In this document: in pieces, positions 1 through 39,226 of the stretch
How the letters are laid out: each line of letters starts with the position of its first letter
Numbering within the stretch: the stretch's first letter is position 1
Assembly: GCA_016197185.1 (NCBI GenBank)
Contig: JACPWH010000168.1
Coordinates: forward strand, 1 to 39,226
Reading direction: 5' to 3'
Length of the DNA: 39,226 nt
Source of the DNA: Ignavibacteriota bacterium
GTDB taxonomy: Bacteria; Bacteroidota; Ignavibacteria; Kapaibacteriales; UBA961
Program-made: the position numbers and the translations under genes
The notes under the pieces: generated by a model
The model's input: only the letters and a program-made list of their open reading frames with translations
What the model was told of the DNA's origin: nothing
The model's database searches: none

Positions 1-668
1 ACCGTACCTCCACTCATCCCGTTCGGTTTGATTTCAACAATCTTTTCGCTCCACAACACATTGCCAAGTTTTTCAGGATCACGTCCTAATTCAAGAGCTT
101 CCTCTTTTGTTTTTTGTTCCCAAACGAGAGCAAGAACATTACCATTGGGCATTGGTATAATTTCGTGATGTTGCCGAATCAAACTGTCAGAAATAGTATA
201 TGTCCACTCAACAACATCGTCCCAGCTAATTTTTTCAATAATCCCTCAGCCACCCGGAGCATTTAAAACCGCACTGTCAGCAACACCGCTCCTCAAAATC
301 GAACCGTCATTCAGGAGTGAAACCGTAAATCCCGGAATGTATCTGCTATTCCATGAATGTGCCGAATAACCGCATTTATCTATTAAATATGTAGTTGTAT
401 TACGTTCGGGTGCAAAAAGAACATAACCCTCCTGCTGACCTTGTTGATTATATTGAATTAATCCTACAGTCCGTCCATCTGCTTTCAAACTATTCGTTAG
501 AAGAAAAAAAGCACATATAAACAGAACAACCGACTGATAATCTTTAGTGCTACAGGGATATCCCCCCTTTTTCTGTATTGTCATTTTTCGGATGGCTTCC
601 TTCAACTGTTTTTTACCTGAATTTATCTTATTAGTTATCAAATGATATTTTTTACAATCTTCACTCAT
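1..668 (-). pseudogene. Arylsulfotransferase (ASST)-like protein, partial, interrupted by in-frame TGA
   Basis: The minus-strand reading frame from 668 to the left edge resembles the N-terminal part of ASST-family proteins, secreted beta-propeller enzymes that move sulfate between aryl compounds. A hydrophobic segment near residues 45-62 looks like a signal peptide. It is followed by GYVLFAP, TTTYLID, HSW and a propeller-blade pattern. The frame meets TGA at 246-248 directly after APGG. The same frame then continues without another stop to position 3, with typical family sequence (GIIEKISWDDVVEW, QHHEIIPMPNGNVLALVWE, NGMSGG). A GGA glycine codon would fit at the TGA, so this looks like one nonsense substitution or a sequencing error. 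The C-terminal part lies outside the window. The start could be ATG at 668 or ATG at 584. The family call is good; whether the gene is truly broken is open. Confidence 0.7.
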
Positions 669-1283
669 CCTGTTTTACACAGAGTAGTTTTGACTTATCA
701 ACATCATTATTAAACGGTTTACCCCGTAAGTCTAAGAGTTAGAACAGGCAACAAACCTTACATACAAGCACTTATTTTTATTTTTCTCTTTCCTCCGGTT
801 TAAAATCAGAAATACGACATTAATTATTTTAGTTTCAATAGCTTACAAGAATCACGCACACAAGGGGTGTAATTTTTCATAAATACGTCATTGGTAGTGA
901 ATAAGCACTGAATGTAAATTCATCCATCCTTACGGTAATATGCTTGTAATTCTATTCCCCTATTGGAAATGATGTACTGAGTTTGAAATTTGTTTAATAT
1001 TTAATAGCAAAAGAATATGCGTAGTGATTTCTGTTCTACTAATGTGTCTATAATCAAACAAATAAATTCACAAACCTATTTAAAATTTTAGTAATATGAT
1101 GATATGTGCGACAATTTTTGATACTGTTTTTACTTTGAAATTTTGAACGACAACACCTGCTTTAATCTCTGTATCCACATTGAATTTAAGAAAATTAAAC
1201 CATATTCCCGGCTGACAGTGCAATCGTATATCTATACTAAACTTATTTCTTTTAAAAAAATCACAAGACATACCATACGCTAA
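669..1283. other. Intergenic region with no clear gene
   Basis: I see no convincing gene here. The only long minus-strand frame (1080-1310) starts inside the terminator hairpin. Residues 10-45 of that frame (YGM, FKRNK, FNFLKFNVDTE) vaguely recall the C-terminal strands of the outer-membrane protein encoded at 1344-2243 (YGM, RKKN, NAFKIGV). It may therefore be a decayed remnant of a paralogue, but this is weak. The rest is AT-rich without recognisable repeats. Confidence 0.4.
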
Positions 1284-1319
1284 TAAAAAAGTCCGATATG
1301 GTTTTACCATATCGGACTT
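1284..1319 (-). terminator. Rho-independent terminator of the ECF operon
   Basis: A perfect 14-bp stem (1289-1302 with 1306-1319, core AAGTCCGATATGG) with a 3-nt loop is followed on the minus strand by a T run (As at 1284-1290 on the plus strand). It lies about 25 bp after the stop of the outer-membrane protein gene, so it ends the minus-strand operon. Confidence 0.85.
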
Positions 1320-1343
1320 GGAGAATGTTAATCACTCTAAGAA

Positions 1344-2243
1344 TTAGAATGCCATATTCACACCAATTTTAAAAGCATTATAGGTCATTGCAGGAGCAGT
1401 ATTGAAGGGCCAATTCATATTCTTTTTCCGTAATTCGTACATCCCGTATGAAATTCCGTTTTTTAGAATAAAAGCAACGATTGGAGCAGCATTTGGAGAA
1501 GATTTAGAAATTGCACGAACAAAATTATCAGTAGCACCCTGCACTATCCCATCAATTACTTCACTGCCCGCCCAATACCAAAATAAATGTCTCGGAAATA
1601 TTACCGAATACTCATATCCGAGTGTTATACCGGAGTTTTTTGTGAATTGAATTAAAATTCCGGCTTCTGCTTGTTTCCCAAAACGGAAGGTATCATTGAA
1701 TAAATTAACAGTAGCTGCATCAAGAGTATCAGCCGGCAGCGTATTCACTGATAGTCTTGTCCAAAGTGCTGACGTTGCATGATATGGCACAATACTGACA
1801 TCGTTATCTACTTCGTACCCCAATCCTTCTTTATCTCCGAATCCAAAACGTAATATACTTGATTCTATATTTCCGGTTTCAGGCTTAGATGTAGCAAAAT
1901 CTTTCGAGTTATACCCCACAAAAAGACAGGTCATTTTATAATCTATCAAACTCTTACTATATTTATTCTCTTCCTTTTTGGCATACCCGAGACGCAAATC
2001 AAATCCGCCTAAATTTGCAAAAGAAGTTGAGTTTAATTCACGGTGTTTTACCATCGAAATCAGATATGTTGGTTCAATCACAGGACGTTCCTGACGAAAT
2101 TTGAAACTGATATCCGGCAAAAAATCCTCTTTTAAATCTGTCCAATCATCATCGTCATCAGTCATCATAGCAACCGACTTCACGGGTGAACCCGCAAGTA
2201 CTATCCATAGCGCAATAAGCCAAATGGAATATTTTTTTATCAT
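1344..2243 (-). CDS. Putative outer-membrane beta-barrel protein, unknown function
   Basis: This 299-residue protein starts with a signal peptide (MIKKYSIWLIALWIVLAGSP, cleavage probably near VKSVA). An acidic stretch (DDDDDW) follows, then alternating polar and aromatic segments of the kind found in beta-barrels. It ends in NMAF-stop; a C-terminal phenylalanine is the classic signal for insertion into the outer membrane. I recognise no named family. It is the last gene of a minus-strand run beginning with an ECF sigma factor. It lies 41 bp after the DUF4097 gene and just before a strong terminator, so it is probably co-transcribed. Its job may be linked to envelope maintenance or the sensed stress; that is inference from position only. 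Confidence 0.7.
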   Translation of the reverse strand: MIKKYSIWLIALWIVLAGSPVKSVAMMTDDDDDWTDLKEDFLPDISFKFRQERPVIEPTYLISMVKHRELNSTSFANLGGFDLRLGYAKKEENKYSKSLIDYKMTCLFVGYNSKDFATSKPETGNIESSILRFGFGDKEGLGYEVDNDVSIVPYHATSALWTRLSVNTLPADTLDAATVNLFNDTFRFGKQAEAGILIQFTKNSGITLGYEYSVIFPRHLFWYWAGSEVIDGIVQGATDNFVRAISKSSPNAAPIVAFILKNGISYGMYELRKKNMNWPFNTAPAMTYNAFKIGVNMAF

Positions 2244-2284
2244 TGTAAAAGCTCCTCTTTAGAGATAAGAATAAAATTGAAATT

Positions 2285-3697
2285 TCATATTTGATATAGC
2301 CGAACCTTACCGGATTTTATAGTAATTGTTTCATTACCTGTGCCTATTTCACCTCGAAAGACAGTTGCTCCCTTAGCACTTGCAGGTAACTGCAGGTTGG
2401 TTTCAATTCTGTTTTCCTGTGCTTCCAGATTGAGTAGTCCCGAAAATCCTGTTGGAATATTCACACTTGTTGTGCCTTGCTCATTCAAAATAACAGTATT
2501 CTTTGGTAAGCGGGAGCAATTGATTTCTATGGAATTGCCCTTGCCGTTCAGCCAGAGTGAATGTACCTCAGTTGAACGCGATATAATAGTTGAATAATCT
2601 GCTTTTATATTTGCTTTTCCATTCACTTCAGTTATACTTATTTTACCGCTTTGTGTTGTAATTGCTATTTCCCCCGATACTTTTCGCAGAGCAATTTTGG
2701 ATTGCGGTGCATCTATATCTACTTTCCCGATTGCTTCATCAATGCGCACTATACCTGATTTTGTATATGCACTGATTGAAATCGAATCTCCGTGCATTTC
2801 CTTAAGATCTATCGTAGAGTAATCTGCATTTACCGTTGCAGAACCACATTTCTTGATTGAAACAACACCACTTTTGGAAGAAACCCACATACGACCTTTT
2901 ACCTCAGTAATCGATATGGAGGAGTAATTCGATTCAACGGTAACATCCCCTCCTACATCTGAAATCTCAATTGTTGCACTTTTAGATTTAACAAAAGCAC
3001 CTAACCGTAAATTTATTATTTTTATGGAACTATATGGGGCATTTATCTCTACCGCACCATCAAAATCGTTAATGGCAAGCGAGCCGTTTCGAGTAGAAAG
3101 GTTAACCTTATTGCCTTTGCATCCGTTTATTTTTATCGCTCCATAGTCATTTGTTATCTCTTTTAATTGGAAGCAATCACTTACTGTAAGTGTATTACTC
3201 TTACCGGAGGCACGTAATTCTCCGCGAATTCCATCTATCAAAAGTGAAGAGTATCTTGCATTTGTCATAAGGGCATTTAAAGCCGGAACAAATATTTCAA
3301 CTGTAAAATCCTTCTTGAAATAAGAACCGAATTTCAAACCGAAAAAATTGAATTGGTTGTCGTTTTCTTCAGGAGCATTATCTTTAAGTGATACGATAAC
3401 TAATGATGCAGTTATATTTTCCTGTATCTTTATCGAATCAATAAACTGTGTTTCATATTCCTCGTCTGAAGCGGAAATCTTCACTTTTACTGCGATATAT
3501 ATCTCCTGTTTATCCCATGCCTTTACTGTGATTTTAGCACTTGGGAAATTAGAAATCTCAATTTTCTGCGACGAATTAACTGCAATATGTTTATTGATTT
3601 CCTTTGATTTCTCAGCGAATGCAGCTGAATTGCACACACACACCATCAGTATGGAGAATACATATTTTGGCAAATACTCTCTTATAATTTGTTTCAT
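2285..3697 (-). CDS. Exported DUF4097-family beta-helix protein
   Basis: This 470-residue protein has an N-terminal signal peptide (about residues 1-28, ending SAAFA). The rest is a long series of short beta-strand repeats. Units such as GKISITEVNGKANIKADYST recur about every 20-25 residues, alternating GxIxI and DYSxI motifs. This is the pattern of DUF4097 ('putative adhesin') proteins, which fold as a right-handed beta-helix or beta-solenoid. The start codon overlaps the end of the upstream anti-sigma-like gene by 4 bp (ATGA), which indicates translational coupling. DUF4097 proteins often sit next to ECF sigma and anti-sigma pairs or PspC-type proteins and are thought to act in envelope stress responses. 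The molecular role is not established. Confidence 0.85.
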   Translation of the reverse strand: MKQIIREYLPKYVFSILMVCVCNSAAFAEKSKEINKHIAVNSSQKIEISNFPSAKITVKAWDKQEIYIAVKVKISASDEEYETQFIDSIKIQENITASLVIVSLKDNAPEENDNQFNFFGLKFGSYFKKDFTVEIFVPALNALMTNARYSSLLIDGIRGELRASGKSNTLTVSDCFQLKEITNDYGAIKINGCKGNKVNLSTRNGSLAINDFDGAVEINAPYSSIKIINLRLGAFVKSKSATIEISDVGGDVTVESNYSSISITEVKGRMWVSSKSGVVSIKKCGSATVNADYSTIDLKEMHGDSISISAYTKSGIVRIDEAIGKVDIDAPQSKIALRKVSGEIAITTQSGKISITEVNGKANIKADYSTIISRSTEVHSLWLNGKGNSIEINCSRLPKNTVILNEQGTTSVNIPTGFSGLLNLEAQENRIETNLQLPASAKGATVFRGEIGTGNETITIKSGKVRLYQI

Positions 3698-4200
3698 AAA
3701 GGTATCTCTCCATTTTCAATCATTTCTTGAAGAATTGAGAGTTTTTGCCGATAGAGCTGACGAAGTTTTGCTTGTTTCAGACCCGACAAATCACCGCGTT
3801 TTGAGTCCCGTTGGAGAACAGATATTTCTGTATCCAACATAGCTATTTGCTCTTTTCGAGTCTCGAGTATATCAGCATTCTGAGTATTGACTACAGTTTT
3901 TTCAACTGCAGGTACAACTTTTTCAAGCTCTTTAATTGCAGAGCGATAAGCAACATCAAATTTAATATCATCGGGTCGGGAATTGGCAAGTGAACGCTCT
4001 ATGCCTGAATACATACCATACGTAGCAAGCATCAGGATAATAGAAGCAGCAGCACCGTAGATAAAACTTCTTTTATGTAGAAAGAATATAGATTTGCCGT
4101 TTTGCTTTTCCGAGATTTCGTTTTCAATTGTATTCCACATCCGCTCTTGAGCCTTTGGTGTAGGCAAGTCGGAATTTCTGTAAAATTCATCAGGTTTCAT
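3694..4200 (-). CDS. Membrane-anchored anti-sigma-like protein
   Basis: This 168-residue protein has a cytoplasmic N-terminal part (residues 1-45, with PKAQERMWNTIENEI). A single transmembrane segment follows at about 46-66 (FIYGAAASIILMLATYGMYSG). The C-terminal region, about 80-160, is charged and probably a helical coiled coil that would lie in the periplasm. The layout and its position directly downstream of an ECF sigma gene fit an anti-sigma factor. The HxxxCxxC zinc motif of ZAS-type anti-sigma factors is absent, so it would belong to a different class. It overlaps the DUF4097 gene by 4 bp. The assignment is from architecture and context, not from a recognised domain. Confidence 0.65.
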   Translation of the reverse strand: MKPDEFYRNSDLPTPKAQERMWNTIENEISEKQNGKSIFFLHKRSFIYGAAASIILMLATYGMYSGIERSLANSRPDDIKFDVAYRSAIKELEKVVPAVEKTVVNTQNADILETRKEQIAMLDTEISVLQRDSKRGDLSGLKQAKLRQLYRQKLSILQEMIENGEIPL

Positions 4201-4245
4201 AGTTCTACTTTTTTGAATAGTTGTTAAAGTAATTGTTCAATTACA

Positions 4246-4773
4246 TTATATTTCACGTGATTTTTGCCATTGCGTTTGCAAGAACTGTTTTGTTCGAGCG
4301 AGAATCGTTCGAGATGTACTTTCTCCCAGACCTAACATCCTTGCTATTTCTGCATGAGAGTAACCTTCTACTTCATATAACAGAAAAACCATACGTTTCG
4401 TTTCGGAAAGCTCGGCAAGCCATGCTTTCATCAGATCATTCCATTCAAATTCTTCATTAGTATTCACAGACGAATAATCTTCATCATATACAGTTTCGAG
4501 AGGGATTATTGCCATAGTCCGTCTGTCCATTTTCATTTCGTTGAGTGCAAGCCTGAATAGCCATGTTGAGAATTTAGCAGACTTTTCGAACTGACCGATA
4601 TTGATGTACGCTTTAATGAATGCCCGTTGAACCCATTCCTCTACTTGGTCGCTATTGCCCTCAAACTGTCGCATGAATCTATACAGCGGAGTTATGTGGG
4701 CATCGTATAAACGCCGAAAAGCAGCATGGTTCCCTTGTTTGGCTTTTTCAATGTACTGCGATTCGTCGGACAT
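4246..4773 (-). CDS. ECF-family RNA polymerase sigma factor
   Basis: This 175-residue protein has the two-domain ECF layout. Region 2 covers about residues 10-80, with the FRRLYDAHITPLYRFMRQ helix, the EEWVQRAFIKAYINIGQF core-binding helix and TWLFRLALNEMKMDRR. Region 4 covers about residues 110-170, with the helix-turn-helix GYSHAEIARMLGLGESTSRT that reads the -35 element. There is no region 1 or 3. It directs RNA polymerase to a small regulon. It is the first gene of a run (sigma, membrane anti-sigma-like, DUF4097, outer-membrane protein) with a 45-bp gap to the next gene, so autoregulation from its own promoter is likely. No specific ECF subgroup can be assigned by eye. Confidence 0.92.
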   Translation of the reverse strand: MSDESQYIEKAKQGNHAAFRRLYDAHITPLYRFMRQFEGNSDQVEEWVQRAFIKAYINIGQFEKSAKFSTWLFRLALNEMKMDRRTMAIIPLETVYDEDYSSVNTNEEFEWNDLMKAWLAELSETKRMVFLLYEVEGYSHAEIARMLGLGESTSRTILARTKQFLQTQWQKSREI

Positions 4774-5203
4774 AATATTGAATTAAATTTGATTGAATAA
4801 AGAATTATCTGACTTTCAAAGGATTAGATGCAATCGAATGGCAAAACGCTACAAACTTTTTTTATTTTTTTATTTAAGCAGTGCATCTATTCTATAATAA
4901 CAATACATTACAATATACTTATTTTGAACTTAGACTTAATGTTGTGCATAAAAATGTCAGTTCCAAAGCCCTGTTAAGCGGCGATCTGTTTGTAGAGAAC
5001 AATTCAATTTACGTTGTGAAAGCTCCGTAGATACCGACCTGAGATACCTACAACTACTCTTTATCAAATAAATCACTCCTACTTGTGCTTATTTAAATTT
5101 ATGATGCCCCCCCATCTATAAATAGTCGCACCTATTGTGCTGATACTGTACAATTCTTTGTATGATGAAGATTCAACACGTTTTTATAAAACAATAGTTT
5201 CTG
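4774..5203. other. Intergenic region upstream of the ECF operon
   Basis: This non-coding stretch holds the promoter region of the minus-strand ECF operon (AT-rich, 4774-4920). It also contains a degenerate short repeat at about 4979-5050, listed separately. No other gene is visible. Confidence 0.6.
4979..5050 (+). repeat. Degenerate copy of a short dispersed intergenic repeat
   Basis: The stretches CGGCGATCTGTTTGTAGA (4979-4996) and AAAGCTCCGTAGATACCGAC (5019-5038) resemble halves of a short unit, roughly AAGCTCCGTAGGAGCGACCTGTTTGTAG, that I recall as common in intergenic DNA of Bacteroidota-related genomes. Here they are separated and diverged. The identification is from memory and tentative. 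Confidence 0.35.
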
Positions 5204-5211
5204 TATTTTTG
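5204..5211 (+). promoter_or_regulatory. Bacteroidota-type -7 promoter box (TATTTTTG)
   Basis: TATTTTTG followed by TAG matches the TAnnTTTG -7 consensus of Bacteroidota primary sigma factors. It lies about 30 bp upstream of the ATG of the broken acetyltransferase gene (5241). The same TATTTTTGTAG string precedes the YfhO-family gene at 30222. No clear -33 TTTG is visible. Confidence 0.45.
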
Positions 5212-5240
5212 TAGCATTTATCTATATTTCAACAAAAGAT

Positions 5241-5762
5241 ATGAACAATCATCCGTTATTTTCCAAATACACACTCAGTCTGCTGGATAGTACTCATCTT
5301 CAGCAAGTATCAGATTATTACACCCGCAATTTCAGCTATCATAAGGATACAAATTATTAAAATTATCTATAATTCACTAGAACAATGAAAATGAAGAAGT
5401 AAAATTTTAAAAAAAGATAGAAATTTTATTGGCAAAGTTTACAAAAAACCGTTGGTTCATCTAAATCAAAATATATTTATGAACCTGAGCGGGGTGTGTT
5501 TCAAAACGGAAGATTCGGGTATAGTATTGATAGTGAATTTGCAGGGCAAGGAATAATGACTTCTGCCATTAAAGCCATCGTTCACTATGCATTTTCTGAA
5601 CTTCTCTTGCACCGCCTTGAAGCTAATGTTATGCCGCGAAATATCCGCTCTAAACGTGTCCTCGAAAAATGTGGATTTCAAAAATTCGGTTTCTCTCCAA
5701 AATATTTATTCATAAATAATGATTGGGAAGACCATGACAATTATATGATTTTAGCAGAATAA
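5241..5762 (+). pseudogene. RimJ/RimL-like GNAT acetyltransferase, broken by internal deletion and stops
   Basis: The ATG at 5241 opens a 39-codon frame (LSLLDSTHLQQVSDYYTRNF) that looks like the start of a RimJ/RimL-type N-acetyltransferase and ends in TAA at 5358. Several more stops follow. From 5421 the same frame is open again to the TAA at 5760. It reads RGVFQNGRFGYSIDSEFAGQ, then GIMTSAIKAIVHYAF, HRLEANVMPRNIRSKRVLEKCGF and an FINNDWEDHDNY tail. These are the acetyl-CoA-binding Q/RxxGxG/A-type loop and the conserved end of the family. About 60-70 residues expected between the halves (usually including the first core strands) are missing. The 3' part could still be translated from GTG at 5496 as an 88-residue fragment. 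It would lack half of the fold, so it is probably inactive. The aminotransferase starts 4 bp after its stop. Confidence 0.7.
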
Positions 5763-5766
5763 CACT

Positions 5767-6855
5767 ATGAACAAAAACTTTATGGCAAGCCGCATAAGTG
5801 GCTTCGAAAATTCTATTTTCAGTGAAATAAGTGCCCTTGCCCGGCAACATGGAGCAGTAAACCTCGGGCAGGGTTTCCCTGATTTTGACGGACCCGACTC
5901 ACTCAAACGCTCCGCACAAGAAGCAATTCACTCTGGTAAGAATCAATATGCACAAAGCCAGGGCGAACCCGAGCTTCGGCGTGCAATTGCAGAACACAGC
6001 AAACGGTTTTATCCCTCCTTCGGCTGGGAAGTGCCGTTCGCCAAGGCCATCGGCGCGGGTGGCAAGCCACTGGGCCGGCATGCGCAACTTGCAGGTGGGA
6101 TTCCGGTTGCCGTCACTCTTCATGCACCTGATTTTCGTTTCAACCCTATTGAACTAAGTACAGCGTTTACACCCAAAACAAAAGCAATTATTATCAATAC
6201 TCCTCACAATCCAGCAGGAACAGTCTTTACTCATCAAGAACTGATTATGATAGCAGAATTATGCCAGGAATATGATGTTCTTGCAATAACCGATGAAGTG
6301 TATGAACATATCATTTTTAGTGAAGCACAGCATAGGCGTATTGCAGCAATCCCGGGAATGGAAAACAGAACATTGACTATCTCGAGTGCGGGGAAAACCT
6401 TTTCGTTTACAGGATGGAAAGTAGGCTGGACGATTGGTGCTGCTGAATTGCAAACTGCTATTCGTCGCATTCATCAATTCACAGTTTTTGCGACTGCCAC
6501 TCCGTTTCAGTATGCATCTGCTGATGGTTTACGGCTTGGTGATGAATATTACAAAGAACTCTCTGAAGATTATGAATCACGACGAGATTATTTGATGGAT
6601 GTCCTTACCCGGGTCGGTCTGGAGCCTACCAAGCCCGAAGGCGCATATTTTATTATGGCGAATATTGAGAAATACGGTAAGAATCCTGATGAATTTTGTG
6701 AGTGGTTAATAAAAGAAATTGGGGTTGCTGCAATCCCTCCGAAAACATTATACCTTCATGCTAAGGATGCTGCACCGTATGTGCGTTTTACCTTTTGTAA
6801 AAAATGGGAAACGCTTCATGCTGCGGCGGAGAGATTGATGAAACTTGGTGGGTGA
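5767..6855 (+). CDS. Class I/II PLP-dependent aminotransferase (methionine/kynurenine type), internally altered
   Basis: This 362-residue fold-type I aminotransferase is closest in pattern to YbdL and kynurenine-oxoglutarate aminotransferase-like enzymes. These move amino groups from methionine or aromatic amino acids to 2-oxoacids in the cytoplasm. Visible signatures are the substrate-side VNLGQGFPDFDGP, the PLP-contacting NTPHNPAGT, the ITDEVYEH loop, the Schiff-base lysine in SSAGKTFSFTGWKVGW and the carboxylate-binding arginine in PYVRFTF. The stretch between KRFYPSFGWEV and LAGGIPVAVTLHAPDF is about 20 residues shorter than usual. It lacks the expected GATEA-like phosphate loop, NPGDEV and the aromatic EPxYDxY motif. 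In their place is a GC-rich sequence (see 6021-6112). As written, the enzyme is probably inactive or misassembled. It follows the broken GNAT gene by 4 bp. Confidence 0.85.
   Translation: MNKNFMASRISGFENSIFSEISALARQHGAVNLGQGFPDFDGPDSLKRSAQEAIHSGKNQYAQSQGEPELRRAIAEHSKRFYPSFGWEVPFAKAIGAGGKPLGRHAQLAGGIPVAVTLHAPDFRFNPIELSTAFTPKTKAIIINTPHNPAGTVFTHQELIMIAELCQEYDVLAITDEVYEHIIFSEAQHRRIAAIPGMENRTLTISSAGKTFSFTGWKVGWTIGAAELQTAIRRIHQFTVFATATPFQYASADGLRLGDEYYKELSEDYESRRDYLMDVLTRVGLEPTKPEGAYFIMANIEKYGKNPDEFCEWLIKEIGVAAIPPKTLYLHAKDAAPYVRFTFCKKWETLHAAAERLMKLGG
6021..6112 (+). other. GC-rich anomalous patch inside the aminotransferase gene
   Basis: The 81 bases from 6031 to 6111 are about 69% G+C by hand count, in a gene and window that are clearly AT-leaning. 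The patch encodes VPFAKAIGAGGKPLGRHAQ in frame. It sits where the family's phosphate-binding and NPGDEV motifs should be. It may be a chimeric assembly join, a short recombination tract from a GC-rich homologue, or a deletion with filler. Confidence 0.6.
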
Positions 6856-6862
6856 AAATAAA

Positions 6863-6900
6863 AAAGACCTTGAAGGTTTTCGAAAACCTTCAAGGTCTTT
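6863..6900. terminator. Bidirectional terminator, AACCTTCAAGGTT-type palindrome
   Basis: A perfect 38-bp palindrome (AAAGACCTTGAAGGTTTT, mirrored about 6881/6882) lies between two converging genes and is flanked by A and T runs, so it can end transcription both ways. Its core is shared with the palindrome at 20183-20215, pointing to a dispersed repeat family used as a terminator. Confidence 0.8.
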
Positions 6901-6929
6901 CTATAATTAAGCTATAAAGTACTATATTA

Positions 6930-8486
6930 TTAGTGGCTCACTATAAAAGGCTTCACCGTTATACCGGTTATAGTGCGGATACTTGCAAAATAAATCCCGC
7001 TCACCAAACCTGTTACATCAATCGCTGCAGCTCCGTTTGTCACTTGCCTGTTTGTTACTTCCATCCCCAAGCTGTTCATAATGCGTACATAACTGCCGCC
7101 TTCTATACCTGAAATTGTGACGGTTGTTGAGGTTGGGTTCGGGTAGATGGAGATGTTGTCTGTAGGTATGGAAGGATGTTCTGTCACTCCTGTAGTTTTC
7201 GGACGGAGGCGAGTGATTTGCATTGGAGTATTCAAATCAGCTACAAACCCTAAACTGTTGGTAACAAACACAACATCTCCGTTTGATGCCTCAGCAAAAC
7301 TTGAAATCAAATTTCTGAATCCCTTTCTGGCAGATGTATAATACCACTCACATTCACCATCATTATCTATTTTTGCGATAAAACCTAGACGTTCTTCTGA
7401 TACAAAATTCACAGTCCCATTAGCATAATTAGTATAGATTTCACCTGTTACATAGAAACCTTCTTTTTGTGATTTCGTCAGTTCAAAATAAGCGAAAGCA
7501 AAATTCCTTAGCAGCACAGGTTGTTTTGACCACACAATATTTCCGGTGTTATCATACTTTGATGTACGAATTCTAGCAAGACTATCGCCATATATAACCA
7601 TATACGATCCGTCATTATAGACAGATGCATCTGCAGCATTTCCAGTATGAATAACTACGCTATTTAACAATTCATATTCGTTAGAAAATCGAAGAAGCAT
7701 AATACTCCTTATGGTATCATTCATAAAAAGACCTAAATTTTTAAGTATAAAAGAAGTACTGTCGTATTGTACTGCACCCCGTATTGTCGAAAATTGGTCT
7801 TTCGAATATTCATTCTTAATTGAAGTTTTTCTTTGTATTTTAGAGAATGAGGTATCAAAAATATAGAATGAAATAGTGTCCCTTCTCGAAATATCAAAAT
7901 AAATTTTTTTATCAGTAAAAATTGGAGAAAAGTAATAATTAGAAATTCCAGTCATAAACAGATTGCGTGTATTTTTTTCTTCCTTGACAATCCCATCAGG
8001 AGATATAATGAATCTATTTGGAAATACCCCTATAAAAAAAGGTACGTCGTTACTTTCAACTCCATATACAAGAATATCACCGTTCGGCAGTTCTGAAATA
8101 TCCTGAAAACGAGTAGAATATTTCGAACTGTCGTTTTGAAAATTTCTATCAATTGTCCATTCGATTGCCCCTGAACTATTGATTTTTGTAAGGAATCCGC
8201 CGAACCGATCACTTGCAAAATAAAAACTGCCGTCAGAAGCTGCAAAGAACTGATTTGTAAGAACATCTTTCTTACCTGGGTGGTCTTCTACATATTGCCA
8301 AACGGTATCAACTGCTCCGCCGAGAGATGATAAAAAGGTATTATCTTCAAGAATATCATCTGCTTTTTTTTCATAAAAGCTTTTTTGATCAAGCCCCCGG
8401 CAGGACAAACTGCACCTTTTATTCTCCGTTTGCGCTGATAGTGAGCTTATCATGACCACAAAAAGAATTGTACTGATTTTTTTCAT
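6930..8486 (-). CDS. Secreted protein with T9SS type A C-terminal sorting domain
   Basis: This 518-residue protein starts with a signal peptide (about residues 1-19, MKKISTILFVVMISSLSAQ). The middle (about 60-430) contains repeated blocks of the type DGSFYFASD, NGDILVYG, GFYVTGEIY and NGDVVFVTN. These fit a beta-propeller-like fold of the sort seen in secreted bacteroidotal proteins. The last about 80 residues are a type A sorting domain: ISIYPNPTSTTVTISG, then YVRIMNSLGMEV and GLVSGIYFASI. This tail routes proteins through the type IX secretion translocon, whose central component SprA is encoded at 21318-28232. It is therefore a probable surface-attached or released protein. No enzymatic domain was recognised. 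It converges with the aminotransferase gene. Confidence 0.88.
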   Translation of the reverse strand: MKKISTILFVVMISSLSAQTENKRCSLSCRGLDQKSFYEKKADDILEDNTFLSSLGGAVDTVWQYVEDHPGKKDVLTNQFFAASDGSFYFASDRFGGFLTKINSSGAIEWTIDRNFQNDSSKYSTRFQDISELPNGDILVYGVESNDVPFFIGVFPNRFIISPDGIVKEEKNTRNLFMTGISNYYFSPIFTDKKIYFDISRRDTISFYIFDTSFSKIQRKTSIKNEYSKDQFSTIRGAVQYDSTSFILKNLGLFMNDTIRSIMLLRFSNEYELLNSVVIHTGNAADASVYNDGSYMVIYGDSLARIRTSKYDNTGNIVWSKQPVLLRNFAFAYFELTKSQKEGFYVTGEIYTNYANGTVNFVSEERLGFIAKIDNDGECEWYYTSARKGFRNLISSFAEASNGDVVFVTNSLGFVADLNTPMQITRLRPKTTGVTEHPSIPTDNISIYPNPTSTTVTISGIEGGSYVRIMNSLGMEVTNRQVTNGAAAIDVTGLVSGIYFASIRTITGITVKPFIVSH

Positions 8487-8562
8487 AAAAGATAAATAAT
8501 GTTAATGTGTATTATTCAATTCATGTCGGTTGTTTATTGCCGTGTTTCGATAAGTAATAACA

Positions 8563-8602
8563 GTTCTATAGAATCGGGTTTGTACACCCGATTCTATAGA
8601 AC
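8563..8602. repeat. Long perfect inverted repeat (17-bp stem)
   Basis: GTTCTATAGAATCGGGT (8563-8579) and its exact reverse complement (8586-8602) flank a 6-nt loop, TTGTAC. It lies between two minus-strand genes. There is no T run on either side, so a simple terminator is unlikely, although it could still end transcription from 8682-9551 or stabilise the mRNA 3' end. Confidence 0.75.
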
Positions 8603-8681
8603 GCAATACATGGTTAAATATCATGTGTAAATGAACACCATAAAGTAGATTGAATATGGCAACGTAATACATTTATTGTAA

Positions 8682-9551
8682 TTATTGACAACTTATAGCA
8701 ACACAACCTGTACGAGAAATTATATTGCAACCGGATGGTGGAGTAAATGATGCGGATCCCGTACAACTTGGAGCTCCGACTGTGTAATTTGAAGTAGAGG
8801 TATTGCAAGTGCGTACCTGGCCTGTTGAATTATCATAGCACATATCATAAGATGTAATACAACAATATTGGACATTACAATCCACAACCCAGGTCATACC
8901 AGGGCAAACTGCCGGTCCACCACCTACTCCCGCTGTGTATGTATTAATATATTCTGCACAGCTTGAGTAGTATCCTTGTACAACAGTTGTACCACTTGTT
9001 GAAGAACAGCCACTTGGACCGGAACAATCGTCAGCAGATGTCCGCTTCTGCTCAAATAGGTCCTTGGCACATATAATATCTCCTTGTCTAAAAATACTTG
9101 TAACTTCTGCTGTCCAAGCTGTAGGATCACTAATCATTAAATTATGCAAATATGATTGACATGGTTCAGCTATGTGGAACGAATAATTTTTTGATTGATA
9201 ATTAGAAGTATTACCACATTGTCTCCACATATAACCATAAGTTACTTGACAGACAACACCATTTACTGTTACATTCATGGTAGTATTAACGGAAGTAATG
9301 GTCTGCCAGTTACCCCATTGACAATTTGGTATTACTGGACCACATTGTCCTTTAACATCAGGAGAAGAACAAAAAGAAAACACAAAAGCGGAAATATGCA
9401 CAAGCCATACAGCCTTCCCTCCTAACTTCTTATTTACATAAGAAAATATGCCAGTGAACTTAGCGGGTGTTACTATATCAGATGAAACAGCATTCTGCAA
9501 AGAAGCAGAATTACAGCGAACAAAAGAGAGGATTTGCATGAAGCACTCCAT
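8682..9551 (-). CDS. Exported cysteine-rich protein of unknown function
   Basis: This 289-residue protein has an unusually long N-terminal region (about 50 residues) before a hydrophobic segment (GKAVWLVHISAFVFSFCSS), with a likely cleavage near VKGQ. The remaining 220 residues are rich in Cys (about 19), Ser, Thr, Asn and Tyr, with few charges. Pairs such as YCC, and CVAISCQ at the very end, suggest many disulfide bonds and a role outside the cytoplasm. I recognise no family. The start is uncertain: ATG at 9551 or 9539 are both possible. No type A sorting tail is seen. A 17-bp hairpin follows about 80 bp after its stop. Confidence 0.6.
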   Translation of the reverse strand: MECFMQILSFVRCNSASLQNAVSSDIVTPAKFTGIFSYVNKKLGGKAVWLVHISAFVFSFCSSPDVKGQCGPVIPNCQWGNWQTITSVNTTMNVTVNGVVCQVTYGYMWRQCGNTSNYQSKNYSFHIAEPCQSYLHNLMISDPTAWTAEVTSIFRQGDIICAKDLFEQKRTSADDCSGPSGCSSTSGTTVVQGYYSSCAEYINTYTAGVGGGPAVCPGMTWVVDCNVQYCCITSYDMCYDNSTGQVRTCNTSTSNYTVGAPSCTGSASFTPPSGCNIISRTGCVAISCQ

Positions 9552-9649
9552 GTATAATTAGTTGAAAAATAACATTATTTTTTCTGCCGAGAAAACAATT
9601 CTGGCAGATAAATAAAATTACCATATAGTTTTATTCTATCCAGACCCAC

Positions 9650-9777
9650 CGCACGATTTCAACGCACGATTTCAACACTTTTCATTGTATACTTTGTGTA
9701 CATAGTGCAACCTTTGTGTCCCTTGTGTTAAAAGAGAACCATAAAGTTCACAAAGGTTGCACAAAGTTCACAATGAA
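9650..9777. repeat. Tandem 13-mer and CTTTGTG-type long inverted repeat
   Basis: The 13-mer GCACGATTTCAAC occurs twice in tandem (9651-9676). Next to it, TTCATTGT/ACTTTGTG (9681-9698) is mirrored by CACAAAGT/ACAATGAA (9760-9777). Inside, GTGCAACCTTTGTG (9705-9718) is mirrored by 9749-9762. The two stems overlap, so alternative foldings exist. CTTTGTG-rich repeats like this are, to my recollection, common between genes in Bacteroidota. Confidence 0.7.
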
Positions 9778-9782
9778 GAGTT

Positions 9783-9820
9783 AAAAAGCAAAGGCGAACC
9801 ATATACTATGGCTCGCCTTT
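9783..9820 (-). terminator. Rho-independent terminator after the gatA operon
   Basis: AAAGGCGA (9790-9797) pairs with TCGCCTTT (9813-9820) and CCATA with TATGG inside, leaving a 3-nt loop. On the minus strand a T run (9783-9787) follows. It lies about 40 bp after the stop of the 171-residue acidic protein gene. Confidence 0.75.
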
Positions 9821-9857
9821 ACAATTTTCCAACATTAACTTCTATAGATTCAACACT

Positions 9858-10373
9858 CTACTCCACATCCAAACAATCCAACACAGTCTTGAGCATTAAG
9901 AAAATCAAAGGACGGCTTTCATCTGTAACTGCAAGTGCTTCATCACCATCCTCCATATCTTCCTCTTCGTCAGGGGAGAGAACGGCAGCTATATATCCGT
10001 AGAGTTCCGGTTGGTGGTGATCAGTATAGAATTCTGAGATTTTTTTGAGTCCTTCTTCTTGCGAATCTATCATCAATTGCGCGAGTTCTGCCATCTTGGT
10101 ATAATTTGCATTTTCCTGTTCTTCCAGTATCTCCCATGTAAGAACAGGAAGTTCACCACCGCTTTGACCAAGCGTCAGCCACACCAATAAACCCATGAAT
10201 AGAGTAAAACTGCTATCGTTTTCAGTGAAGTTTTCAGGGTTCGATGTTAGATACTCAAACAAATCGGGTTGTTCATCCGATAAACGGAGAACAAGTTGAT
10301 CCAATTCATCAATTGTTAATTCCGACAATCGCTCCCACGTTCCTTCTATAATATCTTCCGGTACAATATTCAT
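9858..10373 (-). CDS. Small acidic protein of unknown function, downstream of gatA
   Basis: The frame is open further upstream (to 10646), but that part lies inside gatA. I place the start at ATG 10373, 4 bp after the gatA stop, giving 171 residues (MNIVPEDIIEGTWERLSELT...). The protein is strongly acidic, with DEEEDMEDGD near residue 145, and looks soluble and helical (NANYTKMAELAQLMIDSQEE). There is no signal peptide and no family I recognise. The tight spacing to gatA and the terminator behind it suggest a two-gene transcript. A link to aminoacyl-tRNA amidation is possible, but only from position. Confidence 0.65.
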   Translation of the reverse strand: MNIVPEDIIEGTWERLSELTIDELDQLVLRLSDEQPDLFEYLTSNPENFTENDSSFTLFMGLLVWLTLGQSGGELPVLTWEILEEQENANYTKMAELAQLMIDSQEEGLKKISEFYTDHHQPELYGYIAAVLSPDEEEDMEDGDEALAVTDESRPLIFLMLKTVLDCLDVE

Positions 10374-10377
10374 ACGT

Positions 10378-11802
10378 TTACTTAAATAATTGAAAAAAAT
10401 GATGGGCAAAATATAAAAGCTGTTCATCATCAAAACTTTTTGCTTGAAGTTGCATTCCGATTGGCAGTCCTTCTGAGGATTTTCCTGCAGGAATAGAAAT
10501 TGCAGGAATGCCCGCCAAATTTGCCGAAACCGTGAAGTAATCCGAAAGATACATAGCCACCGGATCAGCAGTTTTTTCTCCGCGCTTGAATGCCGGAGTA
10601 GGAGTAGTTGGCAGAAACAATACATCTGCTTTTTCAAATATGTCATTATAGCCGTTCAGAACCAACCGTCGTGCTTTTTGCGCCTTGCGGTAATACGCAT
10701 CGTAATAACCTGAGGAGAGTACATACGTCCCAAGCATAATCCGACGCTTTACTTCCGCACCGAAACCTTGTGTACGGCTACGAACAATCATTGCGTCTTC
10801 GTCATCCTCGTTGATTGTTGCTCTGAAACCATACCGTACACCGTCAAACCTTGCAAGATTCGACGATGCCTCGGCTGTCGCAAGAATGTAATAGGTCGGT
10901 ATCCACGCATTACTGCCAGGGATTTCCACAGGAATAACCGTTGCTCCGTTTTCACGGAGAATATCAAGCCGAGAATAATACACTTTCAAAACATCAGGGT
11001 CACACCCTGCAAGTTCACTATCGGGCAGGACTGCAACTGTAAATTTATCAACTAACGGTCTTTGTATTTTTTCTAATGATTGTGTAGGTGGTAGCTGTGC
11101 TGTTGTAGAATCATGCTCATCATTTCCACTGATAGCATCAAAAAAACGTGCAGTTGTAGGTACATCAGCAGCTAATATCCCAATTTGATCCAACGATGAA
11201 GCAAAGGCGACCATACCATAACGGGAAATTCTACCATAAGTCGGCTTGAAGCCTACCACTCCGCACAGTGCAGCAGGCTGACGGACAGAACCGCCTGTAT
11301 CCGAACCAAGGGCTGCGTGAACAAGACCTGCAGCAACTGCAACCGTAGAACCGCCTGATGAACCACCGGGCACAAGATTATTTCCTAATGGATGCTCCAC
11401 CGCACCAAATGCGGAATTTTCGTTGGAAGAACCCATTGCGAATTCATCAAGATTTGTTTTCCCAACGATGACTCCTCCATGTGCATTCATTCTTTCTACA
11501 ATGGTTGCATCATAGACAGGAATAAAATTCTCGAGTATTTTTGATGCACAGGTTGTACGAATTCCTTTTGTTGAAATATTATCTTTCAAGGCAATGGTCA
11601 TTCCTTCGAGCAGACGTGGTGAATTCGATGAGAAATGCTCATCTGATTTATCAGCATGGGCAAATGCCTCATTCTCGCAAACGGTAAGAAATGCATTAAG
11701 GTGTTTTTTTGACAGAATATCTGATAGGGCTTTGCGGGTGGTATCGGCTGATGTAATAATGCCGCTTTCGGCAGCTTCACGAAATGTCGAATAAGAAAGC
11801 AT
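10378..11802 (-). CDS. gatA: Aspartyl/glutamyl-tRNA amidotransferase subunit A
   Basis: This 474-residue amidase-signature enzyme is the glutaminase subunit of the GatCAB complex. It frees ammonia from glutamine and channels it to GatB, which turns Glu-tRNA(Gln) or Asp-tRNA(Asn) into the amide form in the cytoplasm. The Ser-cisSer-Lys triad is intact: Lys73 in ALKDN, Ser148 in GGSSGGS and Ser172 in DTGGSVRQPA, with the same spacing as characterised GatA proteins. The GRISRYGMVAFASSLDQIG and LAGIPAISIPAG segments are also typical of GatA rather than general amidases. Length is normal for the family. gatB and gatC are not in the window, so the genes are dispersed. The next gene starts 4 bp after the stop. 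Confidence 0.95.
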   Translation of the reverse strand: MLSYSTFREAAESGIITSADTTRKALSDILSKKHLNAFLTVCENEAFAHADKSDEHFSSNSPRLLEGMTIALKDNISTKGIRTTCASKILENFIPVYDATIVERMNAHGGVIVGKTNLDEFAMGSSNENSAFGAVEHPLGNNLVPGGSSGGSTVAVAAGLVHAALGSDTGGSVRQPAALCGVVGFKPTYGRISRYGMVAFASSLDQIGILAADVPTTARFFDAISGNDEHDSTTAQLPPTQSLEKIQRPLVDKFTVAVLPDSELAGCDPDVLKVYYSRLDILRENGATVIPVEIPGSNAWIPTYYILATAEASSNLARFDGVRYGFRATINEDDEDAMIVRSRTQGFGAEVKRRIMLGTYVLSSGYYDAYYRKAQKARRLVLNGYNDIFEKADVLFLPTTPTPAFKRGEKTADPVAMYLSDYFTVSANLAGIPAISIPAGKSSEGLPIGMQLQAKSFDDEQLLYFAHHFFQLFK

Positions 11803-11924
11803 AGGGGAACGAATAAATTATTATTGGGTAAGGGATTCTTTTCTATAAACAATAAATCTTTTCAAACTAATACATTATTGCTTACTGAGTTCACCACAAC
11901 CACGAAACCACTCTTAAATGATCT
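11803..11924. other. Upstream region of gatA, nothing recognised
   Basis: This is short AT-rich non-coding DNA between gatA and the first REP-like unit. It presumably holds the gatA promoter; no clear -7 box stands out. Confidence 0.4.
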
Positions 11925-12106
11925 GTCATTTAGAAGGAGTCTTCGACTGAAGAATCTCAGTTTTGACTACTTTTGAGTATTATGTATTTTTTGCTTATCA
12001 GTCTCGGATTTTTCAATTACTTATATGGTTTAGAAAGTAAATGATTTAATTCTCGGGTTTCCATTAAACCGAGATTCTTCAGTCGGGGACTCCCTCTGAA
12101 TGACCG
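11925..12106. repeat. Paired inverted REP-like element, copy A
   Basis: A unit of about 38 bp, GTCATTTAGAAGGAGTCTTC then GACTGAAGAATCTCAG (11925-11960), is mirrored at 12067-12106 (CGAGATTCTTCAGTCGGGGA, then CTCCCTCTGAATGAC). They are separated by about 105 bp of AT-rich spacer. The right part of the spacer (AATGATTTAATTCTC) matches copy C at 15226-15238 closely, so A and C are copies of one composite element of about 180 bp. Confidence 0.8.
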
Positions 12107-12119
12107 ACAACTAAATGGA

Positions 12120-12220
12120 GTCATTCTGAGGGAGTCTTCGACCAAAGAATCTCCGTTTGCATATTCTTCCTGTATAACGGATATGCAAACGGAGATTCTT
12201 CACTATCGTTCAGAAAGACA
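12120..12220. repeat. Paired inverted REP-like element, copy B
   Basis: GTCATTCTGAGGGAGTCTTC then GACCAAAGAATCTCCG (12120-12155) is mirrored at about 12181-12220. The inner arms GAATCTCCGTTTGCATAT and ATATGCAAACGGAGATTC form a perfect 18-bp stem around a 16-nt loop. It ends about 30 bp after the tat gene's stop on the minus strand and may act as its transcription end. Confidence 0.8.
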
Positions 12221-12252
12221 ATTCTCTCTTATAATTCCTGTCATTCGAATAA

Positions 12253-12723
12253 TTACGTAGCCCCGTTATCATAAATCGTATCATCAAATACTTTTTTTGC
12301 TGTCGGTTGATTTCTCGCAACAGAGGATTCAGCAGGTTTTGGGACAATTATATGTGATGTTTCGGTCAACTTGTTTTCTTCAGGATCGGGGAATTGACTT
12401 TCTTCGGGTTCCGGAAATTGATTCTCTATTTCCATTGAAACTTGACCATCAATCTCCATAGAAACTTGATTTGGTGAAATTGCTTGCGGTATCTCCTCAA
12501 CCTTCTTAGGAGTCACACGGATTTGCTCCTCTTCAATATTTGTAAGTTTTTCAACATCAGCCGATAGATCGCGCATCTGCTGTTTAAGCCCTTCCTGTGC
12601 ATCGCGGAATTGACGCAAGCCCTTCCCTACCGATCGCATCACCTCGGGAATTTTCTTTGGACCAAACAGCAGCAGGACTGCTACAAATATCAGGAGAAGC
12701 TCTCCACCACCTACATCAAACAT
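12253..12723 (-). CDS. Twin-arginine translocase TatA/TatB-family protein with long tail
   Basis: This 156-residue protein begins with the Tat hallmark: a short periplasmic start (MFDVGGGE), one membrane helix (about residues 8-20, LLLIFVAVLLLFGPKK) and an amphipathic helix (IPEVMRSVGKGLRQFRDAQE). This subunit family forms the export channel or, as TatB, the receptor partner of TatC for folded proteins. The tail after residue about 65 is acidic and proline-rich, with two internal duplications (VSMEI twice; FPEPEES and FPDPEEN). The length is TatB-like, while the FGPKKIPE turn and lack of a clear TatB signature leave TatA possible. A second, minimal TatA is encoded at 13248-13418. tatC is not in the window. 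Confidence 0.85.
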   Translation of the reverse strand: MFDVGGGELLLIFVAVLLLFGPKKIPEVMRSVGKGLRQFRDAQEGLKQQMRDLSADVEKLTNIEEEQIRVTPKKVEEIPQAISPNQVSMEIDGQVSMEIENQFPEPEESQFPDPEENKLTETSHIIVPKPAESSVARNQPTAKKVFDDTIYDNGAT

Positions 12724-12776
12724 ACTATTTAGGAATAGATAAGAAAATCCAATTTACTTTTGGTGAACTACTTTAC

Positions 12777-13244
12777 TCATTTTCGTCTGGTGTATGCAAT
12801 AAAATCAGTTACAGCCGGCGTATGTCCTGCCTCGCGGATTGCCGTAGCAATTTGTCCTCGGTGATACGCAGAATGATGTGTTATATGTGTGAGAATATCT
12901 TGTATTGTACTTGTGAATTCTTCACCTTTTGTATTTTTGTACCGGATACTCGAAGCCAATTCCTTTGGTGTAAGGTCTTTAAAGAATTCTTTCCAAAAAT
13001 CAATAAATTCGGCACATAACTCACCGCATTCTTCCACTGAATGAAGTGGGAATAATTCAATATTCGGGGCAGCTTCGCCGATAAGACGCATGAGCCACAT
13101 ACGTTGTGCAGCAAGAATATGCCCCATTAATCTAAGCGGACGTTCGGCAGCACTGCTACCCTCCACTTGTTCAAGAGATAATACGGTAACTGCATTTGCC
13201 CATGCGTCGTAGTCAAACTGACGACGGAAATATGCTTTGTCCAT
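12777..13244 (-). CDS. DinB-family putative metal-dependent protein
   Basis: This 155-residue four-helix-bundle protein belongs to the DinB/YfiT superfamily. The predicted metal-binding histidines are in place: His42 (LMGHILAAQRMW) and the HxxxH pair His124/His128 in THITHHSAYHRGQI. The family includes bacillithiol or mycothiol-dependent transferases and DNA-damage-inducible proteins, but most members have no known substrate. It lies 3 bp after the small tatA gene and 53 bp before the larger tat gene, apparently in one transcript. Whether that pairing has a functional meaning is unknown. Confidence 0.88.
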   Translation of the reverse strand: MDKAYFRRQFDYDAWANAVTVLSLEQVEGSSAAERPLRLMGHILAAQRMWLMRLIGEAAPNIELFPLHSVEECGELCAEFIDFWKEFFKDLTPKELASSIRYKNTKGEEFTSTIQDILTHITHHSAYHRGQIATAIREAGHTPAVTDFIAYTRRK

Positions 13245-13247
13245 TTT

Positions 13248-13418
13248 TTATGCCTCTTTCTTTTTTTCGTCTTTTTCGTCTTCGTTCGATGCAGCTTTTT
13301 TAAATTCTTTAATTCCCGAGCCAAGCCCCTTCATAAGGTCAGGTATTTTTTTTGCACCGAAAAACAATAGTATTGCCAAAGCAATAATGAGAAGTTCCGG
13401 CGTTCCAAGTCCAAACAT
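13248..13418 (-). CDS. tatA: Minimal TatA protein translocase subunit (56 aa)
   Basis: Translation of the minus strand from ATG 13418 to TAA 13248 gives 56 residues. These are [20 protein letters not shown], then [22 protein letters not shown] and a lysine- and glutamate-rich end. This is a textbook TatA: a membrane helix at about residues 5-20, the FGxKKIP hinge and an amphipathic helix. A good ribosome site (GGGAGAG) sits about 8 bases before the start. TatA oligomers form the pore through which folded twin-arginine proteins cross the inner membrane. The gene is short and easily missed. It ends 3 bp before the DinB-family gene and begins 18 bp after purQ. Confidence 0.93.
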
Positions 13419-13436
13419 AATGTCTCTCCCAAAAAT

Positions 13437-14159
13437 TTAATATGATATAGATTCTACCGTTTTGGTAGAATTTGATAAGCCGAATAGCTCCAACGATTGG
13501 AAAACTCCCCTACCGTCTGCGCACCCAAGCAGTGAATCTGCATATCGTTCAGGGTGTGGCATCATGCCAAGTACATTGCCGCCTTTGTTAATAATCCCCG
13601 CTATGTTATTTATCGAACCATTCGGATTTGCTTCTCCGGTCAACTGCCCGTCTGCATTGCAATATCTGAATACAACCTGATTATTTGTTTCAAGTTTAGA
13701 AATTGTATCGGCATCTGCGTAATAATTTCCGTCGCCGTGAGCTACAGGAATCCGTATTATTTGATTCTGAGTATATGAAGACGTAAATGGAGTAGATGCA
13801 TTGGCTACGCTTAAGAACACATCACGGCACACAAAGTTTAATCCACTGTTTTGAAGAAGTACCCCGGGTAATAGACCGGCTTCTGTCAAAATCTGGAATC
13901 CATTGCAAATCCCAATAACTAAACCTCCATTACGGGCAAAGGTTACAACTTCTTTCATTATTGGAGAGAAACGGGCGATTGCACCGCACCGAAGGTAATC
14001 ACCATACGAGAACCCTCCCGGGAGAATGATACAATCAATTCCCTTCGGAATTTGTGTATCTTTATGCCATAAATACACAGCAGAACCGCTTTGGGAAGCA
14101 GCAGTAAAAGCGTCATGGTCACAATTTGAACCCGGAAATCTTACTATTCCATACTTCAT
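13437..14159 (-). CDS. purQ: Phosphoribosylformylglycinamidine synthase subunit PurQ
   Basis: This 240-residue class I glutamine amidotransferase subunit of FGAM synthase supplies ammonia from glutamine for the fourth step of de novo purine synthesis, in complex with PurL and PurS. The catalytic triad is visible: Cys85 in GICNGFQ, His202 and Glu204 in [16 protein letters not shown] at the start and [17 protein letters not shown] are PurQ-specific. The frame stays open upstream to 14234, but ATG 14159 gives the family start [10 protein letters not shown] and overlaps the purS stop as ATGA, so I use it. purL is not in the window. Confidence 0.95.
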
Positions 14160-14425
14160 ACCTGCTCCGCCTTTGGCTCGTGGATGGAAATCGTGAAATC
14201 TTCCATAATCGGATTTGCAATCAACTTGAGACAAGCACCCTCAAGAAGTGTTTGTGCAGCCGCTTCACTTTCTGCTTCTACGGTCAATTCTACAAATTTA
14301 CCGATACGAAGATGAGAAATCATCGGAAAATCCGTTGCATGAAGAGCGTGTTCAACAGTATTACCCTGAACATCCAAAATGCCCTTGCGCAGTGTTATGG
14401 TTATTGTTGCGTTGTAGGTATTCAT
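14156..14425 (-). CDS. purS: Phosphoribosylformylglycinamidine synthase subunit PurS
   Basis: This 89-residue protein has the PurS pattern: [20 protein letters not shown], then VEHAL, the [11 protein letters not shown] strand and the C-terminal [10 protein letters not shown]. PurS bridges PurL and PurQ and helps channel ammonia in the multi-subunit FGAM synthase of bacteria that have a small PurL. Its stop codon overlaps the purQ start by 4 bp, so the two are translationally coupled. The upstream glutathione peroxidase gene ends 32 bp before it on the same strand and may be co-transcribed. Confidence 0.95.
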
Positions 14426-14457
14426 TGTATAATTTTTATTATTATGTTTATAAAGTT

Positions 14458-15036
14458 CTATTTCCCAAGTTCCCGTTCAATTGCCGTTACAATTTCTTCC
14501 GACATTGGCTCGATATTGCGTTTGTAGCGACTCATTATTTTTCCGTTCCTGCTTATCAAAAACTTCTCGAAATTCCATGCAACTTCTCCGGCAAGTTTTT
14601 CATCTCCCCCACCGCTTGTCAGGAATTTATAGAGCGGATGTTTGGCTTCTCCATGCACAGTTATTTTTGCAAACATTTGGAAGGTTACATTATAATGGGT
14701 TGCGCAGAATTCTTTAATTTCTGCATCAGAGCCCGGCTCTTGTTCACCATAATCATTAGACGGGAAGCCGATCACTACAAGTCCCTTATCTTTATATTTT
14801 TCGTAAAGTTGCTCTAAACCTGTATATTGTTTTGTATAGCCACAGAATGAAGCCACATTAACTACCAAAACGGCTTTACCTTTATATTGATCAAACTTAA
14901 TTTCTTTTCCGTCAATCGTTTTCATGGTAAAATCATAAAAAGACTCACCGTTATACGGCTCTGATATCATAGGCGAACTGATAAATATTGAAAGAAAGAT
15001 TGAAAAAATACTGCTGATAATTCTTTTGATGGACAT
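14458..15036 (-). CDS. Exported glutathione peroxidase-family protein (thiol peroxidase)
   Basis: This 192-residue protein has an N-terminal signal peptide (about residues 1-25, IISSIFSIFLSIFISS), so it probably acts in the periplasm. The catalytic centre is complete in cysteine form: Cys65 in NVASFCGYT, Gln99 in FPSNDYGEQEPG, and Trp154/Asn155 in WNFEKFL. A second cysteine (Cys111 in EFCATHYNV) is placed like the resolving cysteine of thioredoxin-dependent members. It would reduce hydrogen peroxide or lipid hydroperoxides. The usual FPCNQF has become FPSNDY, a small departure. It lies upstream of purS on the same strand. The function is clear at family level; the electron donor is not known. 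Confidence 0.92.
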   Translation of the reverse strand: MSIKRIISSIFSIFLSIFISSPMISEPYNGESFYDFTMKTIDGKEIKFDQYKGKAVLVVNVASFCGYTKQYTGLEQLYEKYKDKGLVVIGFPSNDYGEQEPGSDAEIKEFCATHYNVTFQMFAKITVHGEAKHPLYKFLTSGGGDEKLAGEVAWNFEKFLISRNGKIMSRYKRNIEPMSEEIVTAIERELGK

Positions 15037-15105
15037 TGGGTTGTTTGATTATTTTTTTTTCTTACTTGCTAATTGAACCAATCTATTTTATCTATTTTTA
15101 AGATT

Positions 15106-15287
15106 GTCATTCAGGGGGAGTCCCCGACCGAAGAATCTCAGTCTAATTGATTCTCGAGGATTAATTCCTGTTCAATGAATGTTTTTTAAAGGAAATGTTC
15201 AGTTTGATTCGTTTCGCAATACAAATGATTAATTCTCTAGAGCTGTCCAAACTGAGATTCTTCACTCGAAGACTCATTCAGAATGAC
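15106..15287. repeat. Paired inverted REP-like element, copy C
   Basis: GTCATTCAGGGGGAGTCCCC then GACCGAAGAATCTCAG (15106-15141) is mirrored by CTGAGATTCTTCACTCGAAG then ACTCATTCAGAATGAC (15252-15287). A spacer of about 105 bp separates them. It is the same family and nearly the same size as copy A (11925-12106), including AATGATTAATTCTCT just before the right arm. It fills the spacer between the amidohydrolase and peroxidase genes. Confidence 0.8.
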
Positions 15288-15326
15288 ACTCTTACGTAAG
15301 GAGGTCATTGCTTCAAGCTACACTCC

Positions 15327-18300
15327 TCACTCTTCCGAATAATTCCCCTTCATTTCGTCCTGCATATCATCACATCCATATTCTTTTTTAGGAGCTTTCG
15401 GTGCTTTCACTTTTACAGGGTCACCATTTGCAGCCGCTTCAATTGCCCGTTGTTCTAATATTGCACGGAAATTCTCATCTCTTTTGCGCATTTGCTCGTC
15501 TATTACGCGGTCGAAGTATTTACGTCCGTCCACATACGTTTGCTCTACTCTTGAGAAATTCGAAAGGGGATTACCGTTCCATAGAACTATATCAGCATCT
15601 TTTCCAACTTCAAGCGACCCTACGCGGTCATCCACATACAAGAGTTTAGCAGGATTAATCGTTACAAATTTCAAAGCATTTTCTTCAGAAACTCCACCAT
15701 ATTTTACTGATTTTCCTGCTTCTTGGTTCAGACGGCGTGCCATTTCCCCGTCGTCAGAATTAATTGCCACCACTATGCCCTGCTCCTGCATAATCGCCGG
15801 ATTTTGCGGGATTGCATCATATACTTCAAATTTATAGTCCCACCAATCAGAGAATGTAGAGCCGCCTGCACCGTGCAGAGCCATTTCTTTTGCAACCTTG
15901 TACCCTTCCAAAATATGAGTAAAGGTATTTACCTTGAACCCAAATTCTTCTGCAAGACGTATGAGCATTAAAATTTCACTTTGAACATACGAATGGCAGT
16001 GAACAAACCTTTTTCCGCGAATAATCTCGAGTAATGTCTCAAGTTGTATATCACGGCGCGGGGGGATGGAACTTCCTTTTACTCCCTCTTTCATCTGCTT
16101 TTCATATTCGAGTGCCGCTTGGAAACCGTCGCGCATGATTTCCTCTACACCCATACGGGTTTGAGGGTAGCGCGTGACTGCTCTATCGCCCCAATTAGAC
16201 TGTTTAACGTTTTCCCCGAGCGCAAATTTGATTGTTCCTTTAAAATTCTCAAATTTTAATTCATCTACATCTGCGCCCCATCGTAATTTTATGAGTTGTA
16301 ATTGTCCACCGATTGGATTGGCTGAGCCATGCAGAAGGTGCGAACTCGTTACACCGCCGGCAAGCTGACGGTAAATAGAAATATCATCAGGATATAACAC
16401 ATCGCCGATTCGTACCTCGGCAGTAACTGCATGAGTACCCTCGTTAACCCCTCCTTCTATTGCAATATGGGAGTGTTCATCAATAATACCCGGTGTTATA
16501 TCTTTTCCTGATGCATCAATCGTTACATCCGCTTTATTACTTAAATCTTTCCCTATTGCAGCTATTTTTCCACCTGAAATGAAAATATCAGACTCTTTCA
16601 TAACCCCGGCTTGAGTACTTGTCCAAATCGTTGCATTTTTGAGGAGGACTGACTGTTGAGGAGGTATTTGTTCAAACCCAAAAGGTTCATCCGGTGAGAG
16701 TACCGCAAGTGCTGGACGGAACGATTTTTTTCTTGGAGTATCGATTTTTTGTACAAAAGCACTGTCTCTACGCGCAGACCATAAGATTTCCTTTCCGTTC
16801 GGCAACCACCCTTTGCCACGAGCCTGAAGTGAATCCATAAATCCTGAGAAACGGGCTACCCCTTCATATCCTAATGAATCGGTTGGAAAACTGAATGAGC
16901 ATGATTTATCCGAATTAGAGAACTTCATCTGTAATTTCAGAGAATCTCTTGTACCCTCTACACTCGGACTTTCAGCTTTGCCGCTTACTTTGAATACAAG
17001 CGGAGGAAGAATATCTGCTGTGAATCTCCACGTGCCGCGAACATCAACCTCAGCAGGGCGGGATAGAATAAATTCATCACCTGCAACATACACAGAGCGT
17101 ATTGCACCCGATACAAACATATCTCCATCAGCAAGAACAAGATTAGCGAATTTTCCAGGCTCTATCGTTCCTAAAGTTTTGGAAGCACCGCAAATTTGTG
17201 CAGGAACTGTTGTAATGGCAGCAAGTGCCTTTTCGGGGGACAAGCCGTAGTCTATTGATTTACGGATGTTTTTCCAAAAATCACTTTTATCTTTCAGTCC
17301 GTTGGATGTAAAACAGAATGGTATATTAACTGAATCTACCGCAGCGGGGTTACGAGGAGCGGCATCCCACTGCTTGAGTTCGCCGAGTGATACATCATTT
17401 GCCCTCTCAGGCATTGAGACATCAGGAACCGCAGGGAAATTCAGAGGAAGGATGATTGTCGGTTTAATATCTGCAATGTGAGCAAGTTGCCTGTATTCCA
17501 ATCCGCTTCCGAGATAGATAAAACTCACATCAAATTCTTTAGCAATTTTAGCTGCACGTTCAAGAGTATGTTCATTGTTTGTTTCAAAAATAATCGGTGT
17601 TTCATTTTTAATGACATTGGAAAGCGCGTCAAGAGAGAGGTTGGTCTCAGGCATTTTTTGATTCGGATTGGAGGAGTAAGCCTTCTGTGCTTTGCCATAC
17701 CAATCAGCATCCATAAATGCCTGGCGGATTAGGGCAATACTGCCCATCATCGCGCTTGGATATGCATTCCGTGAACTTCCTTTGCGGAAAGACATCCATT
17801 CGGCAACTTCCGGGCGAATAATAATATCGTTTGCGACCCCTGCTTTTACAAGAACCAAAGCAGATATTCCCCGCATGATACCGTCTGTAGAATTTGCCTG
17901 TGCAGCTGTAAATCCGAGTTTGCGAAAATCATCTACGGTTTTTTCATCTAAATTTACCGATTCAGTTGCTCGCATTTCGGGTTTGATTGCTTCATTCCAA
18001 TATCGAGCACCTCGAGAAGGTGGGAGTGGTTTATCGAATTCATCTTCATCACTTGCAGCAGGGAAAGGCTGTCCCCCTTTTTTTACTCCACCCATTCCTG
18101 CATCAGTATAGGGTTCTATAAATCCGGCATACAACCACAGTCCTTTACCGTCACGAACAGTAGCACCCTTAGGAATAGTTAAGCCTGCTCCTACAGCTTC
18201 AATTCTATCGTTTTTGATAATAACAGTACCGTTTTGAATGATTTTGCCCGGGGCAGGTACAATTGTAAGGTTAGTGATTGCTATGTACCGCATATCTTTA

Positions 18301-18419
18301 TTCCGAAGTCCGTCAATCATTGACGTTTGAATCGGAGTTTGGGCAATCGCAGAAATCGTAATGAAAGGGGCAAGCAGAAGAACAATTCGCAGGAAAATCG
18401 GAGTAAAAACTTGGCGCAT
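15327..18419 (-). CDS. Exported tandem amidohydrolase-family protein
   Basis: This 1030-residue protein has a signal peptide (residues 1-26, ending AIAQ) and two imidazolonepropionase-like amidohydrolase halves. The C-terminal half (about 590-990) keeps metal-site motifs: DEHSHIA near residue 649, RFVHCHSY, FTHILEGYK and AINSDDGE near residue 888. It ends in NPAKLLYVDDRVGSLEVGKD, the family's cross-strand tail. The N-terminal half (about 40-455) keeps the fold markers (LYAGFIEPYTDAG, TTVPAQICG, LGTIEPGKFANLVLADGD). Where HxH is expected it has EPYTD, so it is probably structural rather than catalytic. A beta-rich stretch (about 460-585) links the two. Related tandem proteins occur in Bacteroidota with unknown substrates, perhaps peptides or cyclic amides. 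It is divergent from the YifB gene. Confidence 0.88.
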   Translation of the reverse strand: MRQVFTPIFLRIVLLLAPFITISAIAQTPIQTSMIDGLRNKDMRYIAITNLTIVPAPGKIIQNGTVIIKNDRIEAVGAGLTIPKGATVRDGKGLWLYAGFIEPYTDAGMGGVKKGGQPFPAASDEDEFDKPLPPSRGARYWNEAIKPEMRATESVNLDEKTVDDFRKLGFTAAQANSTDGIMRGISALVLVKAGVANDIIIRPEVAEWMSFRKGSSRNAYPSAMMGSIALIRQAFMDADWYGKAQKAYSSNPNQKMPETNLSLDALSNVIKNETPIIFETNNEHTLERAAKIAKEFDVSFIYLGSGLEYRQLAHIADIKPTIILPLNFPAVPDVSMPERANDVSLGELKQWDAAPRNPAAVDSVNIPFCFTSNGLKDKSDFWKNIRKSIDYGLSPEKALAAITTVPAQICGASKTLGTIEPGKFANLVLADGDMFVSGAIRSVYVAGDEFILSRPAEVDVRGTWRFTADILPPLVFKVSGKAESPSVEGTRDSLKLQMKFSNSDKSCSFSFPTDSLGYEGVARFSGFMDSLQARGKGWLPNGKEILWSARRDSAFVQKIDTPRKKSFRPALAVLSPDEPFGFEQIPPQQSVLLKNATIWTSTQAGVMKESDIFISGGKIAAIGKDLSNKADVTIDASGKDITPGIIDEHSHIAIEGGVNEGTHAVTAEVRIGDVLYPDDISIYRQLAGGVTSSHLLHGSANPIGGQLQLIKLRWGADVDELKFENFKGTIKFALGENVKQSNWGDRAVTRYPQTRMGVEEIMRDGFQAALEYEKQMKEGVKGSSIPPRRDIQLETLLEIIRGKRFVHCHSYVQSEILMLIRLAEEFGFKVNTFTHILEGYKVAKEMALHGAGGSTFSDWWDYKFEVYDAIPQNPAIMQEQGIVVAINSDDGEMARRLNQEAGKSVKYGGVSEENALKFVTINPAKLLYVDDRVGSLEVGKDADIVLWNGNPLSNFSRVEQTYVDGRKYFDRVIDEQMRKRDENFRAILEQRAIEAAANGDPVKVKAPKAPKKEYGCDDMQDEMKGNYSEE

Positions 18420-18531
18420 AATTCTATTTTTTCACAATGAATAACAGGATAATTACAGCAAAATTCGCCAATAGTGAAAACGTGAGCAAGGAATTTCCAA
18501 CAAAGTCGCTAAAAACTGCTCTATTTTTTGT

Positions 18532-18539
18532 TAAATTTG
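18532..18539 (+). promoter_or_regulatory. Candidate -7 box (TAAATTTG) for the YifB/ComM gene
   Basis: TAAATTTG matches TAnnTTTG about 63 bp upstream of the ATG at 18602, within the 182-bp divergent spacer. No clear -33 partner is seen. Confidence 0.35.
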
Positions 18540-18601
18540 CTGTCTATACTGATTTTAGAATACAATTTAAGCGTTTTTCAGCACTACCAATTTGACATTT
18601 T

Positions 18602-20152
18602 ATGTACTCACGCCTTACCTCGTTTTCTGTCTTTGGAATTAATGCCTTTGAAGTTGAAATTGAAACTCACCTTGAAAATGCCGTTCCGGTATTTCTCATG
18701 GTAGGTTTACCCGATTCTGCTGTTCGTGAATCACGTGAACGCGTTTCCGCAGCAATTAAAAATTCAGGGTACATATTTCCCAATAAAAAAATTACCGTTA
18801 ATCTTGCTCCTGCTGATATTCGAAAAGAAGGGAGTGCCTTTGATTTGCCGATAGCAATAGGAATTCTTTCGGCGATGGGAATCATAGAAGCATCCAAACT
18901 TGAAAAGACAGTCATTCTCGGCGAACTTGCCCTTGACGGATCACTTCGTCCGATTCATGGTACATTGCCCATTGCACTCGCAGCGCAAAAAAAGGGATAT
19001 AAACGAATTATATTACCGAAAGCAAATGTTGGAGAAGCTGGGCTTGTGGAAGGAATTTCTGCGATTCCTGTAGAATCACTTGCACAAACAGTTGACCTAT
19101 TGATCGGTACGATTGACATCCCGCCTCACGTGGTTGATATAAAAGCCTTATTTGCAATTGAAAGTCACCATGCAACAGACCTCAATGATGTGAAAGGGCA
19201 GGAGAATGTAAAACGTGCAATGGAAGTTGCGGCAGCAGGTGGTCATAATATTATTATGATTGGACCTCCAGGCAGTGGCAAGACTATGCTCGCCAAACGA
19301 TTACCGTCTATTCTCCCACCCCTTACGCTTGGGGAAGCACTCGAAACTACCAAGATTCATTCAGTTGCAGGGCTATTGCCGTCGGGCATTGCTCTTGTTA
19401 CTTCACGTCCTTTTCGCGCCCCTCATCATACAATTTCTGACGCTGCACTTGTAGGTGGTGGAATAGGAATTGTCCGAGCAGGTGAAATATCGCTTTCTCA
19501 TCATGGTGTGCTATTTTTAGATGAATTACCTGAATTTGCACGAAACGTTCTTGAAGTTCTACGGCAGCCACTCGAAGATAAACGAATCACCATTTCCCGA
19601 ACAAAAATGACTGTGGAGTTTCCTGCCAATTTTATGCTGATATGCTCGATGAATCCATGTCCATGCGGGCATTTTGGCAACCCTAATCAGCAATGTACCT
19701 GCACTCCGCCGTCCATTCAAAAATACATGGCTAAAATATCGGGTCCGCTACTCGATAGAATTGATATCCACTGCGAAGTTCCAACCGTGAAGTATCAGGA
19801 TTTATCATCCACAAGAGTTGGCGAGAGTTCATTAACTGTTCGGGAACGTGTTGTAAAAGCACGGGAAATCCAAGCTGAGCGTTTTTCAGGAAGGACAGGA
19901 GCGGCAGCAGTTTATAAGAATGCCGATATGTCCTCGAAAGACATCAGAGCATTCTGCAAACTTGATGAAGCAGGTGAAGGGTTGGTCAAAATTGCAATGA
20001 CGAAACTTGGGCTTTCAGCACGGGCTTTCGATAGGATTTTGAAAGTTGCTCGCACTATAGCTGACTTAGAGCAAAGCCCCAATATTGCTTCTCAGCACAT
20101 AAGTGAGGCGATTCAGTATCGGTCGTTAGATAGGCAGTATTGGAATGCTTGA
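18602..20152 (+). CDS. YifB/ComM family Mg-chelatase-like AAA+ ATPase
   Basis: This 516-residue protein has the full YifB/ComM layout. An N-terminal domain of LonC-like fold covers about 1-170 (MVGLPDSAVRESRERVSAAI, NLAPADIRKEGSAFDLPIA). The AAA+ core has Walker A GPPGSGKTMLAKRL near residue 221 and Walker B VLFLDELPEF near 303. A cysteine cluster (NPCPCGHFG, then CTC) and the C-terminal helical Mg_chelatase_C domain (SARAFDRILKVARTIADLE) complete it. The ComM homologue in Vibrio is a hexameric helicase that promotes branch migration during natural transformation. A similar recombination role is likely here. Length is normal. It is monocistronic, flanked by a divergent promoter region and a strong terminator. 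Confidence 0.95.
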   Translation: MYSRLTSFSVFGINAFEVEIETHLENAVPVFLMVGLPDSAVRESRERVSAAIKNSGYIFPNKKITVNLAPADIRKEGSAFDLPIAIGILSAMGIIEASKLEKTVILGELALDGSLRPIHGTLPIALAAQKKGYKRIILPKANVGEAGLVEGISAIPVESLAQTVDLLIGTIDIPPHVVDIKALFAIESHHATDLNDVKGQENVKRAMEVAAAGGHNIIMIGPPGSGKTMLAKRLPSILPPLTLGEALETTKIHSVAGLLPSGIALVTSRPFRAPHHTISDAALVGGGIGIVRAGEISLSHHGVLFLDELPEFARNVLEVLRQPLEDKRITISRTKMTVEFPANFMLICSMNPCPCGHFGNPNQQCTCTPPSIQKYMAKISGPLLDRIDIHCEVPTVKYQDLSSTRVGESSLTVRERVVKAREIQAERFSGRTGAAAVYKNADMSSKDIRAFCKLDEAGEGLVKIAMTKLGLSARAFDRILKVARTIADLEQSPNIASQHISEAIQYRSLDRQYWNA

Positions 20153-20182
20153 CAGGTTTCTTTGTACTTCAAATTCGAGTTG

Positions 20183-20215
20183 AAACCTTCAAGGTTTTTA
20201 AAACCTTGAAGGTTT
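20183..20215. repeat. AACCTTCAAGGTT-type palindrome, second copy
   Basis: AAACCTTCAAGGTTTT and AAAACCTTGAAGGTTT mirror each other around one base. The core matches the palindrome at 6863-6900. It sits between converging genes as the first copy does, here followed by a second, stronger hairpin. Confidence 0.8.
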
Positions 20216-20225
20216 ACATCTGATT

Positions 20226-20275
20226 ATATTAACACAGAAAAGCAGCCGAAATCGGCTGCTTTTCTGTGTTAATAT
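20226..20275. terminator. Bidirectional terminator between yifB-like gene and lipA
   Basis: This is a 24-bp perfect stem (20226-20249 with 20252-20275; core AACACAGAAAAGCAGCCGA) with a minimal loop, lying between two converging genes. The GC-rich top and A/T-rich base suit termination in both directions. Confidence 0.8.
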
Positions 20276-20286
20276 TACTTTTAACT

Positions 20287-21183
20287 TTACACGTGCCGTT
20301 CAGCATGATACGAACTCCGTACAAGCGGACCCGACTCCACTATATCAAACCCCATTTCAAGCCCAATTCTCTGGTATTCGTCAAATTCAGCAGGATGGAC
20401 AAATCTATCCACAGGCAAGTGATTCTTAGTCGGTTGTAGATATTGCCCGAGTGTAAGGACATTCACACCAATTTCATTTAAGTCCTTCATTACTTCCAAC
20501 ACTTCTTCTCGTGTTTCTCCTAAGCCGAGCATTACCCCTGTCTTAGTACGCATATTTTGTGTTTTCGCTTCTTTTAGCAAGGCAAGTGACCAAACGTATT
20601 TCCCCTGTGGGCGAACTTTGCGATATAAACGCGGTACTGTTTCGGTATTGTGATTGAGGATGTCAGGCTTTACATCTATGATTCTTTGGAGAGGTTCCAT
20701 TTTTCCCTTAAAATCAGGTATTAACACTTCTATACTTGTTTGTGGATTCAAACGGCGTACTTCGGTGATTGTTTCCGCCCAAATGATTGAACCTCCATCA
20801 GCCCGTTCATCTCTATTTACTGAGGTGATAACAGCATGTTTTAGTTTCATTTCACGCACGGATTCTGCTACTTTACGCGGTTCATCCTCATCAATCTCTA
20901 ATGGACGACCTGTCTTCACAGCGCAGAAACCGCAAGAACGAGTGCAAGTGTCTCCCAAAATCATAAACGTTGCCGTACCTGCATTCCAACACTCGGTTAT
21001 ATTTGGGCAACGGGCTTCTTCACAAACGGTATGCAGCGATTTTGACCGCATCATCTGTTTGATTCCTGCATAGTTCTCACCACCGGGTGCACGGACTTTC
21101 AACCATTCAGGACGGCGGTTCGACGGAATATCCTGTTCAATTTGAATGACGGGTAGCTCTAACGTAAATGATTCAGTAAGCAT
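20287..21183 (-). CDS. lipA: Lipoyl synthase
   Basis: This 298-residue radical SAM enzyme inserts two sulfur atoms into protein-bound octanoyl groups to make lipoyl cofactors for pyruvate and 2-oxoglutarate dehydrogenases and the glycine cleavage H protein. Both iron-sulfur clusters are present. Cys54, Cys59 and Cys65 (CEEARCPNITEC) form the auxiliary cluster, which is the sulfur donor. Cys80, Cys84 and Cys87 (CTRSCGFC) bind the SAM cluster. The C-terminal RSSYHA supplies the serine that ligates the auxiliary cluster. TSVNRDERADGG differs slightly from the common TSVDRDDLPDGG. Length is normal. It may share a transcript with sprA, which ends 134 bp upstream on the same strand, but a separate promoter is as likely. 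Confidence 0.97.
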   Translation of the reverse strand: MLTESFTLELPVIQIEQDIPSNRRPEWLKVRAPGGENYAGIKQMMRSKSLHTVCEEARCPNITECWNAGTATFMILGDTCTRSCGFCAVKTGRPLEIDEDEPRKVAESVREMKLKHAVITSVNRDERADGGSIIWAETITEVRRLNPQTSIEVLIPDFKGKMEPLQRIIDVKPDILNHNTETVPRLYRKVRPQGKYVWSLALLKEAKTQNMRTKTGVMLGLGETREEVLEVMKDLNEIGVNVLTLGQYLQPTKNHLPVDRFVHPAEFDEYQRIGLEMGFDIVESGPLVRSSYHAERHV

Positions 21184-21317
21184 GGAGGTATGATTTTCTG
21201 AGGGAATCGGTCGGCATCGTTTTTGAGAGGATACCGATACTTGAATGAATAATTAATACCGTTTTTATTGGTTTATTATTGCAATTCTCTTTACAAAAAT
21301 ACAAAACATAGTTTGAT

Positions 21318-24300
21318 TTACCTGCCACCCGAAATAGAAATACGAATATCCAAACCAACTTGTGTTGTACTAAATCCGGGTGTTGTGGCACCTTCGTTAA
21401 TTGTACCTTCGTAACGGAAGAACAGACGTGCTGTAACACGATTACTCATTGAATACCTTGCACTTGGCTCGATTGTAATTTGAGTTGTTCCGTCAATCGT
21501 TTGCCCGCTCGGACTTGACAGATTGAGCAAGTCGTAATTTGCACGTTGATTTCTCTTATACGACCCGAGGAATCCAAACTCTAAATCGTTTTCGAGATCA
21601 ATTCCTAAGAGTGCAAACTTGAAACCACGGCGTGAATATGTTCCCTGAATAGATAATTCACTTGATGAATTCCTCGAAATATTAGAGGTTGCCGAAGCAA
21701 GCGAATATGAGGTTTTTGTATTATATCTTACTGTACCGGTAAGTGTTCCTTTTAGTTTGGTCTCGTCAAAACTCATCGTAAGCCCGATAAGTGGTTGAAA
21801 TCCAAGTTCAACAGTTTGCATATCCACGTATCGACCATTGTCTGTAATACGTGCGCCTTCGGAATATGTGGAAGCATACGTATGTTCCAAAGCAATCCTA
21901 CGCGCCACCCCACCGAGCAAGCCCCATTTTTCAATACCGTCCCAACGGAATGACCAGTTTACACTTGGCATAATCTTCCTAATTGCCAATGGTAAGAATT
22001 TAAACGATTCCAATCCATCGTGGAAGGACTCTGACAGTGCATTGGAAAGCAATTGATTGCGTTTTACAGTATCATTTCCTGCTGCAGCATCTATCGCAGG
22101 ACGTTTCTCATTATAGAGATCAATCACATGCTCCACAGTATTATTTAGCGGGGCAAAAAACAGGAATTTTGGCAAACTCAAATACGAACGGCTGAATGTT
22201 TCGGTAGCCGTAACATTTGTAAAGCTCTGATTGCCGTTTGCATCTGTGATAACAGTCTGATTCTTATTGAATGCGAATTGTGATTTCCATGTAAGATCAA
22301 GATTGGCACCTTCCCACAATTGACGGCTTGTCCGAAATTCCAATGAATTACCTTGACTGTAGTTTTCAGGTAAAACAGAATTTGGAGGTCGCAATCCTTG
22401 TTCGGTATCAAATCCAAAAAACGGGAACGCAGAACTTCCGCGAATTTTAAATCCGCCATGCGGACTCCCCACCAAGCCAAGTTGATAGGCAGCAGAAGGT
22501 CCCCAAATTTTATCTTGCCCCAAACCAAACAACCCGCGCCATTGGTTAGTAAGTCCATCACCGCCGAATATACCGGGATTTCTCGATGCATTATCTTGCT
22601 TGAATGTCAGTTTGATTTCGTCGTAATCCAAAAATATCGCTTTGAATACTTTTCCAATCGAACTCAGAATCGAAGAATTCGTATCAGGTTTACCATAACT
22701 TATCCCGAACCATTTATCACTCATCAACCTCAGTTGAAGCCGTGAACTTAACGATAATGTGCTGTTAACCGTTCCGTACTTTACAGCGTCGCGGAGCGTG
22801 GTGTCCGGCTGAAGAGGATTGCGCCATTCATATTTTACATTATAAACACCGGTATTTTCCAAATACGTATTCAAACCGAAAAGATCGGGGAATTTTGGAC
22901 GGAAATTAATGGTAACATTCTGATTATGCACACCATCATCGCCCAAATTTATTAGTTTTCCATTCAAGAACATTAATTTAGAAATTTCATTTCCTGTGCG
23001 CTGTCTGCCGAAATCATCCATTTCTAATGGTGCAAGAGTGCTTCCTGTGGAATAATTGTAATCAATTACCGGACTTAAGAATCCATTTTCTGTTAGTTTC
23101 CACGAGAATTGTGCTGCACGCTGAGCAGCAAACTCTCGTATTACGGGACTTGGGGTTTCCAAGAATCTTGATTGCTCCGTAGTCCGTCCTCGTCTCATGT
23201 CCAAACTTGTAGAGAAATTCGATGGTAAGAAATTAACTTTCCACCCTTTGTACGAGCCGATTATCGGCACTTTATCGCTCCATGTAAGCGGCTCCACCGA
23301 TACTGGAGGTAAATTCAGACCATAGGTAATATTAAAATGCCATTGCCACTTGAAGCGTTCGGCAACTACCGGCGACCGTTCATAAGTTTGAGAATAGTCG
23401 TACCCCATCGTTACACGATTTATTGTTTCCCGAATAGACCAATGATTAATGGGAACTCCGAGTTTAACCCCTGTCATCGCCCACTGATCCTGTACAACCA
23501 GTGTTTGAGATCGATTTGTAACAGCATCGGCTGCACTTTGAGCTTGAGCTGGAGTTGCACCATTTTGAATTTGTGCATTATAGATGACAGCTGCCGCACT
23601 CTCTACATTAATATCGCTTTGGGCTTCATATACAGGTTTCTCGAACGTTTCGGCGTGTGTATAGCTGATAGGAAGTTTTGTCTCTTTAAATTCTTTAGGT
23701 AAGAATTTTTCTAACGCACCTTGCATTTGGATAGTGAAATTAGTAGAGGCAATACGATTTCCAAACCGTTCTTCAAGTCGGTGAAAGTTAGGATTTGATT
23801 TTGAGAATGTGCCGATAATAGATCCGACATCGGCTAACTTTAGCTCTGCGCTCCCGAGAGCTGACCAATCGGTTTTATCTTCGGGATCAATAAGCCTAAG
23901 TTCATCCACCCACATCGTTGTAGTCAAGTCATTGGGGAAACGCTCAGCAGGATTAGCAATACCGAATCCCAAAAACATTACTTTCGTAAGTGTAGGATTC
24001 CCTTTGATAACATATTTAGCAACAGGATCTCCGGGTACAGGGAATTCCTGGCGTTCATTTTGGCGGTTTGCATCACGTTGCTGTTTAATCGCCGTTAAAT
24101 CTTTCATCGGAATCCCTAAGTCTTGCCAATTGCGCAAAAGGGGACGACGATATTCGTAATAGTTCGCTGAGTCAATGCCAAACCGAAGATATGCATACGC
24201 TGTCGGAACTGCTCCGGTAGGTAAATTATCAGGCATCGAGCCGTCACCGTGAATAAAGAATTTGAGTTGCTTATAATTGAAAATATCTGTTTGGCGCAAA

Positions 24301-27300
24301 ACACGAACTGCCATCCGCTCATCATTATAGCGCAGATTCTTTACTCTGACTGCAATGGATTGTTCATTTAAACGAATGTCTAAACTTGCATCCCCAGTTA
24401 ATTGACGTGGACGTTGTACACCCGGGGGGACAGTATAATAATCAGGTGCACCGCTGTTTTCTTCTACGTTTACAAATGCTACACTGAGTGTACTGTCCAA
24501 TGGAGAAACCCCCGGCTGGAAAGTATTGGAACGTTGCCATTGTGACCCGGTAAATCTCCAATCAGCTATATCTGCATTGAGAGGTCCGCCTTTGTACCAG
24601 ATACGAACATATTGAATGTTCGAGAAGGAAGGAGTTCCTACAGTTCTAATAGGACGACGAACAGGAATTCGATATAAACGCCAATTACTGGCAGCACCCT
24701 GACCAACAATCTGAGAATTGGTAGCTGGATTCGGATCCAGATTCACCTCATAACTAAAATAACTATTGTCCAGTGCAATAGTTTGCCCGTTATTGGCATT
24801 CAAAATTTCTTTATCGGGGAATTGCCCGAGCTCAGCTTTGCTTGCATTGCCCTCGTAGTTATTATATTTTTCGAAGTCTGATTCTGCCTGACTATTCACA
24901 TCTTTTTGAAAGTTGAAATCATAATCATCATGCGCCGGGTCATCCTCCAGATTGAGCGGGAATGGGTAACTGTTTTTTTCCGCTTGGTTACTTAATGTAT
25001 CGATCCCGACATCTTCGCCCGGGTCAATGATATTATTGGGAATTGGGCTTGCGGTTGTAAATCCATCCTCAGTATTGAGAGTTTGATTTGCAATCATATC
25101 TTCGCTGATTTGCCCTATGTCAATATACATTTTTGTACCACCAACACCATTTACTCCAAAATCCCGCTTGCTGACATTCATCATAATTTCGATATAATCT
25201 ATATTCTCATTATCGAAATTAGTATTGAAATTCGAGAAGAGGCGCATCATCCCGCCCCAAATCTTATCTTTATTAGCATTAACATAGTCGGTATATTTTA
25301 CAGAATCCTGCAAGTATGTCGGGTTCTTATTATCTACAAAATCAGGGTTCTTATTATATATCCCGCGCTCATAAGGATTAAATCTAATTTTGAGATCATT
25401 AATAGTACCGTTACCTGCAACAACCGAACGGTTTGGATATACATCAACTATTTTGGTACGACCTAAGAAATACTGATACCAAAATGATTTACCTCTAAAG
25501 TAGGATTTGCCGAAGGCAGAATCACTTACAAATAGAGATGAATCTATCGGCTGCGAAGCATGGGACCATTGAGAGGGTGAAAGACCAAGTGAAATATACC
25601 GTTGCGCTCCTTCGAAATCCTCCAAATATGCAACGGCAGAACCGTTATCTGACGTTACATCTGAAGTTCTTTTATTCGGAGTGGGGATCATTGCTGCGAT
25701 CTCCCCTTTCAATTTCAGATATGATTTATCCTTTGTATCCAAGAATGGAAGGGCATCCAATGCTTTTGTAAGCCACGGGGCATCCATATTCAGCGAGCCG
25801 TCGAAACCAATCATCGAATTAGCAACAGGTTCATCTCCTAATCGAACGCGGTCGAGAACCAATGATTGATTATAGAGCATGAAGGTCATACCCAAACTGC
25901 TTTGAACATTTCTTTTTTTAAGAATATCCATATCCGCTCGAAGTCCAAGCATCGTTCGAGTTGCGAGATTGAACAAATCCTGCTGCTCATACTCAATTCC
26001 TAAATTTGCATTCGGGAGTGTTGCCCGTGGGTTTGTGAGTGTTACCTGACCTGTATAATATTCTACATAGTAATCTGTATTTTCACGAAGCGCAACACCA
26101 TCTAACGTAACACGCACACTGCCTGGTGCCAAATTAAACGCCCCAAGCGAAATACGATTGCCTCCACCGGAGGCAGTTCCGGTAGCAGCACCTGAGATTA
26201 TAAACCTGTCTCTGCTTGTTTGCAAGCGAGCAACTTCTATTGTAGTATCATAAACAGCATCAAAAACGTATTGCTCGGCAATCTGTGGGTTTCCTTTTAA
26301 TGAAAAGTAATCTCTTAGTCCTTTTCTGAACGGCTCAACACTCGGAAAAATAATTTCTCCACGTGTTGCATTAAAGAAAGCTGAACTTTGTGATGCCTGA
26401 GGCGGTGCTTGCTGTCCGCTTATACCACCTAATTGCTGCTGTTGATTTTGCGGATTAGTTTGCGATGCAGCAATATCGAACAAACCATCAGGTTTTTGTT
26501 CTCCGGTCGAGTTATTTATCTGATCAACACGCAAAACCGTAACGACTTTTTCGTTAGTACCGGGCAAAATATCCGAAGAATCATTGTTTGGACGCAGATA
26601 CCACACTTTAATCTGTGCATCGGCTGTATTAACATTACTCTGACCAATAGAATAGATATTCTTCATCTGGCGAGTCCAGAGTGTTTTGAAAGCAGGTTGT
26701 AGATTCGGGCGACTGATGAGTTTGAGGATAAGAGTATCTTTTGTACTGTGTTCGCGGCTTGCAGCAGGTACTCCATAAATCAAATCGTCATCCGGCGAAA
26801 AGATATTGATATTTTCTATGCGATACGAACAAGCGTAGGTTCGCTCACTCCGTAAATTAAATATTGTAAGCCGTCCTAATGCTCTATCATAGTCATAACG
26901 ACTTTTATCCAATTGAAGGAATTTACCGCGCTCTACTTTTCCTGCTTCGATAGTTCCATATTTTTTTGAATCAGGGTAACGCTGTCCCTTTTGAATCGGT
27001 TCAAGATCTGAGTATGCAATGGCTTCACTGGCAGAAGCTGCTTCTTTCACGTCACTGGCGGATTCCCAAACTTCTATGTCTTTTATCTGGTACTGAACAG
27101 CATCACTTGGTGTAACCGGTGTGGAATTCTTATAGTATTCCGTATAAATCCTTTTATATACCGTATCGAGAAAGAAGTTATTCCGTGCATAATCATAAGC
27201 ATGGATTTGAAATTGCTGTTTGAGTGCACCGCCCCCGCGAACTTGTGCAAATTTACGTTCGCCACGACGTTGCGAAGCAACAGTTTTCAAGAAAAGAGGT

Positions 27301-28232
27301 CCAAATTGGAAATCAGCACGAACTCCAAATAGTGCTTGCGCTCCGCCGATAAGTGTGCTTGGCACGGGGAATTGAATATTTCCAAGCTCTACACGCTTGA
27401 TAATATCATCGTCGTTACCGGTAAAACCAATGTTGAATTTATTGTTAAGTTCAAATGTTTGTTTTGTATTCCAATCCACACCCAGCTTGAGTTTATCCCC
27501 TATTTTCCCGCTGACATTCAGATTAATATCCTGCGAAAAGAGCGGACCCGATTGTGTTTGACCAAAGGCAGATGTTGAGCCTTGATTCTGTGAATCCCAC
27601 CGCCATCCGGCACGAACATTTACATCTCCCGTAACGTTGATGCTTATTTCAGGTTTGCCAAAAATCCCGAAAATAGGATTGGGAGGGAACGGAAGAGAAA
27701 TTCCTGTGGTTTGGCTGAGAATGCTTGCCAAATCCCGACCGGAAAGTGCTTTTTTAAGGTCATAAGCAGACGTTAAGGAATCCCATATACGGCGGCGCTC
27801 TTTCTCACGGCGATATTCAAGATATTTGTCGAGTGTTAGAAAACTTGGAGATGCTGTTTCAATACCGTTCCACGATTCCCGTTGGGAAAATGTTGTGCCT
27901 GATGAATCAATTTGTGAAGTGATTTTATAACCTGCCGGTAATGTAGGGCGACTTACTCCATACTGTCCGGGTAGAATTGACCCACGGAAAAGGGGCTGTT
28001 GGATAAATATCGGATGTTTACGAACTGAATCTGAAGAATCTGGCGGAGCAACAAACACCAAATCAGGCACAAAGAACGGAATTCGCATTGATATAAGAGC
28101 CAAGTCGCTACACTCGAATGTTGCCGCACTACTGCTTTCAGGTGTTGCCCAAAAGAGTAATAAAACAAGAGAGATAGCGTACAAGACCGACATAAGCCGA
28201 ACCCGTCGGAAGTGCTGAATGGTATTCGCCAT
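21318..28232 (-). CDS. sprA: SprA (Sov), giant T9SS outer-membrane translocon protein
   Basis: At about 2,300 residues this matches the SprA/Sov family in length. Recognisable segments include the early GKPEISINVTGDVNVRAGWR, DINLNVSGKIGDKLKLGVDW, NIQFPVPSTLIGGAQALFGV, the AYLEDFEGAQR region, GTKMYIDIGQISED and the C-terminal barrel strands. SprA forms a 36-strand beta-barrel through which type IX secretion substrates cross the outer membrane, and it is needed for gliding where present. The frame is open to 28361. ATG 28232 has AGGA just upstream and gives a proper signal peptide (residues 1-37 of MANTIQHFRRVRLMSVLYAI...), so I prefer it. A T9SS cargo gene lies at 6930-8486. Other T9SS genes (gldKLMN, porV) are not in the window. 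Confidence 0.95.
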   Translation of the reverse strand: MANTIQHFRRVRLMSVLYAISLVLLLFWATPESSSAATFECSDLALISMRIPFFVPDLVFVAPPDSSDSVRKHPIFIQQPLFRGSILPGQYGVSRPTLPAGYKITSQIDSSGTTFSQRESWNGIETASPSFLTLDKYLEYRREKERRRIWDSLTSAYDLKKALSGRDLASILSQTTGISLPFPPNPIFGIFGKPEISINVTGDVNVRAGWRWDSQNQGSTSAFGQTQSGPLFSQDINLNVSGKIGDKLKLGVDWNTKQTFELNNKFNIGFTGNDDDIIKRVELGNIQFPVPSTLIGGAQALFGVRADFQFGPLFLKTVASQRRGERKFAQVRGGGALKQQFQIHAYDYARNNFFLDTVYKRIYTEYYKNSTPVTPSDAVQYQIKDIEVWESASDVKEAASASEAIAYSDLEPIQKGQRYPDSKKYGTIEAGKVERGKFLQLDKSRYDYDRALGRLTIFNLRSERTYACSYRIENINIFSPDDDLIYGVPAASREHSTKDTLILKLISRPNLQPAFKTLWTRQMKNIYSIGQSNVNTADAQIKVWYLRPNNDSSDILPGTNEKVVTVLRVDQINNSTGEQKPDGLFDIAASQTNPQNQQQQLGGISGQQAPPQASQSSAFFNATRGEIIFPSVEPFRKGLRDYFSLKGNPQIAEQYVFDAVYDTTIEVARLQTSRDRFIISGAATGTASGGGNRISLGAFNLAPGSVRVTLDGVALRENTDYYVEYYTGQVTLTNPRATLPNANLGIEYEQQDLFNLATRTMLGLRADMDILKKRNVQSSLGMTFMLYNQSLVLDRVRLGDEPVANSMIGFDGSLNMDAPWLTKALDALPFLDTKDKSYLKLKGEIAAMIPTPNKRTSDVTSDNGSAVAYLEDFEGAQRYISLGLSPSQWSHASQPIDSSLFVSDSAFGKSYFRGKSFWYQYFLGRTKIVDVYPNRSVVAGNGTINDLKIRFNPYERGIYNKNPDFVDNKNPTYLQDSVKYTDYVNANKDKIWGGMMRLFSNFNTNFDNENIDYIEIMMNVSKRDFGVNGVGGTKMYIDIGQISEDMIANQTLNTEDGFTTASPIPNNIIDPGEDVGIDTLSNQAEKNSYPFPLNLEDDPAHDDYDFNFQKDVNSQAESDFEKYNNYEGNASKAELGQFPDKEILNANNGQTIALDNSYFSYEVNLDPNPATNSQIVGQGAASNWRLYRIPVRRPIRTVGTPSFSNIQYVRIWYKGGPLNADIADWRFTGSQWQRSNTFQPGVSPLDSTLSVAFVNVEENSGAPDYYTVPPGVQRPRQLTGDASLDIRLNEQSIAVRVKNLRYNDERMAVRVLRQTDIFNYKQLKFFIHGDGSMPDNLPTGAVPTAYAYLRFGIDSANYYEYRRPLLRNWQDLGIPMKDLTAIKQQRDANRQNERQEFPVPGDPVAKYVIKGNPTLTKVMFLGFGIANPAERFPNDLTTTMWVDELRLIDPEDKTDWSALGSAELKLADVGSIIGTFSKSNPNFHRLEERFGNRIASTNFTIQMQGALEKFLPKEFKETKLPISYTHAETFEKPVYEAQSDINVESAAAVIYNAQIQNGATPAQAQSAADAVTNRSQTLVVQDQWAMTGVKLGVPINHWSIRETINRVTMGYDYSQTYERSPVVAERFKWQWHFNITYGLNLPPVSVEPLTWSDKVPIIGSYKGWKVNFLPSNFSTSLDMRRGRTTEQSRFLETPSPVIREFAAQRAAQFSWKLTENGFLSPVIDYNYSTGSTLAPLEMDDFGRQRTGNEISKLMFLNGKLINLGDDGVHNQNVTINFRPKFPDLFGLNTYLENTGVYNVKYEWRNPLQPDTTLRDAVKYGTVNSTLSLSSRLQLRLMSDKWFGISYGKPDTNSSILSSIGKVFKAIFLDYDEIKLTFKQDNASRNPGIFGGDGLTNQWRGLFGLGQDKIWGPSAAYQLGLVGSPHGGFKIRGSSAFPFFGFDTEQGLRPPNSVLPENYSQGNSLEFRTSRQLWEGANLDLTWKSQFAFNKNQTVITDANGNQSFTNVTATETFSRSYLSLPKFLFFAPLNNTVEHVIDLYNEKRPAIDAAAGNDTVKRNQLLSNALSESFHDGLESFKFLPLAIRKIMPSVNWSFRWDGIEKWGLLGGVARRIALEHTYASTYSEGARITDNGRYVDMQTVELGFQPLIGLTMSFDETKLKGTLTGTVRYNTKTSYSLASATSNISRNSSSELSIQGTYSRRGFKFALLGIDLENDLEFGFLGSYKRNQRANYDLLNLSSPSGQTIDGTTQITIEPSARYSMSNRVTARLFFRYEGTINEGATTPGFSTTQVGLDIRISISGGR

Positions 28233-28619
28233 TAGTCCTACAAAGGATTGTGAGATGAATTTTGAGTAAATTCCAAACAGTAGCATTAAGACAAATGGCG
28301 GCTCACTTTGATTAGTGAAAAGATATAGAAGGGAGATATGATGTTCTTTAGTTGAGTGCAAAAGTACGCCGACTGGAGCGGTTAAGCAAGAAAAATTTTA
28401 CGAACATGGCTATTATGGTAATAATTTTCTTTTGTAAAGACAATTTGAGTACAATCTACATTCAAAATCAACAATAAGAATCCATTTAGAACTTAGAAAA
28501 TTGCGCATACGCATAAAAAATGAATTTGTATTTTTGAAATTATAATCACAATTTTAATGCCATTACACTTTCTTACTGTCTGAATAATTGTTCGTTTTTA
28601 AATCTAAATTGTTATTTTT

Positions 28620-29204
28620 ATGATTTCTTTACGCTTTCCCCTTATTCTTGCCTCTGCTTCACCTCGCCGGTCTCATCTCTTACGCCAAATCGGACTTGAG
28701 TTTTCCGTTCATCCATCGGAAGTTGATGAATCCTTTTTTTCGGTAACGGAAGCTGACCCTTCCCATTATGTACAGTTGCTTGCAGAAACAAAAGCTCTTA
28801 ATGTTGCCTCCAAACTTACCGAACCGTCGATTGTTTTGGGTGCAGATACGATAGTCGTTTTGGATGGTTTAATACTGGGTAAGCCTACTGACCGTGAAGA
28901 CGCAATGAGAATGCTGAAAGGTTTAAGCGGGAGGACGCATACCGTTTATACGGGCATTGCATTAGTAGATTCATCTTCCGAGCATACGAGCGTTGCAACT
29001 GCACAAACTGAGGTAACGTTTCGTGATTTGGATGAGGAGGAGATTATCGGTTATATTGCGGGTGGCTCACCGATGGACAAGGCTGGGGCGTATGGAATAC
29101 AGGATGACTACGGGGCGGTGTTTGTGTCGCATATTGTGGGGTGTTATTATAATATTGTGGGGTTGCCTCTGGAGTTGCTGTATCGGGAGTTGATGGGGTT
29201 TTAA
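28620..29204 (+). CDS. maf: Maf-family nucleotide pyrophosphatase
   Basis: This 194-residue protein is a Maf/HAM1-fold enzyme that hydrolyses dTTP, UTP or modified nucleotides to monophosphates and pyrophosphate in the cytoplasm, a house-cleaning role. Motifs in order are LILASASPRRSHLLRQIGL near the start, HPSEVDES, VLGADTIVVLDG, LGKPTDREDAMRML, GRTHTVYTGIALV and the C-terminal DKAGAYGIQ and IVGCYYNIVGLPL. Length is normal. Motif wording fits the YhdE-type dTTP/UTP subgroup better than YceF, with moderate certainty. It is divergent from sprA and stands alone. Confidence 0.95.
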   Translation: MISLRFPLILASASPRRSHLLRQIGLEFSVHPSEVDESFFSVTEADPSHYVQLLAETKALNVASKLTEPSIVLGADTIVVLDGLILGKPTDREDAMRMLKGLSGRTHTVYTGIALVDSSSEHTSVATAQTEVTFRDLDEEEIIGYIAGGSPMDKAGAYGIQDDYGAVFVSHIVGCYYNIVGLPLELLYRELMGF

Positions 29205-29320
29205 GAAATAATGCCATAAAATAAATATAACAATCGAACTGAATTCGAATACGAAAACTACTATTGCTCATGTTCATGAAACATCAAAAAGAATATAAAT
29301 AATGAACCCTATACCCCACT

Positions 29321-29470
29321 TTATTTTCCATACAAGCCTTTACTTTGATATGTAGAATTTATCGCAATTGAATCACTGTTATTACATTCAAAAAATCCAA
29401 AAATATAGATATTAGATTCAATTGTTTGATGAATTGAACTATCTTGTTGTTCAAGAATGGTAGTATCCAT
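29321..29470 (-). CDS. Possible small protein or gene remnant (49 aa)
   Basis: ATG 29470 to TAA 29321 encodes 49 residues (MDTTILEQQDSSIHQTIESN, IYIFGFFECNNSDSI...). The codon pattern looks protein-like, but no family, signal peptide or ribosome site is visible. It follows the 79-residue frame at 29508-29747 on the same strand in a different frame. The two could be pieces of one decayed gene. Confidence 0.25.
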   Translation of the reverse strand: MDTTILEQQDSSIHQTIESNIYIFGFFECNNSDSIAINSTYQSKGLYGK

Positions 29471-29507
29471 TTAACTGCTAAAACACTCCTATCTTTTCAA
29501 TTTCAAT

Positions 29508-29747
29508 TTAGTGAAAAATATCATTTACGGTTTTATTTGGTGGTAAATTCTCATTTATCCTCACTGCATAGCGATTCAATATGTGAATAACAGGTTTGTT
29601 CTCTTTTTTACTACTTTTGGGAATTCCTTGCTCCATAATTTTGCTTTTTCCTGTTAAATTTCCGGCAGTATCCTGCTTTTGGGCTGTGGCTATAATGCTG
29701 ATAATCATTGGTTTTTTGAACAAATTGAAGTAAATAGTATCCGACAC
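29508..29747 (-). CDS. Hypothetical small protein (79 aa)
   Basis: This 79-residue frame (MSDTIYFNLFKKPMIISIIA...) has a short hydrophobic stretch near residues 13-21, followed by a lysine- and asparagine-rich tail (ENKPVIHILNRYAVRINENL). No family was recognised. It may be a real small gene or a fragment. The surrounding 1 kb has no other gene and the composition is AT-rich. Low certainty. Confidence 0.3.
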   Translation of the reverse strand: MSDTIYFNLFKKPMIISIIATAQKQDTAGNLTGKSKIMEQGIPKSSKKENKPVIHILNRYAVRINENLPPNKTVNDIFH

Positions 29748-30221
29748 ATCAAAATTACGACAAAAGATGTATTGAAAAATGGAGAATCTTCGAAAAAAGT
29801 CAACCCTTCATTTCACTATAAACCAGTAAAATCCACTGCCTAAAAAACCACCACATATAACTTAACTCTATTTAATTTATATAATTAAATTCATTTATAG
29901 AAACTCACAATTTATGAGTAAAAACAGCCCTTTTGGTCAGTTTTACTCAAAAAAATATTTTTAATAAAAATCCTATCTTTTTACGATATATTCTCCGGCT
30001 TACATTCACATCCACAGTCTTTTTTTTTACTAGTTTTGGCTTGCAGAGTCTCTATATTTTTGCTCTTTCAGTTTAATCTAAACTTACAAGGCAGAATTGA
30101 AAGTTCTACAGACTGCGTAACCTCTTTTATTTCAATTAGAAATTATCGTTAACACTGTTAACCCAAAACGAATAACTTTCACCAAATTCAGATTCAATTA
30201 CCATAATCCTTACACCTTTCT

Positions 30222-30229
30222 TATTTTTG
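30222..30229 (+). promoter_or_regulatory. Candidate -7 box (TATTTTTG) for the YfhO-family gene
   Basis: TATTTTTG followed by TAG fits TAnnTTTG and equals the box at 5204. It lies about 50 bp before the ATG at 30280, which also has an AAGGA ribosome site 7 bases upstream. Confidence 0.5.
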
Positions 30230-30279
30230 TAGAATAAAATCTATGTACTATACTTTACCAAAACGAAAAGGAACAGCAG

Positions 30280-32772
30280 ATGGCGACTAAACCAACACAA
30301 CAAGCGGCTTCCAGCCCGATGATACCCGAAAAATTTCAAGATCTCGCTTATATCGGAGCGATTGCCATTGCAGTTTTGATATTTCTCGCCCCGGCACTTT
30401 TCACGGGTGGCAGCTTCGGCTCGTCGGATAATATTGCCTCAAACAGTTTTACTCCATATTTGGAAGCGGCTAAAAAGAGTGGGGATTTCGCTTTATGGAA
30501 TCCATATATATTCAGCGGCTTGCCAAGCTATGCAGCACTTCTTACAACAGGTGACCGTTGGTGGGATTTTGTGTCGAAAGCAATTTTCGGAATCGGGGAT
30601 GTGATGGGTGCAATTTTTCGTAACGACGGTGCGAGGATTGCCTTTTTCTATATTCTCTATGGAGCAGGAATGTACCTACTCATGCGTTCAAAAAAGCATG
30701 AACGGTTCACATCATTTTTCACAGGTTTTGCTGCAACATTCTCAACATGGGTTATAGTGTGGGTAATCATCGGACATAATACCAAGCCTGTTGCCCTATG
30801 CACGTTTCCATTCATTCTGCTGTGTTTGGAAAAATTGCGAGAGAAATTCTCTCTGCTATATTCTGTTGTGTTGATATTATCAGTTCACGTTCTGGTAGAA
30901 TCTACACATGTTCAGATGGCTTTTTACGGTGTATGTATCTTCGGATTATACTTATTATTTGAAATTGTCAGCAGATTAATCAGCAAAAATAATCCCGGTG
31001 GTGTATTTAGAGCTGCGATAATGCTTGCTCTTGCCGGAGGGTTAGCTTTCTCGATGTCTGCAGACCGCTATTTAAGCGTAATGGAATACAAACCATATTC
31101 TACACGCGGCACTGCACCGATTGATCAGAAAGAAGGAAAAAAACAAGATGCTTCCGGTGGTTTTGATTATGATTATTGCACAAACTGGTCATTCAGTCCG
31201 GAAGAAACGATTACGTTTCTTGTACCTAATTTTTATGGATTCGGTAAAATGGAATTCAAACAGCCGGGACGTGCCAAAGGACAGGTAGTACAAACCTATT
31301 GGGGACAAATGGCATTTACCGATGCAGCTAACTATATGGGAATCGGAGTGCTGGCACTGGCATTTCTCGGTTTCTTTGCATTTAGAAGGGATATATTTGT
31401 ACAGTTTTTGCTCACGATTTCCATCTTTTCTCTTTTGATTTCCTTCGGGAGGAATATGCCGATTCTCTACGATGTTCTCTTTTATCACCTACCCGGGTTT
31501 AATAATTTCCGTGCGCCGCAAATGGCACTTGTTATGATGCAATTTGCGATACCAATACTTGCAGGTTACGGGCTTACTGCCCTTATTAGCTGGCGTGGTC
31601 ATCTCAATCCACAACGCAAAAAGGTACTCTTTGGAGGAATTGTGGGGTTTGTAGTCTTTTTGGGTATAGGACTTATCTATTCGGGAATGGGTGAAGAAGG
31701 ATATGTTCAATCCGTAATTGATTCTAAAAAAGGACTTGACCAAATCGCTCAATGGCTGTTTTCTCAAATGACATCCGATTGGCTTATGACAGGCTTTCTT
31801 GGACTTGTAATGGCAATTCTTGTCTATCTGTTCGCTAACAAGAAGCTCAAGCATGGTACCTTTTACCTTGCAATGACTGTTTTACTTGTTATTGATTTAT
31901 GGCGAGTGGATTATCGTCCAATGGAAATAAACAAAGGAAGTATTACTCAAGCGGAATTTCATCAGCCTGAATTTGTAAGTTTCATCAAAAAAGACCAATC
32001 ATTGTACAGGGTTGCAGATTATATCTACCTACAATCTGGTAAAACGAATGTTCCCGCATATTTTATGATGGAGAATATTCATGGTTACCACTCTGCAAAA
32101 ATGCGCGTATATCAAGATTTAATGGATGTAGCAGGCGGGCAAGGCGGTGGCGCGATTACCAATCCAACCCTTCTGAATATATTGAACGTAAAGTATATGA
32201 CAGCTCCTCAGGCGATGTTCCAAGGAGTTCAACCCGCTTTCGAAGGGCAAATGACAATGAACGGGCAAGTGATGCCAACGCTTGTGTATCAAAACCCAAG
32301 TGTATTGCCTCGTGCATTTTTTGTTGACACTGTAAAAACTGCTTCAGGAATTGACATTCTTAATCATATTAAGAATAATGATTTCAATCCTAAGCAAGTG
32401 GCTTTTGTTGAGGAGAATCTTCCTAAATCAATTGATGCAACAACCCCACAGGCAACTGCTACCGTAGTTGAACATAAGAACGAATACATCAAAATTGATG
32501 CAACTGCCTCTGGAAATAATCTTTTGTTTGTAAGTGAAGTCCATTACCCTGTCTGTTGGAAGGCATATATCGACGATGCTGAAACTCCTGTATACAAAAC
32601 AAACTATGCGTTCAGGTCGGTAATGGTACCACCCGGTAAACATACAGTTGAGTTTAAGTTCGTTTCTGAAAAATTTGAACTTGGAAAGAAAATGAGTTTA
32701 GGTGCGAATATCGTAACAATTCTTGCCGGTGCAGCTGCACTGTTTTTTGGCTGGAAGAAAAAAGACGAATAG
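30280..32772 (+). CDS. YfhO-family polytopic membrane protein
   Basis: This 830-residue inner-membrane protein has about a dozen hydrophobic segments. The first is near residues 25-45 (LAYIGAIAIAVLIFLAPALF), and the last (ANIVTILAGAAALFFG) lies just before the lysine-rich end. A large soluble domain covers about 560-800. FGSSDNIASNSFTPYLEAAK, DFALWNPYIFSGLPSYA and the N-terminal loop pattern are typical of the YfhO family, which resembles GT-C glycosyltransferases. In Firmicutes, YfhO proteins modify lipoteichoic acid or other envelope glycans. In Bacteroidota-like genomes the substrate is unknown. The start is supported by an AAGGA ribosome site. The next gene begins 41 bp downstream but is quite different in composition. 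Confidence 0.88.
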   Translation: MATKPTQQAASSPMIPEKFQDLAYIGAIAIAVLIFLAPALFTGGSFGSSDNIASNSFTPYLEAAKKSGDFALWNPYIFSGLPSYAALLTTGDRWWDFVSKAIFGIGDVMGAIFRNDGARIAFFYILYGAGMYLLMRSKKHERFTSFFTGFAATFSTWVIVWVIIGHNTKPVALCTFPFILLCLEKLREKFSLLYSVVLILSVHVLVESTHVQMAFYGVCIFGLYLLFEIVSRLISKNNPGGVFRAAIMLALAGGLAFSMSADRYLSVMEYKPYSTRGTAPIDQKEGKKQDASGGFDYDYCTNWSFSPEETITFLVPNFYGFGKMEFKQPGRAKGQVVQTYWGQMAFTDAANYMGIGVLALAFLGFFAFRRDIFVQFLLTISIFSLLISFGRNMPILYDVLFYHLPGFNNFRAPQMALVMMQFAIPILAGYGLTALISWRGHLNPQRKKVLFGGIVGFVVFLGIGLIYSGMGEEGYVQSVIDSKKGLDQIAQWLFSQMTSDWLMTGFLGLVMAILVYLFANKKLKHGTFYLAMTVLLVIDLWRVDYRPMEINKGSITQAEFHQPEFVSFIKKDQSLYRVADYIYLQSGKTNVPAYFMMENIHGYHSAKMRVYQDLMDVAGGQGGGAITNPTLLNILNVKYMTAPQAMFQGVQPAFEGQMTMNGQVMPTLVYQNPSVLPRAFFVDTVKTASGIDILNHIKNNDFNPKQVAFVEENLPKSIDATTPQATATVVEHKNEYIKIDATASGNNLLFVSEVHYPVCWKAYIDDAETPVYKTNYAFRSVMVPPGKHTVEFKFVSEKFELGKKMSLGANIVTILAGAAALFFGWKKKDE

Positions 32773-32813
32773 ATGTTATTGTCTTTTATAATGAAATCTT
32801 TATAGAAAGACAT

Positions 32814-33725
32814 ATGAAATCTATAATTCTCACAGATAAATCAGCATTAGAATTCCTTACTGAAATTGAAATAGAGCTACTTTACAAATACTACTATGTC
32901 AATATACCTCCAATACTTATTAAGGAAATCAGAGCAGATTTAATAAAGACTGCAAGAGCTTTTCCAAAAGAGCATGTAACAAACTTAGCTAAAAGATTAC
33001 TGAGGAATGATTCAAGAATTAATGTTGACTATTCAGACTTGATTCTTAATGAATTAATGGGACAATCTGTTCCTATGGATGGTAGAACAATTGTAGCATC
33101 AGAGGCAACAAGTACAAATGAAAAACCAATAGACATAATAAGTGAAGAAGAAAAGAACGTAAAAAGATGGCAACGAAGTGATTTCGATGACAGTGATTAT
33201 GAATTTGCTCACATATGGCATTCTTCTATTTCTCAAATTGACTTAGCTGATATCAGAGCTACAAGTTTTCCTGTTATTAAATTCTTACAGGACAGCAACA
33301 TTTCTAACTCTAATATTACAGACTTGAATAATTTTATAATTTCATTTCTAAAAGAGGTAAGCTCTCAATCCAAATTACTAGAATTAATATTAGAAATTAA
33401 TCGCATTCATCTCAAAGATTCTTCATTAATATTCTGTCTGTGGGAATCTAACAATAAACCTCTATTGGAGAAATTTTGCCCATACTCTTTTTTTTGCTTA
33501 CATGCTTTTCTATTTTGGCATTTATTAGTTCAAAAGGGTATATTTGTTGGTGGACAAACTAGTCTCATTGATCTTGAGTATATATTTTATCTACCATTCA
33601 CACAAATATTTGTATCTAATGACCGTTATCATAAAGAGATTGTTCAGTTTTTTATAAGGAAGAATCAAACATTCTTAACTGGTGAAAATCTAAGAACTAA
33701 ATTTAAAGATATATATATACCTTAA
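32814..33725 (+). CDS. Uncharacterised protein with PIN-like N- and C-terminal motifs
   Basis: This 303-residue protein has no named family by eye. Its first 40 residues (IILTDKSALEFLTEIEIELL, then IPPILIKEIRADL) resemble the first strand and helices of PIN-domain nucleases, with Asp8 and Glu38 as possible metal ligands. Near the end, TSLIDLEYIFYLPFTQIFVS followed by NDRYHKEIVQFF resembles the closing PIN motif (Asp and ND). A divergent middle (about 60-240) would be an insertion, mostly helical and aromatic-rich. It is AT-rich, with many ATA, TTA and AGA codons compared with its neighbours. This suggests acquisition by transfer. No antitoxin-like partner lies beside it. A PIN nuclease role is an inference. 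Confidence 0.55.
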   Translation: MKSIILTDKSALEFLTEIEIELLYKYYYVNIPPILIKEIRADLIKTARAFPKEHVTNLAKRLLRNDSRINVDYSDLILNELMGQSVPMDGRTIVASEATSTNEKPIDIISEEEKNVKRWQRSDFDDSDYEFAHIWHSSISQIDLADIRATSFPVIKFLQDSNISNSNITDLNNFIISFLKEVSSQSKLLELILEINRIHLKDSSLIFCLWESNNKPLLEKFCPYSFFCLHAFLFWHLLVQKGIFVGGQTSLIDLEYIFYLPFTQIFVSNDRYHKEIVQFFIRKNQTFLTGENLRTKFKDIYIP

Positions 33726-33801
33726 TCATACAACATATGCTTAAGTGATTGAGGTCACCTGAAGACTTTCTACATAAATATTTCCACAAAGGTTTAAACA
33801 C

Positions 33802-34485
33802 ATGAAAAGATTTTTTTTAACACTACTTGTTTACTATGCATCCATTTCATTCTCATATGCACAGCAAATAGACCCTACTTTTGGTCTTGAATCACTCAAT
33901 CAAGCAGCAGCAGCAAAAAACGCTGAGCAAAAGGCTGCATTTGAAGCAGAACAAAACCGACAAATGAATACTCTCAACAATTCTTTAGTCACCAAATCTG
34001 CAAATAATACGATAACTACTAACCAAGATAAAATCAAATGGATAACAATCGAAGAAGCAGAAAAACTCAATAAAAAAGAACCCCGTAAAATTATCGTGGA
34101 TGTCTATACCGACTGGTGCGGGTGGTGTAAAAAAATGGATGCAAGTACATTCACTAATCCGGTAATTGTGAAATATATAAACGAAAAATTCTACGCTGTT
34201 AAATTCAACGCTGAAACTAAAGATACACTGCGCTTTAATGGGAATACATATTCTTACGTTCCCGAATACAAAGCGAATGAATTTGCGGTTTCACTACTGA
34301 ACGGGCAAATGTCCTACCCTACTACAGTCTATTTGAATGAAAAGTTTGAAGTATTGTCTCCCGTACCCGGATTCTTGAAACCTATAATGCTCGAAAAGAT
34401 TTTAAAATATTTCGGTGAGAACTCTCAAGCTACCATGAAATGGGAGGATTTTCAAAAGACTTTTGTTGGTGAGATAACGGAATAA
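33802..34485 (+). CDS. Exported thioredoxin-like protein with CGWC motif
   Basis: This 227-residue protein has a signal peptide (residues 1-20, MKRFFLTLLVYYASISFSYA, then QQ). An alanine- and glutamine-rich linker follows (about 35-75), then a thioredoxin-fold domain (about 80-210). The redox site is Cys106-Gly-Trp-Cys109 in DVYTDWCGWCKKMDASTF. SYPTTVYLNEKFEVL carries the cis-proline of the fold. The pattern is that of the thioredoxin_7/DUF255-like branch that uses CGWC. It would act as a thiol oxidoreductase in the periplasm, possibly reducing or repairing exported proteins. Its partner is unknown. A terminator follows about 100 bp after its stop. Confidence 0.88.
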   Translation: MKRFFLTLLVYYASISFSYAQQIDPTFGLESLNQAAAAKNAEQKAAFEAEQNRQMNTLNNSLVTKSANNTITTNQDKIKWITIEEAEKLNKKEPRKIIVDVYTDWCGWCKKMDASTFTNPVIVKYINEKFYAVKFNAETKDTLRFNGNTYSYVPEYKANEFAVSLLNGQMSYPTTVYLNEKFEVLSPVPGFLKPIMLEKILKYFGENSQATMKWEDFQKTFVGEITE

Positions 34486-34580
34486 TAGGACTCCCCTTAT
34501 TCCTCTTAGTAAGCAGCATCAGAGGTTCTATTCCGGTCGTTGCTATAATATTTCTATCCTAATTAGTAGTATCTCTAATG

Positions 34581-34607
34581 AGAGGCGCATTATTTAGATG
34601 CGCCTCT
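34581..34607 (+). terminator. Terminator after the thioredoxin-like gene
   Basis: AGAGGCGCAT (34581-34590) and ATGCGCCTCT (34598-34607) form a perfect 10-bp stem with a 7-nt loop, followed by a T-rich ATTTCGTTTATTT tail on the plus strand. Confidence 0.75.
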
Positions 34608-35080
34608 ATTTCGTTTATTTAGAAACTGTACTATAAAAGTCACGTCAGGCGTTTACCACATACATTATCATATAAACCAAGTTATGGTGCTTGTTATTAC
34701 AACTGTATTTCTAATTATACCCTTAGAAGGGTAACCTGTTTACAATAGCAAGCCATATCAAAATTAATTTTTAACGTATCATTTACACAACGAGAGACCA
34801 CCGACATGACCTAAATTTTTCACGCTCACAATGAATCCGAAGGATTCAAATATTTATAGAAGTGGCAAAACAAAGACTCTCTATAGGGTCGAATAATCAT
34901 GAGAAATACACTTTCTATAAACATTTAATCCTGTCGGGATTATCCCTCCATTAGATACCACAATCTTAAACTCCAAATTTCTTACGCTGATATTTCAAAT
35001 TCGCTTTTATAACTAAACGAGATAATTACCGTCCTCCCTTAACTTAATAATGGGGCTTTTTATTTTATACTATACATAAA
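34608..35080. other. Intergenic spacer
   Basis: About 470 bp between the terminators of two converging genes. No gene is seen. The repeat pair at 34833-34941 is the only structure recognised. Confidence 0.6.
34833..34941. repeat. Inverted pair of AATCCnGAnGGATT..TTTATAGAA repeats
   Basis: GAATCCGAAGGATTCAAATA continuing TTTATAGAA (34833-34861) is mirrored by TTCTATAAACATTTAATCCT continuing GTCGGGATT (34913-34941). Each arm also carries its own small hairpin (AATCC facing GGATT). A spacer of about 50 bp lies between them. Units like this are, to my recollection, common intergenic repeats in Bacteroidota-related genomes. Confidence 0.7.
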
Positions 35081-35120
35081 AAAAGTGAGAATGTGCAATT
35101 GATGCAACATCCTCACTTTT
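35081..35120 (-). terminator. Terminator of the four-TM membrane protein gene
   Basis: AAAAGTGAGAATGT-GCA (35081-35097) pairs with TGCAACATCCTCACTTTT (35103-35120) with one mismatch and one bulge. On the minus strand it is followed by a run of seven or more Ts. It lies about 35 bp after the stop codon at 35155. Confidence 0.75.
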
Positions 35121-35154
35121 AATTTCTCTACGATTCGGTTTATAAACAGGAAAC

Positions 35155-36468
35155 TTATTTTGACCCGGTACCCATACCTTTATTCAAAGCAGTCATCACA
35201 ATTCTTCCCAATTCATTTGCAATTTCACCATTCAGGTTATTCGGATTAGATAGGAATTCAGTAACCGCTTGGTTCACTTTTGTTTTGATTAAATCTGAAT
35301 TACCTTCTACTAATGCAACCGACATTTTGTGCATATCTTTCGATACATCCTCAAGAGTATCTAATTGATTGCGGCTTGCATCTTCCATTTTCTTGAGCAT
35401 TCTATCCATGCGTTCTTCTTCTTCTGTATAAACAAGAGTAAACGCAAGCAAAGCAAGCATCGAACCTTCGAGGAAGATAGCACCCAAAATCAATGACGGA
35501 CGCGTAGGAGGAATAAATTTCAAACCACGAATACCAATCACGATAATAAGAATAGCAGCCCCGAAATACGCAAGCCCTGTAACATTGTTTGAGTATTTTT
35601 CTGTGAAGTGATGTGACATATAAAGGCGCAATCCTCTCAAGAATTTCAAACGATTGCGTGTATAGGACTGTGCTTCTTTCGTGTCAATGATTTCTTTCAT
35701 CACAAAATCAGAGAAGAATTCTTTAATTCTAAGATATAATACTTCATTACGAAATTCAACTATATCAGTATTATCATCAAACATATTGCTAAATTTAATT
35801 CCTTGCTTACCTGTTACGTCTTCTTCAGGTTCTGTTCTGTCCCAAACATATCTAAATACTTTCGCAACATGCTCTCGATCCATACCTTCAAGTTGGTTTT
35901 CGTTGTTGGTAAGAACCTCGATAATCTCATTATTAAATCCGGTTTGAAGACGAATTTTCGATTTAGTATGGACAATTTCTCTATCTACTTTGAAAGCCAT
36001 AAATCCGATAGCAGAAGGGAAAATCAAGGTAAGGAGCATTGATATACATCCTCCGAAAACCAATGCAAGAATTGAAAAACCCAAAATTGGTTGGAGAACA
36101 ATTGCCTCTTCGCCTAATTTAGGTGCTTTCACAATCCATTCATCGCCTTTTTTGGAGTAACCGTCCCTTGATTCAGTACGGGGGTTATTGGTAAAGTCGA
36201 ATATGTATTCAGTATTGATAACACCTTTTAAAGCTCCGCCTTTTTGAAACTTTCCGGCTTCTTGTCCGGGCATCGCAATTACACCGTCAAAATGCCCTAT
36301 TTCTTTTTCTCCTTCCGGCTTGAAAAGTGCTACAACAGCACCTTCTACAGCTCTCGGGATTATAAAACTATAGAATACATACGATACCGAAACCAATAAA
36401 CCCAATAGCACTAAGTAATGTTGCAAGCCATGTTTATAGGTATGTCTTTTTGCATCTTTGGGAGCCAT
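35155..36468 (-). CDS. Uncharacterised four-helix membrane protein with coiled-coil tail
   Basis: This 437-residue protein has predicted membrane segments at about 17-38, 126-158, 297-314 and 324-347. Between the first two is a soluble, probably periplasmic domain (about 40-120, with GHFDGVIAMPGQEAGKF). Between the second and third is a cytoplasmic region (about 160-295). After the last membrane helix comes an amphipathic coiled-coil stretch (EEEERMDRMLKKMEDASRNQ, about 348-385) and a helical end. I recognise no family. The two distant membrane pairs with cytoplasmic bulk and a coiled coil are loosely reminiscent of sensor or motor-stator-like proteins, but no diagnostic motif supports that. 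It is monocistronic, divergent from the lat leader region, with its own terminator. Confidence 0.7.
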   Translation of the reverse strand: MAPKDAKRHTYKHGLQHYLVLLGLLVSVSYVFYSFIIPRAVEGAVVALFKPEGEKEIGHFDGVIAMPGQEAGKFQKGGALKGVINTEYIFDFTNNPRTESRDGYSKKGDEWIVKAPKLGEEAIVLQPILGFSILALVFGGCISMLLTLIFPSAIGFMAFKVDREIVHTKSKIRLQTGFNNEIIEVLTNNENQLEGMDREHVAKVFRYVWDRTEPEEDVTGKQGIKFSNMFDDNTDIVEFRNEVLYLRIKEFFSDFVMKEIIDTKEAQSYTRNRLKFLRGLRLYMSHHFTEKYSNNVTGLAYFGAAILIIVIGIRGLKFIPPTRPSLILGAIFLEGSMLALLAFTLVYTEEEERMDRMLKKMEDASRNQLDTLEDVSKDMHKMSVALVEGNSDLIKTKVNQAVTEFLSNPNNLNGEIANELGRIVMTALNKGMGTGSK

Positions 36469-36646
36469 TATGCTGTTCTCCGGAATAATTATAACAAAAT
36501 TGTTGATGTTAAGTACTGCAAGTTATCATATCGGACGAAATTGAACAAATATTTTCTTTTATTTTGAAATATTTCTTCAAAAAATTCACTCTACATAAAA
36601 GCTTTAAAAAAGTATATGAATGAAGTAATCATACGGCAATTTTTTG

Positions 36647-36654
36647 TAATTTTG
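36647..36654 (+). promoter_or_regulatory. Candidate -7 box (TAATTTTG) upstream of the lat leader
   Basis: TAATTTTG followed by TAG matches TAnnTTTG. It ends 7 bp before ATG 36662, so transcription would begin almost at that ATG and the short leader frame would be leaderless or nearly so. No convincing -33 element is visible. Confidence 0.5.
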
Positions 36655-36661
36655 TAGTGTT

Positions 36662-36811
36662 ATGAGAAATAAAACCCTAACTGCATCGCCTTCGCTTTCT
36701 TCGCATGGAACTATCCGTGGAGGATCGTTTTTAAGTGGGTTAAAATTGAAGAAGGCTCTTCTTGCCTGCCTTCACCGTTCTTCTGCTGTCCCCGCAATAG
36801 TTTCCCCGTAA
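36662..36811 (+). CDS. Putative 49-residue leader peptide upstream of lat
   Basis: ATG 36662 to TAA 36809-36811 encodes 49 residues: MRNKTLTASPSLSSHGTIRG, then GSFLSGLKLKKALLACLHRS and SAVPAIVSP. It is rich in Ser (9), Leu and Lys/Arg, and has no family I recognise. A promoter-like box ends 7 bp before it. Its stop codon falls inside a hairpin followed by six Ts. This promoter, short ORF and terminator layout directly ahead of an amino-acid metabolism gene is what a translation-coupled attenuator looks like. A small standalone peptide gene or chance frame is also possible. Confidence 0.4.
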   Translation: MRNKTLTASPSLSSHGTIRGGSFLSGLKLKKALLACLHRSSAVPAIVSP

Positions 36812-36821
36812 ACTATTTTTT
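36796..36821 (+). terminator. Putative attenuator/terminator hairpin ahead of lat
   Basis: AATAGTTT (36796-36803) and AAACTATT (36810-36817) form an 8-bp stem with loop CCCCGT. A T run at 36816-36821 follows. The stem is A/T-rich, so it is a modest terminator. It overlaps the stop codon of the 49-residue frame and lies about 140 bp before the lat start. Confidence 0.5.
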
Positions 36822-36958
36822 GACGAGCATTCACTGTATTGTCGTATCAGACTCAATTCTTGCACTGTTAAGACAGATTTTTTCTTCTGACCTTACATAC
36901 TGTGCAGAATGAGATTCTTCTTAGCATTCTAAACTTAAACTTTCAAAGGAATTTCTCT

Positions 36959-38302
36959 ATGTCATCTCTAACTTACAAACCACGCTATTCCGTACTTCCG
37001 GAAGATGTACTCTCAGAACTCAACACCCGTATGCTTGTGGACGGATTTGATTATGTTTTAGATTTAGCCGGAAGCAATGCAGCCAATCTGATAGACGCAC
37101 GCACAGGTAATCGTTATCTCGATTTTTTTACCTGTTTTGCGTCCACTCCTGTTGGGATGAACCATCCGGCAATGATAAAGCCTGATTTTTTGGACTACCT
37201 TGGGCGAATAGCTGTCAACAAACCCTCCAATTCCGATATTTATTCAGAAGCAATGGCTACTTTTGTAAAAACGTTCTTTACTGTTGCCGTTCCGTCTGAA
37301 TTCAAATATGGTTTCTTTGTAGAAGGTGGCGCACTCGCAATCGAGAATGCTCTCAAAGTTGCCTTTGATTGGAAAGTCCGTAAAAACTTTGCAAAAGGGT
37401 ATATTGCCGAACGAGGTCATCAAATTTTACATTTTGCCAGAGCTTTCCACGGTAGAACAGGCTATACAATGTCTCTTACCAATACAGACCCCACTAAAAC
37501 TAATTTGTATCCTAAATTCAAGTGGCCAAGAGTTCACAATCCCTCTATAAAATTTCCTTTGGATGAAAATAATCTTGCTCAAGTAATTGCCGAAGAGCAA
37601 CTGTCTATCGCCCAAATCAAACAGGCATTCATTGATAACCGCGATGATATTGCTGCCATTATCATAGAACCAATTCAAGGTGAAGGGGGCGACAACCATT
37701 TCCGTCCTGAATTCTTTGCAGAGCTACGCAAACTTGCAGATGAGAACGAAGCACTGCTGATATTTGATGAAGTACAAACAGGAGTCGGATTAACAGGCTC
37801 AATGTGGGTACATCAACAATTCGGCACAACTCCCGATATTATGGCATTCGGCAAGAAAATGCAGGTTTGCGGCATTGTTGTTACAGATAGAATTGACGAT
37901 ATTCCAAACAATGTATTTCATACTTCAAGCAGAATCAACTCCACATGGGGAGGTAATTTAGTAGATATGGTTCGAGCAACGAAGTATCTTGAAATTATCG
38001 AAGAAGAACAATTATTATCTCATGTTCAACGCGCCGGACACTTGCTCCAAAGTCACTTTAGCAAATTAACAGCCGAATTCCCTACTATTATTTCAAATGC
38101 CCGTGGACGAGGACTATTTGCAGCATTCGACCTCCCAAATGCGGATTATCGGAAAGCATTTCTATCTAAGTGTTTTGAGAAAGGGTTGATAATTCTCGGA
38201 TGTGGCGAACGTTCTGTTCGTTTCCGTCCTGCGCTTAATCTGACTGATGAGAACTTGCATGAAGGTATGGGGATAATTCATTCAGCTTTGGAAGGGATGT
38301 AA
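36959..38302 (+). CDS. lat: L-lysine 6-aminotransferase
   Basis: The 447-residue class III PLP aminotransferase matches the Lat family. It transfers the epsilon-amino group of lysine to 2-oxoglutarate, giving allysine (which cyclises to piperideine-6-carboxylate) and glutamate, an entry step of lysine degradation. Signatures: FTCFASTPVGMNHP, FVEGGALAIENALKVAFDWK, the AFHGRTGYT segment, EPIQGEGGDNHF, ALLIFDEVQTGVGLTGSMW, and the Schiff-base lysine in FGKKMQVCG at residue 300, the position used by the mycobacterial enzyme. The frame extends upstream to a GTG at 36902. ATG 36959 has AAAGGA nine bases upstream and the usual family length, so I prefer it. A leader module precedes it. Confidence 0.93.
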   Translation: MSSLTYKPRYSVLPEDVLSELNTRMLVDGFDYVLDLAGSNAANLIDARTGNRYLDFFTCFASTPVGMNHPAMIKPDFLDYLGRIAVNKPSNSDIYSEAMATFVKTFFTVAVPSEFKYGFFVEGGALAIENALKVAFDWKVRKNFAKGYIAERGHQILHFARAFHGRTGYTMSLTNTDPTKTNLYPKFKWPRVHNPSIKFPLDENNLAQVIAEEQLSIAQIKQAFIDNRDDIAAIIIEPIQGEGGDNHFRPEFFAELRKLADENEALLIFDEVQTGVGLTGSMWVHQQFGTTPDIMAFGKKMQVCGIVVTDRIDDIPNNVFHTSSRINSTWGGNLVDMVRATKYLEIIEEEQLLSHVQRAGHLLQSHFSKLTAEFPTIISNARGRGLFAAFDLPNADYRKAFLSKCFEKGLIILGCGERSVRFRPALNLTDENLHEGMGIIHSALEGM

Positions 38303-38336
38303 GCGGTAGAACTTAATGTAATAACTCTAAATAATT

Positions 38337-39226
38337 ATGCCTCATTTCCTCCGCTCCCTCATTTCATCGCTCTACCTCACCAACCGCTTCTTTGCGGTTA
38401 TGGGTGGATTGTTTTTCCTTTTCGGGATTTCATTCCCTTTTCCGGCTCTCTTACCTGTAGGGAAAGGTCTTTTGGCAATAGGAGCTACATTGGTAACAAT
38501 CGAAATGTTTGCGCTGTATCGAATAAAAGAAGGGATTCATGCAAAGCGAAACACACCGGATAAGCTCTCGAACGGAGATCAAAACGATATTACCATTACC
38601 CTCGAAAATCACTATACATTCCCTGTAAAATTAACAGTCATCGACGAAATTCCTTTTCAATTTCAGGTGCGTGATTCAAATGCAGATGTGTCACTTCAAC
38701 CTGCAGAACAAAACATACTTCAATATTCACTACATCCGACCAAGCGAGGGGAATATAGTTTTGGTGCTGTGAATGTGTTTGTATCTTCGCCATTAGGGCT
38801 TGCCCGCAGGAGGTTCAGATTTTCACAGCATGCAGTTGTACCGGTCTATCCATCCTATATTCAACTTCGCAAGTATGAACTGCTTGCCATTAGCAACCGT
38901 CTTACAGACGCAGGAATCAAGCAAATCCGTAGAATAGGGCAATCTATGGAGTTTGAGCACATTCGCCGCTATGTGAGTGGTGACGACTACCGTTTAGTGA
39001 ATTGGAAGGCATCAGCACGAACAGGAGATTTAATGGTAAATAATTTTACTGACGAGAAAGCCCAGCACGTCTATTCTGTAATTGACAAAGGACGTGTGAT
39101 GAAAATGCCGTTTGAAGGAATGAGTTTGCTTGATTATGCGATTAATTCATCGTTGATACTCTCCAATGTCGCGATATTAAAACAGGATAAAGCCGGAATT
39201 ATTACATTTGCAAACAAAATCGGTTC
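38337..39226 (+). CDS. DUF58-family protein, partial (runs off right edge)
   Basis: From ATG 38337 the frame is open for 296 codons to the window edge. Two membrane segments lie near residues 18-34 and 40-58. A beta-sandwich-like part follows (PVKLTVIDEIPFQFQVRDSN, GEYSFGAVNVFVSSPLGLAR). The DUF58 core is at about 200-225 (EFEHIRRYVSGDDYRLVNWK, then ASARTGDLMV). The vWA-like end expected for the family lies outside the window. DUF58 proteins usually sit with a MoxR-type AAA+ ATPase and transglutaminase-like or vWA genes and are thought to work in maturation of envelope or metal-dependent proteins. The neighbours to the right are not visible. It follows lat by 34 bp and may be co-transcribed. 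Confidence 0.9.
   Translation, partial: MPHFLRSLISSLYLTNRFFAVMGGLFFLFGISFPFPALLPVGKGLLAIGATLVTIEMFALYRIKEGIHAKRNTPDKLSNGDQNDITITLENHYTFPVKLTVIDEIPFQFQVRDSNADVSLQPAEQNILQYSLHPTKRGEYSFGAVNVFVSSPLGLARRRFRFSQHAVVPVYPSYIQLRKYELLAISNRLTDAGIKQIRRIGQSMEFEHIRRYVSGDDYRLVNWKASARTGDLMVNNFTDEKAQHVYSVIDKGRVMKMPFEGMSLLDYAINSSLILSNVAILKQDKAGIITFANKIG

Follow-up and report, generated by a model that had tools for sequence, protein, structure and literature searches.

A peptide-conserved short reading frame, latL, directly upstream of the lysine 6-transaminase gene lat in an Ignavibacteriota lineage: a candidate regulatory leader peptide

Upstream of lat, the gene for L-lysine 6-transaminase, in a 39,226-nucleotide stretch of DNA from an Ignavibacteriota bacterium (the window), we identified a 49-codon reading frame, here called latL, that is tied to lat in relatives and conserved at the level of its amino-acid sequence. 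Across this group of uncultured bacteria the peptide measures 45 to 50 residues and is strictly conserved. From comparison of these sequences, latL very probably gives lat an undescribed switch or small protein partner, and we consider it fairly likely, at a probability of roughly 0.6, that the peptide regulates lat in cis, as a leader whose amino-acid sequence does the work. The elements of the locus are as follows.

36647–36654, + strand: −7 promoter box TAATTTTG of the Bacteroidota type TAnnTTTG, 7 nt 5′ of the latL ATG (36662).
36662–36811, + strand: latL, predicted leaderless leader-peptide ORF MRNKTLTASPSLSSHGTIRGGSFLSGLKLKKALLACLHRSSAVPAIVSP, 49 codons plus TAA (36809–36811).
36707–36736, + strand: codons of the conserved core GTIRGGSFLS, in which G, T, I and the second G are invariant (n = 52 non-redundant peptides).
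36776–36793, + strand: SSAVPA codons, corresponding to the conserved end [ST]S-x-[IL]-P, which keeps a constant spacing of 28 residues to the core.
36796–36821, + strand: A-U-rich hairpin and U run spanning the latL stop codon, lineage-specific.
36812–36958, + strand: latL–lat spacer, pyrimidine-rich with C over G (its own C–G skew is 0.18).
36867–36896, + strand: imperfect inverted repeat GTTAAGACAGA...TCTGACCTTAC within the spacer, from the alignment of family loci.
36946–36950, + strand: Shine-Dalgarno-like AAGGA of lat; 48 of the 60 loci with a leader have an SD-like site before lat.
36959–38302, + strand: lat, L-lysine 6-transaminase, 447 aa (TIGR03251).

The identity of Lat is given by a match to TIGR03251 at 644 bits (cut-off 521). 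A preliminary description of this DNA had already named the box, the ATG, the 49-codon frame, the hairpin that takes in the stop codon and has a U run, and lat, and all of these are found at the coordinates above; the ribosome site that it ascribed to lat itself is likewise present, in the form of the AAGGA that precedes the gene. On the minus strand, 5′ of latL-lat, lies a divergent gene for a 437-aa protein (35155–36468), for which no significant Pfam or NCBIfam match was found.

The distribution of latL was followed with a peptide query over 41 genomes and then with an alignment-based search over the order to which the source belongs (123 genomes). Relatives were found in 85 of the 123 genomes and in 41 of 51 genera. 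Each genome carries one convincing copy, the weak case among the 85 being G030 (E 0.01). A class-wide search added five genomes, all from a single family (f16) of another order, and a sample of 395 genomes from the phylum yielded no further convincing case. Three matches outside lat loci (L124, L138 and L139) were inspected and set aside as chance-like. The LatL encoded by one contig, L120, titled Desulfobulbaceae bacterium CROMO_A_116, hardly differs from the one in Ignavibacteriae HGW-Ignavibacteriae-1 (L121), and for this reason the contig's bin or title is probably mislabelled.

All 62 distinct latL peptides are encoded on the same strand as lat and directly upstream of it, with an intervening spacer of 39–300 nt (median 107) in the 60 loci that were measured, the other two being placed by contig coordinates; in the genomes searched, no latL turned up apart from lat. 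Of the matches in the order, those fetched were read for this linkage, and the others were compared with lat coordinates where both were listed. The neighbour at 35155–36468 is kept upstream in 38 of 56 loci, and in the 18 where it was not found latL remains beside lat. The enzyme gene is more widespread than the frame: 245 of 294 genomes of the class carry lat, two families of the order (f2 and f6) have lat without the peptide, and no similar short frame was seen in 15 other lat upstream regions of the class. In two f2 genomes that lack latL (L026 and L029), a TAnnTTTG box stands 4–6 nt before the lat ATG, so that lat itself looks leaderless there.

The same kind of box marks the start of latL. 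Among the 62 distinct relatives, 26 have a perfect TAnnTTTG (6/6) within 22 nt of the start codon, compared with 1 of 181 background windows further upstream, and the gap from box to start is mostly 3–7 nt; the start codon is ATG in 58 and GTG in four. The pairing of a −7 box with an ATG at the expected transcription start, noted earlier from this one locus, thus recurs in relatives far beyond chance. These positions fit a leaderless start across the group, with the transcript predicted to begin at or beside the latL ATG. Because the frame is tied to lat across most of the order despite changes of neighbour, is absent from some families without loss of the enzyme, appears leaderless, and is followed by an untranslated spacer of variable length, we favour a cis-acting leader as the reading of this locus.

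Substitution patterns indicate that selection is acting on the amino-acid sequence of LatL. Over 17 related pairs the pooled pN/pS is 0.17 (pN 0.067, pS 0.40), and in a ten-codon core a single non-synonymous change was counted across all 17; the comparison with relatives that the preliminary description had proposed finds the frame conserved as a peptide. Constraint spans the whole length of LatL, with dN/dS mostly between 0.04 and 0.3. In the GTIRG codons, positions 1 and 2 are nearly invariant and position 3 is free, so that GGA, GGT and GGC, all of ACT, ACA, ACG and ACC, and five different Arg codons occur. By its sequence, latL qualifies as a conserved upstream ORF and candidate leader peptide, being a short frame 5′ of one gene that is conserved at the peptide level. 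A hairpin within the GTIRGGSF codons was considered as an RNA element and rejected, since it is present in some species but the third positions that would pair differ in the source.

The 52 non-redundant peptides follow the pattern M-R-x-[KR]-T-L-x-A-[NS], a variable stretch, G-T-I-R-G-G-S-F-[LI]-S, a further stretch, and [ST]-S-x-[IL]-P. Within the core, G, T, I and the second G are present in 52 of 52 and R and F in 51, and between core and end L or I is common at offsets 13, 17, 18 and 21 and K or R at 14. Proline falls at offset 28 from the core in 30 of the 52 peptides, as against four or fewer at any other single offset, and the stop codon follows at offset 29–30 in 31. This distance is still 28 in family f8, where the N-terminal spacer is several residues longer. 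AlphaFold, run with 39 relatives, returned a single confident predicted helix at residues 21–41 (mean pLDDT 69, pTM 0.40) and predicted no structure for the N-terminal half. A membrane peptide was also considered and discarded, as the C-terminal part is hydrophobic in only some species and not in others such as L116 and L123.

Because constraint covers the whole peptide, a small protein of the lat operon that works together with Lat, acts on it, or has a role elsewhere in the cell is a serious alternative and the main rival, to which we give a real if minor chance of being correct. The low dN/dS along the full length, the confident helix and the strict co-occurrence with lat are all as such a protein would have them; yet no copy was found away from lat in the genomes searched, the long and variable spacer (39–300 nt) is not operon-like, and half of the molecule is predicted to be without structure. 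The leader reading has its own points on either side. It is favoured by the fixed spacing from core to proline, the separate SD site of lat, the C-over-G spacer, the presence of Rho in 38 of 41 relatives and the precedent of TnaC. Against it stand the conservation over the whole peptide, which goes beyond what many leader peptides need, a core lying 23–28 residues from the presumed stall site, the existence of certain relatives that lack P28 or run past it, and the modest size of the spacer skew.

Since it is the amino-acid sequence that is conserved, the data argue for a nascent-peptide or peptide mechanism rather than for the counting of codons against a hairpin. Lysine codons in the frame come no closer to a run than one adjacent pair, and the pair is not conserved in relatives; the earlier remark that there is no obvious lysine-codon run holds. 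By its sequence, latL lacks the run of cognate codons of a classic amino-acid attenuator. A classic transcription attenuator, in which the position of the ribosome on the short frame would control an intrinsic terminator hairpin, does have in its favour the source hairpin (AAUAGUUU/AAACUAUU, 36796–36817; −4.1 kcal/mol, z −2.9), which has a U run (36816–36821) and overlaps the latL stop codon. The hairpin is weak, with one G-C pair, and a standard terminator scan passes over it. In the sister species G001 (Lat 85% identical) latL ends four codons sooner and there is no hairpin, and in G002 the hairpin is weakened, its U run being broken. Across 57 leaders, terminator-like sites number 21 against 14.7 expected from shuffles, scattered with no common position, in a search that required two G-C pairs and so left the one-G-C hairpin of the source uncounted.

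Sequence comparison thus indicates no conserved intrinsic terminator before lat. With the hairpin missing from G001, the U run broken in G002 and terminators near chance overall, an intrinsic-terminator attenuator is at best a local variation, and as an explanation of latL, given also the absence of a cognate codon run and the freedom of third codon positions, we regard it as very unlikely. The conservation of the hairpin, which the preliminary description had put forward for comparison, did not bear out. Of its attenuator proposal, the leaderless short ORF and the linkage to lat stand, with a regulatory leader the likeliest reading, and the intrinsic terminator as a working part falls away.

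We also considered translational attenuation, in which the leader RNA would mask the lat ribosome site and a ribosome stalled on latL would free it. RNA that spans the final 60 nt of latL and the spacer does have slightly more stable folds than its shuffles (mean z −0.97, s.e. 0.23), and lat has an SD site of its own to be masked, but shuffling the leaders leaves accessibility from this SD to the start codon unchanged (mean z 0.11, s.e. 0.17, n = 42), and we judge this explanation to be highly improbable. The inverted repeat at 36867–36896 is retained within the genus and partly in other members of the family (TTAAGACA...CCTTAC), and could be a protein-binding site or an RNA hairpin.

The composition of the spacer would permit another route. 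Its C–G skew has a group mean of 0.24 (last 20 nt excluded). The region 5′ of the promoter has 0.04, and genomes that lack the leader show 0.07 and 0.12 ahead of lat, so that leader spacers are only modestly higher than these. A rho match above the family cut-off was found in 38 of the 41 genomes of the relatives search. The source assembly (92.7% complete) has no rho gene above this cut-off, which is most likely an assembly gap. A C-over-G spacer together with Rho in relatives permits, and does not prove, a TnaC-like Rho readout at latL, which by analogy is plausible.

Under the leader reading, the following sequence of events can be proposed. Transcription would start at or next to the latL ATG, set by the −7 box, and a constrained peptide of about 45 residues would be translated first, followed by the spacer and then by lat from its own ribosome site. 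The nascent LatL chain, with GTIRGGSF, the predicted helix and SSxIP at fixed spacing, would pause the ribosome near the end of the frame upon a signal, and ribosome position would then decide whether transcription continues into lat, perhaps because a paused ribosome, as in TnaC, shields a pyrimidine-rich stretch where Rho would load. Lysine, or a compound of the lysine pathway, is the first candidate for the signal, a plausible guess from the function of lat alone. Such a mechanism would not count lysine codons against a conserved intrinsic terminator. In its most specific form, LatL would be a new arrest peptide, started from a leaderless mRNA, that senses lysine or a derivative; GTIRGGSF would be its sensor, carried by a helix inside the ribosome tunnel and separated from the stall site by about 28 residues. 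This we offer tentatively, as a doubtful proposal.

Several known systems bear comparison. In the tna operon of E. coli, TnaC stalls with a proline before the stop codon and has a Rho site downstream (PMC8429421). Like latL, it is a short ORF before an amino-acid breakdown gene, with conserved residues spread along the peptide and a proline near the stop (PMC8429421), likenesses that the C-over-G spacer and the presence of Rho in the lineage extend on the latL side. However, we saw no sequence similarity between the two: LatL has about 45 residues and TnaC 24, the LatL core lies 28 residues from the proline, the start is leaderless, and arrest, ligand and Rho use are candidate properties of LatL. 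In gammaproteobacteria, SpeFL is described as a nascent peptide that senses ornithine, a basic amino acid, and has separate sensor and effector parts (PMC8429421); it too shows no evident sequence similarity and belongs to a different gene and phylum, and for LatL a mechanism of this kind is putative. Leaders of the trp/his attenuator type resemble latL in that a short ORF precedes a gene of amino-acid metabolism and, at this locus, a hairpin with a U run follows, but differ in that latL has no cognate codon run, its hairpin is not conserved and selection acts on peptide rather than codons.

LatL matched no Pfam, NCBIfam or Rfam family. The best Rfam hit, RF02422, was rejected at 26.8 bits against a cut-off of 45 and in antisense orientation, and the PDB matches are weak, covering 14 residues of 'Cake' proteins. 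In the open literature, neither a lat leader peptide nor the motif GTIRGG turned up in any paper; as coverage was partial, by 'undescribed' we mean not found within the open literature searched.

To our knowledge, the natural peptides recognised so far as amino-acid sensors on the ribosome are few. latL is a directly testable candidate for another, strictly conserved, linked to a single gene, apparently leaderless, and placed before a lysine-catabolic enzyme in an uncultured Bacteroidota lineage. More broadly, selection at the peptide level can reveal regulatory upstream ORFs that terminator-based searches miss.
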